Part shown: piece after piece, positions 1 to 63,230 of the stretch
How positions within the stretch are numbered: position 1 is the first letter of the stretch
How the letters are laid out: the number at the start of each line of letters is the position of its first letter
Assembly (NCBI GenBank): GCA_003565555.1
Contig: PXBH01000086.1
Span: 1-63,230, forward strand
Source: Cryomorphaceae bacterium
Lineage (GTDB): Bacteria > Bacteroidota > Bacteroidia > Flavobacteriales_D > Cryomorphaceae
Direction: 5' to 3'
DNA: 63,230 nucleotides
Position numbers and translations under genes: made by a program
Notes under the pieces: model-generated
What the model was told of the DNA's origin: nothing
Seen by the model: only the letters and a program-made list of their open reading frames with translations
Database searches by the model: none

Positions 1-10
1 AAACAGAGCT

Positions 11-262
11 ATGGGAATTGAGGACTTGGGCCGATTGACCGCGGGTGAACTGCGCAAGGTCAAAAATGTGAATTTTCTTCTTTTTCACGCTTTGTCAGCT
101 TCCAACCTGGTGATTTTCTACCACAGCCTCTACAGTGAAAACTGGATTTTGCTCTTCCTGACTTTCGGTTTTTTCATCGCCGGCCTGGCCGTGTATGATA
201 ATTACCGCGCTTCACATCGCTGCCTCGAGGAGGCTGAGGAACGTGAAGGCTGCAATGATTGA
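11..262 (+). CDS. Small two-helix membrane protein, unknown function
   Basis: An 83-residue protein not recognised as a named family. Residues about 21-38 and 45-61 are strongly hydrophobic and separated by a short polar turn, so a two-helix inner-membrane hairpin is likely. The N-terminus is mixed-charge and the C-terminal 20 residues are rich in Arg and Glu. The start used is the ATG at position 11, but the window begins only 10 bases upstream, so the promoter and any operon partner are unseen and the true start could lie further upstream. A convincing hairpin-plus-T-run terminator follows 46 bases after the stop, which supports a real gene on this strand. No function is proposed. Confidence 0.6.
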   Translation: MGIEDLGRLTAGELRKVKNVNFLLFHALSASNLVIFYHSLYSENWILLFLTFGFFIAGLAVYDNYRASHRCLEEAEEREGCND

Positions 263-308
263 TTGTTTTCCGCACAATATTTCTTGTATCCATCTTATCA
301 TTTGATAT

Positions 309-336
309 CCGCAGCCATGTGTTGCGGTTTTTTTTT
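309..336 (+). terminator. Rho-independent terminator after the 83-residue gene
   Basis: CCGCAGC and GTTGCGG pair as a 7-bp stem (one G-T wobble) around a 5-base loop and are followed directly by nine T residues. It lies 46 bases after the stop at 262. Confidence 0.8.
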
Positions 337-349
337 GATTGAGAATTGT

Positions 350-386
350 GCTGCGGAAGGTCAATCCAAGAATCCTTCCTGAAGTC
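350..386. repeat. Imperfect direct repeat, copy 1
   Basis: Copy 1 of a ~36-base repeat, whose second copy is at 540-576. The two share GCTGCGGAA, then CATCC/CAATCC, then TCCTGAA(A/G)TC with scattered substitutions. On the minus strand both read open in one frame with a shared pattern Asp-Phe-Arg ... Trp ... Pro-Gln, which may be coincidence. Confidence 0.5.
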
Positions 387-404
387 GAATTTTAGAAAAT
401 AGTT

Positions 405-427
405 CCGCAGCATTATAAATGCAGCGG
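405..427. repeat. Short palindrome
   Basis: CCGC-A-GCATT and AATGC-A-GCGG form a near-perfect inverted repeat around ATA with a single A/A mismatch. There is no T-run on either side, so it is not an obvious terminator. Its role is unknown. Confidence 0.5.
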
Positions 428-539
428 AGCATCGTACTTTATAGCAGATTTCAGATTCAACTAACAGCCGCTGTATGATTGAATTACGTCACCAAGAATA
501 ATGTTTCTGTGAATATCGAGCCCCGCTACATTTATATCG

Positions 540-576
540 CTGCGGAAAGCCCATCCAAAAACCCCTCCTGAAATCT
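540..576. repeat. Imperfect direct repeat, copy 2
   Basis: Second copy of the repeat at 350-386, ending 7 bases before the last base of lysS. Confidence 0.5.
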
Positions 577-583
577 TACTCCA

Positions 584-2308
584 TCAAGCCATCCAAGCCT
601 CAACCTCGTCGAGTTGGAGGGTTGGCACATCGAGCTTGTTCTTTTTGCGGAAGCCGTTGAGCTTTTGGTGCACGGCGGTGGGCTTTTCTTTGCGGAGGGT
701 CTCCACGGTGTTGAATCCCGCGGCGATCACGTGCTCTGCCCAAGCCTCGGGTACGCCGATGGCCGTGAAATCGGCCGGGCCGGCCGCGACGGCCTTTTTC
801 TCGGGGCGCATCTGGGGGAAAAACAACACTTCCTGAATGCTCGCATTGCCGGTCACGAGCATCACCAGCCGGTCGATGCCGATGCCGAGTCCCGAGGTGG
901 GCGGCATGCCGTACTCCAGGGCGCGCAGGAAGTCACGGTCGATAAACATGGCCTCGTCATCGCCTTTTTGCGAAAGCTTGAGCTGCTCCTCGAAGCGCTC
1001 GCGCTGATCGATGGGGTCGTTGAGCTCGGTGTAGGCGTTGGCAATTTCCTTCCCGTTTACGATGAGTTCGAACCGCTCGGTGAGCTCGGGATTGTCGCGG
1101 TGCTTCTTACAAAGCGGCGACATCTCGATGGGGTAATCGGTGATGAAGGTGGGCTGAATCAGGTTGCCCTCGCACTTCTCGCCAAAAATTTCGTCGATGA
1201 GCTTGCCCTTGCCCATGGAGGGGTCGGTCTCGATGCCGAGGTCTTTGCAGGCGCCGCGCAGGGCGGCTTCGTCCATGCCGGTGATGTCGATGCCCGTGTA
1301 TTCTTTGATGGCATCGGTCATCGTGAGGCGGCGGTAGGGGGCCTTCATGGAAATGTCGTGCTCCCCGATTTTCACTTCGGGCTTCCCGTTCACGGCGGTC
1401 ACGACCCGCTCCAGCATATTTTCGGTAAACTCCATCATCCACTTGTAGTCCTTGTAGGCCACGTAGATTTCCATGATGGTAAATTCGGGGTTGTGGGTGC
1501 GGTCCATGCCCTCGTTGCGGAAATTTCTGGCAAACTCGTACACCCCGTCAAATCCGCCCACGATCAATCGCTTGAGGTAGAGCTCGTTTGCAATCCGCAG
1601 GTAGAGCGGCATATTGAGGGCATTGTGGTGGGTCTCAAAGGGGCGCGCCGTGGCTCCGCCCGGGATGGGCTGGAGGATGGGCGTTTCTACCTCGAGGTAT
1701 CCCGCATCGTTGAAGTACCGGCGCATGGTGTCGATCACCTTGGTCCTTTTCACGAAAGTGTCGCGCACTTCGCGGTTGATCACCAAATCCACGTAGCGCT
1801 GTCGGTAGCGCTGCTCGGGGTCGGTGAAGGCGTCGTGCACCTTCCCGTCTTCATCCGTTTTCGGAAACGGGAGGGGCTTCAGTGATTTTCCCAAGAGGGT
1901 GAAGTCCCGCACCGCCACGCTGATTTCGCCCACTTGGGTGCGAAACACTTTTCCGGTCACGGAAATGAAGTCGCCGCGGTCGATGAGCTTTTTGAAAAAG
2001 TCATTGTACTTCCACTTGTCTTCATCGGGACATATTTCATCGCGGTTGAAATAGAGCTGTATACGCCCCGAATGGTCGTGAAGCTCTGCAAATGAAGCCT
2101 TGCCCATGATGCGCTTGCCCATCACTCTCCCGGCCAGCATCACCTCCTCGCCCGCTGATTCGAGGGCCTCAAATTCGGTGTGTACTGCCGATGCCGTGTG
2201 GGTGACCTCCACCTCTTCGGGGGGGTAGGGGTCGATGCCCGCGGCGCGGATCGCGTCCAGTGTATTTCGTCTCAGTTGCTCTTGCTCGCTCAATTGTACA
2301 GCGCCCAT
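584..2308 (-). CDS. lysS: Lysine--tRNA ligase, class II
   Basis: Charges tRNA-Lys with lysine in the cytoplasm using ATP. The 574 residues comprise an N-terminal OB-fold anticodon-binding domain (about 50-155), the class II catalytic core with motif 2 [14 protein letters not shown] (about 263-276) and motif 3 GLGIGIDRL near residue 473. A Lys-rich tail of about 75 residues follows; it is absent from E. coli LysS (505 residues) but, as far as I recall, common in Bacteroidota. The frame is open another 29 codons upstream, but the ATG at 2308 is preferred: it starts a normal LysS N-terminus and a promoter element TATCTTTG sits 16 bases before it. It is transcribed divergently from the phosphosugar isomerase gene. 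Confidence 0.97.
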
Positions 2309-2324
2309 GGGTCGAAAATTTTTG

Positions 2325-2332
2325 CAAAGATA
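2325..2332 (-). promoter_or_regulatory. Probable -7 element for lysS
   Basis: On the minus strand this reads TATCTTTG, matching the Bacteroidota consensus TAnnTTTG, 16 bases before the lysS ATG. No clear -33 TTG was found. Confidence 0.55.
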
Positions 2333-2343
2333 GCCATTTGCCC

Positions 2344-2375
2344 TTGCCTTCACAGCCCGCAAAGTGGTATCTTCG
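2344..2375 (+). promoter_or_regulatory. Candidate promoter for the phosphosugar isomerase operon
   Basis: TTG (2344-2346), 21 bases, then TATCTTCG (2368-2375), one mismatch from TAnnTTTG. It would give a leader of roughly 35 bases before the ATG at 2416. Confidence 0.4.
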
Positions 2376-2415
2376 CGGACTTTCGGTGAGACCAAACCGA
2401 TGAAATTTCAAGACC

Positions 2416-3426
2416 ATGGATAAAGCACAGGCTACACAGGAAATGGAGCGGCTCATCGATGCCTTTCCGGAAAATATGAAAGCCGCAGTCGATATCGGTA
2501 AGCGGGCGGCTGCGGGATTTCGCACAGGGGAGGTGTCGAATGTGCTGATCTCGGGCCTCGGCGGCTCGGGGATCGGAGGAAAGATTGTTTCCCAGCTCGT
2601 TTGGGATGCGTGCACCGTGCCCATTCACGTGGTCAACGACTACCGCCTGCCGGCCTGGGTAGGGCCCGACACCCTCTTCATCGCGAGCAGCTACAGCGGA
2701 AATACCGAGGAAACCCTCAGCACGGTGGAAGAGGCCGTGGCACGCGGGACGCAGATGGCCTGCATTACATCCGGCGGAAAACTCAAGGCCCTCGCAGAGA
2801 AGGAAGGGTGGAACCTCACGGTGATTCCCGGCGGGCAGCCCCCGCGCACCAGCTTCGGGTACAATGCCATGCAGCAGCTCTTTGTTCTCGCCGCGTACGG
2901 ATTGATCGAAAAGGGTTTTGAAGATGACCTGCTTTCGGCCGCCGACCTCCTGACCAAAGATGCCGGCCTCATCCGCACGCAAGCGGCGGCGGTGGCCAAT
3001 AAAATCAAGGGAACCGTGCCTGTGATTTACGCCGAAACTTGGTTCGAAGGCGTCGCCGTGCGGCTTCGTCAGCAGATCAACGAAAATGCCAAAATGCTCT
3101 GCTGGCATCACGCCCTTCCGGAAATGAACCACAACGAGCTCGTGGCCTGGGCGGGCGGGAGCAAGCAATTTTCCGTGCTGATGATCCGCACCCCCGAAGA
3201 CCACCCCGGCACATCCAAGCGCATGGACCTCAGCAAGGAGATTATCGGGCGGTACACCGACACGATCGTGGAACTCCGACCCGCGGGCACCAACAGAATC
3301 GAGCGCGTCTACTATATGATTCACCTCGCCGATTGGCTTTCGTACTTCATGGCCGTGGACCGCGGTGTGGACCCGATCGAGATCGAGGTGATCGATTATT
3401 TCAAAGCCGAACTCGCCAAAGGGTGA
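2416..3426 (+). CDS. Bifunctional phosphoglucose/phosphomannose isomerase
   Basis: Interconverts glucose-6-phosphate or mannose-6-phosphate with fructose-6-phosphate, linking glycolysis to hexose supply for glycans. The 336-residue length and two SIS-type sugar-phosphate domains fit the archaeal/bacterial PGI/PMI family rather than classical Pgi (about 550 residues). Visible motifs are SGLGGSGIGG (46-55), SSYSGNTEET (91-100), PRTSFGY, and PEMNHNEL in the second half, where the family carries its catalytic His/Glu. The final TGA overlaps the GTG start of lipB, so the two are probably cotranscribed. Whether mannose-6-phosphate is really used cannot be read from sequence. Confidence 0.9.
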   Translation: MDKAQATQEMERLIDAFPENMKAAVDIGKRAAAGFRTGEVSNVLISGLGGSGIGGKIVSQLVWDACTVPIHVVNDYRLPAWVGPDTLFIASSYSGNTEETLSTVEEAVARGTQMACITSGGKLKALAEKEGWNLTVIPGGQPPRTSFGYNAMQQLFVLAAYGLIEKGFEDDLLSAADLLTKDAGLIRTQAAAVANKIKGTVPVIYAETWFEGVAVRLRQQINENAKMLCWHHALPEMNHNELVAWAGGSKQFSVLMIRTPEDHPGTSKRMDLSKEIIGRYTDTIVELRPAGTNRIERVYYMIHLADWLSYFMAVDRGVDPIEIEVIDYFKAELAKG

Positions 3427-4136
3427 TTACAAACTCCCCCAAGGAAGTTGCCTTCAAAGACTTGGGCTCCGTGCGCTACAAGGAAGCCTGGGACTTTCAG
3501 GAAACCGTTTTTGCGGAAGCCGTGGCCGACAAAATCGCGCTGAGAAAAGCCGAAGACACCGCCCGCTTCACCCGAAGCAGCCTCTTTTTTGTTGAGCATC
3601 CGCCCGTGTACACCTTGGGGAAGAGCGGCGACCTCGCCAACCTCCTTCTGAGCGAGACCGAACTGACCGCACGCGGCATCGACTTTCACAAAATCAACCG
3701 CGGCGGCGACATCACTTTTCACGGCCCCGGGCAGCTGGTGGGCTATCCCATCCTCGATCTGGACCAGTTTTTCACCGACATTCACCGCTACCTCCGATTT
3801 TTGGAAGAAGCCGTCATCCTCACCCTCGCTGAGTACGGCATCGAAGGCGGCCGCATCGACGGGCTCACGGGGGTGTGGCTCGACTGCGAAGACCCGGCAA
3901 AAGCCCGAAAAATCTGCGCCCTCGGCGTGAAGTGCAGCCGCTGGGTCACCATGCACGGATTCGCCTTCAACGTGAATACCGACCGCGCCTACTTCGACCA
4001 CATCATACCCTGCGGCATTGACGACAAGGCCGTGACCACCATGGCCCTCGAGCTCGGCCGCCCGGTCGATATCGAAGAGGTGAAGGTCAAGATGCGAAAA
4101 CACCTCGCCGCGCTTTTCGGGTGGATCGAGGTGTAG
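3423..4136 (+). CDS. lipB: Lipoyl(octanoyl) transferase LipB
   Basis: Moves octanoate from acyl carrier protein to a lysine of lipoyl domains, the first step of protein lipoylation. The GTG start lies in a GTGA overlap with the isomerase stop and gives 237 residues, beginning a normal LipB N-terminus; the longer open frame back to 3039 is only a shadow of the isomerase gene. The hallmark RGGDITFHGPGQLVGYP is at about 93-109. The catalytic pair is present: Lys163 in KICALG and Cys197 in IPCG. LipA is not in the window. The stop is followed by repeat-rich non-coding DNA. Confidence 0.95.
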   Translation: MITNSPKEVAFKDLGSVRYKEAWDFQETVFAEAVADKIALRKAEDTARFTRSSLFFVEHPPVYTLGKSGDLANLLLSETELTARGIDFHKINRGGDITFHGPGQLVGYPILDLDQFFTDIHRYLRFLEEAVILTLAEYGIEGGRIDGLTGVWLDCEDPAKARKICALGVKCSRWVTMHGFAFNVNTDRAYFDHIIPCGIDDKAVTTMALELGRPVDIEEVKVKMRKHLAALFGWIEV

Positions 4137-4195
4137 CACCGCGCTTTTTGATAGGAACGGTACAGGCGGGGACTCCCGCTGTGACGGGATGCGTT

Positions 4196-4267
4196 GTCCT
4201 GAGCGGAGCCGAAGGGCACCGTCCTGAGCCTGCTGAAGGAACAGTTTCAGCTGAAGGAACAGTTTCA
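4196..4267. repeat. REP-like sequence with an 18-bp tandem duplication
   Basis: CCTGAGCGGAGCCGAAGG and CCTGAGCCTGCTGAAGG occur 32 bases apart. They resemble the CCTGAGC...GAAGG family of short dispersed repeats that I recall from many unrelated bacterial genomes. The second leads into two identical 18-base units, GCTGAAGGAACAGTTTCA, at 4232-4249 and 4250-4267. It lies between lipB and the larger tandem array. Confidence 0.6.
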
Positions 4268-4330
4268 AAAATTAAGTCCTTGGAGCGCCGAAGGCATGGT
4301 GCAACGCAGATAGCGGACATTATGGACAGA

Positions 4331-5016
4331 CTCTAATGAGTTGCACTGAGTTCTGCGTCTGTGCTCCTCATTGACAGAACCATAAAGTCACAAAGTTCAC
4401 AAAGCCAAGGGGTATGGATTGCGCCATACTTTGTGTCCTTTATGACTTTGTGGTGGTATTTCACGGCATGGGTGTGAAACAATAGATGCTGTGCAATCCG
4501 TCTTTAAGGATTGCTCCACTGAGTTGTTTGGGAGTGCTCCTGATTGACAGAACCACAAAGTCACAAAGTTCACAAAGCCAAAGGGTATGGATTACGCCAT
4601 ACTTTGTGTCCTTTATGACTTTGTGGTGGCATTTTCACGGTATGGGTGAGAAACAATAAATGCTGCTCAATCCGACCTTAATGAGTGCGGCACTGAATTC
4701 TCCGGCTGTGCACCTGATTGATAGAACCACAAAAGTCACAAAGTTCACAAAGCCAAAGGGTATCGATTATGCCATACTTTGTGTTCTTTATGACTTTGTG
4801 GTGGCATTTTACGGTATGGGTGTGAAACGATAGATGCCGTGCAATCCGACCTTAAGGAGTGCTCCACTGAGCTATTTGGCTGTGCTCCTCAATGACAGCA
4901 CTGCAAAGTCACAAAGTTCACAAAGCCAAAGTGTATGGATTGCGCTGCACTTTGTGTCCTTTATGATGTTGTGGTGGCATTTTCACGGCGTGGTTGTGAA
5001 ACAATAAGTGCTGCCG
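4331..5016. repeat. Tandem array of a ~174-bp hairpin-forming repeat
   Basis: Four units begin at 4370, 4543, 4717 and 4891 (spacing 173, 174 and 174), preceded by about 40 bases of a partial unit and ending in a truncated fourth. Each unit contains ACCACAAAGTCACAAAG, then TTCACAAAG, a short GTATGG/CCATAC inner stem, and the near-complementary CTTTGTG...GACTTTGTGGT. RNA or single-stranded DNA from a unit could therefore fold into a stem of about 25 bp with three mismatches. The inner stem is intact in units 1 and 2, has one mismatch in unit 3 and is degraded in unit 4. No ORF runs through the array. With the REP-like block it fills the 892 bases between lipB and asd. Confidence 0.85.
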
Positions 5017-5028
5017 ATATTTCCTGAC

Positions 5029-6012
5029 TCATTTCCCTTTCACAAACAATTCCGCAATCTGCACCGCATTGGTCGCCGCGCCTTTCCGGAGATTGTCAGC
5101 CGTGATCCACATGTTGAGGCTATTGGCCCAGCTGTCGTCGCGGCGGATTCTGCCCACGAACACCTCGTCCTTACCTTCGGAATACCGCGGCATGGGGTAG
5201 AGGTTCACATCGGGATTGTCCTGCACCGTCACTCCCGGCGTCTCGTGGAGGAGCTTGCGCAACTCGGCGAGTTCAAAGTCCCGATCGAAGGTTACGTTCA
5301 CGGATTCAGCGTGCCCGCCCGTCACCGGTACGCGCACTGCCGTAGCCGTAACCCGCACGGAATTGTCCCCCAAAATTTTCTTGGTTTCCCGGGTCAGCTT
5401 GAGTTCTTCTTTGGTATAGTTGCCGTCCTCGAAAACGTCGCAGTGCGGAATGCAGTTTTTGTCGATCGGGTAGGGGTACACCATGTCTCCTTTGTGCCCG
5501 CTTCGCTCCGTCTCCATTTGCCGAACGGCCGCCACCCCCGTGCCTGTCACCGACTGGTAGGTGGAGACCACCGCGCGCCGCACGCCGTAGGCCTTGTGCA
5601 GCGGAGCCAGCACCATCACGAGCTGTATGGTGGAGCAGTTGGGGTTGGCGATGATCATGTCCTCATCGGTGAGGAGGTGTCCGTTGATTTCCGGCACGAT
5701 GAGTTTGTGGTCCGGCGACATGCGCCATGCCGAGCTGTTGTCAATGACCCGGGTGCCCGCTTCCGCAAATTTCGGCGCCCACTCCAAGCTCGTACTTCCC
5801 CCGGCCGAAAACAGGGCGATGTCGCACTTTGCCGCTACCGCTTCTTCCATGGAATGAATCCGGTAAGTCTCGCCTTCGATGACGCGGTCACTCCCCGCCG
5901 ATCGCGCCGAGGCCGCGGCGATGATCTCCGTTGCCGGAAAATTTCGTTCCTTCAATACCTGAAACATCACACGCCCCACCATCCCGGTGGCACCCACAAC
6001 TGCAATTCGCAT
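5029..6012 (-). CDS. asd: Aspartate-semialdehyde dehydrogenase
   Basis: Reduces aspartyl-phosphate to aspartate semialdehyde with NADPH, the branch point to lysine/diaminopimelate, threonine and methionine. The 327 residues open with the Rossmann motif GATGMVG (7-13). The active-site cysteine is Cys126 in NPNCSTIQ, and the C-terminal dimerisation domain ends in a conserved Asn-Ser-containing segment and VQIAELF. Start chosen at the ATG at 6012; a TACTTTTG element lies 34 bases upstream. It is transcribed divergently from the lamin-tail protein and its stop lies 12 bases from the tandem repeat array. No other gene of the pathway is adjacent. Confidence 0.96.
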   Translation of the reverse strand: MRIAVVGATGMVGRVMFQVLKERNFPATEIIAAASARSAGSDRVIEGETYRIHSMEEAVAAKCDIALFSAGGSTSLEWAPKFAEAGTRVIDNSSAWRMSPDHKLIVPEINGHLLTDEDMIIANPNCSTIQLVMVLAPLHKAYGVRRAVVSTYQSVTGTGVAAVRQMETERSGHKGDMVYPYPIDKNCIPHCDVFEDGNYTKEELKLTRETKKILGDNSVRVTATAVRVPVTGGHAESVNVTFDRDFELAELRKLLHETPGVTVQDNPDVNLYPMPRYSEGKDEVFVGRIRRDDSWANSLNMWITADNLRKGAATNAVQIAELFVKGK

Positions 6013-6046
6013 CGATCTTAAAATTTGGTTAACAATGACAGCGCGG

Positions 6047-6054
6047 CAAAAGTA
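6047..6054 (-). promoter_or_regulatory. Probable -7 element for asd
   Basis: On the minus strand it reads TACTTTTG (consensus TAnnTTTG), 34 bases before the asd ATG. The -33 element is unclear. Confidence 0.45.
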
Positions 6055-6080
6055 CTATATTTAGCCCCGCTCAGAATCGC

Positions 6081-9000
6081 ATGGATATTAAGTTTCGAAT
6101 TTTCGCCGCGCTTTTCGCGGCAGTACTGCCCCTCCTCTCTCCCGCACAGGTTTCGGATGACTTTTCCGACGGGAATTTCACGGAGAATCCCGAATGGTCG
6201 GGAAACACTGATTTGTTCACCGTCGCAGCTTACCCGCTCGATGAGACCAACCTCATGCTGCGCAGCAACAGCCCCGGTCAGGCCGTGTATTACCTGAGCA
6301 CGCCGAGTTTCATCGCAACCGAAACCTCCTGGGAGTTTTTTGTCAATGCCCGATTCAGCCTGAGCGGCGCCAATTTTATCGACGCCTACCTCGTGGCCGA
6401 CAATGCCGACCTCAACGCCGTCGAGAACGGATACTTCATCCGCATAGGCCGCACCCAGCGCGACATTACCTTTTGGAAAAAATCCGACGGCAGCGACGAG
6501 ATGCTCATCGACGGCCCCGACAATATGGTGAACAGCGGCACCAACAATCCCGTGAACATGAGAATCACCCGAAATGCCGACGGATTCTGGACTGTTCAGG
6601 CCGATCCCGGGGTCACGGGTCTTTTCCAGACCTTGGGTTTTATCGTCGACGATGAAATCACCGATACCGAGGCCTTCGGGTTTCGGATCACCCAATCCGG
6701 CGCACAGGGACCCATTAATTCCCACTGGTTCGATGCCGTGGAAGTGGCCCAGCTTCCCCCGGACGTGATTCCGCCGTCGGTGGTCAGTGCCCAGGCTCCG
6801 TTTCCCGATCAGATTGTTCTCGAATTCGACGAGCCTTTGGACGCAGCCTCTGCCGAAGTCCCTTCAAATTTCACCATAGACGGCGGCATCGGCAACCCCT
6901 CCGAGGCGGTTTTTGACACTGAAAACCTCACAACGGTTACGCTGACCCTCGCTGTCCCTCTCCAGGAAGGGGAGTTCTACACGCTGAACGTTGCCGGCGT
7001 GGAGGACCTTGCGGGAAATGCGATGTCCGGGCAGGATGTGGAGGTAATCTTCTTCACGGTGGCCGAGCCGGGCTTTCGCGAAATTGTGTTCAACGAATTG
7101 ATGATCGATGAAAATCCGCCAGTCGGATTGCCCGCGGTGGAATTCATTGAACTGTATAATGCCACGGACGACAAGTTTTTCGACTTGGAAGGGTACACTT
7201 ACGTAAACGGGAATGACACCCGCACCCTCGAGTCGGCCGTGCTTTTTCCCGGCGCCTACCTCCTCCTTTGCCGCATGAGCGAAGCCCCTTTTATGGAGCC
7301 TTTCGGCGATGTACTCGGCCTGGCATCTTGGCCCTTGCTCACCAACAGCGCCGATTCCCTCGCCTTGCTCAATACCTCGGGCGAATTGGTCGATGTCGTG
7401 GCCTACACCATTGACTGGTATCAAGACCCCGATAAGAACGGTGGCGGATGGAGCCTCGAACAAATCAACCCGTTCGACCCGTGCAGCGGGCAGCACAATT
7501 GGCGCGCATCCGATGACCCCGCGGGAGGAACACCCGGCGCGGTGAACAGCATTTTTGACGACAGTCCGGATACGGAAGCGCCTGAGATCACGGGTTTCGA
7601 AAGCCCTGCCGAGGATGTGGTTCGCCTGCTTTTCAGCAAAACCATGGATGAGCAAAGCCTTGCGGACGGCATCTACCAGATTGATCAGGGCCTGACGGTA
7701 ACGGAGGTGATGCCGCGTTTCGATTTGCTCGGGGTCAACCTCACCTTCGACCAGCCACTGCAAACCGGGGTCACCTACACCGTGACCGTCTCGGGTTTGC
7801 AAGATTGCTTCGGCAATGCCTTGCCCGACGGCACCGAAATCGAAATCCTCACCGGAGAAGCGCCGGAGTTTATGGATTTGGTGATCAGCGAAATCATGGC
7901 CGACCCTACCCCGCCCGTGGGGCTGCCGGCTCAGGAATACATCGAGATTTTCAACATTTCGGATAAGGTACTCGACATACAAGGCTGCGACCTTTCGGGC
8001 CGTCCCTTCGTATTTCCGCGGCTCGTCATGCCGGGGGAGTACGTCATGCTGATATCGAGCAATGCGACGGAAGATTTTCAGGACTTTCCCGATGCCTACA
8101 TCATGCAGGGCATGAGCCTGACCTTCCTGACCAATGCCGGTCGAGAGCTCACGCTCACGAATCAGAGCGGGGATTTGGTCAATACGGTTACTTACAGCAA
8201 CACGTGGTACGGCGATCCCGACAAGGCGGGCGGCGGATGGTCACTCGAAATCATCAACCCCTTCACCGAGTGCTCCGACAGGCAAAACTGGAGTGCCTCC
8301 GAACACCCGGACGGCGGAACGCCCGGTGCGGAAAACAGCATATTTGACGACAGTCCCGACGAAGACCCTCCCTTTTTCGAATCCTTCTTTGCCGAATCTC
8401 CTCAGGTGCTGACCTTGTTTTTCAATGAGCTTATGGATGAGGAGGCGCTCATCGACGGAATTTACGCTTTCAGTGACGGAATTCTCGCGGATGAAGTCCT
8501 TCCCCTCGACCCGCCGACGGCCGTGCAGCTCACCCTCAGTGACCCGCTGGAGGTAGGTGAGGTGTACGAACTTACCCTCTCGGGATTGGCCGATTGTTCG
8601 CTCAATGCCATGGCCGATACCACCGTGATCATTCAGCTCGGAGAGTCTCCCGGGCTTCACGACATCATTATCTCCGAGATCATGGCCGACCCCACGCCGG
8701 CGGTAGGCCTGCCCCCCGAAGAGTATTTCGAACTCTACAACCGCAGCGACCGCGTGATCGAGCTCACGGGCTGCGACCTTTCCGGAAGGGAATTCACGCA
8801 GCCCCGTCTCGTACAGCCGGGGGAATATGTGCTCTGTGTGGGCGCTTCGCAAGCCGGGGCATTTACCGATTTTGAGGACATCTACATCATTGAGGGACTC
8901 AGCGCCACCTTCCTCACCAACAGCGGCCGTGAACTCCTGCTCACCAATCCCGACGGAGAGCGCGTGGACCGCGTGGACTACCGCGTGTCATGGTATAATG

Positions 9001-10274
9001 ATGCATCAAAAGACGGAGGCGGGTGGAGCCTTGAGCGTATGAACCTCAACGAACCCTGCAGGGGATCTGCGAACTGGACAGCTTCAGAAGACCCCCTCGG
9101 CGGAACACCCGGAACGGAAAACTCTGTCAACACCGATGAGCCTGACCTTGATCCGCCGAATATCACCATCGCCCTCGCCTTTGACCCCACAGATGTTGAG
9201 GTGCGTTTCGATGAGGTAATCGACCCCGAAAGTGTGCCGCTTGCCGACTTTGACCTCAACGGAATCGGGGTGATCAATGCACAGGCTGTTGCCCCTGACA
9301 ACAAGGCCGTTCGGCTTACGCTCGGCGCCCCGCTCCAGCCCGGCACGGTATACACCCTGAAAGTGACGGGCCTCGCTGATTGCCTGGGCAACATGATACT
9401 CGACGAAGCAGAGGTACGCCTCGCCGTGCCCCAAACGGGTGAGCCCGGGGATATTCTGATCAACGAGGTGCTCTTCAATTCCGGAAATGACGGTGTGGAT
9501 TTTATCGAAATCGTTAATGTTTCCGATAAATCTGTAGGTCTGGAAGGATGGCAGCTTCAAAATGTGAACCTGATCACGCGGATCATCACAGAGGATCCGA
9601 TGGTAATTTTCCCGGGGGATTACATGGTCTTTACTTCCGACCCCGATCAACTCATGGTGCAGTATCCTTTGGGCCGCAGAGAAACTTTTTTTACGGTGAA
9701 TACCCCTCAGCTCACCAATGCGGGCGGGTCGGTGATTTTGAACAATAGCCTCGGAGCCAATATCGACCGTTTCGACTACAGTGAGGACTTTCACCTCTCG
9801 CTTCTGAGAAGCGTGCAAGGGGTCTCTTTGGAACGGATTAGTTTTACCCGTCCCACCAATGACGGCGGCAATTGGTCATCTGCCGCAGAGCAGGTAGGTT
9901 TCGGCACCCCGGGCTACCTCAATTCTCAGTTTTTGCCGGAAGGCGAAGCAGCGGGAACCTTCGAGCTTCAAAATGAGGTATTCAGCCCGGACAACGACGG
10001 ATTTCAAGATGTTTTGCTGATCAACTATAAGCTCGACAACCCGGGGTTTATCGCCACCATTCAGATCTTCGATCGAAGGGGAAGAAGGGTGCGTCAATTG
10101 GTGAACAACCAAATCATCGGTACGCAGGGCACCATCTCTTGGGACGGCACCACGGATACGCGCTCCAAAGCGCGCATAGGCCCCCACATTGTCCTGGTGG
10201 AGCTCTTCGATCTCGACGGCAATATCGAAGTGTTTAAGCTGCCGTGCGTGGTGGCCGGAAGGCTCGGAAATTAA
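6081..10274 (+). CDS. Large secreted lamin-tail-domain surface protein
   Basis: A 1397-residue exported protein. Residues 1-23 form a signal peptide ending near SPAQ. An N-terminal beta-sandwich-like region (about 25-215) precedes four alternating pairs of an Ig-like domain and a lamin-tail domain. The lamin-tail domains begin near residues 331, 596, 858 and 1121, so the period is about 263. Domains 2 and 3 share the opening ISEIMADPTP and the end GGTPGAEN/GGTPGTEN; domain 4 has diverged. The last ~105 residues (NEVFSPDNDGFQDVL onward) look like the FlgD-Ig/CHU-type C-terminal domain of Bacteroidota surface proteins, often a secretion or anchoring signal. Possible roles are adhesion or nuclease/protease presentation, but no catalytic motif is visible. 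Confidence 0.88.
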   Translation: MDIKFRIFAALFAAVLPLLSPAQVSDDFSDGNFTENPEWSGNTDLFTVAAYPLDETNLMLRSNSPGQAVYYLSTPSFIATETSWEFFVNARFSLSGANFIDAYLVADNADLNAVENGYFIRIGRTQRDITFWKKSDGSDEMLIDGPDNMVNSGTNNPVNMRITRNADGFWTVQADPGVTGLFQTLGFIVDDEITDTEAFGFRITQSGAQGPINSHWFDAVEVAQLPPDVIPPSVVSAQAPFPDQIVLEFDEPLDAASAEVPSNFTIDGGIGNPSEAVFDTENLTTVTLTLAVPLQEGEFYTLNVAGVEDLAGNAMSGQDVEVIFFTVAEPGFREIVFNELMIDENPPVGLPAVEFIELYNATDDKFFDLEGYTYVNGNDTRTLESAVLFPGAYLLLCRMSEAPFMEPFGDVLGLASWPLLTNSADSLALLNTSGELVDVVAYTIDWYQDPDKNGGGWSLEQINPFDPCSGQHNWRASDDPAGGTPGAVNSIFDDSPDTEAPEITGFESPAEDVVRLLFSKTMDEQSLADGIYQIDQGLTVTEVMPRFDLLGVNLTFDQPLQTGVTYTVTVSGLQDCFGNALPDGTEIEILTGEAPEFMDLVISEIMADPTPPVGLPAQEYIEIFNISDKVLDIQGCDLSGRPFVFPRLVMPGEYVMLISSNATEDFQDFPDAYIMQGMSLTFLTNAGRELTLTNQSGDLVNTVTYSNTWYGDPDKAGGGWSLEIINPFTECSDRQNWSASEHPDGGTPGAENSIFDDSPDEDPPFFESFFAESPQVLTLFFNELMDEEALIDGIYAFSDGILADEVLPLDPPTAVQLTLSDPLEVGEVYELTLSGLADCSLNAMADTTVIIQLGESPGLHDIIISEIMADPTPAVGLPPEEYFELYNRSDRVIELTGCDLSGREFTQPRLVQPGEYVLCVGASQAGAFTDFEDIYIIEGLSATFLTNSGRELLLTNPDGERVDRVDYRVSWYNDASKDGGGWSLERMNLNEPCRGSANWTASEDPLGGTPGTENSVNTDEPDLDPPNITIALAFDPTDVEVRFDEVIDPESVPLADFDLNGIGVINAQAVAPDNKAVRLTLGAPLQPGTVYTLKVTGLADCLGNMILDEAEVRLAVPQTGEPGDILINEVLFNSGNDGVDFIEIVNVSDKSVGLEGWQLQNVNLITRIITEDPMVIFPGDYMVFTSDPDQLMVQYPLGRRETFFTVNTPQLTNAGGSVILNNSLGANIDRFDYSEDFHLSLLRSVQGVSLERISFTRPTNDGGNWSSAAEQVGFGTPGYLNSQFLPEGEAAGTFELQNEVFSPDNDGFQDVLLINYKLDNPGFIATIQIFDRRGRRVRQLVNNQIIGTQGTISWDGTTDTRSKARIGPHIVLVELFDLDGNIEVFKLPCVVAGRLGN

Positions 10275-10295
10275 CGGGGGTCGCTCCGGTTTTTC

Positions 10296-10303
10296 TACCT
10301 TTG
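10296..10303 (+). promoter_or_regulatory. -7 element placed for a leaderless transcript (aminotransferase)
   Basis: TACCTTTG matches TAnnTTTG and ends five bases before the ATG at 10309, so transcription would start at or next to the start codon. No -33 TTG is obvious. It lies in the 34-base gap after the lamin-tail gene. Confidence 0.5.
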
Positions 10304-10308
10304 GAGCG

Positions 10309-11463
10309 ATGACACAGCACTCCGTTCCTTCCTCCAAATTGCCGCAAACCGGCACATCGATTTTCACCGTGATGAGCCAAATGGCCGCAGAATGCGGCGC
10401 CATCAACCTCTCACAGGGCTTCCCCGATTTCCCGGTAGATCCCGCCCTCATCGATCTGGCGGCGAAGTATATGAAGGAGGGGCACAACCAGTATGCACCC
10501 ATGGCGGGGCTCTCGGCATTGCGCGAGGCCATTGCGGAAAAAACACGTCGACTGCACGGACGCACCTACAATCCGGAGACAGAAGTGACCGTAACCGCGG
10601 GTGCCACCCAAGCCATTTTTACGGCGATTACCACTCTGGTGAAAGAAGAAGATGAGGTGCTGATCTTCTCACCGGCTTATGATTGCTACGCACCCCCCGT
10701 ACTTTTGTGCGGAGGCAAACCTGTTTTTGCAGAGTTAAGGGCTCCTGATTTTTGCCCGGACTGGGATGAAGTGAAGCGGCGCGTAAACCGCAAGACAAAA
10801 CTTATTATCATCAATACCCCGCACAATCCTTCGGGAACGGTTTGGACGGAGGATGACATGCGGGAATTGGAGAAAATTGTGGTGAGCACCGGAGCTTTCG
10901 TTTTGAGTGATGAGGTCTATGAGCACATTGTTTTCGACGGGGCAGAACACCACAGCGCGGCGCGTTTCGAGGCACTTGCAGCACACTCCGTGATCACGGC
11001 CAGCTTCGGGAAGACATTCCACGCGACCGGTTGGAAAATGGGATATGCAATCGCTCCGGAAGCGCTGATGCGGGAATTTCGCAAGGTGCACCAGTATTTG
11101 GTTTTTTGTGTGAACCACCCTTTGCAGCGGGCACTGGCCGATTATCTGGCCGATGAGAAGAACTACCTCAATGTATCACCGATGTATGAGGCGCGCCGAG
11201 ACTACTTTATCAAAGCCCTCGAAGGGAGCCGGTTCAAAGTGGTGCCCGCGCAAGGAACCTATTTTCAGTTGCTGAATTACAGTGAAATCAGTAAGAAGTC
11301 GGAAGTGAAATTTGCGGAGGAGCTGACGCGAAAACACGGCGTGGCTTCGATTCCCGTTTCCGTTTTTTACCCGCAACCTCAAGAGCAGCGCATTTTACGC
11401 TTCTGTTTTGCCAAGCACCCGGATACTTTGGCGTCTGCGGCCGAAAAACTCAAAGCCTTGTGA
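10309..11463 (+). CDS. Methionine/glutamine-type PLP aminotransferase (YbdL-like)
   Basis: A fold-type I aminotransferase of the kynurenine aminotransferase/glutamine transaminase K group, 384 residues, cytosolic. It transfers an amino group between an amino acid such as methionine, glutamine or an aromatic and a 2-oxo acid. Visible features are NPSG (173-176), the PLP-contacting Asp201 in SDEVYEH, and the Schiff-base Lys235 in SFGKTFHATGWK. The frame is open upstream to 10189, but that part overlaps the previous gene; the ATG at 10309 begins a standard N-terminus and has a promoter element just before it. The stop overlaps the start of a nitrilase-family omega-amidase, which suggests glutamine is the amino donor. 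Confidence 0.9.
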   Translation: MTQHSVPSSKLPQTGTSIFTVMSQMAAECGAINLSQGFPDFPVDPALIDLAAKYMKEGHNQYAPMAGLSALREAIAEKTRRLHGRTYNPETEVTVTAGATQAIFTAITTLVKEEDEVLIFSPAYDCYAPPVLLCGGKPVFAELRAPDFCPDWDEVKRRVNRKTKLIIINTPHNPSGTVWTEDDMRELEKIVVSTGAFVLSDEVYEHIVFDGAEHHSAARFEALAAHSVITASFGKTFHATGWKMGYAIAPEALMREFRKVHQYLVFCVNHPLQRALADYLADEKNYLNVSPMYEARRDYFIKALEGSRFKVVPAQGTYFQLLNYSEISKKSEVKFAEELTRKHGVASIPVSVFYPQPQEQRILRFCFAKHPDTLASAAEKLKAL

Positions 11464-12245
11464 GACCCGAGCGCGAGACATTGCGGATTGCGGCCGTTCA
11501 GGCCGACTTGGTCTGGCACGACCCGAAAGCCAATATGAAGTCCCTTTCGGAGATGATCGCGGACATTGACCGCGCGGATTTGATCATCCTTCCGGAAATG
11601 TTTACCTCCGGCTTCACCATGGATCCCGCCGGTATCGCCGAGCCCGACGGAGGCCCGGTGTGGGATTGGCTGGCGGAAATGTCTTCTTCTGCGGATGCGG
11701 CGATCTGCGGCAGTGTGGCTGCCGTGGAGAACGGCGACTTCTTCAACCGATTTCTCTGGGCCCAAGACGGAAAAACGCGTGCCGTCTACGACAAGCGCCA
11801 CCTGTTCAGAATGGCGGGAGAGCACGAGGTATACAGCCCCGGCAAGGGGAGTGTGCATATCGAGCTCGGGGGCTTCAAAATTTTACCGCGTATCTGTTAT
11901 GACCTTCGGTTTCCCGTCTGGAACAGAGACCGGGAGGCCCACCTGCAGATATATGTGGCCAACTGGCCCGCTCCCCGCGTCGATGCATGGGACAAGCTGG
12001 CCGCAGCGCGTTCCATCGAAAACCTCTGCTACACGGCCGTGGTGAACCGGGTGGGCACGGACGGTAAGGGCATAGCCTATCCCGGGCATTCTGCGGTGTA
12101 CGACTTCAAGGGGGTGCCGGCGGTATCCGCCTTTCACGATCGCCCCTGCATCATCACAACCGACATTTCCCGAAAGGAATTGGACGGCTTCCGAGAGAAA
12201 TTCCCCGCGCATTTAGACGCAGACGATTTCACGATCAAGTACTGA
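11460..12245 (+). CDS. Nitrilase-family omega-amidase (YafV-like)
   Basis: Expected to hydrolyse the 2-oxo acid amides (2-oxoglutaramate, 2-oxosuccinamate) made when glutamine or asparagine serves as amino donor, making the transamination irreversible. The 261 residues carry the nitrilase triad: Glu46 in LPEMFTSGF, Lys112 in YDKRHLF and Cys146 in ICYDLRFP. The GTG start at 11460 lies in a GTGA overlap with the aminotransferase stop, so the pair is translationally coupled. This pairing is the known logic of glutamine transaminase/omega-amidase couples, including those in methionine salvage. It ends 11 bases from the convergent Ig-like lipoprotein gene. Confidence 0.9.
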   Translation: MRPERETLRIAAVQADLVWHDPKANMKSLSEMIADIDRADLIILPEMFTSGFTMDPAGIAEPDGGPVWDWLAEMSSSADAAICGSVAAVENGDFFNRFLWAQDGKTRAVYDKRHLFRMAGEHEVYSPGKGSVHIELGGFKILPRICYDLRFPVWNRDREAHLQIYVANWPAPRVDAWDKLAAARSIENLCYTAVVNRVGTDGKGIAYPGHSAVYDFKGVPAVSAFHDRPCIITTDISRKELDGFREKFPAHLDADDFTIKY

Positions 12246-12256
12246 CAGCAGCGGCC

Positions 12257-13891
12257 TTAATTGTCAAAGGGTGTTTGCGGAATCCAATCCGCGTCCAAGT
12301 CCCAATTTGAGCGCACATTGAGTTCGCCTTCGAAAAAAGACTTCACCTCCGGTTGAAGCCCTTCTTTGTAATTTCCGGTATCCCATTCTCCGTTGTCGTT
12401 CTCGTCATAGAATCCTTTCAGGGTGTACTTTGCCGGGGACAGCTTTCCGAAGTCGAGCTCTGTCTCTTCGGTGATGGTGAAGGTTTTGACAGGATTGTCC
12501 TTGGGGTCATAGAGTGTGACGACGAAGGTTTTGTCTCGCAGGGTGTCTTCGAGGACGACATTCACTGTGAGTGAACCGAAAAAATCATCGGGATGTGCAG
12601 AAAAGGCCACCCCGAGGCTGTCGCTGAAATTGCCGTAGATGTCCTTAAAAGCTCCGGGCTCGGCCCAAAGAAAGTACTTCGGCTCGCGCTTGAAGGGGTA
12701 GACTATTTCGATTCGCCGGTTCACGTTTTTCAGTGAAGCGGATCGGTACGCCACTTCCGTACTGTCTTCGATGAGGTGAATCAGCGTGGTATCTGCCTCT
12801 TCCAGAGGGTGGTTGAAGAGAAAGGAAACGGGTTTTTCACGGTCCGTCTTACCCCCGCTTACCGACACCGTCGGTTTGAGTTTGGCTTCTTCACGGTATT
12901 TCGGGTCGGTTTCCACATACCAGGTGAGGGTATCTGAAAATCCCGTGGTGTCCGTGAGAAAGACATTGATTTCCTCCGTTTCGGGGGTTTCGAGGATTTT
13001 CACCCAGCTGCGCAAGGTATCTCCACCCGCACTTAAGAGGTTGAGGGCTTCAAAAACCGTTTCGGATTCCGCATCTTCGAAGCGGATACTCGGCTTTCCG
13101 GCGGGGAGGTTGAAGGCAATTTCGAAGTAGCCGTAGTCTTTTCCCGCACTTTCTTTGATGTATTGCGCAGTGTCGCGTTCGAGGAAGAGCGGAATACGGT
13201 GTGCGGTAAGGGTATCGCGGTAGGAAGAAACCACGGGATCGGGCAGAAAGCCGATTTTCTCGGGCGGACCGTCGTATTTGTAGTTGCTGCTTTCCTCGAG
13301 CAGTACGAAGAGCATAAAGGTGTCCGAAGGCAGGTATTGTGCCTTGAAATTACCCGCTTTATCCGTAAGTGCCAGGTAGTCGGGAGGGGTGGTATAGGGT
13401 AGGGTGTCAGACCAATTGCGGTATAGCATCACCTTGGCCTTTTCTACGGGTTCGTTGGTCTCCGCGTCGTGCACCCGGCCGCTTACAGAGAGGGAGTCAA
13501 TGTAGTCCCCGGTTGAGAAGACATAGATTAAGCCTTCGGCAATATTACCTTCGTTGAAGTCTTTCACCGCCTCCCCGAAGTTGAACTGATAGGTGGTGTT
13601 GGGGAGCAGGGTGTCTTTCCAGCTCACCTTAAGGGATTTTCCGCGGTGCAGGTATTCCGGCGTTTTTTTTAGCGGGGGCGATACGAGCAGCTGACCTTTG
13701 AAGTCATCGACCTGAATATATTCGTCAAAGATGTAGGTAAATTCGGACGATTTGAACGCTGTGGAGAGCGGCGGGGGAACGATGGACAAGGGCTCGGGCG
13801 GAATTTCGTCCTTAATTCCTCCCGTGGGCACGGTTTCTTGCGCACAGCCCGAGACAAAAAGAAGAAGCAGAAGAAGGAGCCGAATTTTCAT
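12257..13891 (-). CDS. Ig-like-domain lipoprotein, Bacteroidota-specific
   Basis: A 544-residue predicted lipoprotein: a Leu-rich signal peptide runs into the lipobox VSGC (Cys16). Residues about 28-130 look like a bacterial Ig-like (Big_5) domain, opening with IPPEPLSIVPP and containing an LLPNTTYQFNFG strand pair. A carboxypeptidase-regulatory-like beta-sandwich starts with SVSGRVHDAETNEPVEKAKV near 135. The rest is beta-rich with no catalytic motif, and a late segment (YDENDNGEWDTGNY) looks like a calcium-type turn. It is conserved in Bacteroidota, to my recollection without an assigned role. It overlaps the preceding sulfoxide-reductase gene by four bases (ATGA), so the two are one unit. 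Confidence 0.8.
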   Translation of the reverse strand: MKIRLLLLLLLFVSGCAQETVPTGGIKDEIPPEPLSIVPPPLSTAFKSSEFTYIFDEYIQVDDFKGQLLVSPPLKKTPEYLHRGKSLKVSWKDTLLPNTTYQFNFGEAVKDFNEGNIAEGLIYVFSTGDYIDSLSVSGRVHDAETNEPVEKAKVMLYRNWSDTLPYTTPPDYLALTDKAGNFKAQYLPSDTFMLFVLLEESSNYKYDGPPEKIGFLPDPVVSSYRDTLTAHRIPLFLERDTAQYIKESAGKDYGYFEIAFNLPAGKPSIRFEDAESETVFEALNLLSAGGDTLRSWVKILETPETEEINVFLTDTTGFSDTLTWYVETDPKYREEAKLKPTVSVSGGKTDREKPVSFLFNHPLEEADTTLIHLIEDSTEVAYRSASLKNVNRRIEIVYPFKREPKYFLWAEPGAFKDIYGNFSDSLGVAFSAHPDDFFGSLTVNVVLEDTLRDKTFVVTLYDPKDNPVKTFTITEETELDFGKLSPAKYTLKGFYDENDNGEWDTGNYKEGLQPEVKSFFEGELNVRSNWDLDADWIPQTPFDN

Positions 13892-14349
13892 AGGAGTACG
13901 GCAGTCAAAATCCGGGCCGTTTCTTCCAATGCGGCGGCGTCTGTTTCACAAAATGCATTCGGGAGGTCGCTGTCAACGTCCAAGACCATCACCGGCGAGC
14001 CGCTGCGATCGAAAACGGGGACAACGATCTCGGATTGTGAAGCGGCATTGCAGGCGAGGTGGCCCGGGAAGGCGTGTACGTCGGGTACGATTACCGTCTC
14101 CCTTCGTTCGAAGGCGCTGCCGCAAACCCCTTTTCCCAAAGGTATACGTGTGCAGGCCACCGGCCCCTGAAACGGGCCGAGCACCAGCTCCTCCTCCTTC
14201 AAGAGGTAGAAACCCACCCAGAAAAAACCGGGAAGGGTTTTCAGAACGGCAGATACATTGGCCAGATTTGCCGTAAGGTCAGTCTCTCCGGCGGTGACTC
14301 CCCTGATTTGGCTCAGGGCTGTTTCGTAATCGCGTACGGCACTTTTCAC
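13888..14349 (-). CDS. msrC: Free methionine-(R)-sulfoxide reductase (GAF domain)
   Basis: Reduces free L-methionine-(R)-sulfoxide in the cytosol, using thioredoxin as reductant. A single GAF domain fills the 153 residues. Three cysteines at 66, 76 and 100 have exactly the 10/24 spacing of E. coli MsrC (84, 94, 118), set in GPVACTRIPLGKGVCG and FPGHLACNAASQSEI, so it should be catalytic rather than a sensory GAF protein. The ATGA overlap with the downstream lipoprotein gene suggests coupling. comF lies 21 bases upstream in the same direction. Confidence 0.92.
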   Translation of the reverse strand: MKSAVRDYETALSQIRGVTAGETDLTANLANVSAVLKTLPGFFWVGFYLLKEEELVLGPFQGPVACTRIPLGKGVCGSAFERRETVIVPDVHAFPGHLACNAASQSEIVVPVFDRSGSPVMVLDVDSDLPNAFCETDAAALEETARILTAVLL

Positions 14350-14370
14350 GCGGGCAAAGATAGGGGGTTT

Positions 14371-15069
14371 TCATGCGCCGGCTACCGTGGCGATACTCAA
14401 GCGTTCGGCCCCGGCGTCGAGTACGCAGCGGCCGCAGCTTTCCAAGGTGCTGCCGGTGGTGATCACATCGTCGATCAGCAGGATGTGCTTCCCGCGGATG
14501 CGCTCGGGAGCCCTTGCTTCAAAGATTTTCTCCACGTTCAGCCAGCGATCGAACCGCGATTTTTTCGTCTGTGTGGGATTGGCGATCACCCGCTTTACCG
14601 AAGCCGTATCATGCGGAATACCCAGGCTTTCCGAGAGTCCGCGCGCCACGGAGTCACACTGATTAAAGCCCCGTGCCCTCAGTTTATCAGCGTGAAGCGG
14701 CAAGGGGATGATAACTTCCGGCCCGGACCACCCCCCGGAGACCAGCTCTCGACCGAACATCCTTCCCAACGACTCGCCGATGTCTTGGTTGCCGTGATAC
14801 TTCAGCGAGTGGAGCAGGGTTTGCACCACATTCCCCTTCCGGAAATGCAGGTATGTGAAAGCCTCGTGCACGGGTATTTGGCCCCAGAATTTCCGGTACA
14901 CGGGATTGTCATGCATTTTATACCAGAAGGTCCGGGGAAGCTTAAAACGGCAGGATATGCACAAAACTTCGGTTTCCTTTTTGATCGGGAATCCGCATGC
15001 ACGGCACACTGTTGGAAACAAGAGATGCCCCAAGTCAAAAACCCACGCGAAATTGTAATTTTGTCGCAT
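14371..15069 (-). CDS. comF: ComF-family phosphoribosyltransferase-like protein
   Basis: A cytosolic protein of the ComF/GntX family, involved in natural transformation where studied and associated with PriA and DprA. The 232 residues contain a four-cysteine zinc knuckle (Cys22, Cys25, Cys37, Cys40) and a C-terminal type I phosphoribosyltransferase fold with the PRPP-loop signature LLIDDVITTGSTLESC. The start is the ATG at 15069, which begins a usual ComF N-terminus of hydrophobic residues before the zinc motif. It heads a minus-strand run comF, msrC, Ig-like lipoprotein and is divergent from a coiled-coil gene with a 76-base gap. Competence in this organism is not otherwise evident in the window. 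Confidence 0.88.
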   Translation of the reverse strand: MRQNYNFAWVFDLGHLLFPTVCRACGFPIKKETEVLCISCRFKLPRTFWYKMHDNPVYRKFWGQIPVHEAFTYLHFRKGNVVQTLLHSLKYHGNQDIGESLGRMFGRELVSGGWSGPEVIIPLPLHADKLRARGFNQCDSVARGLSESLGIPHDTASVKRVIANPTQTKKSRFDRWLNVEKIFEARAPERIRGKHILLIDDVITTGSTLESCGRCVLDAGAERLSIATVAGA

Positions 15070-15145
15070 GATTGCCGTTTAGTCTTGTTCCGTGTAAAGG
15101 ATTTAAAAGTAGCAATTTAAAAGCAGCCAACCAAAAGCCCCGAAT

Positions 15146-16039
15146 ATGTCGGAAAGCACCAATAAAAAGCAGAGGATTGCCGTCATCATGCTCGCCTTGC
15201 TGGCGGCCGTTTTTGCCGTGCTCTACTTCACCAAGTCGGCTGAGGTCGAGGAGCAGGAGGAAATCATTTCGGAAATTGAGCTGGACAAGCTTCAGCTCAA
15301 GAATGATCTTCAGTCCATGCTGATTCAGTACGACACCATTACCGTTGAAAATGAGCGACTCAGTGCCGAAATGCTCGCTCAGCAAGACCAAATCCGCGAT
15401 ATGCTCAAGCAGATCGAAAAGCACAAAGACGATGCATGGATCATTCACAAGCTGAAGAAGGAAGCGGCCACCCTGCGCGAGATCATGAAGGGCTATGTCC
15501 ACACCATCGACTCGCTGAATACCCTGAACATCGACCTTCGAAAAGACAATAAATTCCTCGCCGAAGAACTCTCCCAAGCCAAGTCGCAAGCGCAGAAATT
15601 AGAGAAGGCCAAAGAGGGTCTGGAAGACATCGTAGCAACGGGCTCGGTATTGCAGGCGGATAATATTTCGGCGGTGGGCATACGCGTTCGCAACAACGGT
15701 AAGCAGGTGGAGGTAAACCGTGCGGGAAGGACGGAAATGATCAGAACTTGCGCCACCGTAGCACAAAACCGCATTACCGAAGCGGGTAAAAAGACGATCT
15801 ATCTCCGCATCATCTCTCCGGAAGGGGTAGTGCTCGACGCGGGCCAATCCGATAACCGTTTCAATTTTGACGGGGTGAGCGGAAAGTTCAGCATGAAGCG
15901 GGTATTCGATTATCAGAATGAGGCGATGGAGCTCTGCTTATTTTTCACCCCCGAAGATGAATTTCCCTCCGGCAAGTACATTGTCGAGATATATGAGAGC
16001 GGCACCCTGATCGGGAAAACCGACATCGATCTGAAGTAG
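15146..16039 (+). CDS. Membrane-anchored coiled-coil protein, unknown function
   Basis: A 297-residue protein of a family that I recall as widespread in Bacteroidota without a known role. One transmembrane helix (about 10-27) follows a short basic N-terminus. Residues about 32-170 are heptad-like and rich in Glu, Lys, Leu and Gln, forming a long coiled coil. The C-terminal ~115 residues are beta-rich, with VGIRVRNNGKQVEV and the pattern PEGVVLDAG ... FTPEDEFPSGKY. This suggests a periplasmic coil ending in a small beta domain, possibly binding another envelope component. It ends 13 bases from the convergent outer-membrane protein gene. Confidence 0.75.
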   Translation: MSESTNKKQRIAVIMLALLAAVFAVLYFTKSAEVEEQEEIISEIELDKLQLKNDLQSMLIQYDTITVENERLSAEMLAQQDQIRDMLKQIEKHKDDAWIIHKLKKEAATLREIMKGYVHTIDSLNTLNIDLRKDNKFLAEELSQAKSQAQKLEKAKEGLEDIVATGSVLQADNISAVGIRVRNNGKQVEVNRAGRTEMIRTCATVAQNRITEAGKKTIYLRIISPEGVVLDAGQSDNRFNFDGVSGKFSMKRVFDYQNEAMELCLFFTPEDEFPSGKYIVEIYESGTLIGKTDIDLK

Positions 16040-16052
16040 CCCTCACGGCGGC

Positions 16053-19000
16053 TCAGAAAAAGGCCCGCACCTGTACATTCCCGGTGTGGACGGCACTGAT
16101 TTCTTCTGATTTTCTTCCGTTGTAGCTGAGGCTGAGCTGCATGTTTTTGCCGAGTTGGCGTTGCACGCCGGCTCCCCAAGTGAAGTTGGTTCCGTTTTGA
16201 AGGCCGTCGAGCATCTCATAGGCTACGCTGTTGTTGGCAGCGCCGTCGTAGTCGATGGCGATCACATTAAAGTGACCGAAAAAAGATCCGGCTTCCATTT
16301 TATTCGCCCGCAGGTCGAGACCTATGTCCAGGAGTTCTGCGGTCTCGCCGCCATAGCTCTCGGCGTTGTTTCGCAGCGTGTACTTACCGATGAAGCTCAG
16401 ACGAAAAGAGGTGCCGGGCTGGTAGGAGAAGGTTTGTTTGGTTGAATAGAAGCCGATGTCAAAATTTCGCCCTTCGGCGATTTCCGAGAGGCTTGACCGG
16501 TTGCCGATCTCCTGCTCTGACACCACGCCGTATTCCGGGGTGATATTGTAACGAATGCGGCCTGTGTGGAGGGTTTGTACGCGCTCTTCGAAACCGCCCG
16601 TGAAGGGATTCTTACTCGCCTGATTGCTGTAGGTATAGTCCATGCCGAACTTGCTGCTTGTGCGGTTGTAAAACAGCGTGTTTCGCATGCTGGATGATTG
16701 GGCGATCAGGGTCGTATCGCTGATATTGCTCGCGAAGGGATTGAACCTGTCAAGGCCTTCCTCTGATTGCGTGCGGCGAGAGATCCTGAAGGCGGCCTGG
16801 TTGCTCAATCGGGCCAAGATGCCGCGCACGCCCTCCTTACCCATCCACACCGCGGCGGGGTTGATATTTACGGATTGTGAAAACTCGTTGCTGAAGGCGC
16901 GGATGTATTCATTGGTCGGTGTGAAGACGCGTATGTAGCGCTCTCCGTCTTCCGGTCGTGCCGGCTCGAATTCATTGATCTCCTTGATCCCGTTTCCGTT
17001 GTAATCGATCCAGGTATAGGGCCCCTGTCCTGTAGGGTCAAAAATGAAAATGAATTCCTGACGCCTTTCCAGGCCCGAGCCGAGCTCGTAAAAGGTGTTG
17101 GTCACGATGGCATTTTTGGCCAGTCTGAGGCTGTGTTCGGCCCTTGCCAAGAGGGTTTTCTCGGGGGCGTTGTTGGTCAGTTCCTCATTGGTGATGTTGA
17201 GCACCCTGTTTGAAATGCTTGCTTTAAATTGGTGGTTGGGGTTTTGGGTGAAGCCTATTTCGGCACCGTAGTGGTGCGCGTGGGTGCTTTCTCCGAGGTT
17301 GTTGAACTCCGATGCGTAGTCGGTGCGCTCGCGGTAGAATACTTTGTAATTGATTTTGGAGGTGTCGTGGTTGGTAATGTAAAACTGCCAGTCGTAAAAC
17401 TTATACGCAGTGCTTGAAAGTGAGTCTGTTTCGGGTCGGAAACGACGGTTTTCCTCGCGTTCATCTTCGAATCCGATTTTGGCGATGCCGATGGATTTTT
17501 CAATCCGCGAACGGTGTCGCGTGAAGCTGCTTTTCTCGATCCCTTCGGTGCTGAGGTGGCTTCCCCTGAACCAAATGTCCAGGCCCTTGTAATCAGCATC
17601 GGCGGCGAGTCTGTGCTTGGATCCGCTGTAGAGATCGCCGGCGTCAAAACGGTTCAGACTGTAATCGAGGTCGAGCTTCTCGGCCTTGTGCAGGCCTACC
17701 GCAGCGGTGATGATGTTCTGCGAGCGTGCCGCCATTTCCTCGGTGAGGTTCCAGTCGCGGTTGAACTCCACATCTCTGTAGGGTTCAATGGGCTGAAAAT
17801 TGGCGCCGATGGACTCGAGCATGACTCCGCCCGTCACCGTGTACGGGTCCGGGTTTTTGCTCAGGGGCTGCTCGTGCGAGACTTTCGCCATGAACCCGTG
17901 GCTTACATTGTTCTCATTTCCGTTATCGGAAAAGGTGTTGGGGTCTTGGTTGCTGAAGCCCGCCTCCACTTCGGCCAAGGTGCGTTCCGTGATTTTAAGG
18001 CTGCCGCCCACCATGAGCATTTGATTTTTGCGCGGGGCCACCAGCCTCCGGATCGGAGCGAAATTTCCTTTGCGCACCGGTTCGGGCCCCGACATGTCGG
18101 GCGCCACCCATTTGAATACCCGCCCCGTAGCATCAAAACCCTCCTGCACGTAATCACCCTGCCCCTGTCCCACTTCGCTGAAGGACACCTGAAACACCGG
18201 GCGTCCGTCGTCCGAAACGGCCCGCACAAATACCGAGTCGATGCCCAGCGAGTCGGTGAGGTGGTAGAGCACCTGATCGTTGTTGAACTCCGCCACCTGC
18301 CGAAAGCTCGGAGCCACCGCCATGGAGGGGTCATTGCCGGCAGCGTCGAGAATCATGCGGTCATCGTCCGTGAGCTCTTGCTGCAGGGGTTGGTTTTTGG
18401 CATCTTGCTCGGAGAAGAAATTGACGTAGAAGGTGAACCGCTCTGTTTCTATTCCGGTAGAGGTTTGCACCATGCTGCGCGCGTAGTTGGCATCGGTGTA
18501 TTGGAATTCCACCGCGATTCGTTTGTCTTTGTTGATGAGCTGCTTCGCAGTGAAGGTGATTTCAGAAGTGTTGTAGTCAATGATGTAGTCATTTTCCTGT
18601 CCGCGTTGCATTTCTCTTCCGTCTATAAACACACGCTCTGTACCCGCCATCACGATGATGAAGAGTTCGTTTTCATTTCCGCGAAGCCGATAGGGGCCTT
18701 GGTTTCCCTCTTGACCCGTGATCAGGTTTCGGGCGAATTTGCCGCGTGAAAGTGCTGCGCTTGTTTCGGTAAAAACTACTTTGTCCGCATCGCCGCCCAA
18801 AGGTTGCCGCGTGGTGAAATTGGCGCCTTGACCGCGCTTGTAGTAGTTTGTGAAGTAACCCGCGGGCCGCGAAATGAAGAAATCGCCCGCGGTGAGTTTA
18901 GACTTGTCGTCAAAGAGCTGAATGTACACTTGATCAAATTCCTGCAGGGTAGCCGTATTCCCTTCGGGTTGGATGGGGATGTTGTCGTCTGTCACTGAGG

Positions 19001-19583
19001 CGAGAATGCTTATGCGGTCGTTGATTTTACCGCTGAGTTGCAGGCTGAGGGTGCTGTTCACTGTCAGGTCTTGGGCATTTCCGAAACCGACCCCCCGCGA
19101 GATGCTCCCCGTCTTGTTCAGTTCGCTTGATCCGAAGATCGATTCCTCTGCAGATTTCGGTCGGAAGGTGAAAGGGTCACTGTAGTATTGGTCCTCGGCT
19201 TGAATGACCTCGGTCGACCGCCTTTCGTACATATTGGAGAAGTCGAAGTGGAAGGTGCGGTATTTCACTGTCACAGTGTCATCCGGGTAGGGCTTTCGCC
19301 AAATAAGGCAGGAGGAAGGGTAGTCGATTTCAAAACGGGAGGTGTCGGCAATTTCATCTCCGATATAAACGATTTCACTACCGGGAATGATGCTGAGGGT
19401 ATCAGCATGCACGGTATCGGAGGTGACCCGAAAAGACACAGAGCACAGGTTGTCAGCACGCTGCCCGGAAGCCGCGGCCGCCGTCAAACATGCAACTGCA
19501 AAGAGAACACAGAACCGTGGATATCTCTCTGCCCCTCCCCTCAGTTTCCCCGGGGAGATTCCCTTAAATTTGAAAACCTGCAA
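16053..19583 (-). CDS. Large SprA-like outer-membrane beta-barrel protein
   Basis: A 1176-residue exported protein. After a basic N-terminus, residues about 25-41 form a signal peptide ending in AAASGQ. The N-terminal half carries segments typical of the SprA-related family: GSISRGVGFGNAQDLTVNS, LSGKINDRISILASVTDDN, IPIQPEGNTATLQEFDQVY. The C-terminal half is alternating amphipathic strands and the chain ends in Phe, as expected of a BAM-inserted barrel. It is half the size of SprA, the type IX translocon, so I would not call it that. The start is TTG at 19583; no ATG gives an intact signal peptide. The exonuclease gene is divergent, 42 bases away. Confidence 0.8.
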   Translation of the reverse strand: MQVFKFKGISPGKLRGGAERYPRFCVLFAVACLTAAAASGQRADNLCSVSFRVTSDTVHADTLSIIPGSEIVYIGDEIADTSRFEIDYPSSCLIWRKPYPDDTVTVKYRTFHFDFSNMYERRSTEVIQAEDQYYSDPFTFRPKSAEESIFGSSELNKTGSISRGVGFGNAQDLTVNSTLSLQLSGKINDRISILASVTDDNIPIQPEGNTATLQEFDQVYIQLFDDKSKLTAGDFFISRPAGYFTNYYKRGQGANFTTRQPLGGDADKVVFTETSAALSRGKFARNLITGQEGNQGPYRLRGNENELFIIVMAGTERVFIDGREMQRGQENDYIIDYNTSEITFTAKQLINKDKRIAVEFQYTDANYARSMVQTSTGIETERFTFYVNFFSEQDAKNQPLQQELTDDDRMILDAAGNDPSMAVAPSFRQVAEFNNDQVLYHLTDSLGIDSVFVRAVSDDGRPVFQVSFSEVGQGQGDYVQEGFDATGRVFKWVAPDMSGPEPVRKGNFAPIRRLVAPRKNQMLMVGGSLKITERTLAEVEAGFSNQDPNTFSDNGNENNVSHGFMAKVSHEQPLSKNPDPYTVTGGVMLESIGANFQPIEPYRDVEFNRDWNLTEEMAARSQNIITAAVGLHKAEKLDLDYSLNRFDAGDLYSGSKHRLAADADYKGLDIWFRGSHLSTEGIEKSSFTRHRSRIEKSIGIAKIGFEDEREENRRFRPETDSLSSTAYKFYDWQFYITNHDTSKINYKVFYRERTDYASEFNNLGESTHAHHYGAEIGFTQNPNHQFKASISNRVLNITNEELTNNAPEKTLLARAEHSLRLAKNAIVTNTFYELGSGLERRQEFIFIFDPTGQGPYTWIDYNGNGIKEINEFEPARPEDGERYIRVFTPTNEYIRAFSNEFSQSVNINPAAVWMGKEGVRGILARLSNQAAFRISRRTQSEEGLDRFNPFASNISDTTLIAQSSSMRNTLFYNRTSSKFGMDYTYSNQASKNPFTGGFEERVQTLHTGRIRYNITPEYGVVSEQEIGNRSSLSEIAEGRNFDIGFYSTKQTFSYQPGTSFRLSFIGKYTLRNNAESYGGETAELLDIGLDLRANKMEAGSFFGHFNVIAIDYDGAANNSVAYEMLDGLQNGTNFTWGAGVQRQLGKNMQLSLSYNGRKSEEISAVHTGNVQVRAFF

Positions 19584-19625
19584 ACAAGTCCGATTACTTT
19601 CCCAATCCGTATCTAATTACGCAAA

Positions 19626-20399
19626 TTGAAGCTGAAAATTATATCCTACAACGTCAACGGAATCAGAGCGGCCCTTAAAAAAGGCCTCATTGACTGGCTC
19701 GCTGACGAAAACCCCGACATTTTTCTGGTACAGGAAACGAAGGCAAAACCCCACCAAATCGAAAAAGACAGTTTTGAATCCGCCGGATATCACGTCTTTG
19801 CGCACAGCGCTGAGAAACCCGGCTATTCCGGTGTTGCGATTTTTTCGAAGAAGAAACCCGATCATGTAGAAGAAGGTTGCGGGATAGAAAAATACGATCG
19901 CGAGGGGCGCGTGCTGCGAGCAGACTTTGGTGAACTCACCGTGCTGAGCACCTACTTTCCCTCGGGAAGCAGCAGCGAGGAGCGGCAAGCCTTCAAAATG
20001 GAGTTTCTGAATGATTTTATGCCCTTCGCCGAAAGCCTTGTCAAACAACGACGAAAGGTACTGATTTCGGGAGATTACAATATTTGTCACAGACCGATAG
20101 ATATACACAACCCCGTGTCAAACAAGAATTCGAGCGGGTTTCTGCCCGAGGAGCGGCAATGGGTCACGGATTTTTTGGATGCCGGATTTATAGATACCTT
20201 TCGCTACTTTCGCGGCGATGAGACCGACCGCTACAGCTGGTGGACGTATCGGTTCAATGCACGTAAAAAGAATTTGGGTTGGAGAATCGACTACCACATG
20301 GTTTCGCGGGATCTCGAACCGCAATTGAGAAATGCTGATATTATGGATGACGTCTTCCACAGCGACCACTGTCCTGTTTTGATTGAGTTGGATGCCTGA
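19626..20399 (+). CDS. xth: Exodeoxyribonuclease III (AP endonuclease)
   Basis: Cleaves DNA at abasic sites and removes 3'-blocking groups in base-excision repair. The 257 residues show the endonuclease/exonuclease/phosphatase fold: SYNVNGIRA (7-15), the metal-binding Glu37 in VQETKA, SGDYNICH in the middle and the catalytic SDHCPV at the C-terminus. The start is TTG at 19626, directly before a standard N-terminus (KLKIISYNVNG), with no alternative ATG. It is divergent from the outer-membrane protein gene and followed within two bases by the substrate-binding lipoprotein gene, so those two may be cotranscribed although unrelated in function. Confidence 0.95.
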   Translation: MKLKIISYNVNGIRAALKKGLIDWLADENPDIFLVQETKAKPHQIEKDSFESAGYHVFAHSAEKPGYSGVAIFSKKKPDHVEEGCGIEKYDREGRVLRADFGELTVLSTYFPSGSSSEERQAFKMEFLNDFMPFAESLVKQRRKVLISGDYNICHRPIDIHNPVSNKNSSGFLPEERQWVTDFLDAGFIDTFRYFRGDETDRYSWWTYRFNARKKNLGWRIDYHMVSRDLEPQLRNADIMDDVFHSDHCPVLIELDA

Positions 20400-20400
20400 T

Positions 20401-22158
20401 ATGATGCCGAAAACACACATCACTCGCCTGCTGCGTTTTGCCGTTTTAACGGCAGGGGTATTTATCGCGGCCGCTTGCGGAAACGGCCCTGAAACATCGG
20501 AGCGGGCAGTGAGAATTGCACAGGGCGGGGTGAAATACGGCGGGCTCTTCAGGATGAACATATCGGAAGATGTGCGCAGCATTTTTCCTCACAACATTGT
20601 TGACGCCTCCGCTTTCAACATCATGAATCAGGTGTATGAAGGGCTGGTCAGAACAGACCTCGAGACGGGGGAGATCCTTCCCGCTTTAGCGGAGCGTTAC
20701 GAGGTAAGCGCCGACGGCAAAACTTACCGTTTCCACATCAGAAAAGGAGTGAAATTTCATGATGACCGCATTTTTGAAGGGGGCAAGGCCCCTGAACTCA
20801 CGGCTGAGGATGTGGCCCGTTGTTTCACAAGGCTTTGCGAGCCTTACGAGAGCAATCAGCTGTATGCCTTCGTCATCGACATCATAAAAGGGGCCCGAAA
20901 GCATTATGAGAAAGGCGGTGCTGCCGCAGGTTCCTCAAAGCGCCCGGAGGGTATACGTGTTACCCCCGAAGGTGTGCTGGAAATCGAATTGGAATTTCCC
21001 GTTCCGAATTTTCTCACAGTGCTCACCCATCCCTGCTGCTGGATTTTTCCCGGAGATATTTACAAGTACGGAAAGGAAATCGACAACTGGGCCGTGGGCA
21101 CAGGGCCCTTCAGGGTACGCACCGTCAAAATGAATGACGTGATTGTTATGGAGCGCAATCCAGACTATTGGCAGGAAGATGCCCACGGCAACCGCCTCCC
21201 TTACCTCGATGCGATCAAATGCAATTTCATTCACGGCGACAAGGCCCAGACTGAGGCTTTTTTTGACGGGCACCTGGATTTGATTTTGCAGGTGCCTTTC
21301 GAGGAAATCGGGTTCATCGAGGCTGCTTCAGAAAGGGAAAACGGATCAGGTTTTCAAATACTGACCAGCCCCGGATTGCGCGTGGAGTATTACGGTTTTC
21401 AGCACCGCAGCCCGGTGTACGGCAACGAATATGTGAGGAAGGCATTTAATTATGCCATTGACAGGCAGCACCTGGTGGACAGTGTCCTCAGCGGATACGG
21501 CGTCCCTGCAAGTGCCGGCTTTATACCTGTGGCCATGCCGGGATTTGACGACCGTCCGGAAGCCGGCTTCCTGTTCAGTCCCGATACGGCTCAGATGATG
21601 CTCAAAAAAGCCGGTTATTCAAAGGAGAACCCTTTTCCCGTAGTCACCATTCAACTCAATGACGGGAATGAAACCGCCCTGCGTGTAGCAGATGAAATCC
21701 AGCGCATGCTGACAACGCACCTCGGCCTTACCGTAGAGCTTGCCGTTATTTCACGCGACAGGCATTATGATGAAATCGAGAACGGAAATGTCGAGTTTTG
21801 GCGTGACGGATGGATCGCAGACTACCCGGATCCCGAAAACTTCCTGAAGCTTTTCCACGGTAAACTGGTGCCCGAAGATTCCGTGAAGGCCTCTTATTTG
21901 AATACTGTCCGGTTTAGCGACCCTATCTTTGATAAATACTTCGAGTCGGCTGTGCGTGAGCAGGAAAAAGCTGTACGAACCTCTCTTTTCAGAAAGGCGG
22001 ACCGACAGCTTATTGAGCGCGCAGTTGTGATTCCGCTGTATTTCGAAAAGTGGATTTGGTTGGCCTCACAGCGGGTGCGCGGCCTGAAGTCTGCCTCGAT
22101 GGGCGAGCTCGAGCTAAAGAGTGTGTGGCTCGACGAAGACCGGGGCGGATCCCTGTGA
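20401..22158 (+). CDS. Peptide/oligopeptide-type ABC transporter substrate-binding lipoprotein
   Basis: A family-5 extracellular solute-binding protein (DppA/OppA type), 585 residues from the ATG at 20401. The signal peptide ends in a lipobox-like FIAAAC (Cys26), so the protein is probably anchored in a membrane facing the periplasm. Typical segments are LAERYEVSADGKTYRFHIRK, GTGPFRV, ERNPDYW and the C-terminal lobe beginning after VRKAFNYAIDRQ. An ATG at 20392 and a TTG at 20383 are also in frame but overlap xth. No permease or ATPase gene is nearby, so the transporter partner must be elsewhere or the protein works alone. The ligand cannot be deduced. Confidence 0.88.
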   Translation: MMPKTHITRLLRFAVLTAGVFIAAACGNGPETSERAVRIAQGGVKYGGLFRMNISEDVRSIFPHNIVDASAFNIMNQVYEGLVRTDLETGEILPALAERYEVSADGKTYRFHIRKGVKFHDDRIFEGGKAPELTAEDVARCFTRLCEPYESNQLYAFVIDIIKGARKHYEKGGAAAGSSKRPEGIRVTPEGVLEIELEFPVPNFLTVLTHPCCWIFPGDIYKYGKEIDNWAVGTGPFRVRTVKMNDVIVMERNPDYWQEDAHGNRLPYLDAIKCNFIHGDKAQTEAFFDGHLDLILQVPFEEIGFIEAASERENGSGFQILTSPGLRVEYYGFQHRSPVYGNEYVRKAFNYAIDRQHLVDSVLSGYGVPASAGFIPVAMPGFDDRPEAGFLFSPDTAQMMLKKAGYSKENPFPVVTIQLNDGNETALRVADEIQRMLTTHLGLTVELAVISRDRHYDEIENGNVEFWRDGWIADYPDPENFLKLFHGKLVPEDSVKASYLNTVRFSDPIFDKYFESAVREQEKAVRTSLFRKADRQLIERAVVIPLYFEKWIWLASQRVRGLKSASMGELELKSVWLDEDRGGSL

Positions 22159-22159
22159 A

Positions 22160-22876
22160 TCAGGCCGCCGTTTTGATCAGGTACCGTTTCGCGATAGGCA
22201 GAAGCGTTTCGTACTGGGGAAGCTGAATGTCAGCGTGCACTAAGTAGGCGTTCGGTGCTTTACTGCCCAGACTGTTCTGCCGACCCATCAGATCCCACTT
22301 TACCGCATTGAGATTGTCAAACGGTCCCGCAGCGATCTCCGAGTGGTAGAGGGTGCATACGTCTTTGTAGCTTTCTTTGCTCCACGGCCTGCGCACCAAC
22401 CTGAAATAGTAGGTATATATGCGTACGGCACGGGGCTTTCTGAAAAACAGAAAACCGGGATTGAGCGCTCCGCCGTGAATTCCCACGGGAGTGATTTCTA
22501 CTTCTCGAGAGAGCTCGTCCAAAATCTTCGTCCCTTCTTTGTAAAGCCCTCCCAGCGTTTGCGCTGCGAAATTCACAATTTCATCCAAAGTGGCCATAAT
22601 ACCGCTGTTGTCCGGCAGAGCTGCGCGAATCATTTGGAGCCTGCGGAGATCAACCTCCAGCAGATCGGTTTTCAATCCGTCTGTCATTTGCGCCTTTGCA
22701 GTCCTGTAGGCATCCAGGTTATGCAAGGTGCGCTTGACATCATCGAGGTAAGGAAAGAACTTTCTTTGTGAGAATCGGTCTTCCATACTTTTGGCGTAAG
22801 CCATGACCTCGTAGGTCTTGTACTCGTAGTCAAAAACGGGCTCTGCAAACCAGGTTTCACTCAGTTTTTTCATCAT
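22160..22876 (-). CDS. Conserved hypothetical protein, unknown function
   Basis: A 238-residue soluble protein that I do not recognise. It has no signal peptide or transmembrane helix. The middle (about 75-170) looks helical, and the sequence is rich in Lys, Arg and Tyr, with patches such as FFRKPRAVRIYTYYFRLV. The frame extends 14 codons further upstream, but the ATG pair at 22876/22873 is the more natural start because the extension runs into the promoter gap. It is convergent with the substrate-binding lipoprotein gene (one base between stops) and divergent from the OmpA-like gene. Nothing in the context suggests a role. Confidence 0.7.
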   Translation of the reverse strand: MMKKLSETWFAEPVFDYEYKTYEVMAYAKSMEDRFSQRKFFPYLDDVKRTLHNLDAYRTAKAQMTDGLKTDLLEVDLRRLQMIRAALPDNSGIMATLDEIVNFAAQTLGGLYKEGTKILDELSREVEITPVGIHGGALNPGFLFFRKPRAVRIYTYYFRLVRRPWSKESYKDVCTLYHSEIAAGPFDNLNAVKWDLMGRQNSLGSKAPNAYLVHADIQLPQYETLLPIAKRYLIKTAA

Positions 22877-22976
22877 TCGTAGAGAGTTGTTAAACGGTAC
22901 TTTGTTGTTAAAACGCAAATTCTAAGTTAAAAGGTACCGAATTTGTCAGACTTTTGTAAAACTAATCCCTGTGAAA

Positions 22977-23963
22977 ATGAAAACCAAGACCCTGAAACGA
23001 GCCTTTTTTTTGGTGTTTTTGGCAGCACTAACCGCTTGTGTGCCGCAACGTAAATTTCAAGATATAGCTGAAAAAGAAAAAAACTGCAGGGAAGAGAATG
23101 CGCGGCTAACCAAAGAGAACGAAGCATTCGTAACGGCAAACAATGAGGCCCTGGCCAAGGTGGAAGTGGCCGAGCGCAAACTTCAGGCCTTGAGTTCAGA
23201 TACGGCCGTTCTCGGTACGTCACTGCGCATTTTGCGAAAGCAATACGATAAGATAAACGCCCTCAACGATGAGCTTCTGGCCAAAACCACCAGCCTGCGC
23301 GAAGGAACAGAGGCAGACAAGAAGAAACTCATGGGCGACCTGGAGGAGCTGAGAACGGCCTTACTGGCCAAAGAAGACGCGCTTTCTCAACTCGAAAATG
23401 CCCTGAATGAAAAAGAAGTTGAGCTCGTGGCACGCGAGCAAAAGCTCGACGAAATGCGCTCGATGCTGAGCAGAAAAGATTCCTCCATGGCGGCTTTACG
23501 GCGCAGTGTGGCCGATGCCCTTACGGGATTTGAGGGCAAAGGACTCTCTGTAGAGTACAAAAACGGAAGGGTGTATGTAAGCATGGAAGCCAAGCTGCTC
23601 TTCGCAACGGGCAGCGCCGAAGTGGACAAGAAAGGCAGGGAGGTGATCATTGATTTGGCCCGGGCCATTCAGGGCAAAGATGACCTCCAAATCATGGTGG
23701 AGGGCCACACCGATACCGACGCGCTGCGCAGCTCCGCATATCCGAAAAATAACTGGGACCTCAGTGTGCTCCGCGCCACTTCAGTCGTGAACATCATGCT
23801 GGATAATTCTGAGATCGATCCCACCCTGCTTATTGCTGCGGGAAGGGGAGAATTCTTGCCGGTAGATCCGACAGACAAAAGCAAGAACAGGAGGATAGAG
23901 GTCATCCTCACCCCGAACCTGGATGAGCTGATGAACTTGGTATCAGACGGCCCGGAAAACTGA
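22977..23963 (+). CDS. OmpA-family peptidoglycan-binding lipoprotein with coiled coil
   Basis: A 328-residue outer-membrane lipoprotein that probably tethers the outer membrane to peptidoglycan. The signal peptide ends in the lipobox LTAC (Cys21). Residues about 30-185 form a long Glu/Lys/Leu coiled coil. The OmpA C-terminal domain occupies about 200-315, with FATGSAEVDKKGREVI, VEGHTDTDAL, NWDLSVLRAT and KNRRIEVIL. This resembles the coiled-coil OmpA lipoproteins common in Bacteroidota. A GTG at 22971 is in frame two codons earlier; the ATG is preferred. It ends three bases before the convergent radA stop. Confidence 0.92.
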   Translation: MKTKTLKRAFFLVFLAALTACVPQRKFQDIAEKEKNCREENARLTKENEAFVTANNEALAKVEVAERKLQALSSDTAVLGTSLRILRKQYDKINALNDELLAKTTSLREGTEADKKKLMGDLEELRTALLAKEDALSQLENALNEKEVELVAREQKLDEMRSMLSRKDSSMAALRRSVADALTGFEGKGLSVEYKNGRVYVSMEAKLLFATGSAEVDKKGREVIIDLARAIQGKDDLQIMVEGHTDTDALRSSAYPKNNWDLSVLRATSVVNIMLDNSEIDPTLLIAAGRGEFLPVDPTDKSKNRRIEVILTPNLDELMNLVSDGPEN

Positions 23964-23966
23964 ATT

Positions 23967-25331
23967 TCAGCCGAACATTTCGGCGAGCATATCACGCACT
24001 TTAGCTACGCGGACCACTTCGATTCCCGTGGTTGCGGTTTCTGACTCCGGTGTGTGCGAAGAGATGAAGATCCGCTTAAAGCCGAGCTTGCGGGCTTCAG
24101 CCACGCGCTGTTCGACGCGCATCACGGGCCTGATTTCGCCGGAAAGGCCCACCTCCCCGGCAAAGCATGTGTCAGAAGGCAGGGGGATGTCTTCGCTCGA
24201 TGATAAAATCGCCGCAGTCACAGCCATATCAATCGAGGGGTCATTCACCTTCAGCCCGCCGGCAATGTTCACAAACACATCTTTCGACGCCAATCGGAAT
24301 CCGCACCTTTTCTCCAGCACGGCAAGGAGCATGTGAAGTCTGCGGACATCAAAGCCGGTGGCCGAGCGCTGGGGGGTGCCGTACACAGCAGAACTCACCA
24401 AGGCCTGAACTTCAATGATAAGCGGGCGAATTCCCTCCACAACTGCAGCCGCGGCAGAGCCGCTCAGCCCTCCCGCCTGTTGTCCCGAAAGCAGGTCAGA
24501 AGGATTGGCCACGGGGGTGAGCCCCGCGGCCGTCATCTGATAGATTCCCAGCTCAAAGGTGGAGCCGAACCGGTTTTTGGTGCAGCGCAATAGCCTGAAT
24601 TGATGGCGGTGGTCGCCTTCAAATACGGCTACCGTGTCTACCATATGCTCCAGCACTTTCGGCCCGGCGATCGCGCCCTCCTTGGTAATGTGCCCGATCA
24701 GAAAAACAGGAATGTTCGAAGTTTTTGCAAAGCGCATAATGAGCGCGGTGCCTTCTCGGATCTGAGACACAGACCCCGGTGCGGAATCTGTTCCGGCGGA
24801 GTCGAGTGTCTGCACCGAATCAATCACCACAAAGGCGGGCTTGAGCTTCTTGGCTTCACGAACGATGAGTTCCGGATCCGTGTGGGTGAGAATATAGCAC
24901 CCGCTCTGCGACGAACCGAGGCGCTCGGCGCGCTGAGAGACCTGATCGGCACTCTCCTCTCCGGAGACGTACAGTACCGGCCCGCCCGAAAAAGTGACGG
25001 CGCTTTGAAGCATCAGGGTCGACTTGCCGATCCCCGGTTCTCCGCCGATCAGGATGAGGGAGCCCGGAACCAACCCGCCGCCCAGCACGCGGTTGAGCTC
25101 CGGGTCGGGCATTTGTCTGCGCTCTGTTGCAGTGACTTCTATCTCGCTCAGCTTGCGGGGAGTTGCGTCGATTTCGGAAAATCCCGCGGCCGTGAAGCCC
25201 TGACCGGATTTCTTTGTCCGAACTTCTTCGGTGAAGGTGTTCCAAGCACCGCAGGAGGGGCATTTTCCGAGCCATTTGGCCGATTCATAGCCGCAGTCGG
25301 AGCAGAAAAATACGGATTTAGCTTTTGCCAC
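23967..25331 (-). CDS. radA: DNA repair/recombination protein RadA (Sms)
   Basis: A RecA-like ATPase and helicase that processes recombination intermediates. The 454 residues show the N-terminal zinc finger (Cys10, Cys13, Cys24, Cys27), Walker A GGEPGIGKST (97-106), the RadA signature KNRFG, and a C-terminal Lon-protease-like domain. The long open frame reaches back to 25451, but that part overlaps the rfaE2 gene; the GTG at 25331, preceded by a purine-rich AAAGGGAAAGG stretch, gives the usual RadA N-terminus and length. It overlaps the end of rfaE2 by 14 bases, so it probably belongs to the same minus-strand unit. Confidence 0.95.
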   Translation of the reverse strand: MAKAKSVFFCSDCGYESAKWLGKCPSCGAWNTFTEEVRTKKSGQGFTAAGFSEIDATPRKLSEIEVTATERRQMPDPELNRVLGGGLVPGSLILIGGEPGIGKSTLMLQSAVTFSGGPVLYVSGEESADQVSQRAERLGSSQSGCYILTHTDPELIVREAKKLKPAFVVIDSVQTLDSAGTDSAPGSVSQIREGTALIMRFAKTSNIPVFLIGHITKEGAIAGPKVLEHMVDTVAVFEGDHRHQFRLLRCTKNRFGSTFELGIYQMTAAGLTPVANPSDLLSGQQAGGLSGSAAAAVVEGIRPLIIEVQALVSSAVYGTPQRSATGFDVRRLHMLLAVLEKRCGFRLASKDVFVNIAGGLKVNDPSIDMAVTAAILSSSEDIPLPSDTCFAGEVGLSGEIRPVMRVEQRVAEARKLGFKRIFISSHTPESETATTGIEVVRVAKVRDMLAEMFG

Positions 25332-25842
25332 CCTTTCCCTTTTTGATGATTGCAGTAGTCGAGTAGCCCTCCACGAGGGAAATGACGGTGGTTTGGCGTC
25401 CCCCTTTTCGCTGAAGATCGGAGCCGACGATGTAGTCTTTTGCCCCGGCATCGCGCTGTTCCGGATTGTAGTCTCCCCCTTTTACAAGCACATCGGGCTG
25501 CAGCGCTGCCACCAAATCTAAGGGGGTGTGCGCATCGAAAATGACCACGGCGTCTACGGGCTGGAAACCGGCTACTACCAGAGCACGGTCTGCCTCGGCA
25601 TTGACGGGACGGTCTTCTCCTTTTCCCAGAGAGCGCACGGATGCATCCGAGTTCACAGCTACAATCAGCCGGTCACCGCAATCGGCAGCCTTGCACAGCA
25701 GCGTGATGTGGCCGCGGTGTACGATGTCGAACACCCCGTTGGTAAAAACGGTCTTAAGCCCCTTCATGCGCCATGCAGCGCACAGGGCCTCAAGTTTTTC
25801 AAGGGTCACCACCTTTTCGGAAACGGCGTTATATCGAGACAT
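25318..25842 (-). CDS. rfaE2: D-glycero-beta-D-manno-heptose 1-phosphate adenylyltransferase
   Basis: Activates heptose-1-phosphate to ADP-heptose for lipopolysaccharide core synthesis. The 174 residues are the stand-alone adenylyltransferase half of HldE, with the nucleotidyltransferase motif TNGVFDIVHRGHI (34-46) and the late GGDYN and EGYSTTAI segments. The kinase half (HldE domain 1) and the isomerase HldD are not in the window. It overlaps radA downstream by 14 bases and the YbhN-type membrane gene upstream by 14 bases, forming a tight minus-strand operon. Confidence 0.92.
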   Translation of the reverse strand: MSRYNAVSEKVVTLEKLEALCAAWRMKGLKTVFTNGVFDIVHRGHITLLCKAADCGDRLIVAVNSDASVRSLGKGEDRPVNAEADRALVVAGFQPVDAVVIFDAHTPLDLVAALQPDVLVKGGDYNPEQRDAGAKDYIVGSDLQRKGGRQTTVISLVEGYSTTAIIKKGKGGKS

Positions 25843-26833
25843 TTTGCGGCTTGTTTCGTTTGAGGGCGGGCATGAGAATCATGCTGATACCGCCGAAGAT
25901 AACAATCATTGAAGTTTGAGAGATCCAGAGAATCCACCCGAGTGCAAATCCGGTCTCGCCCGCAATGCCGTAAAGCAGGAGTGCCTGCATGATGCCCACG
26001 GGAAAAGCACCGATGCCGCCCGGCACGATGACGATGGCGAAGCTGCCTACCACAAATCCGGCAAAAACTGCGCTCGGACTGAGTCCGGAGGTTTCGTCCA
26101 GTGACAGGAAGCACACCCAAAACATCGCGATGTAGAGGAACCAAATGGCAATGGTGGCCAGGAGATAGGCCCCGCGTTTTTTCATTTTGAATACGCTGCG
26201 CAAGCCTTCGAGAAGACCTTCCTTCAGCTTCCAGAGCAGGGAGAAACCGGGCCTGTCCTTCAGGCGATCCAAAAGACGAATACCGATCAATCCTCCGATG
26301 AGTGCCAAGGCCAGGACGACCCAGAGCAGCGCCGATCCGGCTTTTCCGGAAACGGCGGCGAGCAATTCATCTGCAAAGGGCTTCAAAACATTATACTGGA
26401 GCAGTAAAGTGATAAAGGTGATGCTCAGCAAGACGACAAAATCCAGCGCGCGCTCCGAGAGAATGGATCCGAAGCTCTTTTCAAAAGGGACGTTCTCGTA
26501 CTTCGTAACGGCGGCCGCACGGCTCACTTCACCGACCCTGGGCAAAATAAGGTTCACAATATAGCCGATCATTACCGCGAGGAAATTATTCAATGTGCTT
26601 ACGCGGTATCCCATTGCCTCAAGCTGAAAATTCCAGCGGTATCCGCGAATAAAATGGCTCAGCAGGCCGAGAAGAAAAGACACCCCCACCCAGAAATAGT
26701 CGGCCCTTTTCAGGGCATCGAAAAGCGCGCTCCGTTGGTCATCGCCCAAGTCATTGTATATGTGCACAGTGAGGTATACCCCCAACCCTATCGGGATGAC
26801 GATTTTGGCCAGTTGTATGAGGAATTTTTTCAA
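25829..26833 (-). CDS. YbhN/UPF0104-type multipass membrane protein (LPG-synthase flippase-like domain)
   Basis: A 334-residue inner-membrane protein with about eight transmembrane helices, related to the N-terminal flippase domain of lysylphosphatidylglycerol synthase (MprF) but lacking its catalytic aminoacyl-transferase domain. Characteristic segments are LSHFIRGYRW, a central NLILPRVGEVSRAAAV and, near the end, IVIVPGGIGAFPVGIMQ. Family members are inferred to move lipids or lipid-linked substrates; the substrate here is unknown. Its stop overlaps rfaE2 and it lies 76 bases downstream of panC in the same direction, a neighbourhood that I recall as common in Flavobacteriales. Confidence 0.88.
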   Translation of the reverse strand: MKKFLIQLAKIVIPIGLGVYLTVHIYNDLGDDQRSALFDALKRADYFWVGVSFLLGLLSHFIRGYRWNFQLEAMGYRVSTLNNFLAVMIGYIVNLILPRVGEVSRAAAVTKYENVPFEKSFGSILSERALDFVVLLSITFITLLLQYNVLKPFADELLAAVSGKAGSALLWVVLALALIGGLIGIRLLDRLKDRPGFSLLWKLKEGLLEGLRSVFKMKKRGAYLLATIAIWFLYIAMFWVCFLSLDETSGLSPSAVFAGFVVGSFAIVIVPGGIGAFPVGIMQALLLYGIAGETGFALGWILWISQTSMIVIFGGISMILMPALKRNKPQNVSI

Positions 26834-26909
26834 TACGTGAAGCTTTCGGCGGCTAAGGTAAGCAACAGGTCAGGGAATGGGTGCCGAAAGGGGGAGTGCA
26901 GGCCATGGC

Positions 26910-27755
26910 TTATCTCAATGCCATGTTGTCGATAAGTCTTACCCCGTTTACGTGTGCCGCAACGAGGGCTACCGGATGTGCAATCCGGCTGATGTCTCCG
27001 TCGCCTATGGGTTTGAGGGTTTCCCCGTCAGCGATCTCAAAGTATTCCAGCCGAGGCTTCTCGGATCCGATGAAGTAGTTTTCACCGATGCTTTTCAGTC
27101 CTGATTTTTCCCCCCTTTTTACGGCATCCTTGGCGGCACTGAGTGACTTAAAAAGCTCAAGCGCCTTTCGCCGATCTGTCGGGGAAAGGAGTTTGTTACG
27201 GGAACTCATCGCAAGGCCGTCGGGGTCGCGAACTGTCTCGCATCCGATGATTTCAGTCTGAATCTTGTATTCCTCTGTCAGATGCCGCACTACAAGATAC
27301 TGCTGGTAATCTTTGAGGCCGAAATATGCCCTGTCCGGACGGATCATTTCCAGAAATCGCTTTACCACAGAGGCTACACCGTTAAAATGTCCCGGACGAA
27401 ACCTGCCTTCGAGCCGCTCGGCGACAGGCCCCAATCGGTAGGTATGCGTGTCCGGTCCGGGATACACCGTTTCGGCGGAGGGACTGAAAAGGATATCGCA
27501 GCCCGCATTTTCAAGCATTGCGGTATCCGCCTCATGCTGACGCGGATAGCGCTCAAAATCTCGCGGGTCGTTGAATTGAGAGGGATTCACGAATATCGAG
27601 CATACTGTCAGAGAATTCTCCGCTTTACTCCTTTTAATCAGGCTGATGTGGCCTTGATGCAATGCGCCCATGGTGGGAACAAATCCCACGCTGCCGCTGC
27701 GGCCTCGATCGGCAAGGTGCATTCTCAATGCTGATTCGGTGTTAAGTACCTGCAT
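26910..27755 (-). CDS. panC: Pantothenate synthetase (pantoate--beta-alanine ligase)
   Basis: Joins pantoate to beta-alanine with ATP to give pantothenate, the coenzyme A precursor. The 281 residues match the family length. PTMGALHQGH (27-36) is the HIGH-type ATP site, FVNPSQF and the FGLKDYQQ segment are typical, and MSSRNKLLS is the KMSKS-like loop. The start is the ATG at 27755, opposite the glycogen-synthase-like gene with a 131-base gap. The usual flavobacterial neighbour panD (aspartate decarboxylase, source of beta-alanine) is not found between panC and the YbhN-type gene. Confidence 0.96.
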   Translation of the reverse strand: MQVLNTESALRMHLADRGRSGSVGFVPTMGALHQGHISLIKRSKAENSLTVCSIFVNPSQFNDPRDFERYPRQHEADTAMLENAGCDILFSPSAETVYPGPDTHTYRLGPVAERLEGRFRPGHFNGVASVVKRFLEMIRPDRAYFGLKDYQQYLVVRHLTEEYKIQTEIIGCETVRDPDGLAMSSRNKLLSPTDRRKALELFKSLSAAKDAVKRGEKSGLKSIGENYFIGSEKPRLEYFEIADGETLKPIGDGDISRIAHPVALVAAHVNGVRLIDNMALR

Positions 27756-27825
27756 TGCAGTGATGTTTGGGCAAGAGGAGTGCGGGGTCGGGCAGATGAA
27801 AAGGGCCCAAAGCTAAGCGTTTATG

Positions 27826-27856
27826 TTGAATGTGCGGGATAATTTTCGTATTTTTG
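27826..27856 (+). promoter_or_regulatory. Bacteroidota-type promoter for the glycogen-synthase-like operon
   Basis: TTG (27826-27828), 20 bases, then TATTTTTG (27849-27856), a full match to TTG-N17-23-TAnnTTTG. The leader to the ATG at 27887 would be about 25 bases. Confidence 0.65.
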
Positions 27857-27886
27857 TCACATCTAAATTTATACGCCCTCCATTTT

Positions 27887-28714
27887 ATGAAGAAGACGAG
27901 AGTTTTGTACGTGTCGCAGGAGATTACGCCTTTCCTGCCAAAGAATGAGTTGTCTGAAGTTTCGAGAAATCTCCCTCAGGGCATCCACGAGAAAGGCAAA
28001 GAAATAAGGGTTTTCATGCCGAAGTACGGCAATATTAATGAGCGGAGGCATCAGCTGCATGAAGTAATTCGTCTTTCGGGGATGAATCTCGTGGTAGATG
28101 ACACAGACCACCCTTTGATTATTAAGGTAGCCTCCATTCCCACAGCGCGAATGCAGGTGTACTTTATCGACAATGAGGACTACTTTCAGCGCAAAGCAGT
28201 ACTCAAAGACAAAAACGGAAAATATTTCGGTGACAACGATGAGCGGGCGATGTTTTTCTGCCGCGGGGTCTTGGAAACCGTACGAAAACTGGGGTGGGCC
28301 CCGGATGTGATCCATTGCCACGGCTGGTTTACTTCGCTCTTGCCGCTCTATGTTAAAAAGTACTACGGAGACGATCCCCACTTTGAGAACTCAAAGGTCG
28401 TGGTATCCGCCTATGAAAGTGAGTTTAAGGGTACACTGGACAATAAACTCGGCGACAAATTGAAATTTGACGGGTTTGAAAGTTCGGATTTTGAAGAAAT
28501 TGCTGAGCCCACGTACGCGAATTTGCATAAACTTGCATTCAAATATGCCGACGGCATTGTGGAAGGAAGCCCCGGATTGAACGGCGAGGTGAAATCCGCA
28601 ATCGAAGCTTCAGGCAAAAGCCTTTTGGAATACTGTGAACCCGCAAGCTGCGTTAAAGCCTACAGTGACTTCTATGACGCCATACTCGAAGACAGCTCTG
28701 TGCTCGCCGAGTGA
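27887..28714 (+). CDS. Half-length glycogen/starch-synthase-like protein
   Basis: A 275-residue protein that corresponds to the N-terminal (GT5) half of glycogen synthase only. Family traces include YVSQEITPF at the start and IHCHGWFTSLLPLYVKK in the middle. The ADP-glucose-binding K-x-G-G loop expected right after the first strand is replaced by LPKNELSEVSRNLP, and the entire C-terminal GT-B domain is missing, so ordinary glycogen synthase activity is unlikely. The same short form sits between panC and a DUF4270 gene in many Flavobacteriales, to my recollection, so it is a conserved protein rather than a recent truncation. The role is unknown; regulatory or binding functions are possible. 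Confidence 0.82.
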   Translation: MKKTRVLYVSQEITPFLPKNELSEVSRNLPQGIHEKGKEIRVFMPKYGNINERRHQLHEVIRLSGMNLVVDDTDHPLIIKVASIPTARMQVYFIDNEDYFQRKAVLKDKNGKYFGDNDERAMFFCRGVLETVRKLGWAPDVIHCHGWFTSLLPLYVKKYYGDDPHFENSKVVVSAYESEFKGTLDNKLGDKLKFDGFESSDFEEIAEPTYANLHKLAFKYADGIVEGSPGLNGEVKSAIEASGKSLLEYCEPASCVKAYSDFYDAILEDSSVLAE

Positions 28715-28727
28715 TGACTTTTTTTGC

Positions 28728-30116
28728 ATGACGAAACCATATTTAAGGCGGCCCGCTATCAGGGCCGCCGTCTTTTTTTGTGCCCTCTTGACGGCTGCGG
28801 CCTGCACCAAGCCCGAGGTAGATGTGGGGATAGACCTTCAGGATGAGGATAACCTGCTCTCCGTGCAGGGGGTGGACACCTTTACACTTCGCACGTATAC
28901 CCTGCCCGAAGACTCTGTGCGCTCAGATAATTTGGACCCGGCCCTCATCGGCTTTTACGGTGATCCGGTGTTCGGCTTACTCAAAGCAGGCCACGTCACG
29001 GAGTTGCGCCTTTCCACGGGCAACCCCGTTTTCGTAGCCCCCGGAACATCACGCTCCGATCTGGTGGTAGATTCTCTGGTACTCGCCTTGAGTTACAGAT
29101 CAAATGTCACGGGAAGGAGCGGAGATGCGGTATACGGAAATTTGGGTCCCCAATTCTTTCGCGTTTATGAGGTGACCGACAGCCTCGAGCTGAATACCCC
29201 GTACTACAGCAATTCTGACGTAAATTACATTGAAGAAGACTTGGTCCTCCCGGGCAGAAATGTAGTGACGCCGAGACCCTTTGATACCCTGACCATCGGC
29301 GGATTATCTGCCCTTCCGGAAATCAGATTGCCCCTGAATACCGAGATTGCCGAACGCATCCTTTCCGTCAATGACGGCGCCGGAATCACTGCCGCCCAAT
29401 TTGTCACGGCCTTTAAAGGCCTCTACATTACCGTGGACGAAACCATGACGGACCCCTTTAATGCCGGCATTCTGTACTTTGACACCTTCACCCAGCTCAG
29501 CCGGATGAGCATGTTTTACCGCAATACCGCTACGGGTGACACACTGCGATACGAATTTGTGATTCGCAACAATTCCGGGAAATTCAATGTGTTTGAACAC
29601 GGGCACGAAGTGGCAGAGCAAGCGCTGCGCAAACAAGTTGTAGACATGGATCGGGAAGCCGGTCAGCGAGATCTCTATGTGCAGGCCGCTGCGGGGACCA
29701 AACTGCGCATTGAGTTGCCACACATCGATGCCCTGCGCGGAACCGGCCTGGCGGTGAATAAGGCGGTGATCACCCTCCCTTTGCGCGGCGACGGAATCAC
29801 GGCTTACCCTCCGCCCGATAACCTTTTCATCTTCGGCCTCAGCGATCAGGGCAATGCATTCCTTCTGGATGACCAAATCGACGGGGCGGGATTCATCGGC
29901 GGTACTTGGGACCCCGAAAACGGGAGATACCGCTTTACGGTGACGCGCTATTTGCAGCAAGTGCTCAACGGCACACGTGTATTCAACGGGTTCGAGGTCG
30001 TATCGAGCGGGGCTGCCTTTTCGGCAAACAGGGTGGTCATCAACGGACCGGAATACCCCGACCCCGTCACCCCGGAGAACAATACCAAAATGGAAGTTAT
30101 TTTCACCAATTATTGA
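28728..30116 (+). CDS. DUF4270 lipoprotein
   Basis: A 462-residue predicted lipoprotein: signal peptide with Arg-rich N-terminus and lipobox TAAAC (Cys26). The body fits the Bacteroidota DUF4270 family, with an early DVGIDLQDEDNLLSVQGVD segment and a beta-rich fold throughout; no catalytic motif is visible. The start is the ATG at 28728, 13 bases after the glycogen-synthase-like gene; an upstream in-frame ATG would overlap that gene and destroy the signal peptide. Position between that gene and glmS is conserved in Flavobacteriales and hints at a shared envelope or polysaccharide context. Function unknown. Confidence 0.85.
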   Translation: MTKPYLRRPAIRAAVFFCALLTAAACTKPEVDVGIDLQDEDNLLSVQGVDTFTLRTYTLPEDSVRSDNLDPALIGFYGDPVFGLLKAGHVTELRLSTGNPVFVAPGTSRSDLVVDSLVLALSYRSNVTGRSGDAVYGNLGPQFFRVYEVTDSLELNTPYYSNSDVNYIEEDLVLPGRNVVTPRPFDTLTIGGLSALPEIRLPLNTEIAERILSVNDGAGITAAQFVTAFKGLYITVDETMTDPFNAGILYFDTFTQLSRMSMFYRNTATGDTLRYEFVIRNNSGKFNVFEHGHEVAEQALRKQVVDMDREAGQRDLYVQAAAGTKLRIELPHIDALRGTGLAVNKAVITLPLRGDGITAYPPPDNLFIFGLSDQGNAFLLDDQIDGAGFIGGTWDPENGRYRFTVTRYLQQVLNGTRVFNGFEVVSSGAAFSANRVVINGPEYPDPVTPENNTKMEVIFTNY

Positions 30117-30119
30117 ATT

Positions 30120-31967
30120 ATGTGCGGAATAGTAGGGTATATCGGACACAAAGAGGCTTATCCCATTCTTGTGGGCGGCTTGAGAAGGCTTGAGTACAGA
30201 GGCTACGACAGCGCGGGGGTGTCCGTGCTTCATAACGGAAATATTCAAACCTTTAAGTGCAAGGGTAAAGTCTCAGGGCTGGAAGCATTGGTCTCGGGTG
30301 CCGGTGTTCCGGAGGGAACGGTCGGAATCGGACACACAAGATGGGCCACCCACGGGCCTCCGAATGATGTCAATGCCCACCCGCATACTTCCGGCGACGG
30401 ACAATTGGTTATGATCCACAACGGAATTATCGAGAATTACGGCACCCTTCGAGAGGAGCTCACCGCACGCGGCCACCAATTCAACAGCGATACGGATACG
30501 GAGGTTCTCATACACCTGATCGAAGACATTCGAAGAAATGCGGACGTTTCCATTTTCGAGGCGGTCAGAATTGCGCTGAATGAGGTGGTCGGTGCCTATG
30601 CCATTGTGGTGATGGACCGGAATACCCCAAATCAGCTGATTGCGGCTAAGAAAGGGAGTCCGCTTGTCGTGGGCATCGGTCGCGAAGGGGATTATTATAT
30701 CGCCAGTGACGCGACTCCGATCGTAGAATACACCAAAAATGTGGTCTATCTCGAAGAGGAAGAAATTGCTATCGTTGATGTTGAAGAGGGCTTCAAGCTG
30801 ATGGATATCAAGAACAGAGAGCGTACGCCTTACGTGCAGGAGCTCGAGCTCAAGCTGGAGGCGCTTGAGAAGGGAGGCTTCGAGCATTTTATGCTGAAGG
30901 AGATTTATGAGCAGCCGCGCTCTGTGCTGGACAGCATGCGCGGACGTCTGCGCCCCGATGTGGGCCGCGTTGAGCTCGGCGGTATTCGGGATTACATCAA
31001 GCGCTTCGTACATGCCAAGCGCATCATCATTCTCGGCTGCGGAACGAGTTGGCACGCCGGACTTGTGGGAGAATATCTTTTCGAAGACCTGGCCCGGATC
31101 CCCGTAGAAGTAGAGTACGCCTCCGAATTTCGCTACCGAAACCCCGTCATCACGGAGGAAGACGTGGTGATTGCCATTTCCCAATCGGGAGAAACTGCCG
31201 ACACCCTTGCAGCCATTGAATTGGCCAAATCCAAAGGGGCCACCATTATCGGAATTTGCAATGTGATCGGTTCATCGATACCGCGGGCCACGCATGCGGG
31301 CTCATACACCCACGCGGGGCCTGAAATAGGTGTGGCATCTACCAAGGCTTTTACCGCGCAGGTCACCGTTCTTACCCTGATGGCGCTTCACGTGGCGCGC
31401 GAGAAGGGCTCCATTACCGAGAGTCGTTTTCACCGCTTGCTTATCGATCTGGATGCCATACCCGATAAGGTGGAAAGGGTTCTCGAAAAAAATGAGCAAA
31501 TCAAATTCATTGCGGACTACTACAAGAATGTAAGCAACGCGCTCTATCTGGGGAGGGGATACAACTTTCCCGTTGCGCTGGAAGGGGCGCTCAAGCTGAA
31601 AGAAATCTCCTACATCCATGCCGAGGGATACCCCGCCGCCGAAATGAAGCACGGTCCCATTGCACTCATTGATGAGGAAATGCCGGTATTCTTTATTGCA
31701 CCGCGGGGCGGTGCTTATGAGAAAATCGTGAGCAATATTCAGGAGGTCAAAGCGCGAAAAGGAAAGATTATCGCCATCGTCACGGAAGGTGAAAAACAGG
31801 TGAAGTCCATGGCTGACCACACCATCGAAATTCCCGATACCGATGAATGCCTCATGCCACTGCTTACGGTGATACCGCTTCAGCTGCTCAGCTACCATGT
31901 TGCCGTGATGCGCGGATGCAATGTAGACCAGCCGCGAAATTTGGCCAAGTCTGTCACCGTTGAGTAA
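30120..31967 (+). CDS. glmS: Glutamine--fructose-6-phosphate aminotransferase (isomerizing)
   Basis: Makes glucosamine-6-phosphate from fructose-6-phosphate and glutamine, the entry to UDP-GlcNAc for peptidoglycan, lipopolysaccharide and exopolysaccharide. The 615 residues begin MCGIVGYIG, with Cys2 as the N-terminal glutaminase nucleophile. HTRWATHG and NGIIENY follow in the glutaminase domain, and two SIS domains follow (GCGTSWHAG, SQSGETADT). The C-terminus ends in NLAKSVTVE as in most GlmS. The ATG is three bases after the DUF4270 stop, so the genes are cotranscribed. No glmS ribozyme-like leader is expected or visible in so short a gap. Confidence 0.97.
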   Translation: MCGIVGYIGHKEAYPILVGGLRRLEYRGYDSAGVSVLHNGNIQTFKCKGKVSGLEALVSGAGVPEGTVGIGHTRWATHGPPNDVNAHPHTSGDGQLVMIHNGIIENYGTLREELTARGHQFNSDTDTEVLIHLIEDIRRNADVSIFEAVRIALNEVVGAYAIVVMDRNTPNQLIAAKKGSPLVVGIGREGDYYIASDATPIVEYTKNVVYLEEEEIAIVDVEEGFKLMDIKNRERTPYVQELELKLEALEKGGFEHFMLKEIYEQPRSVLDSMRGRLRPDVGRVELGGIRDYIKRFVHAKRIIILGCGTSWHAGLVGEYLFEDLARIPVEVEYASEFRYRNPVITEEDVVIAISQSGETADTLAAIELAKSKGATIIGICNVIGSSIPRATHAGSYTHAGPEIGVASTKAFTAQVTVLTLMALHVAREKGSITESRFHRLLIDLDAIPDKVERVLEKNEQIKFIADYYKNVSNALYLGRGYNFPVALEGALKLKEISYIHAEGYPAAEMKHGPIALIDEEMPVFFIAPRGGAYEKIVSNIQEVKARKGKIIAIVTEGEKQVKSMADHTIEIPDTDECLMPLLTVIPLQLLSYHVAVMRGCNVDQPRNLAKSVTVE

Positions 31968-32226
31968 GCACTGCGCCCGAAGCGGCAGCGGCCCGGCTTT
32001 GCCCGCCGCTGCTTTCTTTCCTGCGGTCCTGTCGCGTTTTCTTCCGGCAATCGCGGCAGCGATTCTTCTTTTTTCGTGCTCCGCCCCGGGTGAAGAGCAA
32101 CCCTCTCAGGGCCGGGAAAGAGCTCGGGAAATGACCGATTCACTTATGGATAAAATGGAGGCCGAGCAAAAGAATGCACTCAATCCTCCCTCGGGTGAAG
32201 AAGGTCGTGAAAATACCGACGAATAA
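31960..32226 (+). CDS. Small putative lipoprotein
   Basis: An 88-residue reading frame starting with TTG inside the last codons of glmS (8-base overlap). A hydrophobic segment (about 14-39) ends in a lipobox-like LLFSC with Cys40, and the mature part of 48 residues is highly charged (Glu, Arg, Asp), with SAPGEEQPSQGRERAREM after the cysteine. That arrangement is typical of small surface lipoproteins. The long N-terminal region before the lipobox and the TTG start are weak points; translation may begin later at an unrecognised codon. It is convergent with cysN. Confidence 0.5.
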   Translation: MSKHCARSGSGPALPAAAFFPAVLSRFLPAIAAAILLFSCSAPGEEQPSQGRERAREMTDSLMDKMEAEQKNALNPPSGEEGRENTDE

Positions 32227-32255
32227 TACTTCCTCTCGGGAATCTTAGGGCAAAA

Positions 32256-33533
32256 TCAGATAATCATCCCCGCACCGACCGTTTTATTCGTGGCCTCATC
32301 GATCATAATGAGGCTGCCCGTAATGCGGTTTCGGGAATAACGGTCTTGAAAAAGCGGTGAGGTGGTGCGGATAGAGATGCGGGCAATGTCGTTCATGTGG
32401 ATGGATTTGTCGTCCTCTATTCTGTGCAGGGTGTTGATGTCCACTTTATAGCGAATATCTTTCACAATGCACCGCACATCCTTTGTGGTGTGTTTTACGG
32501 CGTACTTTCCGTTGGGGACCAATGGCTTGTCACCCATCCAGCAAACCATCAGCTCTACATCTTGCTCTGAATCCGGCTGATTGTTGGTGCGCACAATCAT
32601 ATCGCCGCGGCTGAGGTCATAGTCTTCTTCGAGGCAAATAGTGACACTCATCGGTGCGAAGGCTTCGGAGATTTCTCCGTCAAAGGTCTGAATCGATGAA
32701 ATTTTGGTCGCAAACCCTGAGGGAAGCAGGGTAACTTCATCCCCTTTTTTGAAGACTCCTCCCGCAATTCGTCCCGCGTATCCGCGGAAGTCATGGTGCT
32801 CCGTAGTTTGGGGGCGAATCACATACTGCACGGGAAAGCGGCAGTCCACATGGTTGTGGTCTCCTGAAATGTGGATGTTCTCCAACTCGTACATCAGGGT
32901 GCTGCCCTTGTACCAGTCCATGTTTTCCGATTTGTTCACCACATTGTCCCCTTTGAGTGCGCTGATCGGAATAAAGCGAACATCAGTGACTTCCAGCTTG
33001 GAGCAAAAGGCCTCTAAATCGTCTTTAATTTCATCGAACCGGTCCTCACTGTAGTCGACCAGGTCCATTTTATTGATGCAAAATACGATGTGCGGAATCT
33101 TGAGCAGGGACGCGATAAATGAGTGGCGACACGTCTGCTCAACCATACCGTGCCGGGCATCTACGAGGATGATGGCAAGATTTGCCGTGGAGGCACCGGT
33201 CACCATATTTCTGGTGTATTGGATGTGTCCGGGGGTATCGGCAATAATGAATTTTCTTTTCGGGGTGGCGAAATACCGGTAAGCCACATCAATGGTGATG
33301 CCCTGCTCCCGCTCTGCGCGCAAACCGTCAGTGAGGAGTGCGAGGTTCACCTCTTCCTCTCCGCCCATCTTGGCGCTCGCGCGTTCGATGGCTTCCATCT
33401 GATCTGCAAATATGCTCTTGCTGTCGTAGAGCATGCGTCCGATCAGGGTAGATTTTCCGTCGTCTACGCTTCCGGCAGTCGTGAAGCGCAGCAGGTCCAT
33501 ATCGAGGTAGGATGATTTCTTTTTTTCGCTCAT
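32256..33533 (-). CDS. cysN: Sulfate adenylyltransferase GTPase subunit CysN
   Basis: The regulatory GTPase of ATP sulfurylase. GTP hydrolysis drives formation of adenosine 5'-phosphosulfate (APS) by CysD. The 425 residues contain the P-loop GSVDDGKST (21-29), DTPGH, NKMD and the EF-Tu-like domains 2 and 3. There is no fused APS kinase; that function is the separate cysC. The frame extends 57 codons upstream through the end of cysD, but the ATG at 33533 begins the conserved N-terminus. It is the last gene of the operon cysC-cysD-cysN. No sulfite-producing gene follows, so the product is likely used for sulfation rather than cysteine synthesis. Confidence 0.96.
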   Translation of the reverse strand: MSEKKKSSYLDMDLLRFTTAGSVDDGKSTLIGRMLYDSKSIFADQMEAIERASAKMGGEEEVNLALLTDGLRAEREQGITIDVAYRYFATPKRKFIIADTPGHIQYTRNMVTGASTANLAIILVDARHGMVEQTCRHSFIASLLKIPHIVFCINKMDLVDYSEDRFDEIKDDLEAFCSKLEVTDVRFIPISALKGDNVVNKSENMDWYKGSTLMYELENIHISGDHNHVDCRFPVQYVIRPQTTEHHDFRGYAGRIAGGVFKKGDEVTLLPSGFATKISSIQTFDGEISEAFAPMSVTICLEEDYDLSRGDMIVRTNNQPDSEQDVELMVCWMGDKPLVPNGKYAVKHTTKDVRCIVKDIRYKVDINTLHRIEDDKSIHMNDIARISIRTTSPLFQDRYSRNRITGSLIMIDEATNKTVGAGMII

Positions 33534-33561
33534 GGGGATGTTTGTTCTCGGGGTTTGGCAA

Positions 33562-34467
33562 TCAGAAATAACCTTGTTTCTTGCGGTCTTCCATAGCAGC
33601 TTCACTGCGCTTGTCATCGGAGCGGCTTCCGCGCTCTGTGGTGCGTGTTGCCGATACTTCTTCGATGATTTTTTCGAGGGTGTCGGCAGTGCTTTCCACC
33701 GCACCGGTGCAGGTCATATCACCGATGGTACGGAAGCGCACCACTTTTTCCTCGGGAATTTCGTGGGGTTTGCGCGGGATGAAATCACACTCGGCGAGCA
33801 ATGCGCCGTCGCGCTCGAATACGCGTCTTTTGTGGCTGAAGTATAGCGAAGGTATTTCGATGTTCTCTGCCAGTATGTACTGCCAAATATCCATTTCTGT
33901 CCAGTTGGAAATGGGAAAGACGCGGAAGTGCTCACCCATTTGTTTGCGTCCGTTGAAAATGTTCCAGAGTTCGGGCCGTTGGTTTTTCGGGTCCCATTGA
34001 CCGAATTCGTCGCGGTGGCTGAAAAAGCGCTCTTTGGCGCGCGCCTTTTCCTCATCCCTTCTTCCGCCGCCCATGGCCGCATCGTATTTTCCCGATTCGA
34101 GTGTGTTGAGCAGTGTTACGGTCTGCAGGGCATTGCGGCTCGCATTGAATCCCTTTTCTTCAGTGACCATGCCGTTATCGATCGACTCCTGCACAGAGCC
34201 TACGTGGAGTTGTGCGCCTGTTTTTTCAATCAGGGAGTCGCGGAAGGCGATGGTTTCGGGAAAATTGTGGCCGGTGTCGACGTGGAGCAGCGGAAAGGGC
34301 ACCTTGGCAGGCCAGAATGCTTTGCGGGCAAGGTGAAACATGACGATGGAATCCTTTCCGCCGGAAAAAAGCATGGCAGGATGTTCAAACTGTGCGGCAA
34401 CCTCCCGAAGAACATAAATCGACTCCGATTCCAGTTCACGAAGGTGTGTCAGGCTGTAGGGCTGCAT
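33562..34467 (-). CDS. cysD: Sulfate adenylyltransferase subunit CysD
   Basis: The catalytic subunit that joins sulfate to ATP to form APS. The 301 residues hold the PP-loop motif SGGKDS (35-40) and the family signatures HVDTGHNFPET and GGRRDEEKARAKERFFS, and the C-terminal half has the FIPRKPHEIPEEKVVRFRT segment. It partners with CysN, whose ATG is 28 bases downstream. Its ATG shares one base with the cysC stop (TAATG), so all three genes are one transcript divergent from the polysaccharide genes. Confidence 0.97.
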   Translation of the reverse strand: MQPYSLTHLRELESESIYVLREVAAQFEHPAMLFSGGKDSIVMFHLARKAFWPAKVPFPLLHVDTGHNFPETIAFRDSLIEKTGAQLHVGSVQESIDNGMVTEEKGFNASRNALQTVTLLNTLESGKYDAAMGGGRRDEEKARAKERFFSHRDEFGQWDPKNQRPELWNIFNGRKQMGEHFRVFPISNWTEMDIWQYILAENIEIPSLYFSHKRRVFERDGALLAECDFIPRKPHEIPEEKVVRFRTIGDMTCTGAVESTADTLEKIIEEVSATRTTERGSRSDDKRSEAAMEDRKKQGYF

Positions 34468-35075
34468 TATTTTCGTTTAATTTTTGCGTGTAAAAATCGG
34501 TACAGGTCATCTGCAGTTTGCTCCGGCGTTTTGCCTTCTGTTGTTACCGCCAACGACGGGTTATCAGGCGCCTCAAAAGGAGCGTCGAGTCCAGTGAAGT
34601 TTTTGATTTCACCGCGCCTGGCTTTCTTGTAGAGGCCTTTCACATCGCGGAATTCGCAAACTTCGAGGGGTGTATCTACGAAGACTTCGAGAAAGTGTTC
34701 CGCGCCGATGATATTTTTTGCGGAAGAGCGAATTTCTTTGGTCGGACTCACAAAACAATTGATGGTGATCACGCCGCATTCCGTGAAGAGTTTATTGACC
34801 TCTGCAATGCGGCGGATGTTTTCAGCACGGTCTTCGGCGGTGAATCCCAAATTGCGGTTTAAACCGTCCCGGACATTGTCCCCGTCGAGCAGGCGCGTGA
34901 GGAAACCCTCCGCGTGAAGACGCCGCTCGAGAATCTTCGCGATCGTTGTTTTTCCGGACCCTGAAAGCCCTGTCATCCAGACCGCATAAGCCCGCTGACC
35001 GAGCAGTGCCTCTTTGTCTTCCTTTCCGAGAACCTCATCGTGGAAGGTGAAAATATTACCGGGGCGTTCCTTCAT
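34467..35075 (-). CDS. cysC: Adenylylsulfate (APS) kinase
   Basis: Phosphorylates APS to 3'-phosphoadenosine 5'-phosphosulfate (PAPS), the sulfate donor of sulfotransferases. From the ATG at 35075 it has 202 residues, with Walker A GLSGSGKT (36-43), the DGDNVRDGLN signature and NCFVSPTKEIR in place of the more usual FISPYR, a variant that I recall from Bacteroidota. A TTG seven codons upstream (35096) is a possible alternative start. It heads the minus-strand cysCDN operon and faces the polyprenyl glycosylphosphotransferase gene across 192 bases, so PAPS supply and polysaccharide initiation share a control region. Confidence 0.95.
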   Translation of the reverse strand: MKERPGNIFTFHDEVLGKEDKEALLGQRAYAVWMTGLSGSGKTTIAKILERRLHAEGFLTRLLDGDNVRDGLNRNLGFTAEDRAENIRRIAEVNKLFTECGVITINCFVSPTKEIRSSAKNIIGAEHFLEVFVDTPLEVCEFRDVKGLYKKARRGEIKNFTGLDAPFEAPDNPSLAVTTEGKTPEQTADDLYRFLHAKIKRK

Positions 35076-35213
35076 GGTGTAAATCTTGGCAGGCAAATGT
35101 AAAAATACTTGGAATTAAGGACCTCTGTTTCCATTTTCACACCCTTTTCAGGCTTCATTTTTTTTGGGTTAATTTCGCGCCGGTGCTTGCTTTAGCGGCA
35201 GCGGTGTGGTAAC

Positions 35214-35226
35214 TTAACGCGCTTAA
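35214..35226. promoter_or_regulatory. Palindromic site between cysC and the glycosylphosphotransferase gene
   Basis: TTAACGCGCTTAA is a near-palindrome about 41 bases before the ATG at 35268, and CTTAACG occurs twice. It is a possible operator for the divergent genes, but no protein or family motif supports this. Confidence 0.25.
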
Positions 35227-35267
35227 CGAACGTAACTGACGGAGGTTTCCCCAAACTCTCTCCTTAA

Positions 35268-36662
35268 ATGAAGTTTAAACTGTCCAATTACGAGAAGGTA
35301 ATTTACCTGGTCATTGACTTGGTAATGCTGAACTTGGCTTTTGCCGTGGGCTTCAGTATCAAGTTTCATTCCTTCGGTCACCTGCTGCGTTCGGACTACC
35401 TCATTCTTTTTCTTTTTATCAACTTTATGTGGATGCTGATTGCAAAAATCGGCGATTACAGTCTGGATAACCGCAGGAGAAAAACCATCGCCATTTACTG
35501 GGACTTTGTAAAAGCGATTTTTTTCAACTTGGTGCTCACCCTCGCGTTCATCTCTCTGATACCCGGAAAGTACAGCAAAACCTTTGTATTGAAGTACTAC
35601 CTGCTCTTCTTCGTGCTCGGCGGGGTGTCGCGTATCCTCTTCAATTGGTACCTGAAGATGTACCGAAAGCGCGGATACAATTTCAGACGTATGGTCGTGG
35701 TGGGGGTAAATCCTTTCTCCATCGATTTCGTCAACGAGCTCATCCAGCACCCTGAGTACGGGTACAAGTTTTTGGGATTCTTCGGCTATGAAAATAGGGA
35801 GGAGCAAGAAAATATCCGGATACAAAAATTCGATAAGATTCACCGGTTTCTCCTCGAGTACGAAATCGATGAGGTCTACATTGCATTGCCTTCAAATCCG
35901 GATTACCACATCAAGGAACTCATCAAGTTCTGTCACTTGAATTACATCAAGGTGAATTTCCTCAATGAGTTCATTCACCTGCTCAACAGGAAAACCATTC
36001 AGGTCAACTTGGACTACAACGGTCCCACACCCATTGTGGCTGTGGCAAAGGAGCCCCTGGAAGTCACTGCCAACAAGGTTTTCAAAAGATCTTTTGACCT
36101 CATTTTCTCGATCTTTGTAATGGTCTTTATTTTCTCTTGGCTCTTTCCTATTGTGGCGCTCGCCATAAAATTGAGCTCGCCCGGGCCTATATTTTTCAAG
36201 CAGAAGAGGACGGGCTTGGACGGCCATACTTTCTACTGCTACAAGTTTCGCACGATGAAGGTGAATAAAGATGCAGACGCCAAGCAAGCCACTGCCGGCG
36301 ACAGCAGGATCACACGTGTGGGCGCATTTCTGCGAAAAACGAACATCGACGAGCTGCCTCAATTTATCAATGTGCTCAAAGGTGAAATGTCCGTGGTAGG
36401 GCCGCGGCCCCACATGCTGGCCCACACCCGCCTTTACTCCAAGCTCATCTCCCCTTTCATGGTGCGGCACTGGGTGAAGCCCGGCATTACCGGACTGGCC
36501 CAAGCCAAAGGCTACCGCGGCGAGACCAAAGAGGTGCGGCAAATGTACCAACGCGTGCGCATGGACGTGTTCTACATCCAGAACTGGTCCTTTTGGTTTG
36601 ACCTCAAGATCGTCCTTCTGACGATTTGGAACATGATTACCATGCAAAAAACGGGTGTGTGA
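35268..36662 (+). CDS. Exopolysaccharide polyprenyl glycosylphosphotransferase (WcaJ-like)
   Basis: Starts the repeat unit by moving a sugar-1-phosphate from a UDP-sugar to undecaprenyl phosphate at the inner membrane. The 464 residues have the polyPGT layout: about four N-terminal helices (roughly 10-120), a Rossmann-like region (about 140-250), then a membrane re-entrant helix and the catalytic domain from KRSFDLIFS near residue 275. Typical catalytic-domain signatures are visible: SSPGPIFFKQKRTG, YKFRTMKVN, the Asp-Glu dyad in NIDELPQF, GEMSVVGPRP and KPGITGLAQAKGYRGET. Glucose or galactose is the common substrate of this group, but the sugar cannot be read here. It precedes the flippase gene on the same strand. 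Confidence 0.93.
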   Translation: MKFKLSNYEKVIYLVIDLVMLNLAFAVGFSIKFHSFGHLLRSDYLILFLFINFMWMLIAKIGDYSLDNRRRKTIAIYWDFVKAIFFNLVLTLAFISLIPGKYSKTFVLKYYLLFFVLGGVSRILFNWYLKMYRKRGYNFRRMVVVGVNPFSIDFVNELIQHPEYGYKFLGFFGYENREEQENIRIQKFDKIHRFLLEYEIDEVYIALPSNPDYHIKELIKFCHLNYIKVNFLNEFIHLLNRKTIQVNLDYNGPTPIVAVAKEPLEVTANKVFKRSFDLIFSIFVMVFIFSWLFPIVALAIKLSSPGPIFFKQKRTGLDGHTFYCYKFRTMKVNKDADAKQATAGDSRITRVGAFLRKTNIDELPQFINVLKGEMSVVGPRPHMLAHTRLYSKLISPFMVRHWVKPGITGLAQAKGYRGETKEVRQMYQRVRMDVFYIQNWSFWFDLKIVLLTIWNMITMQKTGV

Positions 36663-36762
36663 GCCGTTCCTTCTTCATTCGGTCGGCTTACCCGAAATCA
36701 TTCTCGACGGCTTTTGAACGGGGCCCTCAACTGCGGTCGGGACGGCCGGTTTTTTTCGCGGC

Positions 36763-38154
36763 ATGATGAAATCGGTTATCGGGAGGGTCAGGAAAAAGTT
36801 TTTTCCCGGAAAGGGCGACAGCGACCTCGACGAGGTATACAAAGGCGGAGCTTACGCATTTCTCTACCGCGTGGGGAATATGCTGGCCGGTTACGGACTT
36901 TTTATTTTTATCTCCCGCTACGTCGGGGTTGACGCCCTCGGTGTCTTCAATATCTCGCAGGCGGTTCTCGTGATTTTGGTCATGGTGGGCTGCATCGGGT
37001 TCAATACCTCCATCGTGAGGTTTGTGGCAGAGTACAGGGTGAAAGGCTGGCTTTCACTGATCCGCAGCCTGTACGGCACTATTGTGAAATATGCCTTCGC
37101 GGTCAGCCTTGCGCTTGCAGTCGGACTTTACATGTGGGCGCCCTACCTTGCGGTAAATGAGTGGGAAGATGAGCGCCTGATTGTCCCGCTGCGCATCACT
37201 GCCGCCACCATTCCTTTTTCAGTGTTGGCTACCATAAATGTGGAGTTTATTCGGGGTCTCAAGCAGGTGCACATCAGCGAATTTTTCAGGAACCTGAGCT
37301 TTCAGGCCGTGGCCTTCATCGGTACGGCCATTGCAGTGCTGTTTACCGCCGACGAAAAAGACCCGGTACTCTATTACGGTGTCGGTGCCGTCCTTACACT
37401 CATTGCAACAGCGTATTTCATTCGCCGCTTTTTCAGAAGGGAGTCCAAGAATGAAAAGGTTTCCGAAGAAGCACCTCCCGTATTTTCTTTCAAATACCAT
37501 TTTCTCATCTCTGTTCCGATGATCCTGACTTCATTTATTCAGTTGATCAACGGCAAGATTGACACAGTCATGCTCGCATCTTTCGAGACCACCTATGATG
37601 TGGGGGTATTCACCATGGCGCTGAAGGTCTCTGTGATTACCAACTTCGTGATCGGGGCTTTCAAGACCATAGCCATGCCTAAGGTATCGGAGCTCTTTTG
37701 GTCGCACAAGTACACCCAATTGAACAATGTAATGCACTACAGCACCAAGGTCATTTTCCTGTATGCCCTGCCCATTACCTTGTTGCTTTTGATCTTCCCC
37801 GAATTCATTCTCGGGCTCATCAAAGAAGACTTCATCCCGGGCGCTCGTACGCTGCAGATTTTTGCGGTTACCCAGCTTATCCACGCATCGGCGGGTATGG
37901 TGCCTGTGTTTCTCAACATGTCGGGAAATCAGGCCTTTTTTACCAAGCTGGTGGCTGTATCCGCAGTGCTCAACATAGGCCTCAATCTATTGCTTATTCC
38001 CAAGTATTCACTTGAGGGCGCGGCTTGGGCCACTTTGGCCGGCACGGCTTTTTGGATCGTCGCGGGAGCGCTGTTTATCTACAAGAAATACGGGATCAGC
38101 ACCTTCTACAACCCCTTTTTCAAGAAAGCCGAAGACGCGCACGGCGCCGATTAA
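36763..38154 (+). CDS. Wzx-like polysaccharide flippase
   Basis: Probably flips undecaprenyl-linked repeat units across the inner membrane. The 463 residues form about 12-14 transmembrane helices of the MVF/polysaccharide-biosynthesis type, opening with YKGGAYAFLYRVGNMLAGYG. Recognisable spots are NTSIVRFVAEYR near the third helix, FLISVPMILTSF and a hydrophilic internal loop (about 220-245). The start is the ATG at 36763, just after a weakly hairpin-like, T-rich stretch; an ATG one codon later is equally possible. It is 100 bases after the glycosylphosphotransferase gene. Its stop overlaps by four bases the stop of a convergent sulfotransferase gene. Confidence 0.9.
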   Translation: MMKSVIGRVRKKFFPGKGDSDLDEVYKGGAYAFLYRVGNMLAGYGLFIFISRYVGVDALGVFNISQAVLVILVMVGCIGFNTSIVRFVAEYRVKGWLSLIRSLYGTIVKYAFAVSLALAVGLYMWAPYLAVNEWEDERLIVPLRITAATIPFSVLATINVEFIRGLKQVHISEFFRNLSFQAVAFIGTAIAVLFTADEKDPVLYYGVGAVLTLIATAYFIRRFFRRESKNEKVSEEAPPVFSFKYHFLISVPMILTSFIQLINGKIDTVMLASFETTYDVGVFTMALKVSVITNFVIGAFKTIAMPKVSELFWSHKYTQLNNVMHYSTKVIFLYALPITLLLLIFPEFILGLIKEDFIPGARTLQIFAVTQLIHASAGMVPVFLNMSGNQAFFTKLVAVSAVLNIGLNLLLIPKYSLEGAAWATLAGTAFWIVAGALFIYKKYGISTFYNPFFKKAEDAHGAD

Positions 38155-39083
38155 ACCGTTACGGTGCCCGAGTGCTCCAACCAATTCTCAAGGTCCCGGC
38201 CGAGCATTGTGCCGAGCCGTTCTACATCTTCCCGATAGTAATCAACGAGGGCTTGGCGGATCTCGGGGTCCATACCTATGCCTTTTTTCAAATTGGCGGC
38301 CTTGGCTCCCTTGCGGATTTGTTCGCGCTTTTCCTTTGAAAAAAGCACACGAAAGGCCGGTCGCAGCGCACTTTTTACCGGATTCTCATGTGTGATGAAT
38401 TTCTGAAGCCAGGCCCGCTTGGGTTCGCCGGAGGGGTTGAAACCTCGCTCGAGATCGATACCGGATAAAGGCGGTGCACCGATGAATGCCGTGATTTCGT
38501 TCAGGATTTTTTCAGGCGCCTGTTTGAAGTCTTCAAAAAACCAGACCCGGGTATGGGGAAAAACCTTGCGAAAAGCGCTCACCTGATCCGCGTAAAGGCC
38601 CACCGCTCTGTGGTGCCACATAAAGTCGCGTCCTTCCCGAATCCTTTCGGGTTCGGCCGCAAGGGCTCCTTGAAAATCTTTCGAATCGAAGAGGTCCTTC
38701 CTAAAGTGCATGTAAGATGAAAAGCATCGGTTGGCGGGATTGCGAAGGATTATGCATATACGGACATCCGTGCCGAGCATGTCGGCGATGAGGGGGATAC
38801 TCTCTTCGTGCCGGTAGAGGTATCCCGTGCCGATTTCCCCCGTGATTTTTCCGGGACTGTTCGTGTACAGCTTGCGGTAAGCCTCCGCTTCCAAAATCAG
38901 ATCGGAGGCATCCCGCTGCAAAGGGTAGGGCAGGGATAAATTGCTCAGGCTCTCCTTCATAAAATAGAAAGTCTCCTTTACCGGGACGGAAATGTCCGGA
39001 TGCTCACGCAGCAGACGGTAGACAGAAGTGGTGCCGGCCTTAGCGGTGCCGACAAAGAGAAATCGGGGAAGGTTTGCTTTCAT
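38151..39083 (-). CDS. PAPS-dependent sulfotransferase A
   Basis: A cytosolic sulfotransferase, 310 residues from the ATG at 39083. The PAPS 5'-phosphosulfate loop is GTAKAGTTS (12-20), and the 3'-phosphate motif is LRNPANRCFSSYMH with Arg114 and Ser122. Family members transfer sulfate to hydroxyls or amines of glycans. The C-terminal FNPSGEPKR segment is shared with sulfotransferase B, suggesting a common ancestor by duplication. The frame is open 37 codons further upstream but this part is poorly conserved. It lies opposite the flippase and sulfotransferase B, the only minus-strand gene in the middle of the locus, so it may be controlled separately. Confidence 0.9.
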   Translation of the reverse strand: MKANLPRFLFVGTAKAGTTSVYRLLREHPDISVPVKETFYFMKESLSNLSLPYPLQRDASDLILEAEAYRKLYTNSPGKITGEIGTGYLYRHEESIPLIADMLGTDVRICIILRNPANRCFSSYMHFRKDLFDSKDFQGALAAEPERIREGRDFMWHHRAVGLYADQVSAFRKVFPHTRVWFFEDFKQAPEKILNEITAFIGAPPLSGIDLERGFNPSGEPKRAWLQKFITHENPVKSALRPAFRVLFSKEKREQIRKGAKAANLKKGIGMDPEIRQALVDYYREDVERLGTMLGRDLENWLEHSGTVTV

Positions 39084-39091
39084 TACATATT

Positions 39092-39111
39092 CCGCGCGCG
39101 CGTCAGCGCGG
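39092..39111 (-). other. GC hairpin at the start of sulfotransferase A
   Basis: CCGCGC and GCGCGG pair around an eight-base loop, ending nine bases before the ATG at 39083 on the minus strand. In the mRNA it could fold over the ribosome-binding region; an effect on translation is only a possibility. Confidence 0.3.
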
Positions 39112-39294
39112 ATTGCAAACTTAACTGAATTCCCAAAACTTCCCGCACTAACCGCACGAAGGGTAACCATGGCGGGCACTTCGCGTATGAGCATTTAAGC
39201 TCCGAAAGTATTAGATTTACATCTCGAGCGAGGAGAAGGCGCATCGAGGTCTGTTCGAAGACCCCGTCTTTTCGGAATCAGAGTATGCTCCCCT

Positions 39295-40242
39295 ATGAAA
39301 GTAAACGTGAACAGCCGATCCGTTAACCTGCCCGATATTTTGATATTCGGTGCGGCGAAAAGCGGGACCACATCCCTGGCTTTCTTTCTCAAGCAACACC
39401 CCGATGTGGTGATGCCGGTGAAAGAACCCGGCTTTTTCTCCTATTTTGACAGGCCCGTTTCCGAAATACCCTCAGGTATCAGGGAGTATCAGATCGCCGA
39501 TTTCGAGGCTTACACTTCGATGTACAGCAAGGCCGGCCCGGGAAAAATGATCTGTGATGCTTCTGTATCTCAATTTAGCAACCACCGCCACACCCTGGCC
39601 AATATCGATAAACTCTACGGCGAACGTAAACGTGAGCTCAAAACCATGGTCATCCTGCGTCATCCGGTAGACCGTGCTTTCAGTCATTATCTGATGTTTT
39701 TGAAGAACGGTCTGGAGCACCTATCTTTTGAGGAGGCAATACAGCCGGAAGCGGTTCGCTCGCGCATATCGGAGCAGCTGGGGTTTGACTACCTCGGGGG
39801 CAGCATGTACGCAGAGCGTCTCGCCGCTTTCAAGGAGGTCTTTCCTGATATGAAGGTCTATTTTACGGAAGAGCTCAAAAATACCCGCGGTGTTTTGGAT
39901 GATTTTCTCGAATATTGCGGATTGCGCACCGATGTGTCGATTGACACCTCGGTAAAGTTAAATCCGAGCGGAATTCCGAAAAGAAAAGGCCTGATTAAGA
40001 TGCTCCACAAAAGATCTTCCCTGAAGCGGCTGATGAAAAAGTACTTACCGGACAGGCTGCAGTACAAGCTCATTGCGGCCAAATCGGGGTTGCTCGAGAA
40101 GAGCATCGAGCGCGTATCCGTCGATCCGGAACTAAAAGCGGAACTCACCCGCCTTCATTTTATCGAAGACATCCGAAATGTGGAAGCCCTGACCGGGCGA
40201 AACCTTTCACATTGGTACGCGGGAATACCTGAAAAGATATGA
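39295..40242 (+). CDS. PAPS-dependent sulfotransferase B
   Basis: A 315-residue cytosolic sulfotransferase divergent from sulfotransferase A. The 5'-phosphosulfate loop is GAAKSGTTS (19-27), and the 3'-phosphate motif is LRHPVDRAFSHYLMF with Arg122 and Ser130. The segment LNPSGIPKRKGL matches the corresponding part of A. No signal peptide, so it should act on cytoplasmic, probably lipid-linked, substrate. Its last four bases overlap the first four of the polymerase-like gene (ATGA), tying it to glycan assembly. The acceptor sugar and position cannot be told from sequence. Confidence 0.91.
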   Translation: MKVNVNSRSVNLPDILIFGAAKSGTTSLAFFLKQHPDVVMPVKEPGFFSYFDRPVSEIPSGIREYQIADFEAYTSMYSKAGPGKMICDASVSQFSNHRHTLANIDKLYGERKRELKTMVILRHPVDRAFSHYLMFLKNGLEHLSFEEAIQPEAVRSRISEQLGFDYLGGSMYAERLAAFKEVFPDMKVYFTEELKNTRGVLDDFLEYCGLRTDVSIDTSVKLNPSGIPKRKGLIKMLHKRSSLKRLMKKYLPDRLQYKLIAAKSGLLEKSIERVSVDPELKAELTRLHFIEDIRNVEALTGRNLSHWYAGIPEKI

Positions 40243-41633
40243 TCACCGCGATAAAAAATACCGTCAAAACAGACAGCGCATCAGCGATTTTCGACAAGAC
40301 TTTTGTGCTTTCCGTCTTTCTGTTTTTCAACTTTATGATCACCTTTCGGGTACTCCTGATCAGCCTGATTCCCGAGGCAGAGCTCATCATGGAGGCGATT
40401 TACGAGCTGATCATATTCATTTATTTGGGCTACAGGCTCGTGCACAGAGCACAGTCGGGCAATTTGAGGTTTAATTCTCTGGAAATTTATCTTGTCCTGA
40501 TTTTTTTCCTGCCTTTTTTGGCCTCTTATGCGGCCATGTTGGAGTTCGGTCAACCGATCTGGTACGGGATAGGAACTTTCCGTGACTTTTATTTGATCTT
40601 CGGGGGGCTCATTGTGTACAATATGCTGCGAAACAACACGGTGAGCATTGAGCTTGTGGAGAGAATGTTTGTGCTGACCGCTTGGGCAAACGTATTGTTG
40701 TTTTACTTCATGACCCTCTTTACCAATCCGGCCCAATACCAGGACACAGGTCTTGCGGGCGCCAACACGGCCAAAGGCGGTGATGTGTACTATCGGTTTA
40801 ATATGGCTTTCGTGTTTTTCGGGACCATCTATTATTTCACCAAAGCCTTTTTTCGCAAGAAGCCCCACCTCATGCTCTACGGGCTTATATTCTTTGTTTA
40901 TGTGGTGTTTTTTCGTTTTGACCGCACCTCTATCGCCGTGCTCGTGGCGGCACTCGTAGCGTTGTATGCCACCGCTTTGGCGCCGAGGCGGCAAATGATC
41001 TGGCTGTTGGGGGCCATCACACCTTTGTCTGCCGTGATCATCCTTGTCTATTTCGCCAACCCCGGTATTTACTCCAAATATTACCTGATGTTTGCCGATG
41101 CTTTTTCCACCTTGGGCGGATCGCTCAATGCGGAAGGTGAGGAGTCTGTGAGGCTAAGTGAGCTGAGGATTGCTTATGAGTATATTGAAAAGAACCCTTG
41201 GATCGGCAACGGAAAGGTGAGCCCCCGCTGGGTAGAGGGCGGCTACAATTATTTTTTGGGTTACTTCTACCAATCCGATATCGGATTCGTAGGTCAAATA
41301 TTCATGTACGGCTTCTTGGGTGCTGCGCTGCTCTATTTCCAGTTTGCACTTGCCATCAACTACATCTTGCGCATCAAGCACATAAAGCGTAATGTGTTTT
41401 TGGTGACGCTGAAATTTTTCTTGCTTGCACTTGCCTTGGATACCATTACGACGGGCTACCTGACCATTTATGCGGCACAGTCTATGACCCCGCTTATACT
41501 CATTTATTTTTTCTACCAGAAAGACAGGATTCTCCAAGTCAAAATCCAAGCTGAAAACGCTGCCGTCGAGAAAAGAAAATCCCACCTCACCCACCGCAAT
41601 GCGGGAATCACGTCGGCACCCTCAGCGCAATGA
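40239..41633 (+). CDS. Wzy-like O-antigen/exopolysaccharide polymerase
   Basis: A 464-residue inner-membrane protein with about 11 transmembrane helices and one larger periplasmic loop (roughly 275-345), the layout of Wzy polymerases and O-antigen ligases. The loop contains LRIAYEYIEKNPWIGNG, a pattern typical of the WaaL/Wzy superfamily. It would polymerise lipid-linked repeat units on the periplasmic face. Wzy proteins are very divergent, so the call rests on topology, the loop motif and the neighbourhood (flippase, Wzc-like and Wza-like genes). It overlaps sulfotransferase B by four bases and is followed after four bases by sulfotransferase C. Confidence 0.8.
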   Translation: MITAIKNTVKTDSASAIFDKTFVLSVFLFFNFMITFRVLLISLIPEAELIMEAIYELIIFIYLGYRLVHRAQSGNLRFNSLEIYLVLIFFLPFLASYAAMLEFGQPIWYGIGTFRDFYLIFGGLIVYNMLRNNTVSIELVERMFVLTAWANVLLFYFMTLFTNPAQYQDTGLAGANTAKGGDVYYRFNMAFVFFGTIYYFTKAFFRKKPHLMLYGLIFFVYVVFFRFDRTSIAVLVAALVALYATALAPRRQMIWLLGAITPLSAVIILVYFANPGIYSKYYLMFADAFSTLGGSLNAEGEESVRLSELRIAYEYIEKNPWIGNGKVSPRWVEGGYNYFLGYFYQSDIGFVGQIFMYGFLGAALLYFQFALAINYILRIKHIKRNVFLVTLKFFLLALALDTITTGYLTIYAAQSMTPLILIYFFYQKDRILQVKIQAENAAVEKRKSHLTHRNAGITSAPSAQ

Positions 41634-41637
41634 TCTT

Positions 41638-42627
41638 ATGGGCAGCTTGAAGCCATCTGTTGACAATTTTGAAAAAGGACCGAACTTTTTCGTGATCGGC
41701 GTAGTGAAGGGGGGCACCACTTCCCTGTACCACTATTTGGCTCAGCACCCGCAGGTGTACTTGCCGCCCGTAAAGGAAACGAATCACTTCGCCGCTGCAG
41801 ATATTCGCGAGGAGGATTTCCTGCCCGAGTATGCCACAGATGTGCGCATTGATTTGGATGCCTATATCAAGCGCGGAATGCCCGAGCAGGTGCACATCGC
41901 ACATGTGAACAGGGCAGACCATTACGCTGCTCTTTTTTCCCGTGTAAACGGCGAAAAGGCTGTGGGCGAAATCAGCAATTCCTACATGGTCTGTCCGTCG
42001 GCGGCCGCCGCGATACATACGTTCAATCCTGAGGCCAAGGCCATAGCGGTCTTGAGAAACCCGGTGTCCAGAGCGTGGTCGCAATATTTGATGAACCTCA
42101 GGGAGGCCAAAACCCGAAGTCCGCACTTTGTCGATGAAGTGTTCTCCGATGCCGAGGCGGCCGTGACGGGATGGGGAGCCAATCATCAATACCTCGAACT
42201 GGGCAATTACGCCGAGCAGTTAAAGCGTTTCATTGATCTCTTCGGCCGCGACCGGGTAAAAGCGGTATTCTTTGAGGAGTACAAGGCCGCGCCCCAAAAA
42301 ACCATGGCTGAACTCTGTAGCTTTTTGGAAATCGATCCGGATTTCGCTTTTGACTTCAGCACTGAGAGCAATAAGGCCAGCCTGCCGAGAAATGCGGCAC
42401 TCAACAGCCTTCTTGTGAAGTCAGGCGCTGTAAAGTTTGCAAAGGGGATGACACCGAAAAGGCTTCGATCCAAGCTGGCGGGAGTGCTGTACAGCGACAA
42501 GAACATTCCCGAAATAAGCCCCGAGCACCGAAAAGTACTGCGTGATTTTTACGCCGATGAGGTAGCAGCCCTGTCGCGATTGTTGAAGACCGATAAACCG
42601 TACACCCTTTGGAAAGACTTCAAGTGA
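41638..42627 (+). CDS. PAPS-dependent sulfotransferase C
   Basis: A 329-residue cytosolic sulfotransferase from the ATG at 41638, four bases after the polymerase stop; the longer frame back to 41599 overlaps that gene. The 5'-phosphosulfate loop is GVVKGGTTS (21-29), and the 3'-phosphate motif is LRNPVSRAWSQYL with Arg140 and Ser148. It is related to A and B in overall layout but lacks their NPSG-x-PKR segment, having SNKASLPRN in that place. Its stop codon overlaps the GTG start of sulfotransferase D, so C and D are translationally coupled and may act in sequence. Confidence 0.91.
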   Translation: MGSLKPSVDNFEKGPNFFVIGVVKGGTTSLYHYLAQHPQVYLPPVKETNHFAAADIREEDFLPEYATDVRIDLDAYIKRGMPEQVHIAHVNRADHYAALFSRVNGEKAVGEISNSYMVCPSAAAAIHTFNPEAKAIAVLRNPVSRAWSQYLMNLREAKTRSPHFVDEVFSDAEAAVTGWGANHQYLELGNYAEQLKRFIDLFGRDRVKAVFFEEYKAAPQKTMAELCSFLEIDPDFAFDFSTESNKASLPRNAALNSLLVKSGAVKFAKGMTPKRLRSKLAGVLYSDKNIPEISPEHRKVLRDFYADEVAALSRLLKTDKPYTLWKDFK

Positions 42628-43679
42628 AAGCAGAAGAAGTTCAGGACGCCGGGCGCGGCACTGCACCCGTGATCTTCATTACAGGCAATTCCAGAAGCGG
42701 AACTACCCTTATGATGCGCGTCATGAACAACCATGAGGAAGTACATGCCATCAACGAGCCCCACTTTTTTGAGAAACTCTGGTCACCCGCCGATGCCGGG
42801 AAGGTGATCACTGAGGCGGAGGCTGTGCAACTTGCTGAAAAGCTTTTTACCGGACAGCGTGACGGCTTTTTTGAGCGCCCCGAGGTGCACGGTCACAAGT
42901 ATGCGGAAGAAATCCGCCGCTTGCTCGGCACTCCTTACCGCCCCTTGTCGCGTATGGCGCTTTACAAGGCATTTATGCAGTATGAAGCCCTGGTCAACGG
43001 GAAAACACGCCCCTGTGAAAAGACGCCGCAAAATGTATTTTACATCGGCGAAATCCTCACCCATTTTCCCGAAGCGCGTGTGATCAACATGCTGCGCGAT
43101 CCGCGCGGGGTCTTGCTTTCGCAAAAAAAGAAGTGGAAACGCCGCTCCCTCGGTGCGAATTTCATCACGCCTCGGGAGGTACTGAGGCTTCGGGTGAATT
43201 ACCACCCACTCACTATGAGCAAGCTTTGGAATGCTTCCTACCGCGCCGCGGAACAATATGCAGACCATCCGCGGGTGATGACGGTGAAATTTGAAAACAT
43301 GCTTCGGGATCCCGAGGAAGAACTGCGGAGAATATGTGCCTTCATCGGGCTGCCTTACATGCAGTGCATGCTCGATGTACCCCATGCGGGATCCTCTACG
43401 GAAGCCGACGACCGCAGCAAGAAAGGCATCAAATCGGGGAGGGCGGAAAAAACCTGGACTGAACGCGGATTGAACCTTACCGAGATTCACTTGTGCCAGA
43501 AAATTTGCGGAGAATGCATGCGGAGCGCCGGGTATGAATTGCTCCCTGTAAAACCCGACCCCATCAAGTTGGCCTATTACTTGGCGGCCTTTCCCGTAAA
43601 GCTCGGATTGGCACTCCTGTTTAACCTCAACAGAATGCGCAGCGTAGGCGACACCCTCAAACGCCGCTTAAAACCGTGA
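42624..43679 (+). CDS. PAPS-dependent sulfotransferase D (distinct family)
   Basis: A 351-residue protein starting at a GTG in a GTGA overlap with C. The 5'-phosphosulfate loop is GNSRSGTTL (21-29), followed by the acceptor-side CEKTPQN (131-137) and the 3'-phosphate motif LRDPRGVLLS with Arg158 and Ser166. EKTP plus RDPRG is characteristic of the Sulfotransfer_3 group (including tyrosylprotein and carbohydrate sulfotransferases), so D is not a recent duplicate of A-C. The stop overlaps the start of the WecG-type gene (GTGA). An unusual Lys/Arg-rich patch (QKKKWKRRS) follows the 3'-phosphate motif. Confidence 0.88.
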   Translation: MKAEEVQDAGRGTAPVIFITGNSRSGTTLMMRVMNNHEEVHAINEPHFFEKLWSPADAGKVITEAEAVQLAEKLFTGQRDGFFERPEVHGHKYAEEIRRLLGTPYRPLSRMALYKAFMQYEALVNGKTRPCEKTPQNVFYIGEILTHFPEARVINMLRDPRGVLLSQKKKWKRRSLGANFITPREVLRLRVNYHPLTMSKLWNASYRAAEQYADHPRVMTVKFENMLRDPEEELRRICAFIGLPYMQCMLDVPHAGSSTEADDRSKKGIKSGRAEKTWTERGLNLTEIHLCQKICGECMRSAGYELLPVKPDPIKLAYYLAAFPVKLGLALLFNLNRMRSVGDTLKRRLKP

Positions 43680-44461
43680 AAATGAGGCGGGTCGAAATGT
43701 TCGGATTGAATTTTTGCGCTGCGGAATCTTTGCAAGCCGTGCTCGCTGATGTATGGAACACCGATGTAGGCGATATTTCGGGGCTTCCGCTCATGATTAC
43801 GCCGAATGTAGACCAAATCGTAAAACTGTCTAAGCCGGAGCACGCGGATCTGGCCCGAGCCCTCGGCGAAGCGCACTGGATCTTGCCCGACGGGCAGCCT
43901 CTGGTCGCCGTGAGCAAGCTCAAAGGCGGCCGATATCGCATGCCTGCAAGGCTTCCCGGCAGCGATTTTTTCCCCATGATCTGGAAGCAAATTTGCCGTT
44001 CGGACAAGGCGGCGGCCTTCGTACTTCCGAGCGCAGCACTCGGCGAGGCTTTCGAGGGCGAACATGACCGCGTATTCTGGCACGCCCCGCCCTATTTCAG
44101 CGCTGATGACAAGGCTGAGGCGGAGAAGACCATACTTGCCGCCGCGGAAATTTGCAAGAGCAAAAAACCGGAATTCTTATTCCTGGGGCTCGGCTTTCCT
44201 AAGCAGGAGATCATAGCACTCGGCGTCTTGGATCGTTTGAAAGCAGAAGGCTTGCCCCTGCCGAAGACTTTTCTGCTCGGCGCCTCGTTCGAATTTTATT
44301 TCGGAATGAAAAAGCGTGCGCCGAAGATCTGGCAAAAGCTGGGTCTGGAATTTCTTCACCGCTTTCTCTCTGAGCCCAAGCGCATGTTCCGGCGGTATTT
44401 TGTAGATGACTTGGCTTTCCTGCCCATTGCAGGTCGGGAACTTTTTTCGAAAAGACGTTAA
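43676..44461 (+). CDS. WecG/TagA/CpsF-family glycosyltransferase
   Basis: A GT26 glycosyltransferase that adds the second or a later sugar (ManNAc, ManNAcA, glucuronate or similar in known members) to a lipid-linked intermediate at the inner membrane. The 261 residues have the family marks TPNVDQIVKLS, the WILPDGQPLV segment with its conserved Asp-Gly (near residue 65), and FLGLGFPKQE. It starts at a GTG overlapping the stop of sulfotransferase D (an ATG two codons later is possible) and is the last gene of the plus-strand block, 23 bases from the convergent GT4 gene. Confidence 0.9.
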   Translation: MKMRRVEMFGLNFCAAESLQAVLADVWNTDVGDISGLPLMITPNVDQIVKLSKPEHADLARALGEAHWILPDGQPLVAVSKLKGGRYRMPARLPGSDFFPMIWKQICRSDKAAAFVLPSAALGEAFEGEHDRVFWHAPPYFSADDKAEAEKTILAAAEICKSKKPEFLFLGLGFPKQEIIALGVLDRLKAEGLPLPKTFLLGASFEFYFGMKKRAPKIWQKLGLEFLHRFLSEPKRMFRRYFVDDLAFLPIAGRELFSKRR

Positions 44462-44484
44462 GCGGTAAAATTAAGTTCGGAGGC

Positions 44485-45672
44485 TCAGCTCAGCAACTGA
44501 TTCAAGTCTCGGTCATGGGCTTCGAGCAGTGCCGCCCATGAATACTTGCGCGCTGTACTTCGCGCGGCTTTTTGCATGCTTTCCCACTTGGCCCGGTCCG
44601 TGAGCAGGGCGAGGATATGATCGACCTGTTCACCTGCGTCCGCGGTGCAATAGAGCTCTCTGCCCGATGTGATGTCCAGTCCCTCCGTGCCGATCGGTGT
44701 GGTTACCACCGGAATGCCCCGGTAAAGCGCATTGAGCAGCTTGACTTTAATGCCGCTGCCGAAACGCAGAGGAATAACGAATACGCGCCCCTTTCGGTGG
44801 TAGGGTTCGAGGTCTCGGATGAAGCCCGTCAATGTGATGTTATGCCCGTCTGCCGCGGCCTTCACGATGCGTTCGTCAGGATTTTTACCGATGATGTAGA
44901 AACGGGTTTCGGGTTCGCGCCTCAATACTTCCGGCCATACCTCCTTTAGGAACCACAGAATTCCGTCCACATTCGCTTCCCAAGTGAGTGTGCCGATGAA
45001 AATGAGGGCTTTCTCCGTTTCGGAAAATTCGGTATCGGGGAGCTCAAGCATTTCATCTTCGCCCAGATGGTAGGTCACTTTCATTTTCTCCTCCGGTACA
45101 CCGATCTTTTTCAGCTCGAGGATATCGTTCGGTGCGGCCAGTACAAGATCTGCGTGCTCGGCGTATTTGCGTTCCGTGCGTTTGATCCGAGCAGCCTCGG
45201 CGCGCAGCACTGTTTTTTTAAGCGGATTAGATTCAATTTCAGCGAGTCTTTCCCACATCACATACTCCGCGTTGTGCTCGTGCAAGACTACCTTGGCCCG
45301 CGTTTTGCGCGGTACAAACTGTCCCGTTTCGTAGTGGTCAACGAAGATGAGGTCTGCACGCTGCGCAACCTCTTCTGCTTTCTTTTTCAGCCGTGCGTCG
45401 AAATTGCGGTATATGTTGAGCGTACCGGAAACGAGATAACTGCGCACGAGGTTGAGCGGCGTTCTCGGACGCTCCACAGGCACTGCGAATACCTCTACAT
45501 CGGGAAGAGCGTCTTTAAAGGCAGACAAATGGTCTGCGTCATCGTTTTTCAGCGGGCATACCAGATGTACATCGTGCTTTTTCGCAAAATGGTTGATTAG
45601 CCTCCAAGACTTAATCACCCCCCCGCTCACGGGCGGGTAGGGCAATTGCGTCGTGAGAAAAAGGATACGCAT
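44485..45672 (-). CDS. GT4-family glycosyltransferase
   Basis: A retaining, GT-B-fold glycosyltransferase of 395 residues that should add one sugar of the repeat unit in the cytoplasm. The N-terminus LFLTTQLPYPPVSGG carries the acceptor-side glycine loop, and the C-terminal donor half shows FIGTLTWEANVDG and RFGSGIKVKLLNALYRGIPVVTTPIGTEG, the usual sugar-nucleotide region. It begins six bases downstream of the Wzc-like gene on the minus strand. With WecG it is the only other glycosyltransferase in the locus besides the initiating enzyme, so the backbone may be only about three sugars unless genes elsewhere contribute. Confidence 0.9.
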   Translation of the reverse strand: MRILFLTTQLPYPPVSGGVIKSWRLINHFAKKHDVHLVCPLKNDDADHLSAFKDALPDVEVFAVPVERPRTPLNLVRSYLVSGTLNIYRNFDARLKKKAEEVAQRADLIFVDHYETGQFVPRKTRAKVVLHEHNAEYVMWERLAEIESNPLKKTVLRAEAARIKRTERKYAEHADLVLAAPNDILELKKIGVPEEKMKVTYHLGEDEMLELPDTEFSETEKALIFIGTLTWEANVDGILWFLKEVWPEVLRREPETRFYIIGKNPDERIVKAAADGHNITLTGFIRDLEPYHRKGRVFVIPLRFGSGIKVKLLNALYRGIPVVTTPIGTEGLDITSGRELYCTADAGEQVDHILALLTDRAKWESMQKAARSTARKYSWAALLEAHDRDLNQLLS

Positions 45673-45678
45673 TTCGTA

Positions 45679-48081
45679 TCAGACCCTCGTAAACAGTCTG
45701 CGGATACTTCCGAAAAGGCCCCAGGGCTTGTTTACCGTGTACTTCGGTCGGCGCTTGAAGAGGCTCAAGCTTTCTTCATCGTCGAAGGTATCGGTCACTA
45801 CGAAGAGGGGATCGGAGAGAATACCTTCCAGAACTTGGTCCCTGAGGTGGCTCATTTCACCGTAGCCGGTTACGTTTCTGCGCAGCACGACGATGCTCGC
45901 ATCTGCTGCATTGAGCAGGTAGAGCGCGGCGCTGAGGTTGCCGTAAGGAGAGGTATCGACGATCACCTTATCGTACTCCGCTTTGGCTTTTTCCAAGAGT
46001 TCCGCAGCCGCTTTAATTTCGCGGTCGGTGAGATCCGTGCGCTTTCCGAATTCTGCGACGTGGAGATTGTCGGTTCCGGAAGGCATGCAGGCCTCCTCCA
46101 AGCTGATTTTGCCTTCGAGCACATCAAACATCGTCTCGGGCTGACCGAGCTTGAAGTTCTTCTTTGCCGAGGGGTTCTTGAAATTCGCATCGACAATCAA
46201 GGTTTTGTAACCCATTTGGGCATAACGAACACCGAGCATTGATGCCATAAAGGTCTTCCCGTTTTTGGAGGAAGGAGCCCCGAGGGCGATCATTCCCGAA
46301 TCGGGACGGTGACGCTGCAGGCTGTACTGCACGTTGGAAAGATTTTGCGCAAGCGTGGATTGCGGGTAAGCCATCAACTCAGTAGGCTTGGTAATATTGG
46401 TGTGGAATACCTCCCCGAGCACCAAGGCTCCGGGCAGGTGGCGCCGCACATCTGTGAGGTTGTCGAGTTTCGTATTAAACACCCACTTGATGAAGAGATA
46501 AATAAACCCGAACAGCAGTCCGAATATGATCGCTGCGATGATGGTAATCGGCAGGAAGGGCAGCTTCGGGTCTACTGTGGTCAGGAAAGGGGGCTCGATG
46601 ATGGAAAAATCCGGAGTAGTGGATACCAAAAGCATTTGGGCTTCTGATTTTTTCTCCATCAGGGTGATATAGAGTTTTTCATTCACCCGGAAGAACCGCT
46701 CCATTTCCATAAGTTCGCGGTGGGCCCTGGGCAGCTCACTGGCTTCCTCCTGCATTTGGCGAATCCGCGAATCCAAGTTTTCGATCATCATTTTATTGCT
46801 CGACTTGAATCCGGAGATGGAGCGCATGATGGTGGCTCGGTTAGACTCGATTTTTCCCTGCAGCTGCTTGTAGATGGGGTTGTCTCTCGTTCCCATGGCC
46901 TCTATATTTCTCATCTCTTGCTGAGCCGTAACGAGATCGTCGGTGAGGCGGATGATCAGCTCATCTTTGATGCCGAATGCCTGAGGCGAGATCAATGATT
47001 CGTAATCATCGGATTCTTTCAGGAATTCTTCCAGGTAGTTGTAGTACCGGTCTTTCACCATGTGGTTTACCTTCTTGTTCTCGAGGTTCACTGACTGCTC
47101 CAAAAGCAGGGTTCCCTCGCGGTTCAGGCTGGTGATGGACCGTTCTGTTTTGTATTCTTCAATCTGTGCGCCGCTTGTGGTGAGCCGCTGCTCGGTTTCC
47201 GCTATTTCTTGCTCGAGAAATTCAATGGCATGCCGCAGCGGACGAGTTTTGTTCTCAATGTGATTGGCGATGAATGTTTTGCCGAGAACGTCCAAAAACT
47301 CGAGCTGACGCGCGGGAGATCCGCCGGCAAGGTACAGCCCGAACACGGTGGATTCCAATTCTTCCTGCTCTACTTCCATGGAGTTGATGATGTCCAAGGT
47401 CGCGGCATTGGCATCGCGAATGATAAAACCGAATTTGGAATCGAAGATATCGTGCCTTTTGGTGATCATCGGATTCGCGGCGGTGTCGGCAGGGAGAATG
47501 CGGAATTTGGTCTGATCGAAGCGAATCCACTCGCCGAAATTGAATGTGCCGGTGATTTCGTAGTCATTATCAGATACGGGATATTTGCCTTTTACTTCCA
47601 GGCTGTAGGTATTGAAGTCGTCAAAGCTCACCTTGAAAAGCTCGCTGTAAGGAGTTTCATAGTCTTTAAATGACATATAACTCGAGTCGAGCTCGACGAT
47701 AAAAGGCGCCGTCTTGTGCAGCTCAGTGTTGAAAAGACCGCGCTTGTAGTAGGTGATCAGCCCGACATTTTCAACGGATTTCCTCAGCAAGGGATAACTC
47801 CGCAGCACAACCTTTTGATTGTTGTAAAAGTAATCGTCTGTCTTGACCAGAGATTGCATCATAGACATGATCGTTCCGGGGTCGTCCGGCCCTTTCGGTT
47901 TATTGATCATGATGGAGGTTTTGGCCTCATAACGGGGCGGGAAGCTGAGCTGGAACACGGCTCCGATGACAATCCATCCGGCCAACATCAGCATCACAAC
48001 GGGCCATCCGCGCTTGAAGCGGTTGATGACTCCCCTGAAGTCTACTTCCTCCCGGCGCAATATTTCTTTTTCGTTAATCAT
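45679..48081 (-). CDS. Wzc-like polysaccharide co-polymerase with BY-kinase-type domain
   Basis: An 800-residue inner-membrane protein controlling polymer length and export. A Wzz domain has helices near residues 31-50 and 510-535 flanking a long periplasmic coiled-coil region; the cytoplasmic ATPase domain follows (about 590-770). The P-loop is APSSKNGKTF, but the Walker A' strand reads VDANFKNP, replacing the second Asp and the Arg of the usual DxDxR, and Walker B is VIVDTSPYG. The usual C-terminal tyrosine cluster is absent: only one Tyr occurs in the last 25 residues. Autokinase activity is therefore doubtful. It lies between the Wza-like gene (two bases upstream) and the GT4 gene. Confidence 0.88.
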   Translation of the reverse strand: MINEKEILRREEVDFRGVINRFKRGWPVVMLMLAGWIVIGAVFQLSFPPRYEAKTSIMINKPKGPDDPGTIMSMMQSLVKTDDYFYNNQKVVLRSYPLLRKSVENVGLITYYKRGLFNTELHKTAPFIVELDSSYMSFKDYETPYSELFKVSFDDFNTYSLEVKGKYPVSDNDYEITGTFNFGEWIRFDQTKFRILPADTAANPMITKRHDIFDSKFGFIIRDANAATLDIINSMEVEQEELESTVFGLYLAGGSPARQLEFLDVLGKTFIANHIENKTRPLRHAIEFLEQEIAETEQRLTTSGAQIEEYKTERSITSLNREGTLLLEQSVNLENKKVNHMVKDRYYNYLEEFLKESDDYESLISPQAFGIKDELIIRLTDDLVTAQQEMRNIEAMGTRDNPIYKQLQGKIESNRATIMRSISGFKSSNKMMIENLDSRIRQMQEEASELPRAHRELMEMERFFRVNEKLYITLMEKKSEAQMLLVSTTPDFSIIEPPFLTTVDPKLPFLPITIIAAIIFGLLFGFIYLFIKWVFNTKLDNLTDVRRHLPGALVLGEVFHTNITKPTELMAYPQSTLAQNLSNVQYSLQRHRPDSGMIALGAPSSKNGKTFMASMLGVRYAQMGYKTLIVDANFKNPSAKKNFKLGQPETMFDVLEGKISLEEACMPSGTDNLHVAEFGKRTDLTDREIKAAAELLEKAKAEYDKVIVDTSPYGNLSAALYLLNAADASIVVLRRNVTGYGEMSHLRDQVLEGILSDPLFVVTDTFDDEESLSLFKRRPKYTVNKPWGLFGSIRRLFTRV

Positions 48082-48083
48082 GA

Positions 48084-48872
48084 TCAGTCTGCAATTAAGA
48101 TGTAAATGGTAATCGCCGAAAGCAGTAAGCCGATGGCATTAAACACGTTGTTGACATCGCGCGTGGCGTATTTCTTACGCTTTTGCGGTTTCACCAAAAG
48201 CACGTCATTCGGCTGCAGGAAGAAATTCGGATTGTCCAAAAGGTTTTGGTCGGTCAGGTCCACGGAGTACAAGTGGTTTTTGCCGTCCCTGTTTCTGATG
48301 ATCTTTACCTCCTCTCGGCTGGCGAAGTCTGTGGCATCATTTGCCAGACCCATGGCTTCAAAGATGTTGAGCTTGTGGTTGTACACGGGATATCGCCCCG
48401 GCCTGTTTACCTCACCGAGCACGGTGACGAAATAGTTCAGCAGAAATACTTTGATGGCCGGTTCGGAGAAAACCCTGCTCGCGGCCCGATCTATAGCAAG
48501 ATGGGCATCGAATATGGTCAGTCCTCCCACAGGCACCGTGCCGATGGTCGGGAGGTCCACGGTGCCGTCTTCGGCCACGGTGAATCCCGCCAGAATGGGC
48601 AGCATTTGGACGATCCGCGTGTCGTTCATAAAATTCTCGTCCAAGCGGCCGAGGGATTGCGACAATTGAGGATGATCGGATTTGACGTAAAGTACATCTC
48701 CGGCCTCGATCTTATAGTCTTCTTGAAGCGCGGAAAAAACTGTGTCCGCCAAGTAGTTGTGCGGCTTCTTTTGGTCGTAATCCTGCACATATACGATCCG
48801 CTTGTTTGAAATACAAGAGGCCATCAATGCGCCGACCGCGATGACGAAGAAAAATTTTGAGAAAGTTTTCAT
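48084..48872 (-). CDS. Wza-like polysaccharide export lipoprotein
   Basis: An outer-membrane polysaccharide export (PES/SLBB) protein, 262 residues. The signal peptide ends in the lipobox MASC (Cys20). YKIEAGDVLYVK begins the PES domain (about 52), GEVNRPGRYPVYN begins a SLBB domain, and FLQPNDVLLVKPQKRKKY precedes a hydrophobic C-terminal helix (about 241-260) expected to cross the membrane. It is shorter than E. coli Wza (379) but normal for Bacteroidota. It heads the minus-strand unit with the Wzc-like and GT4 genes and is divergent from cysQ. Confidence 0.92.
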   Translation of the reverse strand: MKTFSKFFFVIAVGALMASCISNKRIVYVQDYDQKKPHNYLADTVFSALQEDYKIEAGDVLYVKSDHPQLSQSLGRLDENFMNDTRIVQMLPILAGFTVAEDGTVDLPTIGTVPVGGLTIFDAHLAIDRAASRVFSEPAIKVFLLNYFVTVLGEVNRPGRYPVYNHKLNIFEAMGLANDATDFASREEVKIIRNRDGKNHLYSVDLTDQNLLDNPNFFLQPNDVLLVKPQKRKKYATRDVNNVFNAIGLLLSAITIYILIAD

Positions 48873-49277
48873 TTAAGGGGATAGGTTTTGTCAACTTGGA
48901 GCGAATTTAAAAATAGGTACGGGATTCACACGATGTGCCCGCACATTCATTCGCTCGTACTTATTCGTATCAATCCTGTTTTTTGTTTCATTCGGAGCGT
49001 ATGCGCCCGATGACGTAACTTCGTACTTACATCTAATCAGCAAATTGGGCCCGAAAATTCAGCGCAAACATACTCTGTTTTTTCGAACATGTAAAGGATT
49101 GGTTTTCGGAAATTTTTTCTCACCCGAACCCGATGAAATCCTTGCGGATAACTGACATGACGTCGTTTCTTGCCGCCGGGCAGTAAAAAAATGCCGCTCG
49201 GCGCCCGCTGTGCATCGTATTTCTTACACGTTGTTTATCTTGCGCCCGGCTAATAACGGGTCAAACACATAAAATCC
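48873..49277. other. 405-base divergent control region, Wza-like gene / cysQ
   Basis: No gene found. The strand toward cysQ contains TATCTTGCG, close to TAnnTTTG, about 40 bases before its ATG, after a TTG. Toward the Wza-like gene TAAATTCG lies near 48901-48908 on the minus strand. A short GC-rich inverted segment (GGGCA...TGCCG around 49177-49195) surrounds a run of A. These are weak individually. Confidence 0.35.
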
Positions 49278-50069
49278 ATGAAGAACCTTTTGAACATTGC
49301 CGTGAATGCTGCCCTTGAGGGTGGTGCGGAAATTCTCGAAGTTTATAACTCTGATTTTGCCGTTGAGACCAAGGACGATAAGTCGCCCCTGACCCTTGCT
49401 GATAAGCGTGCCCACGAAAAGATTTGTGCACATTTGGAAGCTACCGAGATCCCCGTACTGAGCGAAGAGGGAAGTGCTGTTCCTTACGAAGAGCGCAGCA
49501 CTTGGAAGCGGTTTTGGATGGTTGACCCGCTCGACGGCACCAAGGAATTTGTAAAGCGCAACGGAGAGTTTACCGTTAATATCGCTTTGATCGAGGACGG
49601 TCATCCCGTGGCCGGTGTCATCTATGTTCCCGTGAAGAAAGACCTCTATGCGGGTATCGTCGGTGACGGTGCATTTAAAGCAACAGATGTAGCACCGAAC
49701 GCTGCAGCAGATTACGAAGGTTTGAAACGTACGGCACAGGCCATCCCTTTTCCGAAAAACGGGAAGCCCTTTACCGCCGTCGGGAGTCGGTCACACATGT
49801 CGGAAGAAACCCAAGCTTTCTTTGCCGAGCTCCGCGAAAAGCACGGAACCGTGGAAGTTGTATCGATGGGAAGTTCGCTGAAAATTTGCCTTGTGGCGGA
49901 GGGAGTGGCCGATATTTATCCCCGCTTTGCACCCACGATGGAGTGGGACACAGCTGCGGGCCACGCCATAGCACGTGCCGCGGGAAAAGAAATAACGGAC
50001 CGCAAAACGGGTAAGCCGATGCGGTACAACAAAGAAAATCTGCTCAACAATTGGTTCGTGGTTCAGTGA
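49278..50069 (+). CDS. cysQ: 3'(2'),5'-bisphosphate nucleotidase CysQ
   Basis: Hydrolyses 3'-phosphoadenosine 5'-phosphate (PAP), the inhibitory by-product of PAPS-dependent sulfotransferases, to AMP. The 263 residues have the inositol-monophosphatase fold: the Glu pair in VLSEEGS, the metal motif DPLDGTKEF and the C-terminal signature EWDTAAGHAIARAAG. It is cytosolic and Mg-dependent. The gene faces the Wza-like gene across 405 bases and closes the locus that cysCDN opens. It is convergent with the protease gene, 20 bases between stops. Confidence 0.94.
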   Translation: MKNLLNIAVNAALEGGAEILEVYNSDFAVETKDDKSPLTLADKRAHEKICAHLEATEIPVLSEEGSAVPYEERSTWKRFWMVDPLDGTKEFVKRNGEFTVNIALIEDGHPVAGVIYVPVKKDLYAGIVGDGAFKATDVAPNAAADYEGLKRTAQAIPFPKNGKPFTAVGSRSHMSEETQAFFAELREKHGTVEVVSMGSSLKICLVAEGVADIYPRFAPTMEWDTAAGHAIARAAGKEITDRKTGKPMRYNKENLLNNWFVVQ

Positions 50070-50089
50070 GTACGGCGCGTTAAGAACAC

Positions 50090-51733
50090 TTACCTCACTT
50101 CTGCCGTGGATCTTCCCGAATTTTCTTCCGAGATCTTATTCATAGCAACGCGGAGCACATTGTCATCTGCTTTCATCACGGCATAAAAGCCGTCGTTTCC
50201 CCAGATATTTCTCGCCACGTAAGCTTTGATACGGGTTTTGAGCACATCCGCAGACCGCTTGATGCCTGATGAGTCGGGATTTACACCTTTGCTTTCAGCG
50301 TACGAGATAAAGTTTCGGAAGAGATTTTCGTCTACGGTAAATCGGTCGTCGAAATCGTAGAAGGATCGATAATTTCCCAGATTTTCGCGCTGCTTGTCTG
50401 CATAATCAAAACCGAATTGATTGACCAAGCCTCTGTAGCTCACAATGCTAAGGTATTCAGATGCACCCACCGTGTCGAGTCCCACAAAAATATCCGGCGT
50501 AATCCCCCCTCCGCCGTACACTGTTTTACCGCCGGGTGTGGTGTATATCAGCGAATCGTGCACAGGGATGCTGTCGGCATACTCCATTTCGCCCGCGTGA
50601 AAGCGTTCTTCATAATCGCGGGCATAGTCTACGTCTTTTCCGTAGGGCCGTTGAATACTGCGTCCGGTAGGTGTGTAATATCGGGCTACCGTGAGGCGCA
50701 GAGCAGAATTGTCGCGCAGGTTGAGGTGCTCCTGCACAAGGCCTTTTCCGAAGCTGCGCCGTCCGATGATGCTTCCGCGGTCGTTGTCCTGAATGGCTCC
50801 CGCCAAAATTTCCGAAGCGGAGGCAGAGCCTTGATTGATCAGCACGGTAACGGGCATGTCAGAGAATCTGCCGCGTTTGCGGGCATGGTATGACCTCCGG
50901 GGGCTCGATTTGCCTTCCGTGTATACAATGAGTTGTCCTTTTTGCAAAAACTCTTCCGCCACCTTGACCGCTGCATCGAGGTACCCTCCGCCGTTTCCGC
51001 GCAGATCGATGATGAGGTGCTCCATGCCTTCCCTCTGCAGTGCTTCGGCGTGAGAAATGAACTCGTCGTAGGTGGTGCGTGCGAAGCGGCTGACTTTAAT
51101 AAATCCCGTTTGATCATCCAGCATTTGTCCCGTTGCCACGCTGTTGAGCGGAATGGTACCGCGGGTGATTTCAAAGGGTATGGTCTCTGCGCCGCGCAGT
51201 ATATCCACCTTCACCACGGTTTTGCCGGGGCCTTTGAGTCGCTTGATGACACCGTCGTTGCTGATGCCTGTACCCGCGACATTTTCACCGTCCACGGCAA
51301 TGATTTTATCCCCGGCAGTAATGCCGAGCTGCTCACTCGGACCGCCCTCAATGGCGGCGACTACCCGCACGGTGTCGTCTTGAATCAAAAACTCCACCCC
51401 GATGCCCTCAAAGTTACCCTCAAGGGGCTCGGTATACTCCGCCAGTTCTTCCGCACTGATGTAGTAAGAGTGGGGGTCAAGGTCTTCCAAAATTGCTGCG
51501 ATGGCCTTGTCGATCAAAGCATTCTTGGTAACGGAATCCACGTACTGATTCTCGATGTAGCTGATGATCTGCGTGATCTTATCGGCACGGCTGTCACCTT
51601 TTCGGGAAATGATGACGGACTGCCCCGAACTGTCGGTGAAGTAAGTCCCGATATAAATACCCGTAACCAGCATAATTGCCAGAAAAATCGGATAATAGAT
51701 GAGGATTTTATTCGTGTTGTGGTTCTGATTCAT
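50090..51733 (-). CDS. S41 family C-terminal processing peptidase (CtpA-like)
   Basis: A periplasmic serine peptidase, 547 residues, anchored by one N-terminal helix (about 10-30). A PDZ domain (about 105-185) follows a short helical region. The catalytic dyad is the Ser in QGSASASE (301-308) and Lys330 in RSFGKG, with the family segment DLRGNGGG (243-250). Such enzymes degrade or trim envelope and photosystem-type proteins; the substrate here is unknown. The C-terminal ~150 residues are a Bacteroidota-type helical extension. The start is the ATG at 51733, overlapping the stop of the dCMP deaminase gene by 26 bases. Confidence 0.94.
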   Translation of the reverse strand: MNQNHNTNKILIYYPIFLAIMLVTGIYIGTYFTDSSGQSVIISRKGDSRADKITQIISYIENQYVDSVTKNALIDKAIAAILEDLDPHSYYISAEELAEYTEPLEGNFEGIGVEFLIQDDTVRVVAAIEGGPSEQLGITAGDKIIAVDGENVAGTGISNDGVIKRLKGPGKTVVKVDILRGAETIPFEITRGTIPLNSVATGQMLDDQTGFIKVSRFARTTYDEFISHAEALQREGMEHLIIDLRGNGGGYLDAAVKVAEEFLQKGQLIVYTEGKSSPRRSYHARKRGRFSDMPVTVLINQGSASASEILAGAIQDNDRGSIIGRRSFGKGLVQEHLNLRDNSALRLTVARYYTPTGRSIQRPYGKDVDYARDYEERFHAGEMEYADSIPVHDSLIYTTPGGKTVYGGGGITPDIFVGLDTVGASEYLSIVSYRGLVNQFGFDYADKQRENLGNYRSFYDFDDRFTVDENLFRNFISYAESKGVNPDSSGIKRSADVLKTRIKAYVARNIWGNDGFYAVMKADDNVLRVAMNKISEENSGRSTAEVR

Positions 51734-52187
51734 ATGTTCCCGTGGGAATGTGTTCTATCTTAATTCCTGCGTCCTTCAACAGCTGAAGGCCGGCCCCGTC
51801 TTTGTACAGCTCAGCAAATACAACCCTCCGGATGCCTACCTGCAGGATCATTTTGCTGCAATCTTTACAGGGTGACATGGTAAGGTATAACGTCGAGTCT
51901 TGAGCATTGTTGGTGCTTCGGGCTACTTTTGATATGGCATTGGCCTCTGCGTGCAGCACGTACCACAATGTGGCACCGTCGCCTCCTTCGCAATCATTGT
52001 CAAAGCCCGAAGGCGTCCCGTTGTAACCGTCAGAAATAATCATGCCGTTTTTCACGATAATCGCCCCTACCTTTCGGCGGGTGCAGTGAGAAAGCTTGCT
52101 CCACTCTCGGGCCATCCGTAGGTAAGCCAAGTCATAGCGACGCTGCTTTTCGGGGTCGTCATACGTCAATTTTCCGTCGGCAATCAT
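51708..52187 (-). CDS. dCMP deaminase (deoxycytidylate deaminase family)
   Basis: Converts dCMP to dUMP for thymidylate synthesis. The 159 residues show the zinc-cytidine-deaminase motifs: the HAE triplet at 79-81 (ligand His and proton-shuttling Glu) and SPCKDC with Cys107 and Cys110. The YNGTPSGFDND segment is typical of dCMP deaminases rather than cytidine deaminases. The frame extends to 52265, but the ATG at 52187 gives the family length and the sequence upstream of it is not conserved-looking. It overlaps the protease gene by 26 bases, so the two may be cotranscribed. Confidence 0.93.
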   Translation of the reverse strand: MIADGKLTYDDPEKQRRYDLAYLRMAREWSKLSHCTRRKVGAIIVKNGMIISDGYNGTPSGFDNDCEGGDGATLWYVLHAEANAISKVARSTNNAQDSTLYLTMSPCKDCSKMILQVGIRRVVFAELYKDGAGLQLLKDAGIKIEHIPTGTYESEPQHE

Positions 52188-52304
52188 AAGTCTTGCGATA
52201 AAGTACGTAAAGTTAATACGAACAGTTGGGATGCCGATGCCGTGCACTACGTTAAAGATTACCAAAGCACAGTAAGGGTGGGCGGGTTTAGCGGAAAATC
52301 TTTT

Positions 52305-52334
52305 TTGCGGTATTCACGCGTTTATTTACTTTTG
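52305..52334 (+). promoter_or_regulatory. Promoter of tRNA-Leu
   Basis: TTG (52305-52307), 19 bases, then TACTTTTG (52327-52334), a full match to the Bacteroidota promoter. It ends 10 bases before the tRNA. Confidence 0.7.
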
Positions 52335-52344
52335 CAAGCCTTTT

Positions 52345-52428
52345 GCCCGGGTGGCGGAATTGGTAGACGCGTCGGATTCAAAATCCGATTCTCGCAAGGG
52401 AGTGTGGGTTCGATTCCCACCCCGGGTA
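52345..52428 (+). tRNA. tRNA-Leu, anticodon CAA
   Basis: A type II tRNA of 84 bases. The acceptor stem pairs GCCCGGG with CCCGGGT (first pair G-T) and A follows as discriminator. The anticodon stem GTCGGAT/ATCCGAT carries the loop TTCAAAA, giving CAA, and a long variable arm (TCTCGCAAGGGAG) precedes the T arm with GTGGGTTCGATTCCCAC. The 3' CCA is not encoded (ACA follows). It is preceded by a promoter and followed by its own terminator, so it is transcribed alone. Confidence 0.97.
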
Positions 52429-52438
52429 CACAAAACAG

Positions 52439-52468
52439 AAGCTCCGTTCGCGGAGCTTTTGTGTTTTC
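52439..52468 (+). terminator. Rho-independent terminator after tRNA-Leu
   Basis: AAGCTCCG and CGGAGCTT form a perfect 8-bp stem closed by a TTCG tetraloop, followed by TTGTGTTTT. It begins 10 bases after the tRNA. Confidence 0.85.
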
Positions 52469-52562
52469 AGCAAAAGTGGCGGCGCACGGCCCCTTGTTTC
52501 GTCGTTTTGACTTCCGGCACCTGAGAGGATTTTTGCAGGGTTTTTTTGCCCGCTTTTCGGAC

Positions 52563-52593
52563 TTGGTTCTCAGCATTCGGTTCGCTACCTTTG
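52563..52593 (+). promoter_or_regulatory. Promoter of the prs operon
   Basis: TTG (52563-52565), 20 bases, then TACCTTTG (52586-52593). The ATG of prs is 23 bases downstream, giving a leader of about 15-20 bases. Confidence 0.65.
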
Positions 52594-52616
52594 CGGCCCT
52601 TTTAATCAACCACGAA

Positions 52617-53552
52617 ATGAGCAGTTCCGTAAAGGTTTTTGCCGGGCAGGCATCAGAAGACATCGGCAGCAGAATTGCCGCGGCATACGGACAGAAGCTC
52701 GGAAGCCTTAAAAGAAACAGGTTCAGCGACGGTGAATTCTCCATTTCTTTTGAAGAAAGCATTCGCGGCAATTTCGTTTTTATTGTACAGTCCACCATGC
52801 CGCCTACGGACAATCTCATGGAGCTGCTCCTGATGATTGATGCCGCCAAGCGCGCATCCGCTTACAAGATTGTCGCGGTCATGCCTTATTTCGGTTTTGC
52901 CCGTCAAGACCGCAAGGATAAACCCCGCGTAGCCATTGGTGCCAAGCTCGTTGCCAACCTGCTCACGGCTGCGGGTGTAGACAGGGTCATGACGATGGAC
53001 CTCCATGCCGACCAGATTCAGGGCTTTTTCGAAGTGCCGGTAGACCATCTCTTCGCCTCCTCTATTTTCCTGCCTTTTTTGGAAGGCTTGGATACGGAAA
53101 ACCTGATCATGGCCGCCCCGGATACGGGCGGTACGAAAAGGGCAAACGCCTACGCCAAGCACCTTAACGTGGATCTCGCGATCTGCTACAAGCAGCGAAA
53201 GGTGGCCAATCAAATCGAAAATATGACCGTGATCGGCGATGTGGAAGGAAAAGATGTGATGCTGGTAGATGACATTATTGACACAGCGGGCACCCTGACC
53301 ACGGCGTCAGATATGATGATGGAAAAAGGTGCAAAAAGCGTGCGCGCCATGTGTACCCACGCCGTACTCTCCGGACCGGCATACGAGCGACTCGAAAAAA
53401 GCGCCATCAAAGAACTCATTGTTACCGACACGATTCCGCTCAAGAAGAAGAGCGACAAAATTAAAGTTTTAAGCACTGCGGATCTGTTCGCTGATGTTAT
53501 TCACAGTGCCATCAATCACCAAAGCATCAGCAAGTATTTTATCATTTCTTAA
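52617..53552 (+). CDS. prs: Ribose-phosphate pyrophosphokinase (PRPP synthetase)
   Basis: Makes PRPP from ribose-5-phosphate and ATP for nucleotide, NAD and amino-acid synthesis. The 311 residues have the RFSDGEF, MPYFGFARQDRK, DLHADQIQGFF and DDIIDTAGTL signatures (the last is the PRPP-binding loop), all in the expected order. The frame is open to 52242 through the tRNA, which cannot be coding; the ATG at 52617 begins a normal N-terminus and follows a clear promoter. It is followed after 11 bases by rplY and then pth, an order common in Bacteroidota. Confidence 0.97.
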   Translation: MSSSVKVFAGQASEDIGSRIAAAYGQKLGSLKRNRFSDGEFSISFEESIRGNFVFIVQSTMPPTDNLMELLLMIDAAKRASAYKIVAVMPYFGFARQDRKDKPRVAIGAKLVANLLTAAGVDRVMTMDLHADQIQGFFEVPVDHLFASSIFLPFLEGLDTENLIMAAPDTGGTKRANAYAKHLNVDLAICYKQRKVANQIENMTVIGDVEGKDVMLVDDIIDTAGTLTTASDMMMEKGAKSVRAMCTHAVLSGPAYERLEKSAIKELIVTDTIPLKKKSDKIKVLSTADLFADVIHSAINHQSISKYFIIS

Positions 53553-53563
53553 TTCACAACACA

Positions 53564-54202
53564 ATGAAAACAGTATCATTGAGCGGTTCTCCGAGAGAGA
53601 ACGTAGGGAAAAAAGATGCTGCTCATTTGCGTGCCGAAGGGCGCGTTCCCGCCGTAGTCTACGGCGGAGATGAACAGATCCACTTCTCCCTTGACATCAT
53701 CGAATTTTCTAAATACGTCTATACGCCTGACGTGTTTAAATTCGAATTGGAAATCGGCGGAAAGCAGGTGGAGGCCACCTTGAAAGACCTCCAGTTTGAC
53801 CCGGTTTCGGACCGGATCATTCACGCGGACTTCCTCCAGTTGATCGAAGGAAAACCCATTAAAATGGAGCTCCCCGTGCGCATCACGGGAAGTGCCATCG
53901 GTGTGCGCAACGGGGGCCGATTGGCCGTCCTTTTCCGGAGGATTAAAATTGCGGGACTTCCCAAGGACTTCCCGGATTACGCAGAGCTCGACATTACCAA
54001 GCTCCGTATAGGCCACGCATTGCGCGTCAAAGACATCACCATTCCCGGTGTGACCATTCTCCACAATCCCGACTCAGTCGTGGTAGCCGTGAAACGTGCC
54101 CGCGGAGCCATGGAGGACGAAGAGGAAGACGAAGAAGGCGAAGGCGGCGAAGGCGGTGAAGGTGCCGAAGAGACCGCTGCCGAAGCCGACAAAGCGGAAT
54201 AA
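53564..54202 (+). CDS. rplY: 50S ribosomal protein L25/general stress protein Ctc
   Basis: Binds 5S rRNA in the large subunit. The 212 residues match the long two-domain (Ctc-like) form: the N-terminal L25 beta-barrel (about 1-92, with VPAVVYGGDE) and a C-terminal TL5-type domain to about 180. The last 35 residues are almost entirely Asp, Glu, Gly and Ala, a low-complexity acidic tail frequent in Bacteroidota L25. It begins 11 bases after prs and ends 20 bases before pth. Confidence 0.95.
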   Translation: MKTVSLSGSPRENVGKKDAAHLRAEGRVPAVVYGGDEQIHFSLDIIEFSKYVYTPDVFKFELEIGGKQVEATLKDLQFDPVSDRIIHADFLQLIEGKPIKMELPVRITGSAIGVRNGGRLAVLFRRIKIAGLPKDFPDYAELDITKLRIGHALRVKDITIPGVTILHNPDSVVVAVKRARGAMEDEEEDEEGEGGEGGEGAEETAAEADKAE

Positions 54203-54222
54203 ATACCATCCCTTACCGAACA

Positions 54223-54786
54223 ATGAAATACCTCATTGCAGGATTGGGAAATATCGGCGCGGAATACGCCGATACACGCCACAACATAGGATTCAAAGTA
54301 GCGGACGCCCTCTCGGGGGCGTCCGATGCTTTGTACACCGCCGAAAGGTACGGCGACATCAGTCGCATGAAATTTCGCGGCCGCACGCTCATCGTGCTCA
54401 AGCCGAATACCTATATGAACCTCAGTGGAAAAGCCGTACGGTACTGGCTGCAGCAGGAGAAAGTGCCTCTTGAAAACCTCTTGGTAATCACCGATGACAC
54501 AGCCCTGCCTTTCGGAAAGCAGCGGCTGCGGACCAAAGGCAGCGACGGGGGCCACAACGGCCTCAAGAGCATCACCGAACTGCTGGGCACACAAGCCTAC
54601 GCCAGGCTGCGCATTGGTATCGGTAATGATTTCGGTCCGGGACAGCTGGTGCAGTATGTGCTCGGGCGATGGCTTCCCGAAGAGGAGGACGCCCTCTCGG
54701 AACGACTGGACATCGCCGTAAAAACCGTGCACTCCTTCGTGACGGCCGGCCCCGCGCTCACCATGACGCGGTTCAACAACAGATAG
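54223..54786 (+). CDS. pth: Peptidyl-tRNA hydrolase
   Basis: Releases tRNA from prematurely detached peptidyl-tRNA. The 187 residues begin MKYLIAGLGNIGAEYADTRHN, with the catalytic His20 and the substrate Asn at 21 in the expected spots. KPNTYMNLSGKAV and the RTKGSDGGHNGLKS signature follow, and the C-terminal RLRIGIG segment is normal. It is the third gene of prs-rplY-pth and ends five bases before the convergent glyS stop. Confidence 0.96.
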   Translation: MKYLIAGLGNIGAEYADTRHNIGFKVADALSGASDALYTAERYGDISRMKFRGRTLIVLKPNTYMNLSGKAVRYWLQQEKVPLENLLVITDDTALPFGKQRLRTKGSDGGHNGLKSITELLGTQAYARLRIGIGNDFGPGQLVQYVLGRWLPEEEDALSERLDIAVKTVHSFVTAGPALTMTRFNNR

Positions 54787-54791
54787 GGGTT

Positions 54792-56345
54792 TTACAACGC
54801 CTTTTCGGCAATCTTCAGCAGGGTTTTCATGCTCACCTTCTCCCCGATAATTTCCGGAAGTGCATCCGCAGAGACGCGCTCCTGACGCATGCTGTCGCGC
54901 TCGCGCAGGGTCACGGTTCCGTCTTCGAGCCCTTCGTGGTCTACCGTGATACAAAAAGGAGTACCGATGGCGTCCTGCCGGCGATAGCGCTTTCCGATGC
55001 TGTCTTTTTCATCGTACTGACAGTTGAAATCGTATTTCAGCCGGTCCATAATTTGGCGCGCGGCTTCCGGCAGGCCGTCTTTTTTCACCAGGGGAAGTAC
55101 AGCAGCTTTTATCGGAGCCACAGCCGGCGGAATTCTCAGTACGGTTCGCGATGAGCCGTCGCCGAGATCCTCTTCCGTGTAGGCCGCGGTCAGCACGGCG
55201 AGAAAAAGCCGGTCCAATCCGATGGAAGTTTCCACCACGTAAGGCACATAGCTTTCTCCCGCTTCGGGATCGAAGTACTGCAGCTTCTTTCCGCTGTGCT
55301 TTTCGTGCCCTTTCAGGTCAAAATCGGTGCGGGAGTGGATGCCCTCCAATTCTTTGAAGCCCATGGGGAAGTCGAACTCGATATCCGCGGCTGCGTTGGC
55401 ATAGTGGGCCAACTTTACGTGGTCGTGGAAGCGGTAATTCTCATCGCCGAGGCCGAGCGCACGGTGCCACTTTATCCGCGCCGCTTTCCAGGCTTCGTAG
55501 TGGTCGAGTTCCGTACCCGGTTTTACGAAGTACTGCATCTCCATTTGCTCGAATTCGCGCATGCGGAATATGAACTGCCGCGCGATGATCTCATTGCGAA
55601 AAGCCTTGCCGATCTGGGCAATGCCGAACGGCAGCTTCATCCGGGCGCTCTTCTGCACATTGAGGAAGTTCACAAAGATGCCCTGCGCCGTTTCCGGGCG
55701 AAGGTATATCTTGCTCGCATCGCCGGCTACTGAGCCCAGTTCAGTGCTAAACATCAGATTGAACTGACGCACGTCGGTCCAGTTTTTCGACCCGGTTTCG
55801 GGGTCGGCGATGCCGAGCTCCTCGATCAGGGCCTTCACCGCGCCGAGGTCTTCGGCGTCCATGGCTGCCTTGTATTTTGCCCCTATTTCATCCGCCTTGG
55901 CCTTGTTGCGCAATACATTGGGGTTGGTGGCCAAAAACTGCTCCTCGTCAAAGTTCTCGCCGAAGCGCTTCCTTCCTTTCGCTACCTCCTTGGCGATCTT
56001 CACATTGTACTTCTCCTGATGCTCTTCGATGAGTACATCGGCCCGGTAGCGGCGCTTGCTGTCCTTGTTGTCAATGAGAGGATCGTTGAAGGCATCCACG
56101 TGGCCCGAGGCCTTCCAGGTAGTGGGGTGCATAAAGATGGCGGCATCAATGCCTACGATGTTCTCGTGCATCTTTACCATGGCCTCCCACCAGTAGGTTT
56201 TGAGGTTGTTCTTGAGCTCGGCACCGTAAGGACCGTAGTCGTAAGTAGCGCTCAGGCCGTCGTATATTTCGCTCGACGGAAACACAAAGCCGTATTCTTT
56301 GGCGTGTCCCGTGATTTTCTTCAGGAGGTCTTCTTTTGCAATCAT
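54792..56345 (-). CDS. glyS: Glycine--tRNA ligase, single-subunit class II
   Basis: Charges tRNA-Gly. The 517 residues are the alpha2 (eukaryote/Gram-positive-like) form: class II core with SATYDYGPYGAELKNNL near the start, the GxAxxFRNE motif 2 segment (GKAFRNEI) and ETSIGLDRL as motif 3, followed by an anticodon-binding domain (from about 395). The frame is open to 56498, but the ATG at 56345 starts a normal N-terminus and has a -7 promoter element five bases before it, so the message is probably leaderless. It is divergent from the DUF3109 gene. Confidence 0.96.
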   Translation of the reverse strand: MIAKEDLLKKITGHAKEYGFVFPSSEIYDGLSATYDYGPYGAELKNNLKTYWWEAMVKMHENIVGIDAAIFMHPTTWKASGHVDAFNDPLIDNKDSKRRYRADVLIEEHQEKYNVKIAKEVAKGRKRFGENFDEEQFLATNPNVLRNKAKADEIGAKYKAAMDAEDLGAVKALIEELGIADPETGSKNWTDVRQFNLMFSTELGSVAGDASKIYLRPETAQGIFVNFLNVQKSARMKLPFGIAQIGKAFRNEIIARQFIFRMREFEQMEMQYFVKPGTELDHYEAWKAARIKWHRALGLGDENYRFHDHVKLAHYANAAADIEFDFPMGFKELEGIHSRTDFDLKGHEKHSGKKLQYFDPEAGESYVPYVVETSIGLDRLFLAVLTAAYTEEDLGDGSSRTVLRIPPAVAPIKAAVLPLVKKDGLPEAARQIMDRLKYDFNCQYDEKDSIGKRYRRQDAIGTPFCITVDHEGLEDGTVTLRERDSMRQERVSADALPEIIGEKVSMKTLLKIAEKAL

Positions 56346-56350
56346 GGCCG

Positions 56351-56358
56351 CAAAAGTA
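56351..56358 (-). promoter_or_regulatory. -7 element placed for a leaderless transcript (glyS)
   Basis: Minus strand reads TACTTTTG, ending five bases before the ATG at 56345. No -33 TTG is evident. Confidence 0.5.
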
Positions 56359-56505
56359 ATGGATTTGAGGTTGCGGCGCTTTACTTTCCCATACGGGCTT
56401 CGTTGTCGCCGGAAAATCAAAAGGCCCGCAGAGCTCCTTCTTATTGCCGACCGCGGGGGAAGCCCCGTCCGTCCGCAAAGAATGGCGCGGCACCGCATTC
56501 TTGGC

Positions 56506-56513
56506 TACCTTTG
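56506..56513 (+). promoter_or_regulatory. -7 element placed for a leaderless transcript (DUF3109 gene)
   Basis: TACCTTTG ends five bases before the ATG at 56519, the same spacing as at glyS and the aminotransferase gene. No -33 TTG is evident. Confidence 0.5.
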
Positions 56514-56518
56514 CAGCA

Positions 56519-57106
56519 ATGATACAAATAGATTACGTGCTGGTATCGGACGACCTTTTCTCCGAGCGCTTCCTGTGCGACCTTGCCGCCTGCAAGGGTG
56601 CCTGCTGCGTGGAAGGGGAGAGCGGCGCCCCCCTCGAGGTCGATGAGATCGGAATCCTCGAAGACAACCTTGAGGAAATACGCCCCTTCATGCGGCCCGA
56701 AGGCATTGAGGCGGTGGAGAAAAACGGGGTTTTCACCGTAGATGATGACGGGGACTTCGTAACCCCCCTCGTAGACGGACGGGAGTGCGCATTCGTGCAT
56801 TTCGACAAGGCCGGTATAGCCAAATGCGCCGTCGAAACCGCTTACAGGGCAGGGAAAACGGATTTTCTCAAACCGATATCCTGCCACCTGTATCCGATTC
56901 GCATCACTGAGCTGAAAGATTTTAGCGCGCTCAACTACCACCACTGGCCCATTTGCGATCCGGCCCGCAGTTGCGGCGCCAAGGTCGACCTCAAGGTCTT
57001 TAAATTTCTCCGCGAACCGCTGATCCGAAAATTCGGCGAAGATTTTTTCGCACAATTGGAGGCCGCCGATGCCCACCTCTCAAAACAGGATGCGACAGAA
57101 GGCTGA
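56519..57106 (+). CDS. DUF3109 family cysteine-rich protein
   Basis: A 195-residue cytosolic protein of the Bacteroidota-enriched DUF3109 family. Conserved cysteines lie in the segments DLAACKGACCVEG (near residue 25-37), GRECAF, AKCAVE, ISCHLYP and WPICDPARSCG. The spacing suggests metal or Fe-S binding, related to the YkgJ-type zinc/iron-chelating families, but this is inference. The ATG at 56519 is preferred over the longer frame from 56444 because a -7 element lies just before it and the extra sequence is not conserved-looking. It is divergent from glyS. Confidence 0.85.
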   Translation: MIQIDYVLVSDDLFSERFLCDLAACKGACCVEGESGAPLEVDEIGILEDNLEEIRPFMRPEGIEAVEKNGVFTVDDDGDFVTPLVDGRECAFVHFDKAGIAKCAVETAYRAGKTDFLKPISCHLYPIRITELKDFSALNYHHWPICDPARSCGAKVDLKVFKFLREPLIRKFGEDFFAQLEAADAHLSKQDATEG

Positions 57107-57543
57107 CCTACAAGAGGGATTAACCTGCAAGTGATTTTGTCTTAACTTTTACACATTGCGGTTTTTTGCATGCAAAGCTCAGCAAATCAGGGGGCGGGAT
57201 GAATGTTTTCCGGCCGATTCCCGCTCTTTCAGATAAAATCGTGCCGGTTTTCGGCGGGAAAAGGCGACTTATCTTCAACCGACCCGGGGACGAAAACAGC
57301 CGGAGGTAGCGCTGTGGTTGGGCTGCCGATTGCCGGCTTTTTTCGGTGTTGAAAACTTCGGTCGAATGTGAAAAGAATAGATTTGAATGCCCCCGCTTTT
57401 TTGTCAAAATTTGTGTCCGACCGACAGAGAAAGCAAGGTGCAGTTTCGATGACGACCTCGGAGCGCTTCTTTTCGTAAGAGGCATATCAGCAAAGAACTA
57501 CAGTTTAATTTTTAACCCACGAAGGATAAAGACCGCATTTATC
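57107..57543. other. 437-base leader/intergenic region before nrdB
   Basis: No gene or recognised riboswitch seen; no NrdR-box-like palindrome found. TAGATTTG (57378-57385) matches the -7 consensus and would leave a long leader of about 150 bases, though the nearest TTG is 26 bases upstream, too far. TTCCCGC (57218-57224) and GCGGGAA (57254-57260) could pair around a 29-base loop. GCCG/CGGC followed by six T near 57330-57345 is a weak terminator-like spot. Confidence 0.4.
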
Positions 57544-58581
57544 ATGGCAGAAGTAACCCCCAAAAACTCGGAAGCAAACCTCGAAGAAATCATGCCCGAA
57601 AACACTACCGTCACAGAGCCCATTCTGGCCGAAAACAAGGAGCGATTCGTGCTCTTCCCCATCAAGCACGATGACATTTGGAAATACTACAAACTATCAG
57701 AAGCCAGCTTCTGGACCGCGGAGGAAATCGACCTCCATGCCGACCTGGTGGATTGGAACGAAAAGCTCAACGACAACGAGCGCCACTTTATTAAGCATGT
57801 GCTCGCCTTCTTCGCCGCCAGCGACGGGATCGTAAACGAAAACCTCGCTGAGAACTTTCTCGCAGAGGTGCAGTACACCGAGGCCAAGTTTTTCTACGGC
57901 TTTCAGGTGATGATGGAGAACATCCATTCGGAAACCTACTCCCTGCTCATCGACACCTACATTAAAGATGACAACGAGAAGAACATGCTTTTCAATGCCA
58001 TCGAGACCTTGGATTGCGTGAAGAAGAAGGCGGACTGGGCCCTGAACTGGATCGACAACGGGAGCTTTGCCGAAAGACTGGTTGCCTTTGCCGCTGTCGA
58101 GGGAATATTCTTTTCCGGTTCGTTCTGCTCCATCTTCTGGCTCAAGAAGCGCGGCCTCATGCCGGGGCTCAGTTTTTCCAATGAGCTCATATCGCGCGAT
58201 GAAGGAATGCACTGTGATTTCGCCTGCCTCCTGTATACCAAGCATCTGGTGAATCCGCTGCCCAAAGAAACAGTGAAAAAAATCATCACCGATGCCGTCG
58301 AAATTGAAAAAGAGTTTGTGACCGACGCGCTTCCCGTAAAGCTCATCGGCATGAACGCGGACATGATGACCCAATACATCGAATTTGTTGCGGACCGCCT
58401 CTTGGTTGAGCTGGGCAATGAAAAGGTGTACAATTCATCTAATCCCTTTGATTTCATGGATATGATCAGCCTTCAGGGAAAGACCAACTTCTTTGAAAAA
58501 CGCGTAGCCGAGTACCAAAAGGCAGGCGTGAACAAGGCTTCCGCCGGCGATAAGAGCTTTACCATGGACGCTGATTTCTGA
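57544..58581 (+). CDS. nrdB: Ribonucleoside-diphosphate reductase small subunit, class Ia, eukaryote-like
   Basis: Houses the di-iron tyrosyl radical that starts deoxyribonucleotide formation by NrdA. The 345 residues carry Asp70, Glu125 and His128, with radical Tyr132 in [12 protein letters not shown], and later ligands in [10 protein letters not shown] and SRDEGMHC. The sequence resembles animal R2 proteins closely: [33 protein letters not shown] and the C-terminal FTMDADF (FTLDADF in human RRM2 as I recall it). This is the known NrdABe clade containing eukaryotes and Bacteroidota. The frame opens at 57346, but the ATG at 57544 is chosen. Confidence 0.96.
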
Positions 58582-58635
58582 TTCGAACACCACACCTGAA
58601 TCCACCATATTTAACAATCACCAATCCCACCGCAA

Positions 58636-60999
58636 ATGTCGTATGTAATAAAGCGTGACGGCCGAAAGGAGACAGTCAAATTTGACAAGATCACGGCGCG
58701 AATTAAGAAGCTCTGCTACGGGCTCAATCCCGCAGTAGACCCCATTGAAGTTGCCAAAAAAGTCATCAACGGAATCTTCGAAGGGGTGACCACCTCCGAA
58801 TTGGACAACCTGGCTGCCGAAGTCGCCGCCACCAATACTGTGAAACATCCGGACTACGCCCTTCTGGCCAGCCGAATCGCAGTGAGCAACCTCCACAAGA
58901 ATACCGAGAAGTCGTTTTCTGAAACCATGAGATTGCTCTTCGAATACGTGGACCCTAAAACGGGCGACAATGCCGCGCTCATCGCTGATGATGTGTACGA
59001 AATCATTCGCGACAACGCGGAGCAAATTGATTCTGCCATCATTTACGACCGGGATTTTAATTACGACTTTTTCGGGTTTAAGACCTTGGAGCGATCCTAC
59101 TTGCTGAAAATTGACGGCAATGTGGCGGAGCGCCCGCAGCATATGCTGATGCGCGTGGCCGTGGGCATCCACAAGGAAGACATCGACTCGGCGATCGAGA
59201 CCTACAATAACATGTCGGAAGGCTGGTTTACCCATGCTACACCTACCCTCTTCAATGCGGGTACCCCCAAACCCCAAATGTCTTCCTGCTTTTTGCTCAC
59301 CATGAAGGAGGACAGCATCAGCGGCATCTACGACACCCTGAAGAGCTGCGCACAGATTTCGCAAAGTGCCGGCGGAATCGGACTCTCTATTCACGACATT
59401 CGCGCCAAGGGATCCTACATTCGTGGTACCAACGGCACCTCAAACGGCATCGTGCCGATGCTGCGCGTATTTAACGACACGGCGCGCTATGTGGATCAAG
59501 GCGGCGGGAAGCGAAAGGGTTCATTTGCCATCTACATGGAGCCCTGGCACGCGGATGTGCTCGACTTCCTCGACCTGAAGAAAAACCACGGAAAAGAAGA
59601 GCTGCGCGCCCGCGATCTCTTTTACGCCATGTGGACACCCGACCTCTTTATGAAGCGCGTGGAGGAAAACAGCACATGGACGCTCATGTGTCCCAACGAA
59701 TGCCCCGGACTTTCCGACGCGTACGGAGAGGAATTCGAAAAACTTTACCTCAAGTACGAGAAAGAAGGTAAGGGCCGAAAAACCATCAAAGCCCAGGAGC
59801 TGTGGTTTAAAATCCTCGAATCCCAGATTGAAACGGGAACGCCCTACATGCTTTACAAGGACGCGGCCAACCTCAAGTCCAATCAGAAGAATGTAGGTAC
59901 GATCAAATCCTCGAATCTGTGCACGGAGATCATGGAGTACACCTCGCCCGAGGAAACCGCTGTGTGTAACTTGGCGTCGATTGCCCTGCCCAAATTTATC
60001 CGCGACGGAAAATTTGACCACAACAAACTCTTTGATGTAGCCTACCGCGTAACGGTCAATCTGAACCGCATCATCGACAACAATTTCTACCCCACGCCCG
60101 AAGCCCGCCGCAGCAATATGCGCCACCGCCCCATCGGTATCGGGGTGCAAGGCCTCGCAGATGCTTTCGTGATGCTGCGCTACCCCTTCGAGAGCGAAGA
60201 GGCACGCCTCTTGAACAAAGAAATCTTCGAGACCATTTACTACGCTGCCATGACGGCCAGTAAAGATCTGGCCAAGCAAGACGGCCCTTACGAAACCTTC
60301 AAAGGTTCGCCGGTGAGCGAAGGTATATTCCAGTTTGACATGTGGAATGTAAAGCCGAGCGACCGCTGGGAATGGGATGTGCTCCGCGAGGAAGTAAAAA
60401 CGCACGGCGTGCGCAACTCACTCCTGCTCGCCCCTATGCCTACCGCAAGTACCGCACAGATCCTCGGCAACAACGAGTGCTTCGAGCCCTACACGGCAAA
60501 TATGTATAACCGCAGGGTGCTCTCCGGAGAGTTTGCCATTGTGAACAAGCACCTGCTTCGCGACCTGGTGAAGCTCGGGCTGTGGAACGATGATCTCCGC
60601 AATAAGCTGATGAGCGCCAACGGTTCGGTGCAAAACATCCCCGAAATCCCCGAAAACCTCAAGAAGCTCTACAAAACCGCTTGGGAGATCAGCCAGAAGA
60701 CCATCATCGATATGGCGGCAGACCGCGGCGCATTCATCTGCCAGTCGCAGTCGCTCAATATCTTCATGGAAAATGCCAATTTCGCCAAGATGAGCTCGAT
60801 GCACTTTTACGGGTGGAAGAAGGGCCTGAAAACGGGGATGTATTACCTCCGCACCAAAGCCGCGGCAGATGCCATTAAGTTTACCGTAGATAAATCCAAA
60901 TTGGCCCAACCGGCTTCGACCATGTCTGAGGAAGAATTGCAGGCAGCACAGGCCTGCTCCATCGAAAACGGTCCCGATTGCGAAATGTGCGGAAGTTAA
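58636..60999 (+). CDS. nrdA: Ribonucleoside-diphosphate reductase large subunit, class Ia, eukaryote-like
   Basis: Reduces ribonucleoside diphosphates. The 787 residues start with an ATP-cone allosteric domain (about 1-95: [20 protein letters not shown]), so it should be dATP-inhibited. The active-site region includes SSCFLLTM and, further on, [22 protein letters not shown] with the catalytic cysteine, and the tail ends CEMCGS, the swinging Cys pair that receives electrons from thioredoxin or glutaredoxin. Its length and N-terminus are close to human RRM1. It is 54 bases after nrdB (small subunit first) and is followed by a strong terminator. Confidence 0.97.
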
Positions 61000-61050
61000 T
61001 TTTTGCCCGGCGGTTCGAACCGACCGACCGCGGAACGGTGTAAAGTCAAC

Positions 61051-61085
61051 AACGGGGGGCGCTTCAAGCGCTCGCCGTTTTATTT
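61051..61085 (+). terminator. Rho-independent terminator after nrdA
   Basis: AACGGGGGGCGC and GCGCTCGCCGTT pair with two mismatches around TTCAA, followed by a T-rich tail. It lies 51 bases after the nrdA stop. Confidence 0.85.
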
Positions 61086-61175
61086 AAAACGGGTCTAAAT
61101 TGAATCGTCTGACAATTTCGTGACAATTGAAAACGGCGAAGGGCGGAAATTTGCAAGGCAAAAGAAAAGATCCGT

Positions 61176-62408
61176 TTGGAGAACCTGTTCACAGTCGCCT
61201 TTACCCACAAACACCTCCCCCTGGAAACGGTGGGCAAATTTCACATCGCCGAAGAGCGACGTGCAGAGGTGCTTTCCGAGCTGAAAGCGGCGTTGAAGAT
61301 CGACGAATTGATGTACGTTTCTACCTGTAACAGGGTAGAATTTCTCATCGTGCAGGATGATGTAAACGGGTTGGATATCAAAAACCTGGTAGAGCACTTC
61401 AGTGAAGGTCTCGATGCAGATGAGACCGCGGAAGTCGTTGCCAAAGCGGAAATATACCGCGGTGAAGATGCCGTAAGCCACGTATTCAGGGTTTGCTCCT
61501 CGCTCGACTCTATGGTGATCGGCGAGCGTGAAATCATCACCCAGATGCGCAATGCCCACGAGTTTGCGGGTGCCCGCGGGCTCTCCGGAGATTTGCTGCG
61601 CATCGTCATGAAGAAAGCCATCGCTACCGCCAAGCAAATTTTCACCGAAACCTCCATTTTTAAGCGCCCCGTTTCCGTGGTCTCGCTTGCCTTTCACAGG
61701 CTGCGCGATCTCAACATCCCCCTCGATGCGCGGGTGGTAATGATAGGTGCGGGAAAGACCAATAAGGCCATGGCACGCTTCCTTGCGAAGCACGGCTTTA
61801 AAAATATCCGCATCTTCAACCGGACTCCCGAACGCGCGGAATTGATCGCAAAGGAAATCGGCGGAACCTATGCACCCCTTTCGGAAATCAGTGATTACGA
61901 CAAAGGATTTGACGTACTTGTATCCTGCACGGGAGCCGAAGGCGCCGTAGTCACCCGTGCGCTTTTCGAGCAGTTGCTCGCCGGCGATAAGGGGCGAAAA
62001 GTGCTGATCGATCTGGCCTTGCCCGGAGATTTTGCCCAAGAGATTTTTATCGATCCTCCCGTGAAAACGGACTATATCAACATCGATGAACTTCGCGCCA
62101 CCGCCGAGAAAAACCTCGCAGCAAGGAGCACGGAAATCCACCGCTGCGAAGAGATTATTGAGAACAGCATGCATGCCTTCCACGAACTTTACCACACCCG
62201 GCAAATTGAATTGGCCATGCGCCAAATTCCCGATTCCGTGAAGGAGATTCGCAGACGCGCACTGGAAAGCGTGTACGCTAAGGAGATTGATACGCTCAAC
62301 CCCGAATCGCGCGAAGTGCTCAATAAAATCATGGACTACATGGAGAAAAAGTACATCTCCGTGCCCATGAAAATGGCGCGCGAAGTGATGCTCAGTGTGA
62401 AAAAGTGA
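61176..62408 (+). CDS. hemA: Glutamyl-tRNA reductase
   Basis: Reduces glutamyl-tRNA-Glu to glutamate-1-semialdehyde with NADPH, the first step of the C5 heme pathway. The 410 residues contain the active-site STCNR (Cys51), SLDSMVIGEREI, the Rossmann loop GAGKTNKAMARFL and the C-terminal dimerisation helices. The start is TTG at 61176, the only codon that yields the family N-terminus (LFTVAFTHKHLPLE). A GAAATTTG element 22 bases upstream with TTG 16 bases before it is a possible promoter. The stop overlaps the hemC start. Confidence 0.95.
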   Translation: MENLFTVAFTHKHLPLETVGKFHIAEERRAEVLSELKAALKIDELMYVSTCNRVEFLIVQDDVNGLDIKNLVEHFSEGLDADETAEVVAKAEIYRGEDAVSHVFRVCSSLDSMVIGEREIITQMRNAHEFAGARGLSGDLLRIVMKKAIATAKQIFTETSIFKRPVSVVSLAFHRLRDLNIPLDARVVMIGAGKTNKAMARFLAKHGFKNIRIFNRTPERAELIAKEIGGTYAPLSEISDYDKGFDVLVSCTGAEGAVVTRALFEQLLAGDKGRKVLIDLALPGDFAQEIFIDPPVKTDYINIDELRATAEKNLAARSTEIHRCEEIIENSMHAFHELYHTRQIELAMRQIPDSVKEIRRRALESVYAKEIDTLNPESREVLNKIMDYMEKKYISVPMKMAREVMLSVKK

Positions 62409-63230
62409 GCGCCGAAAAGATCGTCATAGGATCTCGCGGGAGCGACCTCGCCTTGTGGCAGGCCAACCACATCAAGGCCAAGCTCGAAAATCTCGGGCAT
62501 ACCGTCGACATCAAAATCATCAAAACGCAGGGCGACATCATTCAGCACCTGAGTTTTGACAAAATGGAAGGCAAGGGCTTCTTCACCAAAGAATTGGAAA
62601 AAGAGCTCCTGGGAGGCACCATCGACTTGGCGGTTCACTCCTTCAAAGACCTTGAAACCAACTATCCCGAAGGCCTCACCATCGGCGCCGTCACCGACCG
62701 CGCCGACCACCGCGACGTATTGTTGATCCGAAAGGAAAATGTGGACACTTCCAAAAAATGGGAGCTGAGAGAAGGTGCCCTCATCGGCACCTCCAGTGCG
62801 CGCCGCAAGGTGCAGTTGAAAAGGTTCCGCCCCGACATCCGCTTGGACGATATTCGCGGCAATGTGCCCACACGGGTCAACAAGCTCCGCGACGGCAAGT
62901 TCGACGCCATTGTGTTGGCGAAAGCAGGGCTTGACCGGCTGGAGTACGACGTGAGCGATTTGCACGTCCACGTTTTTGATCCCACTGAATTCATCCCCGC
63001 ACCCGCGCAGGGCGCCCTGGCCGTTCAGATTCGCGAAAACGATGCCCGCATCGGCGAGGTGGTGGCCAAAATTCACCGGGAAGACATCGCCGCGACCACC
63101 TCCATCGAGCGCCGCGTGCTCAATCTCTTTCACGGCGGTTGCCAAATGCCCCTCGGGGCGTATTGCGAAAAACGCGGCGACACTTTTGAGCTGCACGCCG
63201 TGATGGCCGAAGACTGGCGGGGAGAAGCGA
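62405..63230 (+). CDS. hemC: Porphobilinogen deaminase (hydroxymethylbilane synthase), 3' end cut by window
   Basis: Polymerises four porphobilinogens to hydroxymethylbilane. The GTG start at 62405 lies in a GTGA overlap with the hemA stop, and the frame stays open to the window edge (275 complete codons). Visible are IGSRGSDLALWQA (8-20), the catalytic Asp region DLAVHSFKDLE (74-84), GTSSARRKVQLKRF (128-141), the RGNVPTR substrate loop and Cys246 in FHGGCQMPLG, the residue that binds the dipyrromethane cofactor. The C-terminal domain end is missing. It is consistent with a hemA-hemC operon. Confidence 0.94.
   Translation, partial: MSAEKIVIGSRGSDLALWQANHIKAKLENLGHTVDIKIIKTQGDIIQHLSFDKMEGKGFFTKELEKELLGGTIDLAVHSFKDLETNYPEGLTIGAVTDRADHRDVLLIRKENVDTSKKWELREGALIGTSSARRKVQLKRFRPDIRLDDIRGNVPTRVNKLRDGKFDAIVLAKAGLDRLEYDVSDLHVHVFDPTEFIPAPAQGALAVQIRENDARIGEVVAKIHREDIAATTSIERRVLNLFHGGCQMPLGAYCEKRGDTFELHAVMAEDWRGEA

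Follow-up and report, generated by a model that had tools for sequence, protein, structure and literature searches.

A tandem array of CACAAAG palindromes between lipB and asd in a Cryomorphaceae bacterium and its candidate link to GxxExxY nuclease genes

Why does the gap between two convergent genes of a Cryomorphaceae bacterium hold four tandem copies of a sequence that can fold into a long hairpin? The array lies at positions 4344–5014 of the window, the whole 63,230-nt stretch of DNA that was analyzed, between lipB (lipoyl transferase, Pfam LplA-B_cat; 3426–4136, + strand, start approximate) and asd (aspartate-semialdehyde dehydrogenase, Pfam Semialdhyde_dh and Semialdhyde_dhC; 5029–6012, − strand). 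An earlier note on this DNA, made from the letters alone, had described four tandem units of ~174 bp, and Tandem Repeats Finder bears this out (period 174, 3.9 copies, 84% matches, score 955), the unit starts given there (4370, 4543, 4717 and 4891) agreeing in spacing. Each unit is 173–174 bp long and consists of a hairpin of ~78 nt and a linker of ~96 nt. The ~25-bp inverted repeat of CACAAAG and CTTTGTG reported for each unit is likewise present as arms of ~26 bp, each made of three CACAAAG words at spacings of 8 and 9 bp. All four units are given on the + strand: unit 1 at 4344–4517 (hairpin ~4380–4454, z −7.1), unit 2 at 4518–4691 (arms 4552–4577 and 4602–4627, 26 nt and 88% complementary; z −7.1), unit 3 at 4692–4865 (hairpin ~4726–4802, z −6.2) and unit 4 at 4866–5014. 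The last unit, rightly called degraded, is truncated and folds most weakly (z −4.2), and its 3′ end (..GTGAAACAATAAGTGC) resembles that of the last unit on another contig, C93. The array 5′ edge adjoins the right end (..ATGGACAGACTC; 4299–4337, + strand) of a second dispersed repeat family, and a perfect 18-bp tandem duplication (GCTGAAGGAACAGTTTCA) lies a little upstream, at 4232–4267.

The word architecture and the fold both stand well outside chance expectation. Allowing up to three mismatches, CACAAAGTTCACAAAG occurs 11 times in the window, nine of them inside the array, against 0.54 expected and a maximum of two in 100 shuffles. Each of the four hairpins folds better than 200/200 shuffles, and the entire array reaches z −7.5 against 20 shuffles. 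An inner GTATGG/CCATAC stem, also claimed for every unit, pairs exactly in units 1 and 2 only: unit 3 has GTATCG, unit 4 sets GTATGG against CTGCAC, and the arrays outside the window read ..TGTATGG..CGCAC at this position. Alignment of the units shows no conservation of this stem, and we rejected it as a family-wide trait. We also rejected a coding array (174 = 3 × 58), as no ORF of at least 80 aa is confined to it. Little points to a role in RNA. No T-run follows the stems, as the note had observed, and a consensus scan finds three weak terminator-like matches against 0.9 expected. Within the unit family only one pair is changed on both sides, which 479/500 shuffles match, and an Rfam search of the window array returned only a chance miRNA match; the suggestion of a structured RNA thus found nothing positive in its favor.

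The unit recurs in the genome outside the window. With unit 2 as query, nine strong matches (E ≤ 1e-20) fall into three arrays, and all pieces outside the window are located at contig ends. The end of C93 and the start of C221 have exactly 103 identical nt in common, as do the ends of C210 and C157, and we read each pair as one array split at the assembly k-mer. The three arrays then hold four units in the window, at least two in C93/C221 and at least two in C210/C157, the latter two arrays being incompletely assembled. Unit variants cluster by array: both C221/C93 units have a TGT insertion, and both C210/C157 units have CATAAAG and CTATGTG. Such a pattern is consistent with founder insertions that were afterwards amplified or homogenized locally. 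The earlier note had held that absence of the unit elsewhere, together with no stem covariation, would argue for a local neutral duplication; the unit is present elsewhere, while covariation is indeed no greater than in shuffled controls. By the usual features of miniature inverted-repeat transposable elements (MITEs), the unit is short, ORF-free and dispersed; its ends are not sharply defined and its family has no clear target duplication. Dispersal and local amplification are both well supported, and the array is very probably a dispersed palindromic repeat that was amplified in place.

Genome G001, a member of the same genus, retains the order pgi-lipB-asd and has no array between lipB and asd. 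Its gap contains only a short GC-rich palindrome (CGCCCCTAC.., around 2440–2560 of L048) that replaces the end of lipB and alters the LipB C-terminus, so this is not a clean empty site. Among 100 genomes searched as relatives, two match the unit, namely the genome itself and, by a 31-bp stem piece, G001; the other 98 have none. Exact searches with the unit core gave 0 matches for a 22-mer in genome_contigs and 0 for an 18-mer in viral_contigs, collections from which the genome itself or very near ones may be left out. The genome also carries looser CACAAAG hairpins with other linkers on C47, C106, C189 and C218. On C60 (L026, ~1090–1660) there is a further tandem array with a period of ~162 bp, CACAAAG words and a GCTACGCAGCATTTGCAATGCTGC stretch, and on C101 (L045, 1–810) a different palindromic repeat, which contains CCGTAGGAGCGCCCC and CCCCACAGGGGGC, stands in tandem copies ahead of a RAYT-type gene.

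Palindromes built on the same word are found far beyond this genus, in environmental genomes from many phyla. An exact double-word hairpin, with two CACAAAG facing two CTTTGTG, occurs in 8/296 genomes of a phylum that record titles indicate to be Bacteroidota, whereas a reversed-pattern control occurs in none. A scan of genome_contigs found at least 120 loci with a CACAAAG hairpin pattern, and those listed include, going by their record titles, Bacteroidota, Chloroflexota, Planctomycetota, Acidobacteriota, Desulfobacterota and Verrucomicrobiota, along with Spirochaetes, Nitrospira, purple sulfur bacteria and others. Loop sequences vary from genome to genome. The window units share what defines the class as we propose it, inverted arms of tandem 7-bp words. 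Since the dinucleotides between words were free in the search pattern, they can be used to ask if the two arms match: they do in 40/120 listed loci against 14.8 expected from reshuffled partners, and in 22/75 against 9.3 when only one listed locus per genome is kept. The arms are therefore inverted copies of each other and not only clusters of words. The inner three loop bases of the 120 listed loci show no such excess (136/360 vs. 125, P = 0.11). Several genomes, among them an Anaerolineae genome (TTAGGACTTACGCG..CGCGTAAGTCCTAA) and a Bacteroidetes genome (GGCTTTCTCATAAAAA..), have multicopy CACAAAG families with constant outer, inverted ends and unrelated flanks, an arrangement that resembles that of mobile elements. 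The earlier proposal of a dispersed REP-like element thus holds up in a general sense, with the unit at three loci of its genome and the CACAAAG class in many phyla. A literature search for CACAAAG palindromes, or for GxxExxY together with repeats, found no paper in the text it covered.

Which enzyme might act on such palindromes? Among the ORFs beside hairpins, the commonest Pfam family is PF13366 (PDDEXK_3, GxxExxY), with 4/126 members. The 25 families seen most often in 130 control ORFs at least 1.2 kb away do not include it; that list reaches down to families with single members, and being limited to 25 it leaves room for a single control match. This comparison used ORFs of up to 400 aa from greedy calling, 126/127 near rows (one duplicate dropped) and 130/354 far rows. 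A profile search of the 120 listed loci found six GxxExxY ORFs, five within 250 bp of a hairpin and one at 4.9 kb, and that just five lie close to hairpins among so many loci counts against a role for GxxExxY. At the level of genomes, PF13366 is present in 47/50 hairpin-bearing ones. In the Bacteroidota sample it is found in 151/296 genomes, comprising 8/8 hairpin-positive ones and 143/288 others (P = 0.004, Fisher’s exact test).

The flanks of GxxExxY genes carry the same kind of words. We studied two sets of loci, from hairpin-bearing genomes and from the phylum sample, each being the best-scoring 30 and not a random draw, with gene positions approximate in some contig-clipped loci. Around the 30 loci from hairpin-bearing genomes, CACAAAG occurs 33 times within 300 bp of the gene vs. 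2, 7 and 6 times in the outer bins, and CACAGAG 42 times vs. 0, 0 and 14; the reversed CACAAAG word gives 3, 1, 1 and 3. At L239, L240, L249 and L236 the gene lies between CACAAAG arms. The L239 element, with the layout TAACCACAAAGaCACAAAGggCACAAAG - gene - CTTTGTGccCTTTGTGgCTTTGTGGTTAAG, is placed between two frames that we take to be the end of sucC and the start of sucD. Other GxxExxY genes are flanked by CACAGAG, CACGGAG, CACGACG or similar words, identical on both sides. Some genomes combine a gene between CACAAAG arms with palindromes of the same arms (L239 with L103 and L161; L249 with L106).

A test that presupposes no word gives a similar result. Here the 300 bp before the gene were locally aligned to the reverse complement of the 350 bp after it, with L225 and L245 left out and L228 and L246 having no far control; L263 and L222, of equal place and score, look like one gene under two handles. 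In the hairpin-genome set the median score is 20 vs. 9 further out, and 22/28 loci exceed every far value; in the phylum sample the median is 13 vs. 9, with 17/30 above every far value. Observed scores surpass the far control in 25/26 and 28/30 loci, respectively (Wilcoxon P = 6e-6 and 2e-6). Comparison with arms from other loci is more demanding: the true partner ranks in the top 5% at 20/28 loci of the hairpin-genome set and at 7/30 of the phylum sample, where no locus rises above the 99th percentile of mismatched pairs. The modest 7/30 reflects words common to several loci and weak arms at many of the phylum loci.

Inverted arms are not unique to GxxExxY. Among the best-scoring 30 loci from a family search for PF05635 (23S IVP, four-helix bundle; L281–L310), likewise not a random draw, 14/30 have inverted arms that score above every far value. 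The words differ from those of GxxExxY (AGTATTGAG, TTCTGAGG and similar), and CACAAAG is not enriched near these genes (4 per 18 kb vs. 6 per 36 kb). That a second family lies between arms of other words favors word specificity of both gene families and argues against a feature peculiar to GxxExxY. Elements with PF05635 genes may be a second, parallel class that uses other words. Alternatively, such arms could be common to small selfish genes as a whole, or be places where these land, and not be cognate sites.

The genome of the window has three GxxExxY genes, none of them on the window contig. One lies ~100 bp from the C221 array, beside and not inside it, with an inverted-flank score of only 8; one, on C213 (L187), has CACGAAT-word hairpins on both sides; and the third has neither an array nor such words nearby. 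None of the three lies inside a CACAAAG palindrome, and the genome shows no gene-bearing element with the arms of the window units. What ties the array to GxxExxY is the class, not the window locus. As for the protein, the family (TIGR04256/PF13366) is named PD-(D/E)XK by Pfam, and residues G19, G21, E24, Y27, D64, E74, K76, Q88, Y92, N105 and F106 (numbering of the copy near the C221 array) are invariant in 55/55 aligned members, a pattern that fits an active nuclease. A search of solved structures with one member gave no match at E 0.01, and PADLOC, run on the three proteins of this genome, returned one weak Cas4 match for one of them. In the text available, PMC8934634, PMC12085832 and PMC9756366 mention the family once each.

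Our favored reading, in which we have moderate confidence, assigns the window array to a REPtron-like class with GxxExxY as its candidate enzyme, as a palindrome that lacks the gene and was amplified locally. A nonautonomous palindromic mobile repeat would have entered the gap between the two genes and then been copied there in head-to-tail orientation. The gene-bearing form of the class would be a GxxExxY PD-(D/E)XK nuclease gene between CACAAAG-type arms. The nuclease may recognize the palindrome's repeated word, either in duplex DNA or in an extruded hairpin, and a cut at or near the word would allow the element to be copied or moved. Palindromes that share the word but lack the gene would spread in trans, and once in place their direct repeats could expand and contract through slippage or unequal recombination. 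We infer that GxxExxY recognizes and cuts the word, that it mobilizes palindromes in trans, and how the units multiplied locally. The protein-binding array suggested in the earlier note survives as a part of this model, as the words resemble those that a cognate protein would bind. Whether the array belongs mechanistically with the GxxExxY elements seems to us evenly balanced. The wider proposal is more tentative, possible rather than probable: an undescribed, cross-phylum class of mobile elements in which a GxxExxY gene lies between inverted arms of 7–8-bp words that its protein recognizes, and gene-less palindromes with the same word are dispersed genome-wide, here amplified into arrays.

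Other explanations draw on some of the same observations. The second repeat family (TAG[AT]GTCTGTCCAT..ATGGACAGAC[AT]CTA; hereafter the TIR repeat) is MITE-like, with full copies mostly of 137–185 bp (L192–L218), and the CACAAAG units might ride on it or be its targets, moved by a classical transposase acting on the TIR ends with GxxExxY uninvolved. All three arrays have its right end next to their 5′ edge, and the C157 unit is followed by a degenerate left end. Direct repeats of 4–9 bp lie in the flanks of ~9/12 plausible full copies (the E2-type count for this repeat excludes the L220 row and one of the two L202 rows as false). Most copies of the TIR repeat, however, have no CACAAAG unit, and AATGAG-type sequence, into which it could plausibly insert, is present in the array units. 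Either the TIR repeat landed in the arrays or it carried them, and we consider transport by its transposase unlikely. About as improbable is a neutral origin, in which an old intergenic palindrome, now immobile and functionless, was duplicated in tandem. The private variants common to the units of one array, the covariation no greater than in shuffles and the absence of the array from the congener would all agree with it, but a 174-bp unit, linker included, stands at three separate loci. Something must have dispersed the unit, and duplication explains the local copies only.

Hairpins between convergent genes could instead act on transcripts, stopping or stabilizing the 3′ ends of lipB and asd mRNA. 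The folds are stable, and convergent gene pairs are enriched at the listed hairpin loci (29/89 vs. 141/674 background pairs, P = 0.011); a further 13 hairpins were scored as inside ORFs that may be spurious. Still, most listed loci are not convergent (15 divergent and 45 tandem make up the remainder), the bias may reflect only which insertion sites are tolerated, and T-runs and covariation are lacking from an array that has four copies; such a role appears quite improbable. Least probable is a REP element moved by RAYT. The genome does have one Y1_Tnp (RAYT-type) gene (C101:354–698). We rejected it as the mobilizer of the unit, as the tandem repeat next to it is a different one (CCGTAGGAGCG..) and the surrounding 1.5 kb showed no CACAAAG palindrome. 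Nor do the units have a GTAG/CGTC tag, and REP proper, in contrast to the broader REP-like description, falls away.

Should CACAAAG palindromes and GxxExxY prove linked as in the favored reading, an uncharacterized nuclease family would gain a testable function, and intergenic repeats that break assemblies, as at C93/C221 and C210/C157, would gain a source. If the protein does read the arm word, the two could be compared across hundreds of natural pairs.

Among known systems, the array appears to work like a REPtron, yet with neither the tag nor a link to RAYT it fails membership in REP. In the accessible text of PMC3733652, where neither CACAAAG nor CTTTGTG stands at the start of a word, REPs, BIMEs and REPtrons are likewise intergenic palindromes with dispersed gene-less copies and clusters of tandem units that include flanking DNA, and the class enzyme gene is flanked by palindromes. 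Unlike the REPs described there, the window units carry no GTAG or CGTC, and their arms are ~26 bp long with three 7-bp words, whereas REP stems are mostly 5–13 bp. The REPtron enzyme is an HUH transposase, that proposed here a PD-(D/E)XK protein, and REPs reach tens to thousands of copies per genome, compared with nine strong matches here, in arrays broken at contig ends. BrickBuilt, a MITE of Porphyromonas gingivalis, as presented in the accessible part of PMC4596501, is similar in being an intergenic element of Bacteroidota with tandem units inside a dispersed element and inverted-repeat ends; its units are 23 nt long without spacers, while those of the window measure 174 bp and each have a long hairpin of their own. 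GxxExxY loci (TIGR04256/PF13366) differ in carrying a gene, which the window units do not, the nearest copy in the genome lying beside an array and not inside it. With these loci the window hairpins share the word architecture of the inverted arms that flank the gene.
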